Of a stretch of DNA of 53,287 nt, positions 1-53,287 are shown one piece after another. The position numbers and the translations under genes were made by a program. A model generated the notes under the pieces. It saw only the letters and a list, made by a program, of their open reading frames with translations. It ran no database searches and was not told the DNA's origin. Numbering within the stretch: position 1 is the first letter of the stretch; every line of letters starts with the position of its first letter. Source of the DNA: Terriglobus sp. (GTDB lineage: Bacteria; Acidobacteriota; Terriglobia; Terriglobales; Acidobacteriaceae); assembly GCA_026225595.1 (NCBI GenBank), contig JAMFTB010000003.1:1-53287 (forward strand), in the 5' to 3' direction.

Positions 1-1
1 C

Positions 2-916
2 GCGGACATGATCTTCCGCTGCGACTTCACACCCAAGTTCACCTACGTCTCGCCGTCCTCGCGTCGTTTGCTGGGCAAAGCGCCGGAAGAGTTTGTTGGC
101 CTGCATCCCTCGTCGGCAGTCTTCGCGGAGGATCTCGTCATCATCCGCAAGCACATTGAAGAGCTCAGCAAGCCTGACTCTGAGTCCTCCAACGTGGCCG
201 TCCGCTTCTTTCATGCGAACGGCTCGCTGGTGTGGATGGAAGTCAGCGCGCGCATGATCGAAGATCCCGACACTCGCCAGCCGAAAGAGATGATCCTTGT
301 CGCACGCGACATTACCGAGCGTAAGAAGCTGGAGGATCAGCTGCTGGCCATGGCAATGACGGACGGCCTCACCGGCCTCTCCAATCGCCGTGCCTTCGAT
401 GCCGAGCTGGAACGCCAGTGGATGCGCGTTCTGGAAGAGAGCACGCAGGTTTCGCTGGTGCTGCTTGACATTGACCACTTCAAGAAGTTCAACGACGAGT
501 ATGGCCACCTTGCCGGTGACGACTGTCTGCGTGTGGTTGGCGCTGCCGTTCGGTCGGCCGTGCGTAGCGCCGATATTGTTGCGCGCTACGGCGGCGAAGA
601 GCTCGCCCTCATCCTGCCCGCGACCGATCCTGCGGAAGCACTCGTCGTCGCGGAAGCGGTGCGAAGCGCCATCGAGAAATTGAATATCCCGCATGTCGGC
701 AATCCCGAGGGAGGCGGTAAGGTCACCGCAAGCCTCGGCATCGCTACCGCCCTTGCACGTGCAGGCGGAGCCATCCGCATGCCGGAGTCGCTCGTCCTCT
801 CTGCAGACAAGGCACTCTACATGGCCAAGGCCGAAGGTCGGAACTGCATCCGCAAGGTAATGATGATGGCTGCGTCCAATAAGACCAGCGGAAGTTTTCC
901 GGTCGCGGGATCGTAG
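2..916 (+). CDS. PAS-GGDEF diguanylate cyclase, 5' end outside window
   Basis: Predicted to make cyclic di-GMP from two GTP. Counting from the first Met in the window (position 8), residues 1-105 form a PAS/PAC sensor module ending in the DITERKKLEDQ linker, and about 115-285 form a GGDEF domain. The active-site loop reads GGEEL (about 195-199), a form typical of active enzymes, and RSAD five residues before it matches the RxxD inhibitory c-di-GMP site. The start lies beyond the left edge, because the PAS fold begins abruptly and the frame is open from base 2; further sensor or membrane domains may be missing. The signal sensed cannot be read from this fragment. The gene converges on the DUF6629 gene with a gap of about 20 bp. 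Confidence 0.9.
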   Translation, partial: ADMIFRCDFTPKFTYVSPSSRRLLGKAPEEFVGLHPSSAVFAEDLVIIRKHIEELSKPDSESSNVAVRFFHANGSLVWMEVSARMIEDPDTRQPKEMILVARDITERKKLEDQLLAMAMTDGLTGLSNRRAFDAELERQWMRVLEESTQVSLVLLDIDHFKKFNDEYGHLAGDDCLRVVGAAVRSAVRSADIVARYGGEELALILPATDPAEALVVAEAVRSAIEKLNIPHVGNPEGGGKVTASLGIATALARAGGAIRMPESLVLSADKALYMAKAEGRNCIRKVMMMAASNKTSGSFPVAGS

Positions 917-938
917 AGATTTCTCGTTCGCGGAGACT

Positions 939-1601
939 TTAGACAAGCCCGGCGTAGTGCAGTGGCCGTATGCCGCGGCTCCTCCAAAAGTAGGCCAGGA
1001 TAATCACGCTGGCCACGGCCGCATACGCGCACCAGACGGATGTAAACGCATAACGCTTCACCGCCATCACCACCAGCAGGATGACAATGTTCGCTGTCCC
1101 AAACGCGATCATCGGTTTGCTTTCGGAAGCGAACAACGATCCGCATGTCGCGATGATGTAGAGGATGGCAATCGACGTGTAGTTCGTTGCCGGATTGGTA
1201 TACACAATGCTGTTTTGCAGCGCGTACACCTGCGTGGGGAAGGTCGCCAGTGCCCAAAGCGTGTAGAACGTCAGTGCGAAACCCAGAATCACAAATGGCA
1301 GCATGATTCGTCTTCGCTTTGCCGTGCGTTCGAAGAGCATCACGCTAAGAGGAATGAGCGCCGGCAGCAGCCCCTGCGCATACAGCATGAAGGCAGCGCC
1401 GGCATTGTGCACCACTGCGGGCGAAAGCATCCCGTCAAGCCCCAGCCATACAAAGCCCTCAGTGAACTGATGAATCGCAAACAGGGTGGGCAGCGATGCA
1501 AACATCAGCTCGCGCCGGTGCTTTACCTGCATCAGTGTCGCGACGCCAAGGCCACCAAGCACACCACTCCCAACAAAATTCGCCGTTGCAGAAAAGCACA
1601 T
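939..1601 (-). CDS. DUF6629 family membrane protein
   Basis: A 220-residue polytopic inner-membrane protein. It opens with MCFSATANFVGSG, which resembles the conserved start of the DUF6629 family (assigned from memory), and this fixes the start codon. About six or seven hydrophobic segments run the full length, separated by short basic loops such as ERTAKRRR near residue 91-98, and the C-terminal end is basic. No catalytic motif was recognised and the family has no established function. It converges with the diguanylate cyclase and lies 56 bp downstream of a TetR-family gene on the same strand, so the two may share a transcript. Confidence 0.75.
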   Translation of the reverse strand: MCFSATANFVGSGVLGGLGVATLMQVKHRRELMFASLPTLFAIHQFTEGFVWLGLDGMLSPAVVHNAGAAFMLYAQGLLPALIPLSVMLFERTAKRRRIMLPFVILGFALTFYTLWALATFPTQVYALQNSIVYTNPATNYTSIAILYIIATCGSLFASESKPMIAFGTANIVILLVVMAVKRYAFTSVWCAYAAVASVIILAYFWRSRGIRPLHYAGLV

Positions 1602-1657
1602 AAGGTTTGGGCACCATCATACGATGCGCCCTTCCATCAGCCAGCAAAAACCTGACG

Positions 1658-2257
1658 TCAGCCGCGAGTGTTCAAAAGGTTGTGAAGAATGGTCTCCGCA
1701 AGGGCTCTTACAAAATCCCATTGCTGAAAGGTCTTTGGCAGCTGCGACGTAGAGTGGACGGCAGCATTGATTGCTGAAATTGCGACCCACGTCAGAATCG
1801 GATTGAGCCCGGGGATCGAAGCGGCGCCCTTCGCTTGAATGCTGCGAGTGGCGCTCTGTGCGGAACCAAGAAGTCCAAGGCGTTCAAGATTCTGGTAGAC
1901 CACGCCACGTACCTGCGCATCGTCGCGATGGACGGACATGAGCGCATCAACCAGATTGCTCACCAGGATATCGTTCTTCTGACGCTTGCGGGATGCGTCT
2001 TCAAATATCCGGCCAAAGAGTTCTGCGTCCCGCTGCATGTACATCAGTGAAAGGTCGGCCAGCACTGCGTCCTTGTTTGGATAGTACTTGTACAGTGTGC
2101 CAATGCTGATGCCCGTCTTCTTCGCAATGTGATTCGTGGACACTTCGCCAAATGGCTTTCTGTTCAAAAGGTGAGCAGTGGCCTGCAAAATGTCTTCTCT
2201 CGTCTGCCGTGAGCGGGCCTGTTGTGGCTTCATTCGCGGTTGAATCGTCTTCTTCAT
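1658..2257 (-). CDS. TetR/AcrR family transcriptional regulator
   Basis: A 199-residue one-component repressor. The N-terminal TetR_N domain includes the helix-turn-helix around residues 37-66, with TNHIAKKTGISIGTLYKYY as the recognition region. The rest is an all-helical ligand-binding and dimerisation domain without recognisable ligand specificity. The gene is divergent from the FAD-dependent monooxygenase at 2332, with 74 bp between start codons and an inverted repeat (2295-2310) in that gap. By analogy with other TetR/monooxygenase pairs it probably represses itself and the monooxygenase. The inducer is unknown. Confidence 0.88.
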   Translation of the reverse strand: MKKTIQPRMKPQQARSRQTREDILQATAHLLNRKPFGEVSTNHIAKKTGISIGTLYKYYPNKDAVLADLSLMYMQRDAELFGRIFEDASRKRQKNDILVSNLVDALMSVHRDDAQVRGVVYQNLERLGLLGSAQSATRSIQAKGAASIPGLNPILTWVAISAINAAVHSTSQLPKTFQQWDFVRALAETILHNLLNTRG

Positions 2258-2294
2258 GCTTCCTCCGAGGCCTATTCAAAAGCGAGCAGAAAAG

Positions 2295-2310
2295 GCGAGT
2301 GAATACTCGC
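2295..2310. promoter_or_regulatory. Candidate TetR operator (inverted repeat)
   Basis: Arms GCGAGT and ACTCGC are separated by GAAT and lie between the divergent TetR gene and monooxygenase, 22 bp before the monooxygenase start. The position and size suit a TetR dimer site. This is inferred from symmetry and context only. Confidence 0.45.
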
Positions 2311-2331
2311 TATTCTTCTTAGAATTGAAGC

Positions 2332-3534
2332 ATGAATAACGCGAAAGTCCATGGAGAAACTGGAGCGGCCTGCGATGTATTGATTCAGGGCGCAGGCATC
2401 GGCGGCCTGACATTGGGAATCGCGCTGCAGCAGCGTGGCTACAAGGTCAGGCTGGTTGAGCGAGTCCATGAGCTGAGCGAGGTGGGCGCTGGCATTTGGA
2501 TGGCACCGAATGCCATGCAGGTGTTTGACCGGCTCGGCTTTGCGGAGAAAGTTATCCAGGCCGGATGGGCTATAAACCTGCTTCGCCTACGGGACTCGAA
2601 ATCCGGAGACATCCAGACCACAAACATGTCTGCGATTGCAAAGCAGTATGGCTTTGAGACGATTGCTCTTCATCGCGGCGTGCTGCAGCGGCTGCTGTAT
2701 GAACAGCTTCCGGCGGACTCTGTACGGTTCGATTGTGAGATTGCTTCTATCGAACAAACCGGCGATCAGGTTTTCATCAAACTGTCTGATGGTTCCTCCT
2801 GCTCAGCCGCAATCGTTGTTGGCGCGGATGGAATCAATTCACAGGTGCGCCGGTTGATTGGTCTAAGTGACGAGAAGCGATATTCCGGCACCTCTTCCTA
2901 TCGAGCCATCGCTCGTGGTGCGCGCATTCTTCCACCGGAGGCAGAGCATGATGCCTATGAGATATGGGCGAAGGGATGTCGCGTCGGATTCTCAAGGATC
3001 AATGCTGAGGACTTCTACTGGTACATGACTTTCGGCGCGGCCGTAGGAGAACCAGTCTCAGCAGGCGAGAGAAGAGTTCATGCGGAGACATTGTTTCGCA
3101 CCCAGTTTCCGCAGTGGCTTGAGTTGTTGCACAAGACCCAGCCGCAAGACATCCTGAGGAGCGATATCCACGACCTGAAGCCACTCGCCCAATGGTCTGC
3201 GGGGCGTATTGGATTGATCGGTGACGCGGCGCACGCGGCGACGCCGAACCTGGGGCAGGGCGGAGCGATGGCAGTAGAAGATGCGCTGGCGTTGGCGGAT
3301 TCGATGGAACTATGTGGCCTCAGCGAGGCAACCTGGAAACGCTTTGAACCGCTTCGGCGCAAGAAGGTGGAGTGGACGGTGTCCACGTCGTGGTCGTTTG
3401 GAAAGATCTGTCATGTTGGCAATCCGCTCTTTCGCTTTCTACGAAATGCCGCTTTGAAAAACACACCGGCGAGCGTAACGAAAAAACAGATTCAGCGAAT
3501 GTACAGTCTCGACTCGAGTTCGGATCGATCCTGA
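2332..3534 (+). CDS. FAD-dependent aromatic monooxygenase (PHBH/salicylate hydroxylase type)
   Basis: A 400-residue class A flavoprotein monooxygenase predicted to hydroxylate an aromatic substrate using NAD(P)H and O2. The Rossmann motif GAGIGG is at 20-25, the DG motif (VGADGINSQVRR) near 163-175, and the GD motif that binds the FAD ribityl chain (GLIGDAAHAATPNLGQGG) near 291-308. The length is normal for salicylate-hydroxylase-like enzymes. There is no signal peptide, so it is cytoplasmic. It faces the TetR gene at 1658-2257, which suggests inducible expression. The substrate cannot be told from sequence. Coding DNA here looks somewhat less GC-rich than in the trehalose cluster, by eye. 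Confidence 0.88.
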   Translation: MNNAKVHGETGAACDVLIQGAGIGGLTLGIALQQRGYKVRLVERVHELSEVGAGIWMAPNAMQVFDRLGFAEKVIQAGWAINLLRLRDSKSGDIQTTNMSAIAKQYGFETIALHRGVLQRLLYEQLPADSVRFDCEIASIEQTGDQVFIKLSDGSSCSAAIVVGADGINSQVRRLIGLSDEKRYSGTSSYRAIARGARILPPEAEHDAYEIWAKGCRVGFSRINAEDFYWYMTFGAAVGEPVSAGERRVHAETLFRTQFPQWLELLHKTQPQDILRSDIHDLKPLAQWSAGRIGLIGDAAHAATPNLGQGGAMAVEDALALADSMELCGLSEATWKRFEPLRRKKVEWTVSTSWSFGKICHVGNPLFRFLRNAALKNTPASVTKKQIQRMYSLDSSSDRS

Positions 3535-3555
3535 TAAATCACCTCATGTCCGCGA

Positions 3556-3948
3556 TCAACGGTGTGCAAGCTTGATGAGTTGCATGAGTTCGCGCTCCAG
3601 TTCTTTCGCGATGTTCGACTCACTCGCATTCGGTCCCAGAGGCACAGTCATAGTGATGGCACTTCCACCCAGCGGGCGCGGTGTCACGCGAATATAAGCG
3701 CCGCCGTGCTTGCCGTTCGGCATCTCTCGAAGGTAGTCAACAGCGCCTGCAGACGGATGCACAAAGAGTTCCATGTCGAACGTCTGACCGGCCTTCGTGA
3801 CTTTGTATTTCTCATCCGACACATGCTCAATGGAGTCTGCAAAAACAGGCGCCCACTTCGGAATGTTTCCGGCTTGCGCGAGAAAGTTATAGAGGTCAAT
3901 CGGCTCAGAATCGGATTCAATCGCTCGGGTTACGGTTTGGGCAGTCAT
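3556..3948 (-). CDS. SRPBCC family protein (polyketide cyclase/START-like fold)
   Basis: A 130-residue single-domain protein with the pattern of an SRPBCC helix-grip fold: an N-terminal strand followed by DLYNFLAQAGNIPKWAP, a typical alpha-helix plus Trp-Pro motif, then alternating strands and a long C-terminal helix (about 108-130). Such proteins bind hydrophobic small molecules in a deep pocket; no catalytic residues can be assigned. The start overlaps the stop of the upstream TetR gene by 4 nt, so the two are translationally coupled and the regulator may respond to a ligand handled by this protein. It converges with the monooxygenase at 2332-3534. Confidence 0.75.
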   Translation of the reverse strand: MTAQTVTRAIESDSEPIDLYNFLAQAGNIPKWAPVFADSIEHVSDEKYKVTKAGQTFDMELFVHPSAGAVDYLREMPNGKHGGAYIRVTPRPLGGSAITMTVPLGPNASESNIAKELERELMQLIKLAHR

Positions 3949-4664
3949 ACGTTTTTAGATGCGAATCTTTTGTGCGATGTGTCGATGCCTCTGAGGATGA
4001 GATCGATGCCCGCGAGAAAATCTCTTCTGTCATCATGTGTGCGCATCGGTACGGAAAGGCTACGCACGAACGGGTACTCCTTCGGATCGAGTTGCAACCA
4101 CTCGGCCGATACCGCTTCCAAAAAGTCGGATCGATCGAGGCCATGCGCTCGGCCGTATTGCCCATTGGCCGCATTCCGGCCACCCACGCCGAGGATGTAG
4201 TTCAGCAGCGTGGACACGGTGATCCAGTGTTGCTTCTTTGGCACGCCAAGAGCTTGGATCTGCCGGCCAATGGGTTCCACAATGCGCACCATTGGCGAAT
4301 GCCCGCGGGCTCCTGTCAGTGCCGATCCAACCCACGGATGCTCGTCCATGGCGTCAAACATGGCCAGCGCCAGCAGGCGAATGGACGCCTGCGGAGTTGC
4401 GTTGGGCTTAATGGGCGCCGCGTTCATAGTGCGTGCGACGATGCCGTCGCATGCGGCGGTCAGAAGATCACCCTTATCGGTAATGTGCCAGTAAATCGCT
4501 CCAGGGCCGGTGGATAGCTGTTCTGACAGGGCACGGAATGTGAGGCCATTCTCTCCGCTGGTGTCCAAAAGCTCAATTGCTGCTGCAATGATCTGCTCCC
4601 GCGAAAGGGATTCCTCCCGTCGTTGGCCGCTGCTGGTTTTCTTGCCGCGTGCTTTTTGAGTCAT
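3945..4664 (-). CDS. TetR family regulator with tetracycline-repressor-like C-terminal domain
   Basis: A 239-residue repressor. The N-terminal HTH is around residues 25-65 (TFRALSEQLSTGPGAIYWHI, with the YWHI turn shared with TetR itself), and the long C-terminal part resembles the TetR_C class that binds drug-like ligands. It is divergent from a TetX-like FAD monooxygenase and a perfect 38-bp palindrome lies between them, so it very likely controls both directions. The first gene downstream in its own operon encodes the SRPBCC protein. A logical reading is a drug- or phenolic-responsive switch, but the inducer is unknown. Confidence 0.88.
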   Translation of the reverse strand: MTQKARGKKTSSGQRREESLSREQIIAAAIELLDTSGENGLTFRALSEQLSTGPGAIYWHITDKGDLLTAACDGIVARTMNAAPIKPNATPQASIRLLALAMFDAMDEHPWVGSALTGARGHSPMVRIVEPIGRQIQALGVPKKQHWITVSTLLNYILGVGGRNAANGQYGRAHGLDRSDFLEAVSAEWLQLDPKEYPFVRSLSVPMRTHDDRRDFLAGIDLILRGIDTSHKRFASKNV

Positions 4665-4672
4665 GCCCTATC

Positions 4673-4701
4673 TTGACACAAATGGAACTGCATTCCACAA
4701 T
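4673..4701 (+). promoter_or_regulatory. Predicted promoter of the TetX-like monooxygenase
   Basis: TTGACA (4673-4678) matches the -35 consensus fully. After 17 bp, CACAAT (4696-4701) matches four of six -10 positions. The -10 box lies inside the palindromic operator, so a bound TetR dimer would block polymerase directly. Prediction by eye only. Confidence 0.5.
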
Positions 4702-4719
4702 TATGGAATGCAGTTCCAT
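4682..4719. promoter_or_regulatory. Perfect palindromic operator between TetR and TetX-like genes
   Basis: The arms ATGGAACTGCATTCCA and TGGAATGCAGTTCCAT are exact reverse complements around the spacer CAATTA. Each arm is itself nearly symmetric (TGGAA-n5-TTCCA), so the site may be two adjacent operators, each filling about one and a half helical turns. It overlaps the predicted -10 box of the plus-strand gene and lies 18 bp upstream of the TetR start. This is a strong candidate for the binding site of the TetR protein encoded at 3945-4664. Confidence 0.75.
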
Positions 4720-4765
4720 ATGCGCTGGCCAATTAGCGGGTACCTGGGGCTGCGAAGGAATCACT

Positions 4766-5911
4766 ATGAATTCTGAAGTCACGATTATCGGCGGTGGGCT
4801 TGGCGGGCTGATGCTCGCCCGCGTCCTTCACGTCCACGGTATTGCCGCGACGGTTTACGAAGCTGAGGCTTCGCCCGATGCACGTAGTCAGGGCGGCCTG
4901 CTCGATATTCACGAATACAACGGGCAGCTTGCGCTGAAGGCAGCGGGTCTCTACGACGAATTCCGCGCGCTCATCCAGGCTGAGGCGGAGTCGCAGTACG
5001 TGCTCGACAAGGACGCGAACGTCCTGCTCTATCAGGCAGACAAGGGCAATGGAGGTCGCCCTGAGGTGCCACGCGGAGAGCTGCGCCGCATCCTGCTGGA
5101 GTCACTGCCTGCTGGTACGGTCCGCTGGGGGCATAAGACTACGGAGGTGTCTTCGCTGAGCGATGGAAGACACATGGTGACCTTCGCGAATGGAGCGAAT
5201 GAATCTACCGTTACGACCAATCTGCTTGTGGGTGCGGACGGAGCGTGGTCCAAGGTTCGTCCGCTGCTCACAGACGAAAAGCCGGCCTATGCAGGCACCT
5301 CGTTCATCGAAACTTTTCTGTACGACAGCGAGACGCGCCACAAGGCAAGCGCGGATGCGGTTGGCTTCGGCACCATGATGGCGCTTGCTCCCGGCAAAGG
5401 CATCATGGCCCACCGCGAAGGCTGTGACACGCTGCACGCCTACGTGGCGCTCAACAAGCCTGAGGAGTGGCTTGCCGGCATCGACTTCTCAGACCGCGCT
5501 TCTACGCTGGCGCGCGTCGCTGCAGAGTTCGATGGATGGGCTCCGCAGCTGACGGCGCTGCTCACCGCTACGGAGACGGACCCTCTGCTTCGCCCGATTT
5601 ATTCGCTGCCCATTGAGCAGACATGGGCACGCGTACCTGGGGTGACATTGATCGGCGATGCGGCGCACCTGATGTCGCCCTTCGCGGGTGAAGGAGCCAA
5701 CCTTGCACTGTACGACGGCGCGGAGCTGGCGAAGGCCATCGCCGCGCACCCTGGGGACATGGAAGCCGCGCTTACCGCGTATGAGCAGGAGATGTTTCCC
5801 CGCAGTGCATCCGCGGCGGCTGAAGCGGACCGGAACATGAAGCTTTTCTTCAACGACAAAGCCCCGCAGAGCGTGGTCGATTTGTTTACCAGCTACCAGC
5901 CCGTCCAGTAA
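4766..5911 (+). CDS. TetX-like FAD-dependent monooxygenase
   Basis: A 381-residue flavin monooxygenase of the group that includes tetracycline-inactivating TetX and related hydroxylases. IIGGGLGGL (about 7-15) binds the FAD ADP moiety, VGADGAWSKVRPLL is near residue 155, and LIGDAAHLMSPFAGEGANLAL near 293 closes over FAD. The start at 4766 is preferred over in-frame upstream codons because the conserved fold begins here and AAGGAA sits 5 nt upstream; earlier starts would run through the operator and into the TetR gene. It faces the TetR gene at 3945. Resemblance to TetX rests on motif order and the GGLLDIHEYNGQ segment; actual antibiotic modification is not shown, and many soil homologues have other substrates. 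Confidence 0.82.
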   Translation: MNSEVTIIGGGLGGLMLARVLHVHGIAATVYEAEASPDARSQGGLLDIHEYNGQLALKAAGLYDEFRALIQAEAESQYVLDKDANVLLYQADKGNGGRPEVPRGELRRILLESLPAGTVRWGHKTTEVSSLSDGRHMVTFANGANESTVTTNLLVGADGAWSKVRPLLTDEKPAYAGTSFIETFLYDSETRHKASADAVGFGTMMALAPGKGIMAHREGCDTLHAYVALNKPEEWLAGIDFSDRASTLARVAAEFDGWAPQLTALLTATETDPLLRPIYSLPIEQTWARVPGVTLIGDAAHLMSPFAGEGANLALYDGAELAKAIAAHPGDMEAALTAYEQEMFPRSASAAAEADRNMKLFFNDKAPQSVVDLFTSYQPVQ

Positions 5912-6039
5912 TCGCCTGCTGCTTTACCGTCAGTTGGCGAGAGGCGCGTTGATCGATGCTGAATGCAAATCCGCAACGGAAAGCCGCGACGCTCCGACAA
6001 GTGGGCCGAAGCACGCAATATATCCCCTTACATTCACGC

Positions 6040-6843
6040 CTATGAAAGCTTTCGATCAATCAATGTCATGTAGTCCTTGGGGGACGATCCAAGAATTCGC
6101 TTGAACAAAGCAGTGAATGAGGCTGGATTCTCATATCCCATTTCGAGGGCTGTTTCAGTGACCGAAGCACCCGCGGAAAGTCGTGGCAGTGCGGAGAGGA
6201 TGCAAGCCTGCTGTCTCCATGCGACAAAACTCAATCCCGTTTCGTTGCGAAACAGGCGCGTGAAGGTGCGGCGGCTGGTATGCAAGGTGCTGGCCCACGC
6301 ATCGATATCACTGGCTGCATCGGGCTTAGATAGAAACTTCCTGCAGAGTCGGGCCAGTACCTTGTCTTTCGGCAGCGGTAAGGAAAGCGGCAGCTCAGGA
6401 AGCATGTTGATTTCGTGTTGAATCAGTTGCATCAAGGCTTCAGAGCGCCCCCCGAGTTCATAGCGAACGGGAAGCGCCACGGCTTCCCGAGTGAGGGCTC
6501 TCATCAAGGGCGAGATTGCTACGACCTGGCACCTCTCCGGCATATTCGACAACGCGCTGGGCTCGAAGTAGAGGCTTCGCATTTCGACGATGCCTTGCAT
6601 GCGAAGCTCGTGTCGAACGCCGGCGGGGATCCAGAAACCTCGCGTCGCCGGAATCGCCCATGCGCCCTGAGTGGTAGAGGCTGTTGCAATGCCGGACAGC
6701 GGACAGAACAGCTGGCTGCGTGCGTGGATGTGCGCACGAACATGATGGGACGCCGGATAAGTTCCGCCAAGGGCGAGAACGGGGCGAGACGCATCTTCAA
6801 AGTGCTTGTCGATGTCGAAGCTGAAACGATGGCCCATTTGCAT
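6040..6843 (-). CDS. AraC family transcriptional regulator
   Basis: A 267-residue regulator with an N-terminal cupin-like sensor (about 20-110, with HVRAHIHARSQL and GFWIPAGVRHEL typical of the AraC beta-barrel) and a C-terminal double HTH (about 165-265, including TETALEMGYENPASFTALFKR). It is divergent from the MFS gene at 6890, only 46 bp away, the usual arrangement in which an AraC regulator activates a neighbouring exporter gene. The sensor layout is similar to that of NimR-type regulators of efflux genes. The effector is unknown. Confidence 0.87.
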   Translation of the reverse strand: MQMGHRFSFDIDKHFEDASRPVLALGGTYPASHHVRAHIHARSQLFCPLSGIATASTTQGAWAIPATRGFWIPAGVRHELRMQGIVEMRSLYFEPSALSNMPERCQVVAISPLMRALTREAVALPVRYELGGRSEALMQLIQHEINMLPELPLSLPLPKDKVLARLCRKFLSKPDAASDIDAWASTLHTSRRTFTRLFRNETGLSFVAWRQQACILSALPRLSAGASVTETALEMGYENPASFTALFKRILGSSPKDYMTLIDRKLS

Positions 6844-6889
6844 AGAAAGTTGTCCCAGATGCGGTGGTGGGCCGCTCTGAGGAAATTAT

Positions 6890-8191
6890 ATGGTTCGAGA
6901 GGTAGCCGCACAGATAGAAGAAAGCAGGCGTCCCACGATGAACACCGTCCCAGAACATTCGACACAAACGTCCGCGTCGTATCGCGTTCTAGGGGCTGCA
7001 AGCCTCTGTCACCTGACGAACGACATGCTGCAGTCACTGTTTCTCGCCGCCTACCCCCTGCTCAAAGGGAACTTCCATCTTTCCTTCGGCCAAATCGGCG
7101 TGTTGACGCTCGTCTTTCAAATCACCGCGTCGCTGCTTCAGCCTCTGGTTGGGCTATACACCGATCGCAAGCCACTGCCGTATTCGCTGCCTTTCGGCAT
7201 GATGATCTCCACCAGCGGGCTGCTCGCTTTGGCGTTTGCGCATAACTATGCCATGTTGCTGGTGGGTGGTGCGCTTCTCGGTGTCGGTTCCTCGATCTTC
7301 CATCCTGAGTCGTCACGCCTGGCACGGTTGGCCTCTGGCGGAGCCCATGGCATGGCGCAGTCCATCTTCCAGGTGGGCGGCAACTTTGGATCCTCTCTCG
7401 GGCCTCTGTTCGTGGCCTTCTTCGTGCTGCCCCGAGGACAGCAGAGTCTGGCGTGGTTCACATTGGTAGCGATGTTCGCCACGCTGGTCCTTGCTGGTCT
7501 TGGCCATTGGTACAAGAAGCATGGGCAGGCGATTCAGAACAGTCACGCCAGGATGACGACAACTGTCCTCAGCCGGAAACAGGTCGGCGGCGCTCTCGTT
7601 GTCCTGATTTTTCTGACGTTGTCAAAGTACTTCTACCTGGCAAGCATCACTAGCTACTATGTCTTCTACCTGATGCAGCACTTCCATTCCACGCAGCGCG
7701 ACGCGCAGCTCTATCTTTTCTTCTTCCTTGCTGCTGTGGCTGCCGGCACCGTGATTGGTGGTCCGGTGGGCGATCGGATCGGACGCAAGAAAGTAATTTG
7801 GGGATCAATTCTTGGTGTTCTTCCGCTGACGCTGCTGCTGCCCTACGTCACTCTACCGCTGACGATTACGTTGAGCGTTGTCATCGGGTTAGTCATTGCT
7901 TCTGCCTTCTCAGCCATCCTTGTGTACGCACAGGAGTTGATGCCCGGTCGCGTGGGCATGGTTTCCGGACTGTTCTTCGGCTTTGCATTTGGCCTGGGCG
8001 GCCTGGGCGCCGCAGTGCTTGGTACGCTTGCCGACCACACCAGCATCGACTTCGTCTACAAAGTGTGTTCTTTCCTGCCCGCGCTTGGATTGCTCACCGG
8101 TTTCCTTCCGGAGACAAAAAAGCCAGGCCCCAGAGAACAGCCAGCATCCGGCACGTATGCGGAATCGATCGCATTTGCAGGCGGGGAGTAG
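6890..8191 (+). CDS. MFS transporter, fosmidomycin-resistance (Fsr) type
   Basis: A 433-residue inner-membrane exporter with 12 predicted helices in two halves joined by a basic loop around residues 205-225. The sequence LCHLTNDMLQSLFLAAYPLL near the first helix and the segment SSIFHPESSRLAR around 140-155 are hallmarks of the Fsr branch of the major facilitator superfamily, and GDRIGRKKV near 300 is the second-half MFS signature. The start at 6890 has GAGGAA 5 nt upstream; an ATG at 6938 is an alternative that removes 16 residues. The close divergent AraC gene suggests induction by the exported compound. The substrate is inferred from family resemblance only. Confidence 0.85.
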   Translation: MVREVAAQIEESRRPTMNTVPEHSTQTSASYRVLGAASLCHLTNDMLQSLFLAAYPLLKGNFHLSFGQIGVLTLVFQITASLLQPLVGLYTDRKPLPYSLPFGMMISTSGLLALAFAHNYAMLLVGGALLGVGSSIFHPESSRLARLASGGAHGMAQSIFQVGGNFGSSLGPLFVAFFVLPRGQQSLAWFTLVAMFATLVLAGLGHWYKKHGQAIQNSHARMTTTVLSRKQVGGALVVLIFLTLSKYFYLASITSYYVFYLMQHFHSTQRDAQLYLFFFLAAVAAGTVIGGPVGDRIGRKKVIWGSILGVLPLTLLLPYVTLPLTITLSVVIGLVIASAFSAILVYAQELMPGRVGMVSGLFFGFAFGLGGLGAAVLGTLADHTSIDFVYKVCSFLPALGLLTGFLPETKKPGPREQPASGTYAESIAFAGGE

Positions 8192-8359
8192 ATGCGCTCT
8201 GCGCATCGTGAAAGAACTTTGCGGCAAGAGCCCGAAACGAATGTTTTCAGCTGACGGTATCTGCGTATTGGATCAGTGACGATATATCGGGTTCTCGTCA
8301 GCAATACATCATAGATCACGAGTGCGTCTGTTGGTCGCTGCTTTGTGTCGGGGGATGAA

Positions 8360-8839
8360 TTACTGGGGACGTTCACCGCGGGTGAAGCGTTCGTCCAGGG
8401 GCTTGCGATCTTCCCATCCGGCTTCGGCGGCGTGCCATTCGGTGATGTTTTTCTCACCCTGCAGCCAGCACAGCATCACCACCTCGTCGTCGAGCAGGTA
8501 GGGGAACTCCAGCAGACCGCTGGCAAGGTCGTAGACTTCGACGCCGATGGCAGAGATCTCCTCCAGCGTGTCCTTTGCCTGGGAGACGGCGGCGGTGTGC
8601 TCTGCCTTAATGCGGGCGACCTCCGGCAGGTCCACGCGGAGACCACCGGCCAGAAAGATTGCCTGCGACAGGCCGCTGAGCGCGTGTTCACGCGCGGTAG
8701 CCACGGCCGCGGCGGCCTGGGCGCGCTGCAGCAGAGCATCCAGCACGGGCAGCAGCGTGTGTGCCTCTGGCAGGGTAAATGTCCGCACTGTCGCCCTCCC
8801 TCTGTCTGCAAAAGTAGCCTGCAACTCCAATAGTCGCAT
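8360..8839 (-). CDS. DUF2203 family protein
   Basis: A 159-residue soluble protein. The N-terminal TFTLPEAHTLLPVLDALLQRA is the typical opening of DUF2203 (a helical segment starting 'F-t-eA--lLP'), and the C-terminal LDDEVVMLCWLQGEKNITEWHAAEAGW carries the conserved 'GE-i--WH-----f--R-' signature. It is mostly helical, with no signal peptide. No function is established for the family. It is divergent from the Fur-family gene at 8931 with 91 bp between starts. The first residues before the domain (MRLLELQATFADRGR) could be non-native if a later start is used. Confidence 0.78.
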   Translation of the reverse strand: MRLLELQATFADRGRATVRTFTLPEAHTLLPVLDALLQRAQAAAAVATAREHALSGLSQAIFLAGGLRVDLPEVARIKAEHTAAVSQAKDTLEEISAIGVEVYDLASGLLEFPYLLDDEVVMLCWLQGEKNITEWHAAEAGWEDRKPLDERFTRGERPQ

Positions 8840-8930
8840 CGTCAGCCGTCTCCCATTGGACGTAACCTGTCTCCGCGGGGTCGTATCTTTCTTGACACTA
8901 CCGTCACACGGTTATCTACTTGGAGGTGCG

Positions 8931-9356
8931 ATGCCGGACGGGTTGAGATCATTTCGAGAGCTGTGCGCCGAACACGGCATTGCCGTCACTCACCAGCGCC
9001 AGGTGTTGTACGAGACCATGCAAAGCATGTATGGGCACCCGTCGCCGGAAGAGGTTTTTGACGCCGTCAAGCGGCGTATCCCATCTATCTCGCTGGCAAC
9101 GGTTTACAAGAACATCCACCTGTTTGTTGAGAGCGGCGTCTTCCGCGAGCTGAGCATCCACCACGGCACCCTGCGGGTTGAGATGAACAAGGTTCCGCAC
9201 CATCACCTGGTGTGCAGCGTGTGCAAGCGCATCAGCGACCTGGCGGACGAGGAACTGCCGCTGCAGGCGCCTTCCATGCCCGGCGGCTTCCTGGTGGAAC
9301 GCATCTCCGTGGATGTGATTGGCATTTGCCCCGACTGCCAACGCCGGCCAAATTAA
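8931..9356 (+). CDS. Fur family metal/peroxide-responsive regulator
   Basis: A 141-residue DNA-binding repressor of the Fur/PerR/Zur family. The N-terminal winged helix spans about 5-80 (GIAVTHQRQVLYETM and SLATVYKNIHLF, the recognition helix). The dimerisation domain carries HHHLVCSVC (about 89-97) and a final CPDC (133-136): two CxxC pairs that would form the structural zinc site. The His-rich stretch could supply regulatory metal ligands. The ATG at 8931 is preceded by TTGGAGG with good spacing; the open frame upstream of it is not Fur-like. Whether it senses iron, zinc, manganese or peroxide cannot be decided by eye; the short form and two CxxC pairs suit a PerR-like protein. Confidence 0.88.
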   Translation: MPDGLRSFRELCAEHGIAVTHQRQVLYETMQSMYGHPSPEEVFDAVKRRIPSISLATVYKNIHLFVESGVFRELSIHHGTLRVEMNKVPHHHLVCSVCKRISDLADEELPLQAPSMPGGFLVERISVDVIGICPDCQRRPN

Positions 9357-9476
9357 CTTCTGTTGAACTCCCGTGCCCATTCCCATTTCCACTCGTCCAA
9401 GCCGTTAGCGCCGCTTCGCCGTTTGTATTCAGGGGCGCTGGTACGCACACTCAGTTGGAGCCGTAACATCTACCGC

Positions 9477-10586
9477 ATGCGCCGCGTCTGGACTCTCACT
9501 CTGCTTTCGACACTGCTGCTGCTCTCTGGCTGCAGCGGCTTCTTCTTCAAGCCGACGACCTCCGGCACAGGAACGGGGACGGGCACCAGCGCCAGCAACT
9601 ACGTCTTTGTTGCCAACGCAGGCGCAAACTCAGTCGCGGGTCTGGGCATTTCCACCACGGGCGCTTTGGCTTCGCTTACTGGATCACCCATCACGTTCAG
9701 CACGGCGCCGCAGACGCTTGCGGTAAGCCGCAACAACCAGTTTCTGTGGGTGGGCACGGTCTCGCAGATTTTTGGCTACGCCATTGGCAGCGACGGCACG
9801 CTGACTGTGCTGAACAGCGGCAACGCCATTGCCAACGCCTTCTGTGTGGACATGCAGACCACGCCCGATGGCAAGTGGCTGATGGTGCTGGACGGTTCCG
9901 GCAATTCGGTGGACCTGTTTGCCATCAATACCGACGGCACGCTGAGCCCCGCCAGCGGCATTGGCTTTACCGCCAATGGTACGGTGGTGCCAAAGGCGCT
10001 GCGCATCTCGCCCACGGGTACGTATGTGGCCGCGGCCATGGGCACGGCGGGAGAGCTGATCTTCAGCTTTGACACCACCGCTGGCGCGTTTGTTCAGCTG
10101 TCGCAAACGCTGCCACCCAACCTGACCAGCGACAACGCCATTGCTATCGACAGCACGGGCAACTACCTGTACACGGTGCGCTCCGGCAGCGCCACTGGGT
10201 TGGTGGTGTTTTCGGTTGCCAGCAACGGCGTACTTACGCCCACAACGGCGAATGTGTATGGGACGGGCTCGCAGCCGTACTCCGTGGTGATTGATAACAG
10301 TGGCAAGTATGCGTACGTGGCCAATCGTGGCGACAGCACCATCTCCGGCTACAACATTGGCACCGGTGCCGCGTTGACGGCGATCAGTGGATCGCCATTC
10401 TCGTCCGGCGTTGCGGTCACCGCGCTGGGTGCGGACTCCACCGGCAACTGGCTGCTGGCGGCGGCGTATTCCGGTGCACCAGATCTGTCCCTGTACGGGT
10501 TTGACACCAGCAACCCGGGGCGCCTGTATGTGGTCAGTTCCACCAGCACGGGCACCAATGCAAGCGAGCTGGCGTTATCGCACTAG
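9477..10586 (+). CDS. Beta-propeller lipoprotein (lactonase-like fold)
   Basis: A 369-residue exported lipoprotein. The start at 9477 gives a lipoprotein signal peptide (MRRVWTLTLLSTLLLLSGC) with a clear lipobox ending at Cys19. After a Thr/Gly-rich linker, about seven repeats of the type 'NYVFVANAGANSVAGLGIS-TTGAL' follow: each blade has Tyr-x-Tyr/Phe-Val-Ala-Asn, then a turn and a strand with G-L--. This matches the seven-bladed propeller of the lactonase (6-phosphogluconolactonase) superfamily, but the extracytoplasmic location argues against a role in sugar phosphate metabolism. Such lipoproteins are frequent in Acidobacteriota and their role is unknown. Confidence 0.82.
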   Translation: MRRVWTLTLLSTLLLLSGCSGFFFKPTTSGTGTGTGTSASNYVFVANAGANSVAGLGISTTGALASLTGSPITFSTAPQTLAVSRNNQFLWVGTVSQIFGYAIGSDGTLTVLNSGNAIANAFCVDMQTTPDGKWLMVLDGSGNSVDLFAINTDGTLSPASGIGFTANGTVVPKALRISPTGTYVAAAMGTAGELIFSFDTTAGAFVQLSQTLPPNLTSDNAIAIDSTGNYLYTVRSGSATGLVVFSVASNGVLTPTTANVYGTGSQPYSVVIDNSGKYAYVANRGDSTISGYNIGTGAALTAISGSPFSSGVAVTALGADSTGNWLLAAAYSGAPDLSLYGFDTSNPGRLYVVSSTSTGTNASELALSH

Positions 10587-10639
10587 ATGCCGCGCATGTG
10601 GATGCGTGTCGTTGCGATGCTATCCTCAACTCTGCGCCC

Positions 10640-11809
10640 ATGCCTTTTTGGCCCACACATCTGCGGCGTTTCGGCCGTTTCATCGCGGCGCCCCTGCTGG
10701 TGCTGGCTCTGCTGACCCTTTCCGGTTGCAGCCGCTTGAAGCCGAAACCATTTACCCACTACGTCTACGTCACCGCCAAGGCCACGTTTCTGCGGGACCG
10801 CATCGCTGCCGTCTCCAACCGTACCGGCAACGTTGTGAACGGGCAGCGGCTTGAGATTCTGGAGCAGAACCGCCGCTTTTACCGCGTGAAGACAGACGCG
10901 GGCGAGATTGGCTGGATTGACGAACGCGCCGTTGCCACCGAAAAGGTGGAGGCGGAGTTTGCCGACCTGCACAAAGAACATCTGCGTGAGACCCCGGTAG
11001 CCACAGCCACCGTGCGTGACGATGTGTACATGCACTCGTTGCCGGGGCGCGATACCGACAAGCTGTACCGGCTGGACGAGGGCGGCAAGCTGAAGCTGCT
11101 GGAACGCGCCAGCACGGTAAAGCCGGTGACGCAGGGCGCGCCTGTTGCGACTAAGGACGCCAAAGGCCAGCCCATTCCGCCGGTTCCGCCTGCAATGGAA
11201 GACTGGTGGCTGGTGCGCGATGCCAACGACCACACCGGCTGGATGCTGAGCCGCATGCTGGACACGGACGCGCCTGAGTCCATTGCGCGGTACGCCGAGA
11301 ATCAGCGCATTGTGGGCGCATACGTCATCAACACCGTGACGGACCCGACGATTGAAGGCGCCAGCCAGGAGGTGCCGCAGTATGTGGCCGTGCTGTCTCC
11401 GTTCAAGGCAGGCCTGCCATACGACTTCAACCAGCTGCGCGTCTTCTCCTGGAATCTGAAGATGCATCGCTATGAGACAGCGAACCGCGACAAGAACATC
11501 CTGGGCTACTTACCTGTGACGATTGGCACGGACCCGGGCAGACCAGCCACAGATCATTCGCCAGCCATTAATCCCGCACCCACCTACACCTATACTGTGC
11601 TGGCCGCAGGCGCGCCTGTTCCGCAGATTGATCCGGCAACCGGTCTGTCGCGGCCACGCAAGGATCAGCTGGTGACGAAGGTCTACCGGCTTGACGGCAA
11701 CCTGACCCATCGCGTGCTGGCTGCTGGGACCACAGCACCCGCAGAGGCGCGGCTGGAGCCGGAAGTGAAGCAGGACAAGAAAGACAAGAACGGCAAGAAG
11801 CGCAAGTAA
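10640..11809 (+). CDS. Lipoprotein with bacterial SH3 domains
   Basis: A 389-residue lipoprotein: the N-terminal helix is followed by LALLTLSGC, placing the lipid-modified Cys near residue 30. Residues about 38-105 form an SH3b-type domain (YVTAKATFLRDRIA... GEIGWIDERAV), and a second similar module around 125-225 ends in WWLVRDANDHTGWMLSRML. The C-terminal third (about 230-370) is of unknown fold and the tail is Lys-rich. SH3b domains usually bind peptidoglycan or proteins, so an envelope role is likely. It lies 53 bp downstream of the beta-propeller lipoprotein and may be cotranscribed. The start at 10640 was chosen because it begins the signal sequence. Confidence 0.72.
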   Translation: MPFWPTHLRRFGRFIAAPLLVLALLTLSGCSRLKPKPFTHYVYVTAKATFLRDRIAAVSNRTGNVVNGQRLEILEQNRRFYRVKTDAGEIGWIDERAVATEKVEAEFADLHKEHLRETPVATATVRDDVYMHSLPGRDTDKLYRLDEGGKLKLLERASTVKPVTQGAPVATKDAKGQPIPPVPPAMEDWWLVRDANDHTGWMLSRMLDTDAPESIARYAENQRIVGAYVINTVTDPTIEGASQEVPQYVAVLSPFKAGLPYDFNQLRVFSWNLKMHRYETANRDKNILGYLPVTIGTDPGRPATDHSPAINPAPTYTYTVLAAGAPVPQIDPATGLSRPRKDQLVTKVYRLDGNLTHRVLAAGTTAPAEARLEPEVKQDKKDKNGKKRK

Positions 11810-11895
11810 ATCCCCTGCGTGTGTGAGCTTTCTGCGCAAAGCCAGCCACCCTGCATGGCAGAAGTGCGCGTCCTACTAGGGAACTATCGCGCTCA

Positions 11896-12975
11896 ATGGT
11901 CGTCTACCACTACATGTCCCCCAGCCGTAGCATCGTGTTTGCGGCATTGCTCTGTCTGCCGGCGTGCGTGTGTTGCGCGCAGTCGATGGAGCAGCAGGGG
12001 CTGCCCCAGTCTCCGCAACCTGCCAGCACAGGGGACGCAACGCTGAGCGGTACGGTAGAAGATGGCGACGGTGGGTTGCTGCCCGGAGCCCGTGTTGAGG
12101 TGACCTGTGCAGGCAGCACCGAGGTTGAAATCTCAGACGGTGATGGTGAGTTTCATGTGTATGGCCTGCCTGCCGGAGGCTGCAATGTCCGCGTGTCAGA
12201 CTCAGGCTACGCAGCCGAAGCCGTGCACGTGTCACTGGAAGTCGGCCAGCAGGAACAGATGCAGCCCATTGACCTGCGCCCCGTTGGCGACCACTCCACC
12301 ATTACGGTGATTGCAACGCAGCATGAGATTGCCACGGAGCAGTTGCGGGAGGAGATGCATCAGCGCGTGTTTGGCATCATCCCCAACTTTTACGTGGTCT
12401 ACCATCCCAATCCCGCGCCACTGTCCGCAGGGCAAAAGTTTCATCTGGCATGGCGATCGCTGCTTGACCCTGTCTCATTTCTTGGCACAGGCATCAGCGC
12501 GGGGATTGAGCAGGCCAACGGCAGCTTCTCCGGCTGGGGCAATGACTACAAAGGCTATGCGCAACGGTACGGCGCAAACTATGCAGACAACACCGTTGCC
12601 ACAATGCTTGGAGGATTTATCTTTCCCACCATCTTCAAGCAGGACCCGCGCTACTACTACAAGGGCACAGGCACGTTCATGTCGCGTGCGGAACACGCCA
12701 TTGCCAGCGTGGTGATTTGCCGTGGCGACAACGGCAAACGCGAGTTCAACTACAGCAACGTGCTGGGCAACTTTGGCGGTGCGGGCATCTCAAACATCTA
12801 CTATCCAGCGTCGGATCGCCACGGTGTGGGCCTGACCATGGGCAACGCCGCCATTGGCACGGCGTTTGGAGCGTTTGGCGCGCTGATGCAGGAGTTTGTG
12901 GTGCCACACTTCACGCCAAACCGGCCGGGCAAGAAGGTCTCCGTAGCACCGCCAGCGCAGGCGGGCGGCTTCTGA
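11896..12975 (+). CDS. Secreted carboxypeptidase-regulatory-like domain protein
   Basis: A 359-residue exported protein. A signal peptide (hydrophobic core IVFAALLCLPACVCCAQS) is followed by a single carboxypeptidase-regulatory-like Ig fold at about 48-125 (SGTVEDGDGGLLPGARVEVT to GYAAEAVHVSLEV). The remaining region, about 145-345, is rich in Gly, Tyr, Phe and Asn with alternating hydrophobicity and could form beta-structure in the outer membrane (for example QDPRYYYKGTGTFMSRAEHAI). This arrangement is common in Acidobacteriota and has no assigned function. An ATG at 11914 is an equally good start. The stop lies 1 bp from that of kdsD, which converges on it. Confidence 0.72.
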   Translation: MVVYHYMSPSRSIVFAALLCLPACVCCAQSMEQQGLPQSPQPASTGDATLSGTVEDGDGGLLPGARVEVTCAGSTEVEISDGDGEFHVYGLPAGGCNVRVSDSGYAAEAVHVSLEVGQQEQMQPIDLRPVGDHSTITVIATQHEIATEQLREEMHQRVFGIIPNFYVVYHPNPAPLSAGQKFHLAWRSLLDPVSFLGTGISAGIEQANGSFSGWGNDYKGYAQRYGANYADNTVATMLGGFIFPTIFKQDPRYYYKGTGTFMSRAEHAIASVVICRGDNGKREFNYSNVLGNFGGAGISNIYYPASDRHGVGLTMGNAAIGTAFGAFGALMQEFVVPHFTPNRPGKKVSVAPPAQAGGF

Positions 12976-12976
12976 T

Positions 12977-13942
12977 CTAGACCAGACCCGCGCGCAGCAG
13001 ATCATGCACATGCAGCACGCCCACCAGTTCGTCTTTGTCCAAAACAAACAGGCTGGTGATCGCATCCGCATTCATGCGTGCGAGTGCTGCGGTGGCAAGA
13101 TCATCGGGCGCAACGGTGCGCGGCGAGCGGCTCATCACCTCGCTTACAGAACGGTCTTGAAAGCCAACTGCAAAGGCGCGGCGCAAATCGCCGTCGGTGA
13201 CGATGCCTGTGAGTCTGCCTGCTGCGTCCACCACTCCCGTCATGCCAAAGCGGCCGCCCGTCATGCGCACAATCGCTTCGGCCAGTGTGGCTGTCTCCGG
13301 CACCGTGGGCACCTCCGCGCCGGTGTGCATCAGCGCGCGCACGCGCAGCAGCCGCGTGGCCAGCTGGCCGCCGGGATGCAGGCTGCGGAAGTCGTCTGAT
13401 GAGAAACCAACGCGCGTGAGCAGAGCCACGGCAAGCGCGTCTCCAAGTGCAAGCTGCATGGTGGTGCTTGCGGTCGGCGCAAGCAGATCCGTGCAGGCCT
13501 CTTCGCAGTGCGGTAGCGGCAGCAGAATGTCTGCAGCGCGCGCCAGCGTGCTGTTGTGTACACCGGTGCTTGCGATGAGCGGCACGCGGAAGCGCCGTGT
13601 GTGCGCAACAATGTCGCCCAGCTCCGCGCTTTCACCGGACCACGACAGCGCCAGCACAGCGTCTTCTGCGCGAATCATGCCCAGGTCGCCATGGCTCGCG
13701 TCCGCGGGATGAACAAAGTGTGCGGGCTTACCCGTGGAGGCAAGCGTTGCGGCAATCTTGCGGGCAATGTGGCCGCTCTTGCCCACGCCGGTAACAATGA
13801 CGCGGCCACGCGCCTGCGCAATCGCATCCACAGCCAGCACAAACCGCACACCCAGCTCGCCCTCAAAGGCATCGCGCAATGCTTCAAGGCCGCGAATCTC
13901 GCAGCTTACTGTGTCCATCGCGATTTGAGCTTCGTTCTTCAC
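12977..13942 (-). CDS. kdsD: D-arabinose-5-phosphate isomerase (SIS plus CBS pair)
   Basis: Interconverts D-ribulose 5-phosphate and D-arabinose 5-phosphate, the first step toward Kdo for LPS. The 321-residue protein has an SIS domain at about 30-180 (GRVIVTGVGKSGHIARKIAA, DLGMIRAEDAVLALSWSGES), the LHPGG segment near 190 found in KdsD/GutQ enzymes, and two CBS domains (about 203-260 and 268-321). The length matches E. coli KdsD. It lies downstream of kdsA on the same strand, consistent with the pathway order: arabinose 5-phosphate made here is the KdsA substrate. GutQ-type function is an alternative, but the kdsA neighbour favours KdsD. Confidence 0.92.
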   Translation of the reverse strand: MKNEAQIAMDTVSCEIRGLEALRDAFEGELGVRFVLAVDAIAQARGRVIVTGVGKSGHIARKIAATLASTGKPAHFVHPADASHGDLGMIRAEDAVLALSWSGESAELGDIVAHTRRFRVPLIASTGVHNSTLARAADILLPLPHCEEACTDLLAPTASTTMQLALGDALAVALLTRVGFSSDDFRSLHPGGQLATRLLRVRALMHTGAEVPTVPETATLAEAIVRMTGGRFGMTGVVDAAGRLTGIVTDGDLRRAFAVGFQDRSVSEVMSRSPRTVAPDDLATAALARMNADAITSLFVLDKDELVGVLHVHDLLRAGLV

Positions 13943-13969
13943 TCAGCAGTCCTGATTGGCGATGCAAGA

Positions 13970-14047
13970 AAAGGCAGAACGCAGCGAATCGCAAAGAAAT
14001 TCGCTGCGATCGCGGCGGAAACGTGGCGTACGCTGCGTTCTGCCTTT
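13970..14047. repeat. Palindromic element, copy 1 (kdsD-kdsA intergenic)
   Basis: The outer arms AAAGGCAGAACGCAGCG and CGCTGCGTTCTGCCTTT are perfect 17-bp reverse complements. A nested hairpin has arms GCAGCGAAT and ATTCGCTGC (13981-14007). Its right half, from about 14006 to 14046, reappears in inverted orientation as copy 2 beyond the other end of kdsA (14929-14994). It fills nearly the whole gap between kdsA and kdsD and would fold strongly in mRNA, so it may attenuate or stabilise the transcript. Confidence 0.75.
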
Positions 14048-14049
14048 GC

Positions 14050-14892
14050 TCATGAAAGAGCCTCGCGCGTAATTTTCTTTGCCAGAGCGTCAAAGGCCAT
14101 TAGCTGTCGGATCAACTCCGGCATGCTGTGCAGCGGCATCATGTTGGGGCCATCGCTGGGTGCGTGGTCGGGGTCGGGGTGCGTCTCAATAAAAACACCC
14201 GCAACGCCTACAGCAACCGCAGCACGCGCCAGCACCGGCACAAACTCGCGCTGGCCGCCGCTGCTGCCGTTCATGCCGCCGGGCTGCTGCACGGAGTGGG
14301 TCGCGTCAAAGATCACGGGCGCGCCCGTCGCGGCAAGCACCGGTAGCGAACGCATATCCGTCACAAGCGTGTTGTAGCCAAAGGTGGTGCCACGCTCCGT
14401 CACCAGAACGCCGCCCGCTGCATCGCTCAGTTTGTTTACGACATGCACCATCTCCGGCGGCGAGAGGAACTGACCCTTCTTCACGTTGACGGTGCGGCCG
14501 GTTGCTGCAGCCGCCAGCAGCAGGTCCGTCTGGCGGCACAGGAATGCGGGAATCTGCAACACGTCCACGGCTTCTGCAACGGCGGCGCACTGCCAGCTCT
14601 CATGCACGTCAGTCAGCACGGGTAGGCCAAGGCTCTCGCGTATCTCCGCGAACACAGGCAGCGAAGCCTCAAGACCAATGCCGCGCTTGCCGCTGAGGCT
14701 GGTGCGGTTGGCCTTGTCAAAGCTGCTCTTGTAAACAAGGCCAATGCCTGCGGCGGCTGCGATCTCTTTCAGGGCCGCAGCGACTTCGAGCGCATGTGCA
14801 CGGCTCTCCATCTGGCACGGCCCTGCGATGAGCGCGAGCGGCGCGGTGTTGGAGAAGGTGACGTTGCCGATTTGGACGGTGTTCTGCATCAT
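14050..14892 (-). CDS. kdsA: 3-deoxy-8-phosphooctulonate synthase (Kdo-8-P synthase)
   Basis: Condenses phosphoenolpyruvate with arabinose 5-phosphate to give Kdo 8-phosphate. The 280-residue TIM-barrel protein carries the family motifs in order: IAGPCQMES near the N-terminus, FDKANRTS, LTDVHE, QIPAFLCRQTDLL, VNVKKGQFLSPPEM, TERGTTFGYNTLVTDMRSLP, VIFDATHSVQQPGG and the final ETHPDPDHAPSDGPNM. Cys in IAGPC, where E. coli has Asn, together with the His, Glu and Asp of the later motifs indicates the metal-dependent class, as in Aquifex. The start is the first of two adjacent Met codons at 14892; the frame stays open far upstream but that part is not KdsA-like. Palindromic repeats flank the gene on both sides. 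Confidence 0.95.
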   Translation of the reverse strand: MMQNTVQIGNVTFSNTAPLALIAGPCQMESRAHALEVAAALKEIAAAAGIGLVYKSSFDKANRTSLSGKRGIGLEASLPVFAEIRESLGLPVLTDVHESWQCAAVAEAVDVLQIPAFLCRQTDLLLAAAATGRTVNVKKGQFLSPPEMVHVVNKLSDAAGGVLVTERGTTFGYNTLVTDMRSLPVLAATGAPVIFDATHSVQQPGGMNGSSGGQREFVPVLARAAVAVGVAGVFIETHPDPDHAPSDGPNMMPLHSMPELIRQLMAFDALAKKITREALS

Positions 14893-14928
14893 CTCTATGT
14901 TAGCGTTTGAGCCAGCAGAATTTGGAGC

Positions 14929-14994
14929 AAAGCAAAAGCAGAACGCAGCGAACGCCACGTCTCCGCCGCGATCGCGGCGTTCTGCTTTTGCTTT
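14929..14994. repeat. Palindromic element, copy 2 (upstream of kdsA)
   Basis: Perfect 18-bp arms AAAGCAAAAGCAGAACGC and GCGTTCTGCTTTTGCTTT flank a central GC-rich segment containing GCGATCGC. Read on the minus strand, the segment from GCGATCGCGGCGG through CGCTGCGTTCTGC is almost identical to the right half of copy 1 (13970-14047). It lies between the DegT aminotransferase gene and kdsA. Confidence 0.75.
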
Positions 14995-15004
14995 ATGAAT
15001 ACGG

Positions 15005-16165
15005 CTACGCGAAGTAGCTGCGGATGGCTTCCACCACGCGCAGCTGTTCGTCCTCGCGCAGCTCCGGGAAGATGGGCAGTGCGAGCACCTCGCGTGCGGC
15101 GCGTTCACTCTCAGGGAACTGGCCTTCGCGATAGCCCAGGTCCAGCAGCGCCTGCTGCATGTGCAGCGGCACAGGGTAGTAGACCTCGCTGCCAATGCCG
15201 TGCGCTGCAAGATGCGTGCGCAGGTCGTCGCGGCGCGGTGTGCGGATGACGTACTGGTGCCACACATGCGTGCCGCGCGGATCGGCCACCGGCAGCACGA
15301 TGCCTCCGTCGTCCACGCTGCCAACCAGCTTTGCATCCAGAAACAGCTGCGCATAGCGCGCGGCCACGTGGCTGCGGTCGTCGTTCCACTGGTTGATGTA
15401 GCGCAGCTTTACCAGCAGCACGGCGGCCTGCACGGTATCCAAACGCGAGTTCCAACCCACCTCATCGTGGTAGTAGCGGCGGCGCATGCCATGCGCGCGC
15501 AGCGACTGTGCGTGCTCGGCTGCTGCGGCGTCGCGGAAGGTGGTAAGACCGGCATCGCCCCATGCGCTTAGGTTCTTCGTGGGATAAAACGAGAAAGCCG
15601 CGGCATCACCCAGCGCGCCTGCACCCACGCCGTTCCACGTCGCCCCAAAGGCCTGCGCAGCGTCCTCAATCAGCAACAGGTTGTGCTGCTGCGCCACGGG
15701 CGCCAGTGCATCCCAGTCTGCGCACTGGCCGTAGAGATGCACGGGCATGACGGCGCGGATGGTTGGATCCGCAGCTGCGGCCTCTTCAACAGCACCGGCA
15801 GAAAGGTTGAAGCTGGCCGGGTCAATGTCCGCCAGCACGGGCCGCGCGCCTGCTCGCAGGATGCTGCTGACCGTGGCAAAGAATGAGAACGGCGTGGTCA
15901 CCACGGCGTCGCCTTCGCCAATGTTCAAAGCTGCCATGGCCAGCCACAGCGCGTCGGTCCCGCTGGCACAGCCCACGGCTTGCGTGGCTCCGGTGCGGGC
16001 GGCAATCTCGGCCTCAAGCTGACCCACCTCGCGGCCCAGGATGAAGCGGCCTGCGGCACAAACATCGGCGACGGCACGGGTAATTTCATCGCCCACGGCG
16101 GCGTATTGGCGGCTCAAATCCAGAACGGGGACGGGTGGCTGTTGGTCCGGTTGCATCCTCTCCAT
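15005..16165 (-). CDS. DegT/DnrJ/EryC1/StrS family PLP aminotransferase
   Basis: A 386-residue PLP-dependent sugar aminotransferase. The N-terminal VPVLDLSRQYAAVGDEI is the usual opening of the family; GCASGTDALWLAM binds the cofactor phosphate; LLIEDAAQAFGATWNG holds the Asp that pairs with the pyridine nitrogen; and the Lys of FSFYPTKNLSAWGDAG is the expected Schiff-base residue. Members transaminate keto-sugars, mostly nucleotide-linked, for LPS or antibiotics. It lies upstream of kdsA and kdsD on the same strand, so a role in LPS core or O-antigen sugar modification is likely, possibly an 8-amino-Kdo route like KdnA of Shewanella (speculative, no kdnB partner is visible). The exact sugar cannot be read from sequence. 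Confidence 0.85.
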   Translation of the reverse strand: MERMQPDQQPPVPVLDLSRQYAAVGDEITRAVADVCAAGRFILGREVGQLEAEIAARTGATQAVGCASGTDALWLAMAALNIGEGDAVVTTPFSFFATVSSILRAGARPVLADIDPASFNLSAGAVEEAAAADPTIRAVMPVHLYGQCADWDALAPVAQQHNLLLIEDAAQAFGATWNGVGAGALGDAAAFSFYPTKNLSAWGDAGLTTFRDAAAAEHAQSLRAHGMRRRYYHDEVGWNSRLDTVQAAVLLVKLRYINQWNDDRSHVAARYAQLFLDAKLVGSVDDGGIVLPVADPRGTHVWHQYVIRTPRRDDLRTHLAAHGIGSEVYYPVPLHMQQALLDLGYREGQFPESERAAREVLALPIFPELREDEQLRVVEAIRSYFA

Positions 16166-16479
16166 GTTAGGTCAAGTCAGGGCAACGGGCTGGAACGACC
16201 TGCGGACTGCGATTGGCCGGGTACGACTTCTGTGGGAGTTTCTGTGCTGCCGTGCGAAATTTTCTATGCGCCATCGCCAGCCGAGTGGCATATAGGCGAG
16301 ACAAGTAGGCACTATGTTGCGTCTAATCAAATCAAGGCCGCCTACGCATCCCCCAGTTTGGGTATGCTCTGTACTTGCCACACTGGCATTGTTGCTCGTA
16401 TTGTTTTGGGTCTTGAGAGCTTTTGCTCTTGTGCTCATCTGCAGGCAAAGTTGGTCTGCGGTTTTTGTAAGAGGCAGAA
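16166..16479. other. Intergenic region between aminotransferase and hfq
   Basis: About 314 bp between divergent genes. It should hold the promoters for the LPS operon (leftward) and for hfq (rightward). No consensus promoter, terminator or RNA gene could be picked out with confidence. A small open frame with one hydrophobic stretch begins at 16314 but runs on into hfq in another frame and was not accepted. Confidence 0.4.
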
Positions 16480-16839
16480 ATGAAACAGCGTCCGCCACGG
16501 AGCGGCGCGAAGGGGAGATCGGCCAGTATGGATTCAAAGCCGGCACAAAATATTCAGGACACATTCCTGAACACGGTTCGTAAGGATAAGAGCGCCGTCA
16601 CCATCTACCTGGTAAGCGGAGTGAAGCTTACAGGCAAGATTCGTTCCTTTGACAAGTATTCGGTCCTGCTGGAGAACAACACGCAGGAACAGCTGATCTT
16701 CAAACATGCCATCTCCACTGTGGTCTCCATGCGCGGTGGCGGCGGTACGCCCCACATGGAGCGCGGCAATGCCGGCTTCCGTCCAGACTCCCCCGCGGGT
16801 GAGGGCGCTGCCGCACTGGGCGGCACCGTCGGCTCCTGA
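16480..16839 (+). CDS. hfq: RNA chaperone Hfq
   Basis: A hexameric Sm-like protein that pairs small RNAs with mRNAs. The Sm core starts at [20 protein letters not shown] and continues through [20 protein letters not shown] to the Sm2 motif [10 protein letters not shown] (about residues 24-84 of 119). The core is followed by a 35-residue Gly/Pro-rich disordered tail. Two starts are plausible: 16480 with AGAGG 6 nt upstream, and 16528 (MDSKPAQN) with GGGGAG 10 nt upstream; the second removes a basic 16-residue extension. hflX follows after 20 bp, the same order as in E. coli, so the two are probably cotranscribed. Confidence 0.93.
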
Positions 16840-16859
16840 CTGGACCGGGCACCGCACCC

Positions 16860-18350
16860 TTGAACACCAAAAGCAGCCGTCTCGCTGGTAATGCCCCCGG
16901 TCCGTCCGCGGGGCATTCCACAGAGTCGACGGAAGAACGTGCTGTGCTCGTCTCTGTTGAGATCACCAGCACGCGCAAACGCATGCCTGCCGCAGCGCAG
17001 CAGGCGCGCGCAGCAGCAGCTGTACATGAAGGCGAAGAAGACACTGAGCCCGCATCGGCTCCTGACCTGGACTTTGACGCGGCGCTTGAGGAGTTTCAGG
17101 AGCTGGCGCGATCCGCTGGCGCGCAGATTACTGCAACCGTGGTGCAGCGGCGCGCCAAGCCTGATCCTGCAACGCTGATTGGGCCCGGCAAGGTGGAGGA
17201 GTTAGTGGCGGTCGTTGCCAGTTCCGGCGCGAACCTGGTTCTGTTTGATCACGACCTCACTCCATCGCAACTGCGAAACCTGGACAAGGAACTACCGTGC
17301 CGCGTGATCGACCGCACGCAACTCATCCTGGACATCTTTGCCCGTCACGCACGCACACGCGAAGGTCATCTGCAGGTTGAGCTGGCGCAGCTGGAGTATC
17401 AGCTGCCCCGACTGGCGGGCCGCGGCAAGGCGATGAGTCAGCTGGGCGGCGGCATTGGCACGCGTGGTCCCGGCGAAACAAAGCTTGAGACGGATCGCCG
17501 CCGCATTCGCGCGCGCATTGATCGCCTGAAAGAACAGCTGGATACCGTACGCCGTAACCGCAGCCAGCAGCGCCAGCGCCGCGAGGCAGTGCCTGTGCCA
17601 ACGGTTGCGCTCGTCGGCTATACCAACGCGGGCAAAAGCACGCTGTTCAACGCGCTTACAGACGCCGGCGTTCTTGAATCCTCGCGCATGTTTGCCACGC
17701 TTGACCCCAAGCTGCGGCACCTTGCATTGCCCAGCCGCCGCAAGGTGCTGTTGAGCGATACGGTGGGTTTCATCCGCAACCTGCCGCATGCGTTGGTCAC
17801 CAGCTTTCGCGCCACGCTTGAGGAGGTGGAGCGCGCAGAGCTGCTGCTGCATGTGCGCGATGCTGCATCGCCCATGATGGATGAGCAGAAGGCGCAGGTA
17901 GAGAAGGTGCTGGCGGAGCTGGATGTAGCGAAGACGCCCACGCTGCAGGTGCTCAACAAGATTGACCTGCTGCCCGCGCTGGAACGTGCAGACCTGCTGC
18001 GCTTTCCAGAAAAGAACACCGTCGCCGTCTCCGCGCATACGGGTGATGGGCTGCAGGCGCTGATTGCTGCGATTGAAGAACGCATTGGCGGTGCGGAGGC
18101 GGTTGATCCAACGGCCACTGCAAGCTTCCGCATACCGCAGCGCGAGGGCCGCGCCATCGCTTCACTCGAAGCAGGTTGCTTCATCGATCAAAAACGCTTT
18201 GCGGGCAACATCGTCTTCTTTACCGCACACGGACCCACGTCACTGCTGCAGCGCTATCGCCGCTACCTTGTGCAGGAGCAAGGCGACCTGCCCGAAACCG
18301 CACCGGCTGATGCCAGGCCGCGGTTTCGGACACGCCGCGTATCGACCTAG
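16860..18350 (+). CDS. hflX: Ribosome-associated GTPase HflX
   Basis: A 496-residue GTPase that binds and splits ribosomes, especially under heat stress in E. coli. The N-terminal HflX domain (about 25-240) includes the family segment [16 protein letters not shown] and the Gly-rich linker [20 protein letters not shown]. The G domain follows: Walker [10 protein letters not shown] near 252, DTVGF near 300 and NKIDLL near 365. The start is TTG at 16860. It is supported by the conserved first strand RAVLVSVEI (about 27-35), which an internal ATG at 16983 would exclude. An acidic Ala/Glu-rich insert (about 44-70) is longer than usual. The stop overlaps the convergent qorB stop by 4 nt. Confidence 0.92.
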
Positions 18351-19216
18351 TGATTCGGCGCTGGCGGCGCTGCGAGCGCTGCTTTGACCGCTTCGCTGAG
18401 CGACGTAGTGGGGCGGCCGATCAGCTTGCTCAGCGTGTGGGTGTCATCGTCCAACGCGCCATCCTTGGTCAGGGTCTCGCAGTTTGCAAGGACTCCGGCG
18501 ATCTCGGCGGGCAGAAATCCTGCGAGGATTTTCGCGTATTCCCCTTCGGGAAGATCGCGATACGGGATCGTCTTGCCGGTCTGCTTGCTTACCTCTGCGG
18601 CAAGCTCCGCACGGCTGTACGATGTGTCACCAGCGAGTTCGTAGATTTGGTTTTCGTGACCGCTGCTGGTCAGCACTTCGGCGGCTGCAGCCGCGTAATC
18701 GGCACGCGACGCGGCAGCGACACGGCCCTCACCGCTGGCTCCAACAAGGGCTCCGTGTTGCAAAGCGAACGCCAGGGCTGCGGTCTGATTCTCGAAGTAC
18801 CAGCCATTGCGCAGCAAGGCAAAGGGCAGGCCGCTCCCCTGCAGGTACTGCTCGGTCGCAACGTGCTCCGGCGCCAGTAGCAGCGGCGTGGTGTCTGCGC
18901 GCAGCAGGCTGGTATAGGCAAGCAGTCGCACACCAGCGGCCTTTGCCGCGTCAATGACTGCGCGGTGCTGCGGCACGCGTTGGCCTACTTCATTCCCTGA
19001 GATCAACAGAACACGGTCCACACCCTCAAAGGCCTTCGTCAGGGTCTCCGGGCGGCTATAGTCGGCCTCGCGCACTTGCACACCCTTTGCGGCAAGTGCT
19101 TTCGCCTTGGCAGGCGTGCGTACGGCCGCCACAATCTCCGATGCGGGAACCTTCTTCAACAGCGCGTCGATCACAAGCTGGCCGAGGTGGCCCGTAGCTC
19201 CAGTTACAGCGATCAT
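18347..19216 (-). CDS. qorB: NAD(P)H:quinone oxidoreductase 2 type (NmrA-like SDR)
   Basis: A 289-residue atypical short-chain dehydrogenase with the NmrA/QorB layout: Rossmann motif TGATGHLG at 5-12, [17 protein letters not shown] marking an NADP-type second strand, and the QorB pattern [21 protein letters not shown] and LRNGWYFEN. There is no Tyr-x3-Lys catalytic pair, as in QorB of E. coli, which reduces quinones with NADPH. It is divergent from an HxlR-family regulator gene (94 bp apart), the same pairing as ytfG/ytfH (qorB/qorR) in E. coli, which supports the name and suggests redox control. Cytoplasmic. Confidence 0.86.
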
Positions 19217-19268
19217 TGTTCTTCTCCTGGCCGCGAACGAGCGGCTGAGTTCAAGTTAGATCAACAAG

Positions 19269-19301
19269 CTTACTTTGGGTAAGTACATACTTTTTGGTAA
19301 G
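19269..19301. promoter_or_regulatory. Candidate HxlR/QorR operators (two repeats)
   Basis: The first site is CTTAC-TTTGG-GTAAG (19269-19283). The second is CATAC-TTTTTG-GTAAG (19286-19301), ending 8 nt before the regulator start. Two similar dyads at about 17-18 bp spacing between qorB and its HxlR neighbour fit binding of two winged-helix dimers. Inferred from symmetry, repetition and position. Confidence 0.55.
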
Positions 19302-19309
19302 CTCTATGC

Positions 19310-19705
19310 ATGGCATGGCCCAAGAGCACGAAAACCGTTCGCATCCGCCAAGGCAATCTGTACGCTGCGGATTGCCCCACACGCATTGTGCTGGATCACG
19401 TGATGTCGCGCTGGGGATCGCTGGTGATTGTCCTGCTGATGGAAAAGACCTACCGCTTTAGCGAGTTGGCCTATCTCATCGGCGGCGTCAGCGAGAAGAT
19501 GCTGGCGCAAACGCTGCGCATACTGGAAGAAGACGGCTTCGTGCTGCGCAAGGTATATCCCACCAAGCCGCCCAAGGTGGAGTACAGCCTGACATCGTTT
19601 GGTCGGGAGCTGGCCGGACACGTCTATGCGCTGGCAGGGTTTGTACAGGGAAACGTTGGTAAGGTGATGACCCACCGCGACAAGATTCGCCGTCTGTCTG
19701 CCTGA
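19310..19705 (+). CDS. HxlR family redox-type regulator (QorR/YtfH-like)
   Basis: A 131-residue winged-helix protein. ADCPTRIVLDHVMSRWG holds the conserved N-terminal Cys of the HxlR family at about residue 21-22 and the W-G pair, and RFSELAYLIGGVSEKMLAQTL is the recognition region, with the wing around VYPTKPPKVEYSLT. In YtfH/QorR and HypR proteins this Cys senses quinone or disulfide stress. It is divergent from qorB, and a pair of dyads fills the gap, so it probably represses both. The conserved Cys and the pairing are seen directly; redox sensing is inference from the family. Confidence 0.87.
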   Translation: MAWPKSTKTVRIRQGNLYAADCPTRIVLDHVMSRWGSLVIVLLMEKTYRFSELAYLIGGVSEKMLAQTLRILEEDGFVLRKVYPTKPPKVEYSLTSFGRELAGHVYALAGFVQGNVGKVMTHRDKIRRLSA

Positions 19706-19714
19706 TCGGCGCAG

Positions 19715-20341
19715 CTATTTCCAGTCGATCTTCTTGTATTGCGGGTCGTAGATGCGGTCGCCCCATTCGCTCTTCGCGTAGTCTCCATCGGCAATCGAAA
19801 TCGCGTCCAGCCTGGCGTGGTCTGCCATCGATCCCTGCCCCTCAGGGTCCAGCTTGCTAACTTCTGCATTGCTGATCTTGTTGTAGAAGGTGACCACGGC
19901 ATTGCCGGTTTCATACGAATTCAGCATGACCGCGCCATCTTCCGCGAGCATCTGGCCGCCCCTATCCTTGAAGGAAAGTCCATTGCTGCCAAAGCGCTTT
20001 CGCAGTTGGGTGAGCGTCGTCTGTCCAAATTGCAAACCGGATAGGTCGCACAGCGGATTCTTGTCCGCGCCTGCGTTCCAGTCCGATTCGATGTAGACGA
20101 TCTTGCCCGCCTGGCTGGTGGTTACGGAGAGGTCATTGCCGTTAGGCAGCACCCATCGCTGAACCGTCATGCCCTTGTTGTCACTTGTCTCTACGGGTTT
20201 TCCCAGAGCGGCGAGTTTTGTCGCGGGGTCGCCGATGTGCAGCGACGAAAGAGATTGACCGTCCGCACGAATCGCGCACGCCATTACAAGCAGCAGGGCA
20301 ATCGCAAGCGATGCAAGGCGACATTTTGTGCGCGGCTTCAT
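19715..20341 (-). CDS. Secreted hypothetical protein
   Basis: A 208-residue protein with a signal peptide (basic MKPRTKCR, then LASLAIALLLVMACAIRADGQ). The mature part contains 'LHIGDPATKLAALGKP', which resembles the start of small periplasmic beta domains built around G-x-G--x2-v---lG-P repeats, and a second possible copy at 'LSGLQFGQTTLTQLRKRFGS'. No catalytic motif was recognised. The start at 20341 was chosen over an upstream in-frame codon at 20425 because it opens the signal sequence. It converges with the HxlR gene. Confidence 0.65.
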   Translation of the reverse strand: MKPRTKCRLASLAIALLLVMACAIRADGQSLSSLHIGDPATKLAALGKPVETSDNKGMTVQRWVLPNGNDLSVTTSQAGKIVYIESDWNAGADKNPLCDLSGLQFGQTTLTQLRKRFGSNGLSFKDRGGQMLAEDGAVMLNSYETGNAVVTFYNKISNAEVSKLDPEGQGSMADHARLDAISIADGDYAKSEWGDRIYDPQYKKIDWK

Positions 20342-20466
20342 CGCGATCCCTCTCGCGCCAAGATTACAGCATGGCAAAAGAATTCCGTTCGCAAATGCGC
20401 GCTCCAAAACTGAGGCTTGCCACATCTAATATCTGCGTAGCTTCAAATAATCCGATGGAGACAACG

Positions 20467-21357
20467 ATGCCGAACACAGAAAAGCTTGGGGGTACCTTTG
20501 CGCTGCCGGCTACAACGGTTACGGTAAAGCGCGTGGGTTATGGCGCCATGCAGCTTGCAGGGCCGCATGTGTGGGGTCCGCCGAAGGATCGCGATGCATG
20601 TGTCGCAGTACTGCGCGAGGCGGTTGCAGCGGGCGTGGACCACATCGACACCAGCGACTTCTACGGTCCGCACGTCACCAACGGGATCATTCGCGAGGCG
20701 CTGCATCCATATGCAGACGACCTGACGATTGTGACGAAGGTGGGCGCAGTACGCGGCGACGGTGGATCATGGCTGCCCGCGCAGAAGCCTGCGGAACTGG
20801 TAGCTGCAGTGCATGACAACCTGCGCAACCTTGGGCTGGACGTGCTGGACGTTGTGAACCTCCGGCTGATGGGCGGTGGTCCCACCGGCAGCATCCCGGT
20901 TGAAGGCTCAGTTGCAGAACGCTATAGCGCTCTTGCGGAGCTGCAACAGAAGGGCCTGATCAAGCACCTGGGCATAAGCAACGCGCTCGCTTCACAGATC
21001 GACGAGGCGAATGCCATTTCGCCCGTAGTCTGTGTGCAGAATCTGTATAACCTGGCGCACCGCACAGACGATGCTCTGGTGGACAGCCTTGCGGCAAAGG
21101 GCATTGCCTATGTGCCGTTCTTTCCGCTGGGCGGCTTCACGCCATTGCAGTCATCCACGCTGAATGATGTTGCCGCAGAGCTGGGCGCAACGCCCATGCA
21201 GACGGCGCTGGCATGGCTGCTGCATCGTTCACCCAACATCCTGCTCATCCCGGGCACATCGTCGGTGACGCATCTGCGTGAAAACCTTGCGGCTGCTGAA
21301 CTTGTTCTGTCGGCTGAGGTGTTGAAGAGACTGGACGGCATCGCTGCTGAGGCTTAG
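20467..21357 (+). CDS. Aldo/keto reductase (YdbC-like)
   Basis: A 296-residue NADPH-dependent TIM-barrel oxidoreductase. The catalytic Tyr is in DTSDFYGPHVTN and the Lys in TIVTKVG, with the Asp in GVDHIDTSD. The usual catalytic His is replaced by Asn (VVNLRLMG), as I recall for the YdbC subgroup. IPGTSSVTHLRENL near the C-terminus is the NADP phosphate loop. The start at 20467 has GGAG 6 nt upstream; an ATG at 20455 would add four residues. The stop overlaps that of the adenosine deaminase gene on the other strand by 4 nt. The physiological substrate is unknown; YdbC of E. coli was linked to pyridoxal reduction. Confidence 0.85.
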   Translation: MPNTEKLGGTFALPATTVTVKRVGYGAMQLAGPHVWGPPKDRDACVAVLREAVAAGVDHIDTSDFYGPHVTNGIIREALHPYADDLTIVTKVGAVRGDGGSWLPAQKPAELVAAVHDNLRNLGLDVLDVVNLRLMGGGPTGSIPVEGSVAERYSALAELQQKGLIKHLGISNALASQIDEANAISPVVCVQNLYNLAHRTDDALVDSLAAKGIAYVPFFPLGGFTPLQSSTLNDVAAELGATPMQTALAWLLHRSPNILLIPGTSSVTHLRENLAAAELVLSAEVLKRLDGIAAEA

Positions 21358-22370
21358 CGGTACTGCTCCACCGCCTGCAGCAGCTTGATCTTGCGTGTGG
21401 GCTGCAGAAAGCTGGCTTCAACGGAGTTCGCTGCAATCTCGCGCATCTGTTCGTTGGTGAATTCAAACTCGCGCTGCACGGTTTCGTACTCATCCAGCAG
21501 GTCCGCGCCAAACATGGGTGGATCGTCTGAGTTGAGCGTAATCATGAGGCCGCGTTCAAAGTAATGGCGCACCGGGTGCTTGTCGATTGAGCTGCAACAT
21601 CCGGTGCGCAGATTGCTGGTCACGTTCAGCTCCAGCGGTATCTGGCGTTCGGCCAGGATGTCCAGAAGTTCAGGGTCATCGACCGCGGTGAGCGCGTGGC
21701 CAAGCCGCTCTGCACCAATGTTGATGGCAGCCCATATGCTGCTTGCCGGTACGTTTTCGCCGGCGTGCACGGTCAGGTGCAGGCCGTTGGCCTTCGCCTC
21801 TTCGTAGATGTGTTTGAAGTCGCTGGCGGGTCCGCGCGCTTCATCACCGCCAATGCCAATGCCCACAATGCTGGGGTACTGCGCCTTCAGCTGCGCTGCC
21901 TTGGTGAAGACGACCGCTGCTTCCTCCGGACCAAAGTGCCGGACGGCGTCAAATATCCACAGGACCGTGGTGCCAAAGTCTGCTTCGCCGCGCATGCGTC
22001 CGCGTTCAACGGCGGCCATCATCTCTTCCACGGTGATCTGCGTTTTGAAGCGAAGGATGATGCCGACGGAGATGTACACCTCGGCATGCTTCACGCCCTG
22101 CTCGGCCAGGCGGTGAATCATCTCGTAGGTGATCAGTTCGTAGTCAGCGGGTGTCTGCAGCCGCTCACTGACAGCCTTAAAAGCCATCAGAAAGCCGAGG
22201 AAGTTTTCATACACGTAGAGAGTGCGTGCAGCTTCCAGCGTCAGCGGCTCCGCATCGTTGCGGGCGGATAGCTGCACCAGCGTCTCCGGCACAATGGTGC
22301 CTTCAAGGTGCAGATGCAGCTCGCACTTGGGAAGGCCCCGCAACCATTCGCGCGGCGATAAAGTCTCCAT
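21354..22370 (-). CDS. Adenosine deaminase family hydrolase
   Basis: A 338-residue amidohydrolase. The zinc ligands are in CELHLHLEG (His19, His21), the proton-relay Glu in HAGENV (about 205), and the last Asp in LNSDDPPMF (about 285). These motifs place it with adenosine deaminases and the related 6-aminodeoxyfutalosine deaminases of menaquinone synthesis; the two cannot be told apart by eye. The segment NVTSNLRTGCCSSIDKHPV forms the substrate lid. The start at 22370 begins the family fold; the longer open frame upstream has no family similarity. It lies just downstream of the acyltransferase gene (37 bp) on the same strand. Confidence 0.87.
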   Translation of the reverse strand: METLSPREWLRGLPKCELHLHLEGTIVPETLVQLSARNDAEPLTLEAARTLYVYENFLGFLMAFKAVSERLQTPADYELITYEMIHRLAEQGVKHAEVYISVGIILRFKTQITVEEMMAAVERGRMRGEADFGTTVLWIFDAVRHFGPEEAAVVFTKAAQLKAQYPSIVGIGIGGDEARGPASDFKHIYEEAKANGLHLTVHAGENVPASSIWAAINIGAERLGHALTAVDDPELLDILAERQIPLELNVTSNLRTGCCSSIDKHPVRHYFERGLMITLNSDDPPMFGADLLDEYETVQREFEFTNEQMREIAANSVEASFLQPTRKIKLLQAVEQYR

Positions 22371-22407
22371 GTCTCTAGTGTCGCGCAGTTGGTCACAGTC
22401 GTGTGGC

Positions 22408-23550
22408 CTATGCCTTGAAAATCTGCGCTGCTTCTGTTTGGGCAGGTGTGCCCACGGCGGAGTCAATGCGGCGGGGAAAGAGACGGTCGCGCAGGGCCAG
22501 CGAGGGAAATTCAACCAGCCGCGTTGTGATGACACCGGTGACGATGCCCGCGAATGGAGGCACAAGCAAGAGCCAGGGGGCGCGAAGCGCCATGGGTAGG
22601 TGCCGGCTGAATGAGACAGTGGGATCGATCACCGAAATATGCCACAGGTAGATGCCGTAGGAGTACAGGCCGATCCATGCGATGGCGCGGTAGACCCACG
22701 TGTAGTGCTTGCCGGTGCGATGGCGATAGAGCAGCAGAAGGATGGCAACGCCGCTTATATCGGCAAGCAGTATTTGCGCGGATGCACTCCACCATGTGCC
22801 TCGCAGGAAACGGAAGGCAGCCAGCGTTGCGAACAGAACGGCGATCCAGAGAGGCCAAAAGCTTTGAAGCCGCTGGAAGCGCTGCGGGGTGTAGTGGTAA
22901 AGCATCGCCAGAAGCACGCCAAACAGGATGCCGTGAATGCGGGTGTCTGTGGGTGTGAATACATTGCCTCCGTGAGAGGCCACCCAAAACAGTCGCGTGA
23001 TGCTAATGGCGGCTATGCCGCAGATGATGGCGAAGATGGTGCGCGCCTGCAGCCGCCACGCTACCGCGATGCCAAGTAGAGCCACCAGCAACAGGTATGC
23101 GTGCTCCTCCACGGCAAGCGTCCACGTGTGCGCAACACCGCCTACGTAGTTCTGGATGTTAAGGAAGTTGCCCAGTAGTTCATGGAAGGTCCGGTGGCGG
23201 GTCAGCAGAATCGCCAGCAGAAAGACGTAGTACTGAGGCCAGATTTTGAAGCCTCGGCGAATCAGAAAACGCTTAATGTCGATGCGTCCGCGAACCCTCC
23301 ATTCCTTGATCAGCAGACCGCCGACCAGAAAGCCGCTCAGGACAAAGAACATGTCCACGCCTGCCCAGCCGAAATGCTGCCAACCCAGCCATAGAAAGGG
23401 CATACCCAGCAGATGCTTGGGAACGTGATAATCCACCACCATGAGGATGGCGATGCCTCGGATGAAGTCCAGTTCAAGTTCGCGGCTTGTGGGTTTCGCT
23501 TCCGGGCTGGTTGAGACCGACTCCTTAGGTTGTGTGAGTGGCTGCTTCAC
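22408..23550 (-). CDS. Acyltransferase family 3 membrane protein (OafA-like)
   Basis: A 380-residue integral membrane acyltransferase with about ten helices. The conserved start of the PF01757 fold is clear: RELELDFIRGIAILMVVDYH (with the invariant R near the FIRG and a His at the end of helix 1), followed by FFVLSGFLVGGLLIKEW. Members transfer acetyl or other acyl groups to LPS, exopolysaccharide or other extracytoplasmic sugars. The proposed GTG start at 23550 overlaps the upstream permease stop as GTGA, a translational-coupling arrangement; an earlier start would lie inside the permease. The acceptor is unknown. Confidence 0.8.
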   Translation of the reverse strand: MKQPLTQPKESVSTSPEAKPTSRELELDFIRGIAILMVVDYHVPKHLLGMPFLWLGWQHFGWAGVDMFFVLSGFLVGGLLIKEWRVRGRIDIKRFLIRRGFKIWPQYYVFLLAILLTRHRTFHELLGNFLNIQNYVGGVAHTWTLAVEEHAYLLLVALLGIAVAWRLQARTIFAIICGIAAISITRLFWVASHGGNVFTPTDTRIHGILFGVLLAMLYHYTPQRFQRLQSFWPLWIAVLFATLAAFRFLRGTWWSASAQILLADISGVAILLLLYRHRTGKHYTWVYRAIAWIGLYSYGIYLWHISVIDPTVSFSRHLPMALRAPWLLLVPPFAGIVTGVITTRLVEFPSLALRDRLFPRRIDSAVGTPAQTEAAQIFKA

Positions 23551-25091
23551 TGCGCGAACTCGCTGCGTTTGCGGCTGTAGAAGAAGTAGACGAACAGGCC
23601 GATGACCAGCCAGATGAAGAAGCGCAGCCATGTGATTGCGGGCAGGCCGGCCATCAGCAAAATGCAGAACAGCGTACTGAGGATGGGGATGACCGGGCCG
23701 CCTGGCACGCGGAAGCCGCGATGCCGCGCCGGGTCTTTGTAGCGCAGCACGATGACACCGATGGAGACGAGCACGAAGGCAAACAACGTGCCGATGTTCG
23801 ACATCTCCGCGAAGGTACCCACGTCAAACAGGCCCGACGGAATTGCAACCAGGATACCCGCGACCCACGTTGCAAACGCCGGTGTGCGGAAACGCGGATG
23901 CACGGACGAGAAGACATCCGGCAGCAGGCGGTCGCGGCTCATAGCGAACCACACGCGCGCTTGTCCAAGCTGGAAGACCAGGATGGACGACACCATGCCA
24001 ACCAGCGCGCCAATCAGCACGAAGAGCCGCACAAAGTGCAGGCGGTGTGCACCGGGCAGCAGGCTTACACGCTTCAGCGCGTTCACCACCGGCGCGCCGT
24101 CGCCTGCAATGGATTGCCACGGCACCAGGCCGGTCAGCGTTGCTGCCACGCCAATGTAGAGCACCGTGCAGACGATCAAGGTGGCGATGATGCCGATGGG
24201 CACATCACGCCGCGGATTCTTGCACTCTTCGCTCGCCGTTGAAACAGAGTCAAAGCCGATGTAGGTAAAGAAGATGATCGATCCACCCGCAAGCACGCCG
24301 CTGAAACCATTGGGCGAGAAGGGATGGTAGTTCGACGTGTGAATGAAGCTGGCGCCAAAGCCAATGAACAGCAGGATCGCCGCAATCTTTACCAGCACCA
24401 TAATGTTGTTGGTGCGCGCGGACTCTGAGATGCCGCGGACGAGCAGCACCGTAAGCAGCAGGACTACAACGAACGCGGGGATATCAAAGCCAAAGTGCCA
24501 GCCGGTGGGGAAGATGTCTTTACCCGCAAGGTCCTGCAGACCCAGCGGCAGGTACGCGGGTGAAAGCCACTTGGGGTCCAGCCGTATGTTCAGCCAGTCC
24601 AGAAGATCGACAATGTGCGCCGCAAAGCCCACGCTCACGCTCATGTTGCTGAAGGCATATTCCAGAATCAGGTCCCAGCCAATGATCCACGCAACCAGTT
24701 CGCCCAGCGTCGCGTAGGTATAGGTGTAGGCCGAACCTGCAATTGGAATCATGCTGGCGAGCTCTGCATAGCAAAGGCCGGTAAGCGCGCACACAATGGC
24801 CACCAGCACCAGCGAGATTGCCAGCGCAGGGCCCGCGCCCGGTCGGCCTGCCACCGCACCGTGGTGCAGGATGAGGTCGATGATGGGCGAACCCTTCCAG
24901 TCCGCAAGCTTTTCCGGATTGCCACCGATGGCCGTGCCAATCACGGTGAAGATGCCGCTGCCAATGACCGCGCCAATTCCCAGCGCCGTCAGCGAGACGG
25001 GGCCGAGTGTCTTGCGCAGCGCATGTTCCGGCTTCTCTGAGTCCGAGATGAGTTTGTCGATGGATTTTGTGGCGAAGATCTGTCGGGGCAG
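23547..25091 (-). CDS. APC family amino acid permease (CAT type), non-ATG start
   Basis: A polytopic amino acid transporter of the cationic-amino-acid type, with about 12-13 helices. Upstream of the first GTG (24944) the same frame encodes the family's N-terminal segment: IFATKSIDKL, SEKPEHALRKTLG and the helix-1 core LGIGAVIGSGIF. Between the in-frame TAG at 25125-25127 and that GTG there is no ATG, GTG or TTG. A CTG at 25091 has GAGGA 7 nt upstream and would give 514 residues, normal for the family; starting at 24944 would cut off most of helix 1. I therefore place the start at the CTG, as an inference; a frameshift or damaged start is the alternative. It precedes the acyltransferase with a 4-nt overlap. 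Confidence 0.8.
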   Translation of the reverse strand: MPRQIFATKSIDKLISDSEKPEHALRKTLGPVSLTALGIGAVIGSGIFTVIGTAIGGNPEKLADWKGSPIIDLILHHGAVAGRPGAGPALAISLVLVAIVCALTGLCYAELASMIPIAGSAYTYTYATLGELVAWIIGWDLILEYAFSNMSVSVGFAAHIVDLLDWLNIRLDPKWLSPAYLPLGLQDLAGKDIFPTGWHFGFDIPAFVVVLLLTVLLVRGISESARTNNIMVLVKIAAILLFIGFGASFIHTSNYHPFSPNGFSGVLAGGSIIFFTYIGFDSVSTASEECKNPRRDVPIGIIATLIVCTVLYIGVAATLTGLVPWQSIAGDGAPVVNALKRVSLLPGAHRLHFVRLFVLIGALVGMVSSILVFQLGQARVWFAMSRDRLLPDVFSSVHPRFRTPAFATWVAGILVAIPSGLFDVGTFAEMSNIGTLFAFVLVSIGVIVLRYKDPARHRGFRVPGGPVIPILSTLFCILLMAGLPAITWLRFFIWLVIGLFVYFFYSRKRSEFAQ

Positions 25092-25210
25092 GGCAGTGTC
25101 CTCGTGGGCTAGTGATGAATGTTCCTACTGTAATCTACATCCCACATAGCCTGAGCCAATCGCGACGTGTGCCAAGGCAACGCTCGGGTCCATAGACGTG
25201 GGAGGTTTCG

Positions 25211-26125
25211 ATGAACAAGCAACTCATCGCCGTGATGCTGGCTGTGATCCTCATTTGTACAGGAGGGGTCTGCGCCCAGCAGGCGAAAAGAAGTTCAGAC
25301 GCTCGATTGGCATTCGATGTCGTTTCCGTGAAACCTAATAAGGCCGGAGAAGATAAGTTGGATTCCAATGTGCCGCTGGGAGCTGGAGATGTGTTTACTC
25401 CAACGCACGGTGTCTTTCGCGCGACAGGTTTTCCTTTGATCTATTACATACAATTTGCCTATCGCATCACACCCGACCAGCAGATATTCCTTCGTGCAGA
25501 AGCACCGAAGTGGGTGCTTACTGAGCGGTATGCAATCGAAGCAAAAACCCTAAATGAAAACGCCACAAAAGATGAACTTCGCTTGATGATGCGAACCGTT
25601 TTAGCGGAGAGGTCTCATCTCCTTATTCGGGAGCAAGACCGACAAGTACCGGTTTACCAAGTCGAACTCATTAAGCCTGGAAGAACCGGCCCGTACCTGC
25701 GGCCCCATGATGAATCAACCGAGTCCTGCACGGGTGCAACTGGTATTGGTTCCGAAACACCATCAACAGGCACGCTTTCTTTTCCAAAAGGGTGTGGCGG
25801 CTTCCTGTGGGTTCCCCCAACATCTGCCGGTTTACGCAGTGGCGGTGCCCGAAAAGTTTCCATGCAATTGGTGGCAAGCAGTATCGGGTCGATGTCGGGG
25901 CTTGGACGCCCTTTCGTTGACAAAACCGGAATCGACGGCGAGTTCGATTTCAGTTTCGAGTTTGCGGCAGAACCCTCGAACTCAATTACGCAAGAAAATG
26001 TTCCAATCGAAGGGCCAAGCTTCTCACAAGCCATCAAAGATGAGTTGGGTCTCAAACTTGAGAAGGGGATTAGTTCAATTCCGGTCTGGCATATTGACGA
26101 TATCGGCCGCCCTAGCGAGAACTGA
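25211..26125 (+). CDS. TIGR03435 family secreted protein
   Basis: A 304-residue protein with a signal peptide (MNKQLIAVMLAVILICTGGVCAQQ) and the pattern of TIGR03435 proteins, which are greatly expanded in soil Acidobacteriota: FDVVSVKPNK after the signal, GVFRATGFPLIYYIQFAYRI, APKWVLTERYAIEAK, LRLMMRTVLAERSHL and the late PFVDKTGIDGEFDFSFEF. The function is unknown. GGAGG lies 5 nt before the start. Codon use looks less GC-rich than in the neighbours (runs of AAA and GAA), as in the gene 32 bp downstream, hinting at separate ancestry for the pair. It is divergent from the permease. Confidence 0.85.
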   Translation: MNKQLIAVMLAVILICTGGVCAQQAKRSSDARLAFDVVSVKPNKAGEDKLDSNVPLGAGDVFTPTHGVFRATGFPLIYYIQFAYRITPDQQIFLRAEAPKWVLTERYAIEAKTLNENATKDELRLMMRTVLAERSHLLIREQDRQVPVYQVELIKPGRTGPYLRPHDESTESCTGATGIGSETPSTGTLSFPKGCGGFLWVPPTSAGLRSGGARKVSMQLVASSIGSMSGLGRPFVDKTGIDGEFDFSFEFAAEPSNSITQENVPIEGPSFSQAIKDELGLKLEKGISSIPVWHIDDIGRPSEN

Positions 26126-26157
26126 ACTAAAGACTTCAGAATGAGGAGGATTCAGAG

Positions 26158-26571
26158 ATGAGAAATAACGCCTTTTTGCTAGTTATTGTGATGGTGATTC
26201 CAACCCTAGCTAAAGCAACCACTCTAGCAAGGGCGGAGTTGTTGCTCGGGTCTTCCTCAGTTAGGGTTGAGCAAGAAACAGAGATTGCTCGATATGTTGG
26301 GCACTATGCTTTGGACTCAGGTGCAACCTTTGAAATCACCCTGAGTGGAGAGCACCTCTTCCTTGGGCGTCCGGGACATCCGGTGTATGTCGACGGACAA
26401 TCGACGGGAGACGACAAAGTTGAGTTAACAGAGACTGCGAAACAAGAATTCACCGCAGATCGAATCAAAGCCAGACTCACCTTCCAACTCGATGATCGGG
26501 GCAACGTTAGGGGGCTCGTGCTGAAAATAGGGAATCAACCTGAAACAACTGCAAGAAAGTCGGCTAAATAG
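26158..26571 (+). CDS. Small exported protein with DUF3471-like domain
   Basis: A 137-residue protein with an N-terminal hydrophobic segment (NNAFLLVIVMVIPTLAKA), followed by a single beta-rich module: ARYVGHYALDSGATFEITLSGEHLFLG, then LTFQLDDRGNVRGLVLKIGN. This pattern (Y-G-Y-x5-g-t-x-i-T---g-L, then F--d--G-V-gl) is that of DUF3471, which often follows a beta-lactamase-like domain, here missing. GAGGAGG is 9 nt upstream. It starts 32 bp after the TIGR03435 gene and is likely in the same transcript. A bidirectional terminator follows. Function unknown. Confidence 0.65.
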   Translation: MRNNAFLLVIVMVIPTLAKATTLARAELLLGSSSVRVEQETEIARYVGHYALDSGATFEITLSGEHLFLGRPGHPVYVDGQSTGDDKVELTETAKQEFTADRIKARLTFQLDDRGNVRGLVLKIGNQPETTARKSAK

Positions 26572-26640
26572 GGCAGCCGTGGAAGCAGTTTTCATTGCTC
26601 GTTTATGACATCAGTATCCCGCGGCAGATTGGCGACAACA

Positions 26641-26672
26641 AAAGGCCCGCATCGGCAAGGATGCGGGCCTTT
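26641..26672. terminator. Bidirectional intrinsic terminator
   Basis: Perfect 13-bp arms AAAGGCCCGCATC and GATGCGGGCCTTT surround the 6-nt loop GGCAAG, followed by CTTTC on the plus strand. It sits between the convergent DUF3471-like gene and the small basic gene, so it can stop transcripts from both sides. Confidence 0.85.
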
Positions 26673-26713
26673 CTTTCAGGTGTCGCGGACTAGCGCCCGG
26701 ACTGGCGCCGTAA

Positions 26714-26866
26714 CTAACGCTTAGACGTGCCCTTTACCGCAGACTTCAGCTTCTGCTTGTTGCTGCCGCGCGGTGTGGTGCGGGCTGCCTTGGGTGCTGC
26801 GTTCTTGCGTGCCGTGCGCTTTGCTACCTTGCGCTCGTCGTGTTCCAGTGCCTTGGTGTTTGCCAT
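26714..26866 (-). CDS. 50-residue basic protein downstream of pcrA
   Basis: A 50-residue, very basic protein: about 16 of 50 residues are Lys or Arg. It begins MANTKALEHDERKVAKR and ends SAVKGTSKR, with clusters such as KRTARKNAAPKAARTTPR. It has no signal or membrane segment and is probably disordered, like small nucleic-acid-binding or ribosome-associated proteins. It starts 51 bp after the helicase stop on the same strand, so it is probably cotranscribed, and it ends just before a bidirectional terminator. The codon pattern is consistent with real coding sequence. No family was recognised. Confidence 0.6.
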   Translation of the reverse strand: MANTKALEHDERKVAKRTARKNAAPKAARTTPRGSNKQKLKSAVKGTSKR

Positions 26867-26917
26867 TTTCTGAACTCTTTTCTTTATCTCGTGCAGGGCG
26901 GACGCTGCGCGGTAACG

Positions 26918-29863
26918 CTACAGCCGTTCGAGCTGGGCAAACTTCTCCACCAGCTTCTTCACGCCGTGCTGCCTAAATTCTACCGTAATCTTGGCGTCCG
27001 GGCCGTCGCCTTCTCGTGTAACGACTCGGCCTTCTCCATATTTGGGGTGCCGAACCGAGCTGCCGCGCCGCAGCTCCGTGGCCCCGGTCTGCTCCGGAAT
27101 GTCCAACTTCGGCCGCGAAAGCTTGCCCCCGCCCCCAAAGAAGCTTGCAATGTTGTCGATAGAGTCAGGCTTTGCGGCTCCTGCGGTCGCGGAAGTTTTT
27201 GATGCGCCAAACTGCAGCCCGTAGTTGTTGCGGGGCTTTGGAGCAGGTGCTGCGCCGCTCTGGTCCTCGTCCTCATAACTGTAGTGGCGTTCGCTGCCGT
27301 AGCCATCGTCGGGCTTCTTATTGCCCCAGCGATTGCCGCCTCCGCCAAAACGATTGCCGCCGTACTCGCTGCGGAAGGCAGGCCGGTCCTCCGGTGAACC
27401 CAGGTCTTCCACCAGCCGCGAAGGTATCTCTTCCAGAAAGCGTGAGGGGATGGCGGCGTCCGGCATGTCGCTGCCGTAGCGGCGGCGGTAGCGCGCGCGT
27501 GTCAGCACCAGCGTGTCCATAGCGCGGGTCATGCCCACGTAGCACAGGCGGCGCTCCTCTTCCAGGCCGGCGGGGTCCTGCATGGTGCGCGAACTGGGAA
27601 ACAGGCCCTCCTCCATGCCACACAAAAAGACCAGCGGAAACTCCAGCCCCTTAGCCGCGTGCAGCGTCATCAGGGTCACGCGCGCGTCCATGTTGATGCC
27701 GTCCGCGTCGCTCACCAGCGCGGCATGGTCCAGAAAATCCGCAAGCGTCTCGCCGCGCTCCTGCGCATCCTGCGCGGCGTTGGCAAGTTCCTTCAGGTTT
27801 TCAATGCGGCTGAACGCCTCTGGCGTTCCCTCTGTGTCGAGAGCCTTGATGTAGCCGCTACGGTCGTTCAGGAATTTGATCAGCTCCGGCAGCGTCGCTG
27901 GATCGCCGGGCGCGCGAAAGCCGTCGATTCGCGTGGAGGTTGCTGCAACCGCGGTGCTTTCTGCGGCGATGCTTTCGATGATGGGCGCGGTCCGAGCCTT
28001 CATTTCTTCGAACGTGTCGGACGTATTGCTGCGCTTTGCGCGCTTCGTGCTTGCTTCAAACGGATTGAACGAGATTGGTTGTTGCGAAACCCACGTCTCA
28101 GAATCGAGACGTGGGGCACCCGCTTCTTCTTGAAAGGTGAAATCGAAGCTGGTGTCTGCGTCTTCGCCCTGCGAGTTCTCAGCGGCAATCGTGCTGCGTT
28201 CTTCGCTGAGTCCGCTGCCTTCGCCTTCATCAGAATCAGCGTTGTCGCCGAAATCAAAACCGAAGTTGAAGCTGGTGTCGAAGCTCGTGTCTTCGCTGGC
28301 GCTGCTCTGCGTGCTGACGTTCTCTTCTTCGCCAATGAATTCTGTCGCATCGCTTACTGCTTCAGGTACAGCAGCGGCATCCGCAGCTAAAGCATCGCCA
28401 AAGTCCGGGCCCAGCATGGCACGTGCATCTTTGATCAAGCGCCGAAAGCCCTGCAGCGCAGTAAGCGCACGCGCGGGCAACAGCTGTTCCGCAGACGCGC
28501 GCGCAATCGCATCCCACGTGCTCATTCCAGTAGTCAGCGCAATGCGTTCCAGAGTTTCCATCGTCGTCTTGCCAATGCCGCGCGGCGGCGAATTCACCAC
28601 GCGGTTCAGCGCGATCGAATCATGCGGATTCTGCACCAGCTTCAGGTAGCTGAGGATGTCCTTGACCTCGGCGCGGTCATAAAAGCTGAAGCCGCCAACC
28701 ATGTGGTACTGGATGTTGTAGCGGCGCAGCGCCTCTTCCACCAGGCGCGACTGCGAGTTGGTGCGGTACAGCACAGCGCACTTGGGCGTGTCGCCCGCCG
28801 CGCCTGCCTCGCGAATGTAAGTAGCAACGCGGTCCGCGACGAAGAGCGCTTCGTTCTCACCGTCTGGAGCCTCGTAGTAGCCAATCAGCGAGCCGCCCTC
28901 GCGCGTGGTGAACAGCTCCTTACCCTTGCGCTGCGTGTTGTTGCGCACCACCGCGCCCGCGCCCTCAAGAATCACCTGCGTGGAGCGGTAGTTCTGCTCC
29001 AGCCGAATGATCTTGGTATCCGTAAAGTCCTTCTCAAAGTCCAGGATGTTCTTGATGTCCGCGCCACGCCAGCTATAGATGCTCTGGTCCTCATCACCCA
29101 CCACGCACACGTTGCCATGCTCGCCACTCAACAGCCGCATCAGCTCATACTGCGGGCGGTTGGTGTCCTGGTACTCGTCAATCAGCAGGTAACGATAGCG
29201 TTTCTGATACTTCTCGCGTGTCTCCTTACTTGTCTTCAGCAGGCGAACGGTTTCCAGCAGCAGATCGTCAAAGTCCATGGCATTGTTCTTCGCCAGTTCG
29301 TCTTTGTAGATTTTGAAGATGTGGGCAATGCGTTCTTCCAGCGGGTTGGTCGATGCCAGGAAGTACTCCTGCGGATCGATCATGTGATTCTTCGCCCAGG
29401 AGATGCGGCCCAGCGCCACGCGCGGCTTCAGCTGCTTGTCGTCAAAGCCAAGGCGCTTGAGCGCTGTCTTTACGATGGCCTGCTGGTCGCTCTCGTCATA
29501 GATGGCGAAGGTCTTCGTCAGGCCCACACCGTTCAGGCGCAGCGCTTCAATGTCGCGGCGAAGGATGCGCACACACAGCGAGTGAAAGGTGCTGATGAGC
29601 GGCTTGGCCAGCGTGGTGCCGCCGATGAGGTTATCGACGCGTTCAGCCATCTCCTTCGCAGCCTTATTGGTAAAGGTAACGGCCAGGATGGCATCCGCGG
29701 GCACGCCGCGTTCTTCAATCAGGTACGCAATGCGGTGCGTGATGACGCGCGTCTTGCCGCTGCCTGCGCCGGCCAGCAGCAACACAGGGCCATCGACGGC
29801 AAGCACGCCCTCGCGCTGCTGCGGATTCATCATTTCAAGTAAGCGCGACTCAGAAACCGACAC
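26918..29863 (-). CDS. pcrA: UvrD/PcrA-type ATP-dependent DNA helicase with large acidic insert
   Basis: A superfamily 1A 3'-5' helicase for repair and replication restart. Walker A GAGSGKT is at 32-38, motif II LLIDEYQDT at 216-224, motif III GDEDQSIYSWRGA near 247, motif IV NYRST near 291, motif V TLHAAKGLEFPLVF near 723 and motif VI RRLCYVGMTRA near 761. The C-terminal Tudor-like module (about 918-981, SSVRHPKYGEGRVV) is the RNA-polymerase-binding end of PcrA. The protein is 981 residues, well above the usual 720-780. The extra length is an acidic, disordered insert at about 477-640 within the 2B subdomain region and a Gly/Asn-rich linker at about 820-915. DNA within the insert carries a palindromic repeat (28090-28115). 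Confidence 0.93.
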   Translation of the reverse strand: MSVSESRLLEMMNPQQREGVLAVDGPVLLLAGAGSGKTRVITHRIAYLIEERGVPADAILAVTFTNKAAKEMAERVDNLIGGTTLAKPLISTFHSLCVRILRRDIEALRLNGVGLTKTFAIYDESDQQAIVKTALKRLGFDDKQLKPRVALGRISWAKNHMIDPQEYFLASTNPLEERIAHIFKIYKDELAKNNAMDFDDLLLETVRLLKTSKETREKYQKRYRYLLIDEYQDTNRPQYELMRLLSGEHGNVCVVGDEDQSIYSWRGADIKNILDFEKDFTDTKIIRLEQNYRSTQVILEGAGAVVRNNTQRKGKELFTTREGGSLIGYYEAPDGENEALFVADRVATYIREAGAAGDTPKCAVLYRTNSQSRLVEEALRRYNIQYHMVGGFSFYDRAEVKDILSYLKLVQNPHDSIALNRVVNSPPRGIGKTTMETLERIALTTGMSTWDAIARASAEQLLPARALTALQGFRRLIKDARAMLGPDFGDALAADAAAVPEAVSDATEFIGEEENVSTQSSASEDTSFDTSFNFGFDFGDNADSDEGEGSGLSEERSTIAAENSQGEDADTSFDFTFQEEAGAPRLDSETWVSQQPISFNPFEASTKRAKRSNTSDTFEEMKARTAPIIESIAAESTAVAATSTRIDGFRAPGDPATLPELIKFLNDRSGYIKALDTEGTPEAFSRIENLKELANAAQDAQERGETLADFLDHAALVSDADGINMDARVTLMTLHAAKGLEFPLVFLCGMEEGLFPSSRTMQDPAGLEEERRLCYVGMTRAMDTLVLTRARYRRRYGSDMPDAAIPSRFLEEIPSRLVEDLGSPEDRPAFRSEYGGNRFGGGGNRWGNKKPDDGYGSERHYSYEDEDQSGAAPAPKPRNNYGLQFGASKTSATAGAAKPDSIDNIASFFGGGGKLSRPKLDIPEQTGATELRRGSSVRHPKYGEGRVVTREGDGPDAKITVEFRQHGVKKLVEKFAQLERL
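28090..28115. repeat. Palindromic repeat inside the pcrA coding sequence
   Basis: Arms CCCACGTCTC and GAGACGTGGG are perfect 10-bp reverse complements around AGAATC, followed by GCACCC. It encodes GAPRLDSETWVSQQ in the helicase insert. From memory, similar sequences (a 'CCCAC-TCTC-GAGA-GTGGGGCACCC' form) recur between genes in related Acidobacteriaceae; this needs checking against genomes. Direct observation: a perfect inverted repeat in a reading frame. Confidence 0.6.
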
Positions 29864-29918
29864 GAAGAGGGAACTCCAGACCTCCAGTTTATCGCGCAGG
29901 GCGCTTGTGAATCCTCAT

Positions 29919-29990
29919 GCCGACCAACGGGAGGTCCAAGCGAAGCAATCAAAAAGGCGTGCAAACGCCCGCCCCACGCGTAATGGGCCC
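29919..29990. repeat. Dispersed intergenic repeat, copy A
   Basis: A stretch with CGACCAACGGGAGG (29921-29934), then GCGAAGC, AAAAAGGCGTG and ACGCCCGCCCCA. The same order and nearly the same spacing recurs at 34381-34450. The GGCGTGCAAACGCC part can form a small hairpin. It lies between the start of pcrA and the end of the RNase T2 gene. Confidence 0.7.
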
Positions 29991-30024
29991 GTCCGGCAGG
30001 ACAGGTATTTAGATCGGCAGTGCT

Positions 30025-30714
30025 TTACTGCACAATCATGCTGCCATTATCGGGTGGAGTGATCTTCACGTTGTTGGCGCGGCAGCTGCGCAGGCCCTGG
30101 CAGGCAATGGGCTGCACACTGTCCTTGCTGAAGCAGGCCACCACCGCGGTAAGGCGGTTGTTACCGCACGATAGCGAGAAGCTGCCTTGCGGGAATGACG
30201 GGTTGGCGCGGTAGAACATGCTCAGAATCTGATCCGGCGGCATCATCACTTCTTTGTCCAGCTTCTTCAGCTGGTCCGGGATGGCGACGGACGTGTACGC
30301 CTGCCGCGCCGTGGCGAAGAAGGCCTCTGGCGACAGCGTGGTGCAGGTGCCGTGCTTGGCCCACTCATGCTTCAGCAGTGGCAGGCTCGGCGTCATGTCC
30401 AGGTTGCGCTCAGGATTGCGTGGCCCGGGCCGGTACGCGCATTCGCCAGGATACGTGCCATCAAAGTTCTGCGGCCACAGGCCGTGCAGCACAAAGCTGT
30501 GCGGTGCACGGCATTCCATGTTGTTCTCTGCAGCGCGTTCCTGCTGCGACAGCGTATTCAGGTTGCTGCAGAACTCCGGCGCCCACGACAGGTTCAGCTC
30601 ATAGAAGTCAAAGTGCCCCGGTTCAGACTTCACCTGCTGCGCATGAGCCGTGCCGGTACACGCGCCAACGCACGCCAGTGCCACAACCATGATGACTGCA
30701 AAGATCCGTTGCAT
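30025..30714 (-). CDS. Secreted ribonuclease T2
   Basis: A 229-residue RNase of the T2/Rh family, cutting single-stranded RNA through a 2',3'-cyclic phosphate. After a signal peptide (MQRIFAVIMVVALACVGAC, cleavage near AHA-QQ), the two catalytic motifs are complete: CAS1 FVLHGLWPQ with His77, and CAS2 KHEWAKHGTC with His116, Glu117 and His121. Six or more Cys would form disulfides in the periplasm or outside. Likely use: scavenging phosphate and nucleosides from environmental RNA. The start at 30714 opens the signal peptide; the long in-frame extension upstream has no family resemblance. It is divergent from the small secreted protein at 30971. Confidence 0.9.
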   Translation of the reverse strand: MQRIFAVIMVVALACVGACTGTAHAQQVKSEPGHFDFYELNLSWAPEFCSNLNTLSQQERAAENNMECRAPHSFVLHGLWPQNFDGTYPGECAYRPGPRNPERNLDMTPSLPLLKHEWAKHGTCTTLSPEAFFATARQAYTSVAIPDQLKKLDKEVMMPPDQILSMFYRANPSFPQGSFSLSCGNNRLTAVVACFSKDSVQPIACQGLRSCRANNVKITPPDNGSMIVQ

Positions 30715-30905
30715 ATCCGTGAAGACCCTCTTCCAATGATTCTCGCATTCATTCGCATCCCTGTTGTTCTCAGTCTCTTCACAGAGCGAATGGATGAGGG
30801 CGAAGATATACGCCCAACGTATACGTGCAGGACATGCTGCGCGGATGCAAAAAGAATTTCGAAAAAAACTATGGAACGGACTCGCTGAGGCTGCGTATCT
30901 GTCAG

Positions 30906-30947
30906 TGCGCGACGATGTCTCAACTGCAGTGATGACTTCGCCAGCTA
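30906..30947 (+). repeat. Duplicated leader sequence, copy 1
   Basis: A 42-nt stretch starting TGCGCGACG and ending CTTCGCCAGCTA upstream of the secreted protein at 30971. It matches 31731-31771 with only a few changes and one length difference. A further match, CAAAAAGAATT, lies about 60 nt upstream here and about 77 nt upstream of copy 2. The ribosome-binding context GGAGAAGTC is also shared. The copies are read in different frames, so the conservation is not from a shared peptide. Confidence 0.7.
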
Positions 30948-30970
30948 CTAAACTTTTAGGAGAAGTCGCC

Positions 30971-31279
30971 ATGTTCCGTCGTACCGTTACCACCATCGTC
31001 CTTGCCTCCGCCATCTTTGCCCCCGTTGCATCGCATGCATTCCCCTTCTTTGCCAACACCAATGCCTCCACCCAGCCCAAGGGGGCGAAGATGGTGAAGG
31101 TGACCCTGAAGAACGAGACCAATCAGCCCATGCAGGTTCTGATTGAAGACAAGCCCGTTACCATTGCGGCGAACGGCGAGTATGCTCTGAATGCGCCGGA
31201 AGGCACGCACGTTTACGGCGCAGATAAAACCGTGAAGTTAGTTGTAACGCGCGACGTAAACGTAGCCTCCTTCCGCTAA
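30971..31279 (+). CDS. Small secreted protein, paralog 1
   Basis: A 102-residue protein with a signal peptide (RRTVTTIVLASAIFAPVASHA). The mature 80 residues are a compact beta-type domain: MVKVTLKNETNQPMQVLIEDKPVTIAANGEYALN, then GTHVYGADKTVKLVVTRDVNVASFR. It is clearly paralogous to the protein at 31795: both share 'V-VTLKN-----Q-L-I---PV--AANEY', 'VYGAD-TVK' and a terminal 'VAS-R'. AGGAG precedes the start. No known domain was recognised. It ends 0.5 kb before its paralog and is followed by a terminator at 31393, so each is probably transcribed separately. Confidence 0.75.
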   Translation: MFRRTVTTIVLASAIFAPVASHAFPFFANTNASTQPKGAKMVKVTLKNETNQPMQVLIEDKPVTIAANGEYALNAPEGTHVYGADKTVKLVVTRDVNVASFR

Positions 31280-31392
31280 GCTTCAAAAAGCTACGTCCTG
31301 CACAGGGGTGAAATGCTGTGGGGGCGGAGTGGGCGAGGTGGCAGCGGCTCTGCTCTTTCCCATCGCTTCCTACAAGCCGCAATCGTGAGTTT

Positions 31393-31434
31393 GGGCGTGC
31401 TTCGGGTATCCCCCGCAGCACGCCCTATTCTTTT
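31393..31434 (+). terminator. Intrinsic terminator after paralog 1
   Basis: Arms GGGCGTGCT and AGCACGCCC with an inner CGGG/CCCG stem, followed by TATTCTTTT. It lies 114 bp downstream of the first secreted paralog. Confidence 0.78.
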
Positions 31435-31730
31435 ACCAAGTGCCTCTGCGAGAGCAGGGGCGTTTTGCGCTTCAGATTGCGATAACGTTTGTCAACCCGG
31501 AGTGCGTGAAAATTGCGTCCGCTTGCGCAAATCCAACATACATTTGTCAAACATCCAGGGTAAAGAAATGTAACTTTGTGTAACTTTTTGGGTACACATT
31601 CACGGTCTAACAACGTTTAGAAAAGTTGCATGGAATGAGTCGTTTGCAGCTCTCAAAAAGAATTGCGAAAAAAGTAAGAAAAACCTTGCGTAGGGGTGGA
31701 ACTATTCGTCGTCTGGGGCGTATAACTCAA

Positions 31731-31771
31731 TGCGCGACGTTGTTTCAATTGCAGTGGGACTTCGCCAGCTA
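31731..31771 (+). repeat. Duplicated leader sequence, copy 2
   Basis: A 41-nt near-copy of 30906-30947 lying 24 nt upstream of the second secreted paralog, followed by the shared GGAGAAGTC ribosome-binding context. It shows that the tandem duplication covered the 5' leader as well as the gene. Confidence 0.7.
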
Positions 31772-31794
31772 TATCGCAGTACCGGAGAAGTCAC

Positions 31795-32109
31795 ATGATC
31801 TATCGTTCAATTACTGCCCTTGCCCTTGCGGCCTGCATCTTTGCACCGCTGTCGGCATCTGCCGCTTCCATGGATAACAACGCGAACATCGCTCAGGCCA
31901 AGCAGAAGGGTCCTATGGTCCACGTGACCCTGAAGAACCTCAGCAACCTGACCCAGAACCTTGTTATCGATGGCCGTCCTGTTTCGCTGGCCGCCAATGA
32001 AGAGTACAAGGTGGAAGCGCACGCAGGTACGGTTGTATACGGCGCAGACAACACCGTGAAGATGACCATCATGAGCCAATATGATGGTGCAGTCGCTTCC
32101 ATCCGCTAA
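31795..32109 (+). CDS. Small secreted protein, paralog 2
   Basis: A 104-residue protein with a signal peptide (IYRSITALALAACIFAPLSASA) and the same small beta-domain as the protein at 30971: MVHVTLKNLSNLTQNLVIDGRPVSLAANEEYKVE, then GTVVYGADNTVKM and a final VASIR. The two differ mainly in the charged positions, so they probably diverged after a tandem duplication that included the leader. GGAGAAG lies 7 nt before the start. A strong terminator follows at 32204. Function unknown; the size and export suggest a periplasmic binding or envelope protein. Confidence 0.75.
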   Translation: MIYRSITALALAACIFAPLSASAASMDNNANIAQAKQKGPMVHVTLKNLSNLTQNLVIDGRPVSLAANEEYKVEAHAGTVVYGADNTVKMTIMSQYDGAVASIR

Positions 32110-32203
32110 TTGGATAGGAAAGCTACTTACAATTCGAATTAGGAAAGACATCGCCACTTAGCCCCTTGCGGCTAACATCACGATGCCCCAAGTTAGAAAA
32201 GCT

Positions 32204-32243
32204 GGACGAGGTGCGTGCTGCAATCACGTACCTCGTCCTTTTT
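32204..32243 (+). terminator. Intrinsic terminator after paralog 2
   Basis: Arms GGACGAGGTGCGTG and CACGTACCTCGTCC pair over 14 bp with one mismatch around the loop CTGCAAT and are followed by TTTTT. Confidence 0.88.
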
Positions 32244-32302
32244 CATGCGCCTGAAACGTGTGCCCAGCGTCCCCGGCTGCACGCAGGATTTATCCTGCTG
32301 TC

Positions 32303-32857
32303 ATGGCAGTTGCTACGTTATGTGTTTTTTGTGCGTCCGCCAGCGGGACGAAGCCGGCCTATCGCCAGGCTGCGACGGAGCTGGGGACGAGGCTGGCGGC
32401 AAAGGGTATTGGTCTGGTCTACGGCGGCGCCACGGCGGGGCTTATGGGTGCGGTGGCAGATGCGGTGCTGGCCGGCGGCGGTCACGTCATCGGCGTCATC
32501 CCACATGTGCTGGTCGACAAGGAAATCTCCCACAAGGGCTGTACCGAGCTGCACGTGGTGGACACCATGCACACCCGCAAGGCGCTAATGGGCGAGCGCG
32601 CCGACGGATTCCTCATCTTGCCCGGTGGATTTGGCACGCTGGAGGAGCTGTTTGAGGTGCTGGCCTGGCAGACGCTGCGGCTCCACTCCAAGCCCATGTG
32701 CCTGCTGAATACAGAGGGCTTCTACGACGGCCTGCTGACCTTTCTGGACCATTGCGTGACGGAGGGTGTGCTGAAGCCGCGGGCGCGGGAAATTCTGCTG
32801 GTAGCCGACACGGTGGACGAGGCGCTGGAGAAGCTAATGACGGCTGGCGCAGACTGA
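32303..32857 (+). CDS. LOG family nucleotide 5'-monophosphate phosphoribohydrolase
   Basis: A 184-residue Rossmann-fold hydrolase of the TIGR00730/LOG family, which releases the base from cytokinin ribotides or purine nucleotides such as AMP. The signature PGGFGTLEE is near residue 106-114, and the phosphate-binding loop YGGATAGLMGAVAD near 40-53. The start at 32303 gives MAVATLCVFCASASG, the usual family opening. A terminator lies just upstream, so the gene needs its own promoter. In soil bacteria these are mostly housekeeping enzymes; plant signalling should not be assumed. The reductase gene at 32897 follows after 39 bp. Confidence 0.88.
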   Translation: MAVATLCVFCASASGTKPAYRQAATELGTRLAAKGIGLVYGGATAGLMGAVADAVLAGGGHVIGVIPHVLVDKEISHKGCTELHVVDTMHTRKALMGERADGFLILPGGFGTLEELFEVLAWQTLRLHSKPMCLLNTEGFYDGLLTFLDHCVTEGVLKPRAREILLVADTVDEALEKLMTAGAD

Positions 32858-32896
32858 CGGCGAACCTTTGATGACCATCGAATCATCCACTACGGC

Positions 32897-33949
32897 ATGA
32901 ACCTTTTTGATCCCATCCGCGTTGGCGACCTTGATCTGCCCAACCGCATCTTCATGGCGCCGCTTACGCGGCTCCGCGGCACTACGGACAATGTTCACCG
33001 GCCAGAGCTGGCGGCGGAGTACTACGCGCAGCGCGCCACCGCGGGCCTCATCATCACAGAGGGCACGCCAGTCGACCCCAAGGGCGTCGGCTATCCCCAG
33101 GTACCGGGCATCTGGTCGGCGGAGCAGGTGGACGCCTGGAAACCTATCGTTGAGGCCGTCCACCGCGCCGGTGGCCGCATCTTCGCGCAGATCTGGCATG
33201 TAGGCCGCGTCTCGCACTCAACGTATCTGGATGGCGAGCCGCCCATCGCACCCAGCGCCATCGCGCCGAATGGTCATGTGAGCCTTATCAAGCCGACCAC
33301 GCCGTTTGAAACACCGCGTGCCATCAGCATCGGCGAGATTCACAACGTGGTGGAGCAGTTTGGCCGCGCGGCTGAGAATGCGAAGGCTGCGGGCTTTGAC
33401 GGTGTGGAGCTGCACGGTGCCAACGGCTACCTGCTGGACCAGTTTCTGCAGAGCGGCAGCAACCAGCGCGACGACGAGTATGGTGGCCCCATTGAGAATC
33501 GCGCCAAGCTCATGCTGCAGGCAGCCGATGCGGCCATTGCCGTCTACGGCGCAGGCCGCGTGGGCATGCATCTGGCGCCGCGCAGCGACTCCCACGGCAT
33601 CAGCGATGCGGACGGCCTGGAGACCTTTACCTACGTGGCCACGGAGCTGGGGAGGCGCAGGCTCGCTTTCCTGATGGCGCGCGAGTACGAGGCGGCAGAC
33701 AGCAAGGGCCCGGCGCTGAAGAAGGCGTTTGGCGGCGTCTATGTGGCGAACGAAAAGTTCACGCTGCAGAGCGCAAACGCCATCATTGAACGTGGCGATG
33801 CGGACGGCGTCGCCTTCGGCAAGGCATTCATCGCCAACCCGGACCTGGTGCGCCGCCTGCGTGAGGGCGCTCCGCTGAACGAGCCGGATCCGGCGACGTT
33901 CTACGGGCATGAAGCGGCGGGCTACTCGGATTACCCAACGCTGGCGTAG
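32897..33949 (+). CDS. Old yellow enzyme family alkene reductase
   Basis: A 350-residue FMN-dependent NAD(P)H oxidoreductase that reduces electrophilic alkenes, nitro compounds or nitrate esters. FMAPLTRLR near residue 19-27 is the FMN-binding start, WHVGRVSH is near 100, and HGANGYLLDQFL near 172-183 holds the His/Asn pair that binds the substrate carbonyl. The order and length match the NemA/XenB class. It follows the LOG gene after 39 bp and may be cotranscribed. Several repeats and a terminator lie downstream. Substrate unknown; a detoxification role is likely. Confidence 0.9.
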   Translation: MNLFDPIRVGDLDLPNRIFMAPLTRLRGTTDNVHRPELAAEYYAQRATAGLIITEGTPVDPKGVGYPQVPGIWSAEQVDAWKPIVEAVHRAGGRIFAQIWHVGRVSHSTYLDGEPPIAPSAIAPNGHVSLIKPTTPFETPRAISIGEIHNVVEQFGRAAENAKAAGFDGVELHGANGYLLDQFLQSGSNQRDDEYGGPIENRAKLMLQAADAAIAVYGAGRVGMHLAPRSDSHGISDADGLETFTYVATELGRRRLAFLMAREYEAADSKGPALKKAFGGVYVANEKFTLQSANAIIERGDADGVAFGKAFIANPDLVRRLREGAPLNEPDPATFYGHEAAGYSDYPTLA

Positions 33950-33985
33950 TGGCAAGCCCAACAACCCTGTGGTAGCAAAGCTGTA

Positions 33986-34070
33986 ATGGACGGGCGTCAG
34001 CCCGTCCATGGGAGGAGCAGGGGCCTTCAGGCCCCTGAATCCGCCGCAACCCAAAAGGGGCTTTAGCCCC
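33986..34070. repeat. Cluster of three short hairpins
   Basis: Three stem-loops in 85 bp: ATGGACGGGC/GCCCGTCCAT with loop GTCA (33986-34009), CAGGGGCC/GGCCCCTG with loop TTCA (34018-34037), and GGGGC/GCCCC with loop TTTA (34057-34070). All follow the form GGGC-tetraloop-GCCC or close to it. They lie downstream of the reductase gene and before the terminator at 34090. Such elements are scattered between genes in related genomes as far as I recall; here they are seen as a tight row. Confidence 0.65.
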
Positions 34071-34089
34071 GGCAAAGTTCGAACACAAG

Positions 34090-34120
34090 AAGGCCCACGC
34101 TGGAATCCAGCGTGGGCCTT
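34090..34120. terminator. Intrinsic terminator between convergent genes
   Basis: Arms AAGGCCCACGCTGGA and TCCAGCGTGGGCCTT (15 bp, perfect) with a minimal loop, followed by TCTCTTT on the plus strand. It serves the reductase gene and, read from the other side, the small gene at 34139. Confidence 0.82.
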
Positions 34121-34138
34121 TCTCTTTCATCCGAACGA

Positions 34139-34354
34139 TCAGTCCGTACCTTTGGGGGCTGCTTTCTCGGCCAGCCATGCTGCGAATTCTGCGGGGCGCA
34201 GCGTGCTCGGAATGCGTTCGCCGGACCTCATCACGATCACTGTTGAAGGCGGATACGGTGCCTTGGTCTCCTCGTTCGTCCCGCCGGGAACGAAAAGCAC
34301 AGCGTCGATCGCCTCTGGATTGATCACGTGGTCATCAAGTGGAATCAGTTTCAT
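34139..34354 (-). CDS. 71-residue hypothetical protein
   Basis: A small, mildly acidic protein with no signal or membrane segment. It begins MKLIPLDDHVINPEAIDAVLFV and has a central PSTVIVMRSGERIPSTLR, which looks like a compact beta-alpha fold. No family was recognised; this could be a small regulatory domain. It lies 120 bp downstream of the membrane-helix gene at 34475 on the same strand, separated from it by the repeat at 34381-34450, so cotranscription is possible but uncertain. A terminator follows it. Confidence 0.5.
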   Translation of the reverse strand: MKLIPLDDHVINPEAIDAVLFVPGGTNEETKAPYPPSTVIVMRSGERIPSTLRPAEFAAWLAEKAAPKGTD

Positions 34355-34380
34355 CTCATACTCTCCCGCAAAATTTCATT

Positions 34381-34450
34381 CCCGACCAACGGGAGGGGCG
34401 AGGCGAAGCCAGTAAAAAGGCGTGTGAACGCCCGCCCCATGCAAAGTGGT
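34381..34450. repeat. Dispersed intergenic repeat, copy B
   Basis: Matches 29919-29990: CGACCAACGGGAGG (34383-34396) is identical, followed by GCGAAGC, AAAAAGGCGTG and ACGCCCGCCCCA in the same order. It sits between the 71-residue gene and the membrane-helix gene. Two copies in one 53-kb window suggest many in the genome. Confidence 0.7.
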
Positions 34451-34480
34451 CTTTTAAATACACGCAGTGGTCATTTAAAA
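34445..34480. repeat. Two direct repeats with 21-bp period
   Basis: AGTGGTCTTTTAAAT (34445-34459) and AGTGGTCATTTAAAA (34466-34480) are spaced by 21 bp, about two DNA turns. They overlap the end of dispersed repeat B and the stop of the membrane-helix gene. Possible protein-binding site or repeat remnant; no function assigned. Confidence 0.4.
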
Positions 34481-35203
34481 ATGCCGCAGGCTGCGCGGCG
34501 TTTCGCTTGCGCGCTCGGCGGTGCGGTCAATGGGCGTGGCTTTGTCTGCGGTGCGTTCGATGGAGCGTGCCACAAGGTCACGCGACCCAAGCCCGAAGGC
34601 GAGTGCCAGCGCCAGCACCAGGCCTCCAAACAGAATGCCGAAGCTAAGCTCCACAATGAGTCCGCCAATCTGCAGATGGTCCAGCACCATGGCGCCTGTG
34701 AAGATGAGCACCAGCCACTTCACACCCAACGACAGCGCGCGAGCATAGTTCAGCTTGGCGTTCACAGCGCTGATGAGTACGGAGCGCGACAGGTAGCGCG
34801 AAAGTATGGTGCCGGCAATAAGGATGAGGAGCGCGCCGACGGAGTGCGCAAGGTAGGGCAGCAGGTAGGGCGCAATGTCGCTGGTGCCTGCGGCGTCGTA
34901 TGCGCTGATGCCGATGGCCAGGCCAAGGAGCACGCAGACCCAGAAGATGATGCGGCCGGCCAGCAGCGACGGGCTGTGTGCCGGCGCCCAGTCGCTTACG
35001 CCCGCGGAATTTTCGCGGGCCACGCGTTCATCAAAGCGCATGCGCGTCAGCACGGTGCGTACGGCCCACGCCAGCGCAGCGCCCACCAGCGCCAGCAGTC
35101 CCACTGCGAGAAACAGGGCCACCACGCCGGGAAGGAACCGGGCCAGCGTGGTGAGCACGCGGCTGAAGGAATCAAGTAGAGCGAATTTTACCTGGGAGAA
35201 CAT
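34475..35203 (-). CDS. Membrane protein with conserved TM_helix (mechanosensitive-channel-related)
   Basis: A 242-residue inner-membrane protein with about five hydrophobic segments (roughly 22-48, 82-103, 112-138, 158-176, 183-206). It has features of the TM_helix/YkuT-like family related to small mechanosensitive channels: FLPGVVALFLAVGLLALVG in the first helix and FGLGSRDLVARSIE at the end of the last helix, the segment that normally leads into the MscS beta-domain. That beta-domain is absent, and a short charged tail follows. It is the last membrane gene in the trehalose-glucan block, 58 bp after the GT-like gene. An osmotic role is inferred from both features. Confidence 0.65.
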   Translation of the reverse strand: MFSQVKFALLDSFSRVLTTLARFLPGVVALFLAVGLLALVGAALAWAVRTVLTRMRFDERVARENSAGVSDWAPAHSPSLLAGRIIFWVCVLLGLAIGISAYDAAGTSDIAPYLLPYLAHSVGALLILIAGTILSRYLSRSVLISAVNAKLNYARALSLGVKWLVLIFTGAMVLDHLQIGGLIVELSFGILFGGLVLALALAFGLGSRDLVARSIERTADKATPIDRTAERASETPRSLRHF

Positions 35204-35261
35204 GGTTCACTCCTTAATGCGGCGACTGCAGCGCGAACGCGCGCGCCTGGTGCGTAAAGTC

Positions 35262-36511
35262 CTATGGGTTAAAGCGGTCCGGCCATCTCCAGCGGGAGAC
35301 AAGGTAAGGCTTGTCTGCGTCAAAGGCGCGCGGCAGCGCATCCGGCAGGGCACTGCCATTGGCCATGATGTGCGACGCGACCCATGCCAGGTACAGCGGC
35401 GTCAGCGATCCCATGAGGTGGCCGCGGTTGATGGTGCGCAGGCGATGCGCCAGCACGTAGTCATACACAATGCGCACCCACAGCGCATCGGGCAGCGCAA
35501 ACTCCTCCGTGGGCAGGCGCGACATGCGCTTCAGCCCCAGCAGCGTTTGCGGCGGCAGCACCAGCGACCAAATCTCGTGCAAATTGCCGTAGCCAATGCG
35601 AAAGCTTTCCACCAGCTCGCTGATCTCTTCAGCGGAGACGGGCGGCGGCGGTGGCAGGGGAGCTATGGGCACAGCATCCAGCTGCAGCAGCGGAACAGCA
35701 GGCCGCGTGCGCTGCCAGAAGCTTGCCTTCAATTCAATGTCAGTGAAGAGAGATGTGCCGATGGTGTTGAGGATCGACGACAGATCAGCTCCGGTGGGAT
35801 GCGGCAGCTCGCGTGTGCCTGCGGTGATTTCTGCGACTGTGTAGCCTGCAACAGCGGCCTCCGCAGCTGGCCATAGCAACGCCTCCGGCTGCGATGCAGT
35901 TGTAGATGACTGCGCGGCCGTGGCCATACGCTCTGCCATGCGGCTTGAGAGTGCAAGGTCAAGCGCCAGCGGAAAATTTGCACGCACACCGAAGACAGCA
36001 CGCGTCAGCGGATAGAGGATGGACGCATTCACCAGGCCCTCATTGGGGCCGGCGGCGTAACGCGGCAGCGCTAAATCTGCGGAGCCATTCAGCACAGCCT
36101 CAACCAGCGCGCGCAACGCCTCTGCATGTAGCGTGTGCGCCTCCGGACCCAGCAGCAGACCGCACGTTGCGTCGTGTGCGCGCATGATCTCGTACAGGCT
36201 TAGATACGTGGCTGCTATTTGCACGGGCAGCGTATGCAACTTTGCCGCAGAGGCATACGGCTGTATGACAAAGCCCTCGTGCTGCCACGCCGCTGCCTGC
36301 GGATCGGCAGCAGGATATGCGATCAGCGCCTGCGACGTGCGCTCGCGCAGAGCATCGCGCAGCATCGTCAACAGCGGAGCCAGATGGTCTGCAGTTGTGT
36401 CCTCGTACCAGGGGCCAAGGCACAGCACGATCTGAGTTGCAGTGGAACTGGCTGCGGCAGCAGCTTCTTGCTGATGGATGTCGGTAGCTGCGCCGTCAAA
36501 GGTGGCAGACA

Positions 36512-36512
<1 letters not shown>
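35262..36512 (-). CDS. GT-A-like protein of unknown role, coupled to treS-maltokinase
   Basis: A 416-residue protein without signal or membrane helix. Residues about 27-190 look like a glycosyltransferase of the GpgS/mannosylglycerate-synthase kind: strand IVLCLGPWYE, then ADLALPRYAAGPNEGLV near 145-160, YPLTRAVFGVR (167-177) and PLALDLALSS (181-190), which match the 'YPLTRALYG--v--PigGdf-ls' pattern. Where such enzymes carry the metal-binding acidic motif this protein reads GLLLGPEAHT (118-127), so it may be inactive or use another mechanism. The remaining half has a Pro-run near 302. Its start overlaps the treS stop by 1 nt (TAATG), so it is made together with TreS and GlgE. The fold assignment is moderate, the function unknown. 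Confidence 0.6.
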
Positions 36513-39774
<3,262 letters not shown>

Positions 39775-39778
<4 letters not shown>

Positions 39779-42000
39779 TCTTCAGTGCTCTCCCCGGCGG
39801 CCTTCTCCGAGAGATGCTTCGGATGCAGCAAGAGGATGTGTGCGGGCATCTTTTCAGGATGCAGCTCCACATAATTGTGCGCGCCCTGCCATGTATAGAC
39901 CTCTCCGGTCAGCAGGTCTACTGCCTCATAGCTGCCAGCCAGCGGCAGGTCCAGTTCGGTCAGGTCGAGGTCGGTCCAGCCGGACTGCACGTTGTGCGGA
40001 TCCAGGTTGACCACCATCAGCAGCACGCTGTCTCCATCGCGCTTGCTGTAGGCAATCAGGTGGTCGTTGCCCACACCGTGGAAGCGCAGCCGGTCATCGC
40101 GCTGCAGTGCTGGATGGGTATGGCGGATGCGATTGAGCTGCGTTAGCAGCGGCGCCAGGCTGATGGGGTCGTCATAGTTCCACGTGCGCAGCTGGTATTT
40201 TTCGCTGTCCAGGTACTCTTCGCTGTTGGGCTTGGCGGGCAAGTTGTCGCATAGTTCATATGCCGGGCCATAAATGCCGTAGCTCGCGCCCAGCGTCGCG
40301 GCCAGAATGACTCGCTGCGCAAACGCGGCACGGCCGCCCGTCTGCAGAAACTCCGGCAGAATGTCTGGCGTATTGGGCCACAGGTTGCCGCGGAAGAATT
40401 CGTTCACCGGCGGTGTTGTGATCTCCTTCATGTACTCGGTCAGCTCATACTTTTCCGTGCGCCAGCTGAAGTAGGTATAGCTCTGCGTGTAGCCCAGCTT
40501 GGCAAGGCCATACATCACGTGCGGCTTGGTAAAGGCCTCCGCCAGAAACAGAACTTCCGGGTTGGACTTGCGAATCTCCGCGATGCACCACTCCCAGAAG
40601 GGCAGGGCCTTGGTGTGCGGGTTATCCACGCGGAAGATGCGGACGCCATGCCCAATCCAAAAGCGGAAGACGCTGCACAGCTCGCGCCACAGCGCATGCC
40701 AGTCGCCCGACTCAAAGTTGATGGGGTAGATGTCCTGGTATTTCTTCGGTGGATTTTCCGCGTACTGGATCGATCCATCGGGCCTGATTTTGAACCAGTC
40801 CGGATGATCCTTCACCCAGGGATGATCTGGCGCGCACTGAAAGGCAACATCCAGCGCAATCTCAATACCGTGTTTCTGCGCTGCTGTAATCAGTTGCGCA
40901 AAGTCTCCCAGCGAACCCAGTTCGTGCAGGATGGCTTTGTGCCCGCCATCCACATTGCCAATGGCCCACGGACTGCCCACGTCGCCGGCCTCCGCAATCA
41001 CGGAGTTGTTTTTGCCCTTGCGATACGCGGTGCCAATGGGGTGAATGGGCGGCAGATACAGCACGTCAAAGCCCATGGCAGCCACAGCGGGCAGCCGCTT
41101 TATAACGTCGTGCAGTGTGCCGTGTACGCCCGGTGCACCTGCGCTGCGCGGAAACAACTCGTACCACGACGAGAAGCGCGCTCGCTCGCGGTCAACCCAC
41201 AGCGGCAGCTCGCGCGAATACTTTGTTGCAAAGCTCAGGTCGGGATACTGCATGCCCAGCTTGATGGCATCTTCACTCAGTGGAAAGTCGTAGAAGCGGG
41301 AGTTCTTCTCTGCCAGGTAGCGCAACGAGCTGGCTGCGCCCTTTAGCGTGCGGGTGTCCCCGTCGCGTGCGCGTGCACTGGCCTGGTCCAGCAGGCCGGC
41401 ACCGGTACGGAGTGCCAGTGCAACGTCGCTCTGCGGATGCTGCGGTGCCATTACCGTTCCGGACTTCGCGGGAGCGCCCGGCAGATCCTGCGCGGCAACA
41501 ATGCTCTGGTCCGCAGCACCTACGCCCTCATTTTTTTCCGGATCATCCACTGCTGCGGTAATGCTCGCAATCTGCGCGTCTGCCACGTCCTGCGCGTCAA
41601 TACGTTTGTGCAGGTCATGCACCCAGGTGGCAAAGTGGTCCACCCATGCCTCCACGGTGAACACCCATGGGCCGATGGCGTCGACGGTGAAGGCCGCCTC
41701 CCAAATGTCGTTGCCCAGCTCGCGCATCGGGGCATGGCTCCAGGTGCGCACTTCCGCACGGCGATAGAGCAATCGCGCGCCCAGCAGGTCGTGCCCGTCG
41801 GAGTAAATGACGGACGTCACGCGTACTGTGTCGCCCACAATGCGCTTGGCCGCATGGCGTCCGCAATCAATCTGCGGTTTCACCTGCTCAATGACAACGC
41901 GGCTTCTACCTTCACTCGGCTTCAAACTTCCTCCGTCACCGTCGCCGGATGTCGCTGGCGCGCATCCAACTTCTTCATGAATCGAATGCTTACAGAGCAT
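39775..42000 (-). CDS. glgE: Alpha-1,4-glucan:maltose-1-phosphate maltosyltransferase
   Basis: A GH13 enzyme that adds maltose from maltose 1-phosphate to alpha-1,4-glucan. Hallmarks in order: [72 protein letters not shown] (nucleophile Asp near 455) and [20 protein letters not shown] (acid Glu near 486), all typical of GlgE. The N-terminal beta-domain covers about 40-140, followed by a low-complexity Ala/Asp/Gln insert around 150-205. The start is uncertain: ATG 42000 is the longest, but a TTG at 41925 with GGAGG close upstream would remove 25 non-conserved residues. First gene of the minus-strand operon, divergent from GH15. Confidence 0.94.
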
Positions 42001-42164
42001 GGAAACACTCTGCCCCGAACAGGATGCCGGACGAACATTGTCCTACAGATGCCAACTACTCCCATGGCGTTTGCCCGTTCGCGTACCATGCCGTGCATCA
42101 TGATCCTAAGCCGAAACGAGATTGTCACACTTCGTGGCGTAATGCGTGAAGCGAGCGTGACGCA

Positions 42165-44057
42165 GTGATCATCGCAGAGCCATTCAAAGACGAAAAGCAG
42201 CAGGAGCAGAAATCGCAGCCCAAACTTCTGGGCGCGCATCTCGAAGACTACGCCCTCATTGGCGACTGTGAGACGGCGGCGCTGGTGTGCCGCGAGGGCT
42301 CCATTGACTGGCTGTGCTGGCCTAATTTTTCGTCAGGAGCGGTCTTTGCCGGATTGCTGGGCACCCGCGAGAACGGTTACTTCAGCCTGAAGCCTGCTAA
42401 GGAAGAGCAGATCACAGGCGACGATTGGCGCTACAAGCCGCATACGCTCATCGTGGAGAAAACCTGGCGCACCGCAAAAGGCGAGGTGCTGGTAAGCGAC
42501 TTTATGCCGCCGCGCGGCAAGCACAGCGACGTGGTGCGTATTGTGCGCGGCATCCGTGGCACGGTTCGCATGCGCATGGACCTGACGCTGCGCTTTGACT
42601 ACGGCCGCACCATCCCATGGGTTGAGAGCGTGGATCATCACATGCGCGCGATCGCCGGGCCACAGTTGGTGGTGCTGCGGACGGACGCTCCGTTGCACGG
42701 AGAAGATCTCAGTACGGTAAGCGATTTTGAGGTGCATGAGGGTGAGAGCGTCTGCTTTGTGCTCTCGTACGGCTCCGCTCTGGAGGACGATCCGGAGAGC
42801 TTTGACGCGTACGACGCCTATAACGACACGCAGAAATTCTGGACAGAGTGGACCAGTCAGCGCTCGTATCACGGTCCGTATGAGGAGGCGGTGGAGCGGT
42901 CGCTCATCACGCTGAAGGCGCTTACCTACAGGCCAACGGGCGGTGTGGTGGCTGCGCCCACAACGTCGCTGCCAGAGAAGATTGGCGGGTCGCGCAACTG
43001 GGATTACCGCTTCTGCTGGCTGCGCGATACGGCCTTCACGCTGCTGGTGTTGCTGCACCAGGGCTTTACAGAAGAGGCGCTGGCGTGGCGCGGCTGGCTG
43101 CTGCGTGCCATTGCTGGATCGGCTGAGCAGATTCAGTCGCTCTACGGCATTGGTGGCGAACGCCAGCTCAACGAGTGGACGGCAGACTGGCTGCCGGGTT
43201 ACGAAGGATCGCAGCCGGTAAACATTGGCAACAAGGCTGCGGATCAGCTGCAGACAGACGTTTATGGAGAGATCATTGCCGCGCTGAGCCGCACGCCGGT
43301 GGGCGACGACGACATATGGACCCAGGCGGTGCGGTCCATGGTGGGCAATATGCTCGACCACCTGGTGGAGATTTGGCAGCTGCCCGACTCCGGCATATGG
43401 GAGGTGCGCGGGCCGGAGCAGCACTTCGTCCACAGCAAGGTCATGGCGTGGGTGGCCTTTGAACGAGCCATTGCCTCTTACGATTCGCACAGCAAGCACG
43501 ACGATCCCAAGCTGGAGGAGCGGTTCAATCGCTGGCGCGAGGTGCGTGACCAGATTCACCGTGACGTGTGCAAGAACGGCTTTGACAAGGAGCTGAACAG
43601 TTTTGTGCAGGCCTACGGATCGAAGCAGCTCGACGCGTCCCTGCTGCGCATTCCGCTGGTAGGTTTCCTACCTATTAGTGATCCGCGCGTGATCGGCACG
43701 GTGCAGGCGATTGAGCAACGGCTGATGCGCGACGGCCTGGTGCTGCGCTATGACACGGCATCCGATGTGGATGGCCTGCCGCCGGGCGAGGGCGCATTCC
43801 TGGCGTGCTCGTTCTGGCTGGCGTCTGTGCGGCATCTGCAGGGCCGTACGGACGAGGCACGGGAGTTGTTTGAGCATCTGCTGTCCTTGCGCAATCCGCT
43901 GGGCCTGCTGGCCGAGGAGTATGACCCTGAGCTGAAGCGGCAGGTGGGCAATTATCCGCAGGCATTTACGCACCTCACCATGGCATTTACGGCCTCCATC
44001 CTCAACGGCGAGCAAGGTCCGTGGACCGAGGTGATGCAACAGGATCAAAAGTGTTGA
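42165..44057 (+). CDS. GH15 glycoside hydrolase (glucoamylase or trehalase type)
   Basis: A 630-residue bacterial GH15 protein. The N-terminal beta-sandwich opens with LEDYALIGDCETAALVCREG and SIDWLCWPNF, a strong family start; the (alpha/alpha)6 barrel follows, with GGSRNWDYRFCWLRD near 272-286 and SGIWEVRGPEQHFVHSKVMAW near 408-428, whose Glu is the likely general acid. Bacterial members cleave trehalose or alpha-glucans; the trehalose gene cluster makes trehalase activity plausible but not certain. No signal peptide, so cytoplasmic. The start is GTG at 42165, close to the conserved N-terminus. It is divergent from glgE by 164 bp, suggesting a shared control region. Confidence 0.88.
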   Translation: MIIAEPFKDEKQQEQKSQPKLLGAHLEDYALIGDCETAALVCREGSIDWLCWPNFSSGAVFAGLLGTRENGYFSLKPAKEEQITGDDWRYKPHTLIVEKTWRTAKGEVLVSDFMPPRGKHSDVVRIVRGIRGTVRMRMDLTLRFDYGRTIPWVESVDHHMRAIAGPQLVVLRTDAPLHGEDLSTVSDFEVHEGESVCFVLSYGSALEDDPESFDAYDAYNDTQKFWTEWTSQRSYHGPYEEAVERSLITLKALTYRPTGGVVAAPTTSLPEKIGGSRNWDYRFCWLRDTAFTLLVLLHQGFTEEALAWRGWLLRAIAGSAEQIQSLYGIGGERQLNEWTADWLPGYEGSQPVNIGNKAADQLQTDVYGEIIAALSRTPVGDDDIWTQAVRSMVGNMLDHLVEIWQLPDSGIWEVRGPEQHFVHSKVMAWVAFERAIASYDSHSKHDDPKLEERFNRWREVRDQIHRDVCKNGFDKELNSFVQAYGSKQLDASLLRIPLVGFLPISDPRVIGTVQAIEQRLMRDGLVLRYDTASDVDGLPPGEGAFLACSFWLASVRHLQGRTDEARELFEHLLSLRNPLGLLAEEYDPELKRQVGNYPQAFTHLTMAFTASILNGEQGPWTEVMQQDQKC

Positions 44058-44328
44058 TCCGCTCTTTTTCTCACAACGGCGCAGAGTGGCACAGGCAGTT
44101 GCGGATCCGGCACAAAATCGATGCAGATTGGGCACAGAACGTGCCCGGATGCCGCTGCGCGAACAACCCAGCACACCGCCTCGGCACCTAAAGCAGAGAT
44201 AACGCAGCCGGAGCCACTTCCAGCGCCTGCCACTCGCACGAGCGGCGCGGTTGGTCCTGCGACTGTACGCTTCTTTCGCCGTGCACTGCCGCACCCTTGC
44301 CCAATCTTGCCTGGAGTCAGCGGAGCGA

Positions 44329-47052
44329 ATGCCAAGAACACCTCAATCGACGTACCGGATGCAACTGCACGCCGGCTTTACCTTTCAGCAGGCCTGCCGC
44401 GTTGCGGACTACATCCGCGACCTCGGCATCTCGCATGTGTATAGCTCGCCCTACCTGCAGGCAGGCACTGGATCGATGCACGGCTACGACGTGGTGGATC
44501 ATCACCGCGTAAATGCGGAGCTGGGTGGCCAGCAGGCGCATGAGGCCTTCAGCAAAAGGCTGGGTCAACTGGGGCTTGGGCAGGTGCTGGACATTGTGCC
44601 CAACCACATGTCCGTGGATCGCGAAAACCGCATGTGGTGGGACGTGCTGGAGAACGGCCCTGCCAGCCGCTTTGCCACCTTCTTTGACATTGATTGGAAC
44701 TCCGCGGAAGAGAAGCTGCGCGATAAGGTGCTGATGCCCGTGCTGGGCGATCAGTATGGCCGCGTGCTGTCGCGGGGCGAGATTCGCATTGTGCGCGAGG
44801 GCACAACCTTTCTGGTGAAGTATGGCGAGCAGGCATTTCCCGTGGCTCCTCAATCGCTGTCGCCGGTGCTTGCGCGCGGCGCGGAGTTAACGCCTAGCGA
44901 CACGTTGAACTTTCTTGCCGTATCGTTTGCGCGGCTGCCCACGCCAGACTCCACGGAGCGCAGCATTCAGCTGGGGCGTCATCGCGACAAGCAGGTGCTG
45001 CTGGGACTGCTGCAGCGTCTTTGTGCAGAAGAGGAAGCAGTCTGCCGCTCCATTGACGATGCGCTGGATGAGCTGAACAACAACACGGACGCGCTGGACG
45101 AATTTTTGAATGCGCAGAACTTTCGGCTGGCACACTGGCGCACGTCTGACCAGGAGCTGGGCTATCGCCGCTTCTTCGATGTGAACTCACTCATAGGCCT
45201 GCGCATGGAGCGTGAGTACGTCTTTGAGGAGACGCACGAGTTGATCTTTTACTGGATCGACAACGGCGTGCTCGACGGCATCCGCATTGATCATCCGGAC
45301 GGCCTGCGCGATCCCAAGCAGTATCTGCAGCGGCTGCGTGACCGCGCGCCGCATGCGTGGATTGTGGCAGAGAAAATTCTCGAGCCCGGTGAATGGCTGC
45401 GGCCCGACTGGCCCGTGCAGGGCACCAGCGGCTACGACTATCTGAACCAGTGCAACGCTCTGCTGGTAAATCCTGATGGCATGCGCAAACTCACTGGCAT
45501 CTATGCAGACTTCACGCGCGACAACGAGAGCTACATCGATGTCACTTTCGACAAGAAGACGAAGATTGCGCATGAGACGCTGGCCAGCGATGTGAACCGG
45601 CTGGCGAATCTGTTTGTTGCCATCTGTGAATCCAACCGCAACAGCCGCGACTACACGCGCGCTCAGATTCGTCGCGTCATCCGCGCGGTGGCCGCGGGTT
45701 TTGATATCTACCGCACCTACGTTGTGGCCGATGCGGACAGGCGCGAGATCACAGATGAAGACCGCGAACATATTGCGCGTGCAGTTGCTACTGCGAAGCA
45801 GCGCAAGCCCGACATTGATGAAGGCCTCTTCGACTTTATGCACGATGTGCTGACGCTGAAGGTGACCGGCGACAAGGAGACGGAGTTCGTTGCGCGCTTC
45901 CAGCAGTTCACCTCACCCATCATGGCAAAGGGTGTTGAGGACACGGCGTTCTATTGCTACAACCGGCTTACGTCGTTGAATGAAGTGGGCGCTGATCCGG
46001 GCCGCGATGGCATTTCCGTCGATGAGTTTCACGCCTACAACACGCAGGTGCAACGCACCTTTCCCACCACCATGGTCACGCTCAGCACGCATGACACCAA
46101 GCGTGCAGACGATGTGCGCGCGCGGCTTGCCGTTCTTAGCGAGATGCCCGGTCGCTGGGCGGCAAAGCTGAAGCGCTGGTCGCGCATGAATGCGAAGCAC
46201 CGCACGGGCCGCTACCCGGACGCGAATACGGAGTACTTCCTCTACCAGACGCTGATTGGTGCGTGGCCCATCAATGTGGAGCGCACGCAGCAGTACATGC
46301 AGAAGGCCATGCGCGAGGCCAAGCGAGAGACATCGTGGCTCGACAACAACCGCGAGTATGAGGACGCGCTGAACAATTTCATCGCGGCGATCCTGAACGA
46401 CGCCAGCTTCACAGCCGAGGTGCAGAGCTTTGTCGATCGCATCAACCGCGATGGCCGCATAAACTCCCTCTCGCAGACGATGCTGAAGTGCACCTCGCCC
46501 GGCGTGCCGGACCTGTACCAGGGCGGCGAGCTGTGGGATCACTCGCTGGTCGACCCGGACAATCGCCGTCCGGTGGACTACGAGCAGCGGCGTGAATTGT
46601 TAAGCAGGTTAACCAGCCCACCTCCGCAGGAGAGCGCGCAGGTTGCGATGGCAAATTTTGAGGATGGCTCCCCCAAGCTGTGGGTGCTGCATCAGGCGCT
46701 GCATCTGCGCAATGAGCGGCCGGCATCCTTTGGTAAATCGGCAGACTACACGCCGCTGGTGGCAGAGGGGCAGAAGGCGCACCATGCCATCGCGTATCTT
46801 CGCGGGGACGATGTCATCACTGTGGCGCAGCGGCTGCCGCATCTGCTGGATGGCAACTGGAGCGGCAGCACGCTTCGTCTGCCCGAGGGCACATGGACAG
46901 ACCGCATGACAGGTGCAAAGCATGATGGCGATGCGCCCATCCGCATTGCCACGCTGCTCGATCATTTTCCTGTGGCGCTGCTGGTAAAAGACAGCGACAG
47001 CACGCAGGGGCACGACGTTCGCACCACCGGCACGCGCGATCTAACCGCATAA
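44329..47052 (+). CDS. treY: Malto-oligosyltrehalose synthase
   Basis: A GH13 enzyme that converts the reducing end of maltodextrins into an alpha,alpha-1,1 trehalosyl unit. The start at 44329 gives MPRTPQSTYRMQLHAGFTF, the usual opening; the open frame extends 78 bp upstream but without similarity. Landmarks over 907 residues: LGISHVYSSPYLQA, SMHGYDVVDH, LDIVPNHM, GIRIDHPDGLRDP (nucleophile near 320), VAEKILEPGEWL (acid near 348), VQGTSGYDYL and STHDTKRADDVRARL (about 587). The insert between the early strands is typical of TreY. It lies 58 bp upstream of treZ, its pathway partner, and downstream of the GH15 gene. Confidence 0.95.
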   Translation: MPRTPQSTYRMQLHAGFTFQQACRVADYIRDLGISHVYSSPYLQAGTGSMHGYDVVDHHRVNAELGGQQAHEAFSKRLGQLGLGQVLDIVPNHMSVDRENRMWWDVLENGPASRFATFFDIDWNSAEEKLRDKVLMPVLGDQYGRVLSRGEIRIVREGTTFLVKYGEQAFPVAPQSLSPVLARGAELTPSDTLNFLAVSFARLPTPDSTERSIQLGRHRDKQVLLGLLQRLCAEEEAVCRSIDDALDELNNNTDALDEFLNAQNFRLAHWRTSDQELGYRRFFDVNSLIGLRMEREYVFEETHELIFYWIDNGVLDGIRIDHPDGLRDPKQYLQRLRDRAPHAWIVAEKILEPGEWLRPDWPVQGTSGYDYLNQCNALLVNPDGMRKLTGIYADFTRDNESYIDVTFDKKTKIAHETLASDVNRLANLFVAICESNRNSRDYTRAQIRRVIRAVAAGFDIYRTYVVADADRREITDEDREHIARAVATAKQRKPDIDEGLFDFMHDVLTLKVTGDKETEFVARFQQFTSPIMAKGVEDTAFYCYNRLTSLNEVGADPGRDGISVDEFHAYNTQVQRTFPTTMVTLSTHDTKRADDVRARLAVLSEMPGRWAAKLKRWSRMNAKHRTGRYPDANTEYFLYQTLIGAWPINVERTQQYMQKAMREAKRETSWLDNNREYEDALNNFIAAILNDASFTAEVQSFVDRINRDGRINSLSQTMLKCTSPGVPDLYQGGELWDHSLVDPDNRRPVDYEQRRELLSRLTSPPPQESAQVAMANFEDGSPKLWVLHQALHLRNERPASFGKSADYTPLVAEGQKAHHAIAYLRGDDVITVAQRLPHLLDGNWSGSTLRLPEGTWTDRMTGAKHDGDAPIRIATLLDHFPVALLVKDSDSTQGHDVRTTGTRDLTA

Positions 47053-47110
47053 AACAATTCTTACGAACAACAGCAGAGCGGCCATGAGCCGCCATAGATC
47101 AGGAGTAATC

Positions 47111-48874
47111 ATGCATCATTTTTCCGTTTGGGCGCCGCGGCGCAGCAAGGTTACCGTTCGCGTTGGCGGCAAGGACTACGCCATGCAGGGGCCGTCGTTA
47201 CGCGGCTATTGGACGGTGGATGTGGAAGAGGCGGGCCACGGCAGCGACTACGCATTTCTGCTGGATGACGATCAGCAGCCGTATCCTGATCCGCGTTCGT
47301 TCTGGCAGCCCAAGGACGTGCATTCGTTCTCGCGCGTGCTGGATCACTCCGTCCACAACTGGACCGATGAAAAGTTTCGTCCCGTCCCTCTGCCTGCCGC
47401 GGTGATCTACGAGATGCATGTGGGCACGTTCACTGAGGGTGGCACGCTGGACTCTGCGATCGAGCGGCTGGAGTATTTGTGCGAACTCGGCATCACGCAC
47501 GTTGAGCTGCTGCCCATCTCGTCATTTGAGGGCAAATGGTCATGGGGTTATGACGGCGTTGCGCCGTACGCTCCAGACGAAAGCTACGGCGGTCCGGATG
47601 CGGTGAAACGTTTTGTCAACGCGTGCCACGCCAAGGGACTCGGCGTGATTCTGGATGTGGTGATGAATCACTTTGGCCCCGCCGGCAACTACACGCAGCT
47701 GTTTGGGCCGTACTACACCGACCGGCACCACACGCCGTGGGGCGCAGCCATCAACCTGGAAGAGGGCGGCAGCGACCAGGTGCGCCGCTACTTTATTGAC
47801 AACGCGCTGATGTGGCTGCGGGAGTATCACTTTGACGGCCTGCGGCTGGACGCTGTGCATGAGTTGATTGACCGCTCTGCCATGCACTTTCTGGAGCAGC
47901 TCTCGCGCGAGGTGGAGGATATGTCGGCTGCTCTGGGGCGTGCACTCTTCCTTATCGGCGAGACGGACCTGAACGATCCCAGGTTTGTGACGCCGCGCGA
48001 GGCCAACGGCTATGGCCTGGACGCGCAGTGGTCCGACGATTTTCACCACTCACTGTTCACGCTGCTGCACCATGAAACGAACGGCTACTACCAGGACTTT
48101 GGCTCTGTGGAGCATCTGGCCACCGCTCTGCGGCAGGTGTTTTTATATGACGGTCGTTACTCGCGTTATCGCCAGCACAACCACGGCCGCGAGGTGCATA
48201 AGATCAGCTATCACCGCTTCCTGGGCTACATCCAGAACCACGACCAGATTGGCAATCGCGCCAAGGGCGAGCGGTTGCAGCACCTGGTGGGCATGCAGAA
48301 GGCAAAGCTGGCCGCAGCCGTGGTCATGACGGCTCCGTTTCTGCCCATGATCTTCATGGGTGAGGAGTGGGCCGCGGCCACGCCGTGGATGTACTTTACC
48401 GACTTTCATGCGGAGGAACTACGAACGGCCGTGCGTGAAGGCCGCAAGCGCGATTTTCAGCACTTTGGCTGGACAGAGGACGTGCCCGCGCCGGACGCGC
48501 CGGAGACCTTTCTCCAGTCGAAACTGCAGTGGGGTGAGCTGGACGAATCTCTGCACCACGAGATGTATTGCTGGTACCGGGACCTGATTCACCTGCGCCG
48601 CCGCTCGCTGCCGCTGAACCTGGGCGACTTCAGCCGTATGAACGTGCAATTCAGCGAAGAGGGCCGCTGGATTTACACGGACCGGGGCAATATCCGCACC
48701 ATGATTAATTTTGCGGAGACCGAAACGGATTTCGCCATTGAACCCCGCTCCGATCTGCTGCTCTCCCGCGGACCGGCGCCGGTCCGCACGGGCGATTGCG
48801 TGAAGGTTCCGCCCATGTCAGTGGCAATCTACCACTGGCCACAGCGTCCCATGGACCAGGAGCCCCCCGAATAA
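47111..48874 (+). CDS. treZ: Malto-oligosyltrehalose trehalohydrolase
   Basis: A GH13 enzyme that releases trehalose from the product of TreY. 587 residues: an N-terminal beta-domain (HHFSVWAPRRSKVTVRV), then the barrel with YEMHVGTFTEGGTL, LLPISSFEGKWSWGYDG, LDVVMNHFGP, FDGLRLDAVHEL (nucleophile near 246), LIGETDLNDP (acid near 285) and IQNHDQIGNRAKGERL (near 373-388). The start at 47111 has AGGAG 5 nt upstream; an earlier ATG at 47084 adds nine residues without conservation. The gene ends the plus-strand trehalose set. No terminator could be pointed to with confidence downstream. Confidence 0.95.
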   Translation: MHHFSVWAPRRSKVTVRVGGKDYAMQGPSLRGYWTVDVEEAGHGSDYAFLLDDDQQPYPDPRSFWQPKDVHSFSRVLDHSVHNWTDEKFRPVPLPAAVIYEMHVGTFTEGGTLDSAIERLEYLCELGITHVELLPISSFEGKWSWGYDGVAPYAPDESYGGPDAVKRFVNACHAKGLGVILDVVMNHFGPAGNYTQLFGPYYTDRHHTPWGAAINLEEGGSDQVRRYFIDNALMWLREYHFDGLRLDAVHELIDRSAMHFLEQLSREVEDMSAALGRALFLIGETDLNDPRFVTPREANGYGLDAQWSDDFHHSLFTLLHHETNGYYQDFGSVEHLATALRQVFLYDGRYSRYRQHNHGREVHKISYHRFLGYIQNHDQIGNRAKGERLQHLVGMQKAKLAAAVVMTAPFLPMIFMGEEWAAATPWMYFTDFHAEELRTAVREGRKRDFQHFGWTEDVPAPDAPETFLQSKLQWGELDESLHHEMYCWYRDLIHLRRRSLPLNLGDFSRMNVQFSEEGRWIYTDRGNIRTMINFAETETDFAIEPRSDLLLSRGPAPVRTGDCVKVPPMSVAIYHWPQRPMDQEPPE

Positions 48875-49273
48875 CGCGGAATCCGAAGCATGGGAACCTA
48901 ACAAATAACCCCCACGCAGAACGGTTAACCTTGTTTATTGGGATTGGTTACGGTCTGTGGGCTTTCCGCGGGCTTTTCCTCAGAGGTCGGACCACGCCCC
49001 GCCCCCGAATTCGGGTGTTGGGGTGTTGTTTCGTGTGGCCGAAAACGACATTTCATGGAAACTTTCCTGCTGCGCATCCGTAACTAATGTGTGTGGCAAC
49101 ATTTTGCCGCCCGGCAGCATCCCCGAAGGCGCATCCTGAACCGTTTCAGGGGCTGGCACACGGGGAGCAACGGACGCGCACCGACACGGATAGAACGCCG
49201 GCTAAGCTGGCACACATTGGGAGCCAATCTGTTGAACAATCAAACGTTTCAGCCCTCAAAGGGTTCAGTCTGG
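48875..49273. other. Intergenic region after treZ
   Basis: About 400 bp between treZ and the DUF5666-like gene on the same strand. It should hold the end of the trehalose transcript and the promoter of the next gene, but no clear terminator stem, consensus promoter or RNA gene was seen. An open frame runs through the right part into the exported protein without coding character before its signal peptide. Confidence 0.4.
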
Positions 49274-50527
49274 ATGTCCCGTACGGCACTTGCAGCGGTT
49301 TTGCTGGCGACGTCCGGCGTAGCGATCGTCTCAGCTGTTCCGGCGGCAATGGCGCAGGCTCCGGTCGCAGCCGGTCGCGTCCAGGGCACCGTTAAGACCA
49401 TCTCGGGCAGCACCATTACCGTGGTCGCAGACGCAGGCGGCGCAACTTCCACCGTTACGGTGGCAGACGGCGCCCGCATCCAGCAGAGCGCAGATCTGAA
49501 GACCGTCAGCCCCAGCACGCTGGACCAGCTGGCCGTGGGCGATAAGGTGCTGATGATGGGCACTGCGGGCGATGGCGGCAGCTTCAGCGCCAACCGCGTC
49601 ATTATGATCAAGTCCGCAGCCATTGCGGAGCGTAACCAAAGCAGCCAGGCAGACTGGGCCAAGCGCGGTTCCGGCGGCATCGTAAAGTCCGTCGATCCTG
49701 CGGCCAAGACGGTCACCATCAGCTCAGGCGCGCGCACCATCACCCTGAATACCACGGGCACCACGGTGTTTCGCCGTTACGCTCCGGGTTCGGTCAAGTT
49801 TGAGGATGCAAAGCCGGGTACGCTGGCTGACCTGCAGCCGGGCGACCAGCTGCGTGTGCGCGGCGATAAGACGCCGGACGGCACCTCTGTTGCCGCCGAG
49901 GAAGTCGTCTCCGGTTCGTTCACGAACCTTTCCGGCACCATCGTTTCGGTGAATGCTGCGGCCAACAGTCTGGTCATCAAGGATCTGGCAACCAAGAAGA
50001 ATGCAACTGTCCTGGTCAGCGATGCCAGCGACGTGCGCAACCTGCCGCCTGAGATGGCTGCACGGTTTGCTCCGCGTCCTGCCGGTGGTGCGGGCGGTGC
50101 ACGCGGCGGCGGTGCTGGTGCGCCTGCTGGTGGCGGTGCCCCGGCTGGTGATGCTGCTGCAGGCGGCGCGCCCGGTGGAGCTCCCGCGGGTGGTGGTCGT
50201 CCCGGTGGTCCTGGCGGTGCAGGTGGACCCGGAGGCGGCTTTGGCGGACGTGGCCCTGGCGGCCGCGGTGGCGCGGGCGACCTGGCGGCTCTGATTCCAC
50301 GGTTGCCCAAGGCGACACTTGCCGACTTTAAGAATGGCCAGGCGCTGATGATCGTAGCGTCCGGCAGTGCTGCAGGACCTGTAACCGCAGTTACCGTGCT
50401 GAGCGGCGTGGAACCTCTGTTGACCGGCCCTGCCGGTAGCGGCATGAGCATCTCGCCCTGGAGCCTGGGCGGCGGTGCCGGCGGCGGCGGTGGTGAAGGC
50501 GGCGGCGGTGGCGGCGGTCCGGAATAA
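49274..50527 (+). CDS. Exported DUF5666-like protein with Gly-rich region
   Basis: A 417-residue exported protein. The signal peptide (MSRTALAAVLLATSGVAIVS..AMAQA) fixes the start at 49274, although TTG at 49232 with GGGAG 8 nt upstream is possible. The mature part has about three short beta-barrel modules of the DUF5666 kind: GRVQGTVKTISGSTITVVAD, then GGIVKSVDPAAKTVTISSGA, then LSGTIVSVNAAANSLVIKD, each followed by 'L--L--GD-v-v-G' (LDQLAVGDKVLMMG, LADLQPGDQLRVRG). A Gly/Ala/Pro tract of about 70 residues precedes a final domain and a Gly-rich end. The function is unknown. The gene lies directly upstream of a TonB-dependent receptor, which has a similar Gly-rich region. Confidence 0.7.
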   Translation: MSRTALAAVLLATSGVAIVSAVPAAMAQAPVAAGRVQGTVKTISGSTITVVADAGGATSTVTVADGARIQQSADLKTVSPSTLDQLAVGDKVLMMGTAGDGGSFSANRVIMIKSAAIAERNQSSQADWAKRGSGGIVKSVDPAAKTVTISSGARTITLNTTGTTVFRRYAPGSVKFEDAKPGTLADLQPGDQLRVRGDKTPDGTSVAAEEVVSGSFTNLSGTIVSVNAAANSLVIKDLATKKNATVLVSDASDVRNLPPEMAARFAPRPAGGAGGARGGGAGAPAGGGAPAGDAAAGGAPGGAPAGGGRPGGPGGAGGPGGGFGGRGPGGRGGAGDLAALIPRLPKATLADFKNGQALMIVASGSAAGPVTAVTVLSGVEPLLTGPAGSGMSISPWSLGGGAGGGGGEGGGGGGGPE

Positions 50528-50626
50528 ACCACACATTTTGAACCAGAACGACCTGAGTTAGAACGACCTGCAAAACTAAGCCGTGCCATATCTGGCACAC
50601 CACTCAACCTTCCACTGAGGGGCATG

Positions 50627-53287
50627 ATGAATTTTCGCCTTGTAATCTCTCGAGCAGTGTTTTCTGTAGCACTGCTTTCTGTTGGCGCCGCCGCAACCCT
50701 GCGGCAGCCGATGGCAGCCGCGCAGGCCGCGGCCAACGTCACCGGCTTTGTGCTGGATCCGGACCAGGCAGCCATTCCCGGCGCCACGGTCACACTGACG
50801 CCCGCCAAAGGCACGGCTCTAACCACCACCTCGCGCGCTGACGGTGCTTACACCTTCCGCGGCGTCCCGGCAGGTGTTTATTCCATAACGGTAACCATGC
50901 CGGGCTTTGCGTCGTATGTGAAGCAAGGCGTTCGCATAGGTGAAAGCAACCTTGCGCTGAATGCCCCCCTGACGGTTCAGGCAAATTCGACCGAGATCAA
51001 CGTGACCACGGAAAACACCGTTACCGTCTCGGTCGATCCGGATCAGAATGGCTCGTCCGTGGTCATGAAGGACAAAGACCTGGAAGCTCTCTCAGACGAT
51101 CCGGATGAGCTCTCCAGCGAACTGTCAGCGCTGGCCGGCCCTTCCGCAGGTCCCAACGGCGGCCAGATTTATGTGGACGGCTTTACCGGCGGCCAGCTGC
51201 CGCCGAAGTCCTCCATTCGCGAAATTCGTGTCAACCAGAACCCCTTCTCGGCACAGTTCGATAAGCAGGGCTTTGGCCGTGTGGAAGTTTTCACCAAGCC
51301 GGGCACGGACAGCTATCACGGCAGCGCCAGCATCCAGGGCAACGACAAGTCGTTCAATACGTCCAGCCCGTTCCTTGGCCCTACGAACTCTCAGCCGGAT
51401 TACCACCGCATCTTCTTCATCGGATCGTTGACCGGACCGCTGACCAAGACCAGCTCCTATTCCATGGCCGGCAGCTATCGCGACATTGAAGACAATGCAA
51501 TCTTTGCGGGTAACATCATCAGCACCGGCCCCACCTCCAATGTGCTTTGCGCGCCGGGCAACACGGCGTGCTCTGTGAATCCCTTGCCGGGTGCATACCT
51601 CGCTACATTCCATCCGCAGAAGCGCTACGATCTGACGCCGCGTATCGATCTTGCCCTGGGTAAAAACAACACCCTTACGGTGCGCTACCAGTTCGTGAGC
51701 AATAACCAGACCAACGCCGGCCTGGGCGCTACGTCGCTGAACACAACTGCCTACAACACCGGGAACAAGGAAAACCAGTTCACACTGAGCGATACGCAGA
51801 TTCTGAGCCAGAAGGTGATCAACGAAACCCGCCTGCAACTGGTGCGTACGATCGCGACGCAGACTCCGTTGTCCACGCTGCCCACGCTTTCTGTCGCAGG
51901 TGTGTTCACGGGTGGCGGTTCCAGCGGCGGCGTTCAGAACGGCACGAACGATCACCTGGAGCTGCAGAACTACACCTCCGTTGCCTTGAGCAAGAACTTC
52001 ATCCGCGCCGGCGGCCGTCTCCGCGTCTTTCGCGAGGCGACGTACGATACTTCCGGATCGAACGGAACGTTTACCTATGCCAGCACCTCTGCCTACATTG
52101 CCGGCACGCCGCAGCAGTATCGTCAGACAGCAATCTTCACGCCCAAGACGAACGCGAGCCTGGTGGATGTGGGTCTGTACGCGGAAGACGACTGGCGCAT
52201 CAAGCCGAACATGACGATCAGCTACGGCATGCGTTATGAGGCGCAGACAGACATCAACAGCAAGGCTGACCTTGCGCCGCGCTTCGCCATCTCCTATGGC
52301 ATCCCGCGTAAGAATGGCAGCCCGACGACCGTCATCCGTACCGGCTGGGGTGTGTTCTACGACCGCTTTGTGATTTCGGACGTACTCAATGCCTACCAGC
52401 AGAACGGCATCAACCAGACCACATATGTTTACCGTGCGCCGGGAGCGGGTTGCGGTCCCAGCAACGTAGCAGCTTGCGGCGCGCAAACAGCGTCCTCCAG
52501 CACGCCCTATCAGCTTGCGCCAAATCTTCGCAGCTCCTACCAGATGCAGGCCGCAGTGGGCCTGGATCAACAGGTGGGCAAGCGCACTACGATTTCGTTC
52601 AACTACTTGAACACCAATGGCGTTCACCAGTTCGAGTCGCGCTCTATTCCGACCACGGGCAGCTACACGACGGGCGGAATCTTGTATTCCTACCAGTCTG
52701 GCGGTGTGTACCGTCAGAACCAGTTCATCGTCAACTTCCGCACCCAGCTGTCGCCCAAGTTCTCTCTCTTTGGCTACTACACACTGAACGGGGCCAACTC
52801 CAACGCTAACGGTGCGGACGCATTCCCGACGGACAGCCTGAACCCCAAGACGGATTACGGACGTGCTCTGTTCATCCAGAAGCACCGTATCTTCATGTTT
52901 GGCAACATGACGTTACCGTTTGCCGTCAACCTCAGCCCGTTCCTCAGCTTCAACACCGGCAACTACTACAACATCACGACTGGAACCGACGTCAACTCTG
53001 ACTCGGTCATCAACGACCGCGCCGGCTTTGCCAACGGCGTCTCCGGCAACTGCAAGACGTACTCGGACTTCATCTCCACAGGCATTACCGCAGCCAACCG
53101 CGTAAGCCCCGGTTATTGCACCGGCCCGTCGAACGTGCAGTTCAACATGCGCATTGTGAAGGCGTTTGGCTTTGGCAAGCGCGCAGGCGCTGCTGGCCAG
53201 GGTGGCCCCGGTGCTGGCGGCCCTCCTGCCGGCGGTGGCGGCGGAGCACGTGGTGGCGGCGGTGGTGGCGGAGCACGTGGCGGCGGC
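50627..53287 (+). CDS. TonB-dependent receptor with carboxypeptidase-regulatory domain, 3' end outside window
   Basis: An outer-membrane receptor of the Oar-like type abundant in Acidobacteriota; 887 codons are visible and the frame is open to the right edge. After a signal peptide ending near AAAQAA, residues about 30-110 are a carboxypeptidase-regulatory Ig domain (VTGFVLDPDQAAIPGATVTLT). A plug-like region follows (DKDLEALSDDPDELSSEL, QIYVDGFTGGQLPPKSSIRE, QFDKQGFGRVEVFTKPGTD), then beta-barrel strands rich in aromatic residues. The last 30 or so visible residues are a Gly/Ala/Arg repeat, unusual inside a barrel and similar to the tract in the upstream protein. The start is the second of two adjacent ATG codons (the first at 50624); GAGG spacing favours 50627. 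Substrate unknown, likely a glycan or peptide. Confidence 0.88.
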   Translation, partial: MNFRLVISRAVFSVALLSVGAAATLRQPMAAAQAAANVTGFVLDPDQAAIPGATVTLTPAKGTALTTTSRADGAYTFRGVPAGVYSITVTMPGFASYVKQGVRIGESNLALNAPLTVQANSTEINVTTENTVTVSVDPDQNGSSVVMKDKDLEALSDDPDELSSELSALAGPSAGPNGGQIYVDGFTGGQLPPKSSIREIRVNQNPFSAQFDKQGFGRVEVFTKPGTDSYHGSASIQGNDKSFNTSSPFLGPTNSQPDYHRIFFIGSLTGPLTKTSSYSMAGSYRDIEDNAIFAGNIISTGPTSNVLCAPGNTACSVNPLPGAYLATFHPQKRYDLTPRIDLALGKNNTLTVRYQFVSNNQTNAGLGATSLNTTAYNTGNKENQFTLSDTQILSQKVINETRLQLVRTIATQTPLSTLPTLSVAGVFTGGGSSGGVQNGTNDHLELQNYTSVALSKNFIRAGGRLRVFREATYDTSGSNGTFTYASTSAYIAGTPQQYRQTAIFTPKTNASLVDVGLYAEDDWRIKPNMTISYGMRYEAQTDINSKADLAPRFAISYGIPRKNGSPTTVIRTGWGVFYDRFVISDVLNAYQQNGINQTTYVYRAPGAGCGPSNVAACGAQTASSSTPYQLAPNLRSSYQMQAAVGLDQQVGKRTTISFNYLNTNGVHQFESRSIPTTGSYTTGGILYSYQSGGVYRQNQFIVNFRTQLSPKFSLFGYYTLNGANSNANGADAFPTDSLNPKTDYGRALFIQKHRIFMFGNMTLPFAVNLSPFLSFNTGNYYNITTGTDVNSDSVINDRAGFANGVSGNCKTYSDFISTGITAANRVSPGYCTGPSNVQFNMRIVKAFGFGKRAGAAGQGGPGAGGPPAGGGGGARGGGGGGGARGGG

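Follow-up and report, generated by a model that had tools for sequence, protein, structure and literature searches.

Why do two neighbouring genes for small, apparently exported proteins in a Terriglobus genome each carry a copy of the same 5′ leader, and what could such a leader do? We analysed a 53,287-nucleotide stretch of contig JAMFTB010000003.1, which we call the window, together with the corresponding loci of relatives. The two genes are the following.

30971..31279, + strand: gene 1, encoding a 102-amino acid protein with a signal-peptide-like N-terminus (judged by eye) and a C-terminal beta domain
31795..32109, + strand: gene 2, encoding a 104-amino acid protein with a signal-peptide-like N-terminus (by eye)

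Aligned over 104 columns, the two proteins share 42% identity (E 3e-26). The initial annotation had proposed that the 102- and 104-residue proteins have a small beta domain in common, and the motifs it quoted are indeed present in both. Structure prediction modelled residues 41–104 of gene 2 as seven strands with a pLDDT of about 90, and no significant fold match was found. Both genes are members of a family of small beta proteins that has no name; from inspection of the N-termini, its proteins are probably exported. The absence of a known family, also claimed previously, held in searches of Pfam and NCBIfam, where neither window protein scored above or near a curated cut-off; when 25 members were compared with Pfam, at most one member matched any given family (best E 0.0095). 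A Foldseek search with the modelled domain returned nothing at E ≤ 1e-3, the best match (3.5e-3) being a protein other than VHL. The closest solved structural neighbour was the VHL beta domain (Z 7.7, rmsd 2.5, 68 aligned residues, 15% identity), a likeness that is structural only and has a Z value within the range of unrelated folds, between which values below 8 are common. A profile search of the PDB gave 16 matches up to E 1. Designed proteins head the list, some of them fused (best E 1.8e-6, without any single passing stretch) and others de novo and immunoglobulin-like (scIg12 at 1.7e-5 and dIG14 at 2.1e-5, with two stretches each). We took these matches to reflect idealised beta-strand sequence and rejected homology to the designs; the family domain could still adopt an immunoglobulin-like sandwich fold.

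A profile built from 25 homologues detected the family in all 19 genomes of the genus, with one or two copies each and two adjacent copies in 8 of the 19. Terriglobus roseus DSM 18391 is a named relative in the genus, as are two MAGs of uncultured Terriglobus. Across the taxonomic family, members were found in 88 of 398 genomes and 6 of 79 genera. A search set up for the order matched 79 of 298 genomes, all from the same genus or family, and thus covers family depth. Tandem or near-tandem copies recur in genus g34 (genomes G098, G314, G327, G394 and G242), a pattern that suggests repeated duplication. In the window the gene pair sits between what we take, from their motifs, to be an RNase T2-like gene (about 30025–30714, − strand) and a LOG-type gene (32303–32857, + strand). 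Within the stretches fetched, the latter recurs downstream in all 19 genus genomes and in many from g34, and the former is present in some of the 19.

Each gene is preceded by its own promoter-like element.

30873..30898, + strand: ECF-sigma-like promoter of gene 1 (GGAAC, 16-nucleotide spacer, CGTAT)
31698..31723, + strand: ECF-sigma-like promoter of gene 2 (GGAAC, 16-nucleotide spacer, CGTAT)

Promoters of ECF sigma factors have an AAC-type −35 element, a CGT-type −10 element and a spacer of 16–17 nucleotides, and by motif comparison the promoter of the family fits this consensus. The composite pattern GGAAC-N15..18-CGTAT-N5..9-TGCGCGACG has exactly two matches in the window, one before each gene, and none in 100 dinucleotide shuffles. 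Requiring at least four of the five GGAAC positions and a spacer of 15–18 nucleotides, we found GGAAC-N15..18-CGTA upstream of 79 of 101 homologue entries, a set that takes in extra paralogues and a few wrong starts; in 50 block shuffles the count averaged 2.4 and never exceeded 7. A scan of the region turned up no sigma-70-like promoter. The GGAAC −35 element is missing for gene 2 in seven of the eight gene-2 loci (L003–L009), where CGTATA and the leader are kept; the best −35 candidates there match at two to three of five positions in L003–L006 and read GTAAC with a 17-nucleotide spacer in L007–L009. The window copy retains its −35.

The leaders that follow these promoters contain the repeats that first drew attention to the locus.

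30902..30970, + strand: 5′ leader of gene 1, from a putative transcript start a few nucleotides past the −10 element
31727..31794, + strand: 5′ leader of gene 2, likewise from a putative transcript start

The claim of copied leaders was borne out as one repeat of 39 nucleotides at 82% identity (30893–30931 and 31718–31756) and one of 14 nucleotides at 100% (30934–30947 and 31758–31771), with an A-rich 20-nucleotide repeat (95%) farther upstream. That the copies stand in different reading frames is true, but has no bearing if the leader is not translated. Each leader can form an apical hairpin, H1.

30917..30936, + strand: H1 of gene 1, stem GUCUCA / UGA(U)GAC, loop ACUGCAG, in the fold with the Shine-Dalgarno (SD) region forced free
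30924–30929, + strand: palindrome CUGCAG in the H1 loop of gene 1
31742..31760, + strand: H1 of gene 2, stem GUUUCA / UGGGAC, loop AUUGCAG

The gene 2 loop sequence UUGCAG is self-complementary when wobble pairs are used. Support for the hairpin comes from relatives (an example leader from other genera is CGACGAGCUUCCUGAACCAUGGCAG). In an ungapped alignment of 36 sequences, 8 of 10 stem pairs are altered on both sides, and covariation reached 0.397 compared with 0.219 ± 0.023 after shuffling (0 of 500 shuffles as high); slid partners gave no more than 0.175. Taken alone, the tally of doubly changed pairs is weak, since 35 of 500 shuffles reach the same value; for the other measures this number was 0 or 1. 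Among leaders of less than 60% identity (N=35), H1 pairing was −13.22 versus −9.45 for permuted partners (0 of 4000). RNAalifold on full alignments returned short or different structures only, and the stability of whole leaders did not exceed that of shuffled sequence (mean z −0.37; 21 of 82 below −1).

The 3′ arm of H1 has a second potential partner, the ribosome-binding site.

30934..30942, + strand: anti-SD segment GACTTCGCC of gene 1, which shares GAC with H1
30959..30967, + strand: SD region GGAGAAGTC of gene 1, complementary to the anti-SD segment at 8 of 9 positions
31758..31766, + strand: anti-SD segment GACTTCGCC of gene 2, which shares GAC with H1
31784..31792, + strand: SD region GGAGAAGTC of gene 2

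In both window genes, GACUUCGCC in the 3′ arm can pair with GGAGAAGUC in the SD region. This pairing was also maintained among relatives. For leaders whose loop was captured and whose identity was below 60% (N=35), it was −8.59 compared with −7.14 for permuted partners (0 of 4000), and none of 60 sets of shuffled arms did as well; within the CCATGG/CCTAGG type the permutation P was 0.002 (N=48). The anti-SD segment of L013 has lost one base, and its SD carries a matching one-base deletion. Duplex predictions of the segments place the SD core in a helix in 56 of 65 distinct leaders (59 of 69 before deduplication), and H1 and the SD pairing overlap by at least 3 nucleotides in 55 of 65 (58 of 69). 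Because the two helices use one 3′ arm, they compete. In L010 the GACUUC/GAAGUC register is lost, and the SD is still predicted to be paired in another register. Within the sequence type of the window, neither H1 (P 0.25) nor the SD pairing (P 0.20) beat permutation (N=17 in each case, with little variation); both partners of the SD pairing are nearly invariant there. The two-helix case for the window copies themselves thus rests on homology to their relatives.

We consider it probable that each gene has a two-state leader controlling translation, placed behind its own ECF-sigma-type promoter. The reading builds on what comparison among relatives established: the promoter motif, the covarying hairpin, the co-variation of SD and 3′ arm, the overlap of the two helices and an exclusive association with one protein family (below). 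Each gene would be transcribed from its own promoter into an mRNA with a dedicated leader. In one state the full H1 stem would form and occupy the 3′ arm with GACUUCGCC, leaving the ribosome-binding site free; in the other, the same arm would pair with GGAGAAGUC, cover the Shine-Dalgarno sequence and turn translation off. H1, being 5′, would form first during transcription, and the SD-covered fold is predicted to prevail at equilibrium. Translation would stay on if H1 were stabilised, plausibly by loop-loop pairing of two mRNAs through the self-complementary tip or else by the binding of a protein or RNA. We infer that the window copies follow their relatives, and we likewise infer the switching itself, the direction of control and the trigger.

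Predicted energies favour the SD-covered over the SD-free fold by 4.0 kcal/mol for gene 2, 6.2 for gene 1, 3.0 for L097 and 7.9 for L075. In L010 the difference is 5.7 kcal/mol, and the SD-free fold lacks H1. The minimum-energy fold of gene 2 draws the tip into a shifted hairpin. Given a preference of 3–8 kcal/mol in four leaders, a switch would need kinetics or a factor. The same energies, favouring one state, suit a static leader, in which H1 is a stabiliser of the mRNA 5′ end or a protein-binding hairpin and the SD pairing sets a constant rate without any switch. The position of H1 near the putative 5′ end, its strong covariation and the dedication of each leader to one gene family fit that arrangement too, as does L097, where a 3-bp H1 core persists alongside the SD helix in the SD-covered fold and the exchange is confined to the outer stem. 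However, a simple stabiliser needs neither an SD/3′-arm pairing that is separately conserved nor the overlap of this pairing with H1 in most distinct leaders, and we regard a static leader as unlikely, though deserving of consideration.

We also compared the tips of H1. The apical hexamers recovered were CCATGG, CCTAGG, CTGCAG, TTGCAG, TTGCAA, CTTAGG, GTTAGG and CCATGA. Allowing wobble pairs, six of the eight distinct hexamers (all except CCATGA and GTTAGG) are fully self-complementary versus 2.4 expected after shuffling (P 0.0026), a statistic that is suggestive, not decisive, the flanks of the genus pattern having been chosen with the axis known. The flanks captured a tip in 65 of 96 entries. 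Many of the other 31 are extra paralogues without the promoter; a different loop in a member with the promoter occurs, for example, in L054, L063, L066, L067, L076, L085 and L087. One tip base is deleted in gene 2 of L006, and CTGCAG is present outside the capture patterns in L011 and L013. Predicted self-duplex energies of the tips range from −2.6 to −14.3 kcal/mol.

Palindromes such as CCATGG, CCTAGG and CTGCAG, twofold symmetric and lying a few tens of base pairs past a promoter, could instead be DNA operators for a dimeric transcription factor. Such an operator has no use for a flanking stem that covaries as an RNA hairpin while its sequence varies, for the asymmetric 5′ AA found in most of the loops, or for a 3′ arm that tracks the SD, and we think this reading improbable. 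The initial annotation had left selection on RNA or DNA as alternatives; stem covariation and the tracking of the SD by the 3′ arm in relatives favour RNA. The ECF-like promoter, the occlusion of the SD, the overlapping helices and the self-complementary loop are additions to that annotation.

With a self-complementary hexamer and a flanking purine in the apical loop, the tip resembles in sequence the dimerisation initiation site (DIS) of HIV-1, and loop-loop dimerisation through it is plausible. A bolder version of the two-state leader, which we hold to be rather doubtful, is a messenger-concentration switch: two mRNAs, from the same gene or from both tandem genes (whose tips ACUGCAGU and AUUGCAGU can pair mutually), would kiss via their loops, stabilise H1, withdraw the anti-SD arm and free the SD, so that translation would turn on cooperatively. 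The gene-2 terminator loop could compete for the gene-2 tip.

32204..32238, + strand: intrinsic terminator of gene 2, 14 pairs followed by TTTTT
31393..31433, + strand: terminator-like inverted repeat 3′ of gene 1, with a weak T tail, absent from the terminator scan

Each gene had been assigned a terminator of its own. That of gene 2 is clear; 3′ of gene 1 there is an inverted repeat (31393–31425; 14 nucleotides, 5-nucleotide loop) with a weaker TATTCTTTT tail. The scan of the region found 2 such sites compared with 2.1 expected by chance. The gene-2 terminator loop GCTGCAATC (CTGCAAT; 32217–32225 in the window, and L003–L009) is invariant in all eight gene-2 loci on a variable stem. Over 8 nucleotides it complements the loop of the gene-2 leader, AUUGCAGU (−9.2 kcal/mol), and a 5′–3′ kissing contact between the two is possible.

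Genome-wide searches for the leader and for paralogs, which had been proposed as a check, returned strong matches solely before family members. A pattern combining the promoter with the CUGANCCAUGGC hairpin gave 47 matches in 45 of the 398 family genomes, and its reversed control gave none. By coordinates, 44 of the 47 lie immediately upstream of independently found members; the other three precede a 113-amino acid relative (L181), a member cut by a contig end (L179) and a decayed copy that has stops and no ATG (L180). The pattern covers only the CCATGG type and matches nothing in the genus of the window, where the loops differ. For the 19 genus genomes we therefore used a leader model, R1, scoring 150 candidates per genome: all 19 matches at E ≤ 5.5e-15 precede family genes, and the remaining 10 have E ≥ 0.014, the three best of them also standing before members. 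A short leader pattern gave mostly chance hits among the matches listed, little above its reversed control. The leader is dedicated to this protein family, and these searches found no regulon-wide leader. Simple inheritance of a functionless leader by recent duplication, which tandem genes with related proteins might suggest and which the initial annotation named as its own refutation, is very improbable, since the leader, with compensatory change, also stands before family genes present in single copy throughout the genus and before those of other genera. Two further candidates were discarded. Pairing of CGACG at the 5′ end of the leader with CGUCG in codons 3–4 (8-bp matches in L011, L015 and L019) was no better in matched than in permuted pairs (P 0.71, N=82; 0.76 in the genus type and 0.72 in the rest), and an upstream ORF starting in CCAUGG lacks its AUG in the window lineage.

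Rfam covariance models gave no match in the window at the gathering threshold, and only below-threshold matches in 20 relatives' loci and in 30820–32260; a mir-9338 match in L075 (48.9 bits, gathering threshold 98) lies outside the leader. A limited search of titles and abstracts in the open-licence literature found no description of the leader. Translational riboswitches employ competing helices with a common arm, one of which occludes the SD, and the leader resembles these and other two-state SD-occluding leaders in that design; it differs in having one short hairpin, no ligand pocket that we could identify and a single exported-protein family as its target. FourU RNA thermometers place a run of U opposite AGGA. 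Here the anti-SD is GACUUCGCC, and predicted SD pairing in the two window leaders is nearly flat from 20 to 45 °C, so a FourU thermometer was rejected and thermal switching of these leaders found no support. Guanidine-II (mini-ykkC) RNAs have two small stem-loops with conserved ACGR loops that pair loop to loop via a palindromic core (PMC7357161). The present leader has one hairpin whose 6-nucleotide palindrome varies between lineages, and with loops ACUGCAG, AUUGCAG or AACCAUGG instead of an ACGR pair it was not assigned to that class. The HIV-1 DIS is a six-nucleotide palindrome in a purine-flanked apical loop of a 5′ leader (PMC7357161). The likeness to our leader lies in these features; here the RNA is a bacterial mRNA, dimerisation is hypothetical, and most relatives have an 8-nucleotide loop with extra 5′-side bases (mostly AA). 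The acidobacterial motifs Acido-1 (RF01686) and Acido-Lenti-1 (RF01687), found by comparison and described as not cis-regulatory (PMC2864571), had no match in the window or in the 20 loci given to cmscan.

The leader is thus a candidate cis-regulatory RNA that Rfam does not contain. Comparison supports its two overlapping helices, and in soil Acidobacteria it goes with a single type of promoter and a single protein family. In nature, functional RNA oligomers are reported to be seen only rarely (PMC7357161). If the tip works by dimerisation, the leader would offer a testable natural case of mRNA dimerisation setting bacterial translation and, if the messenger-concentration switch is true, a bacterial mRNA that regulates itself by forming dimers.
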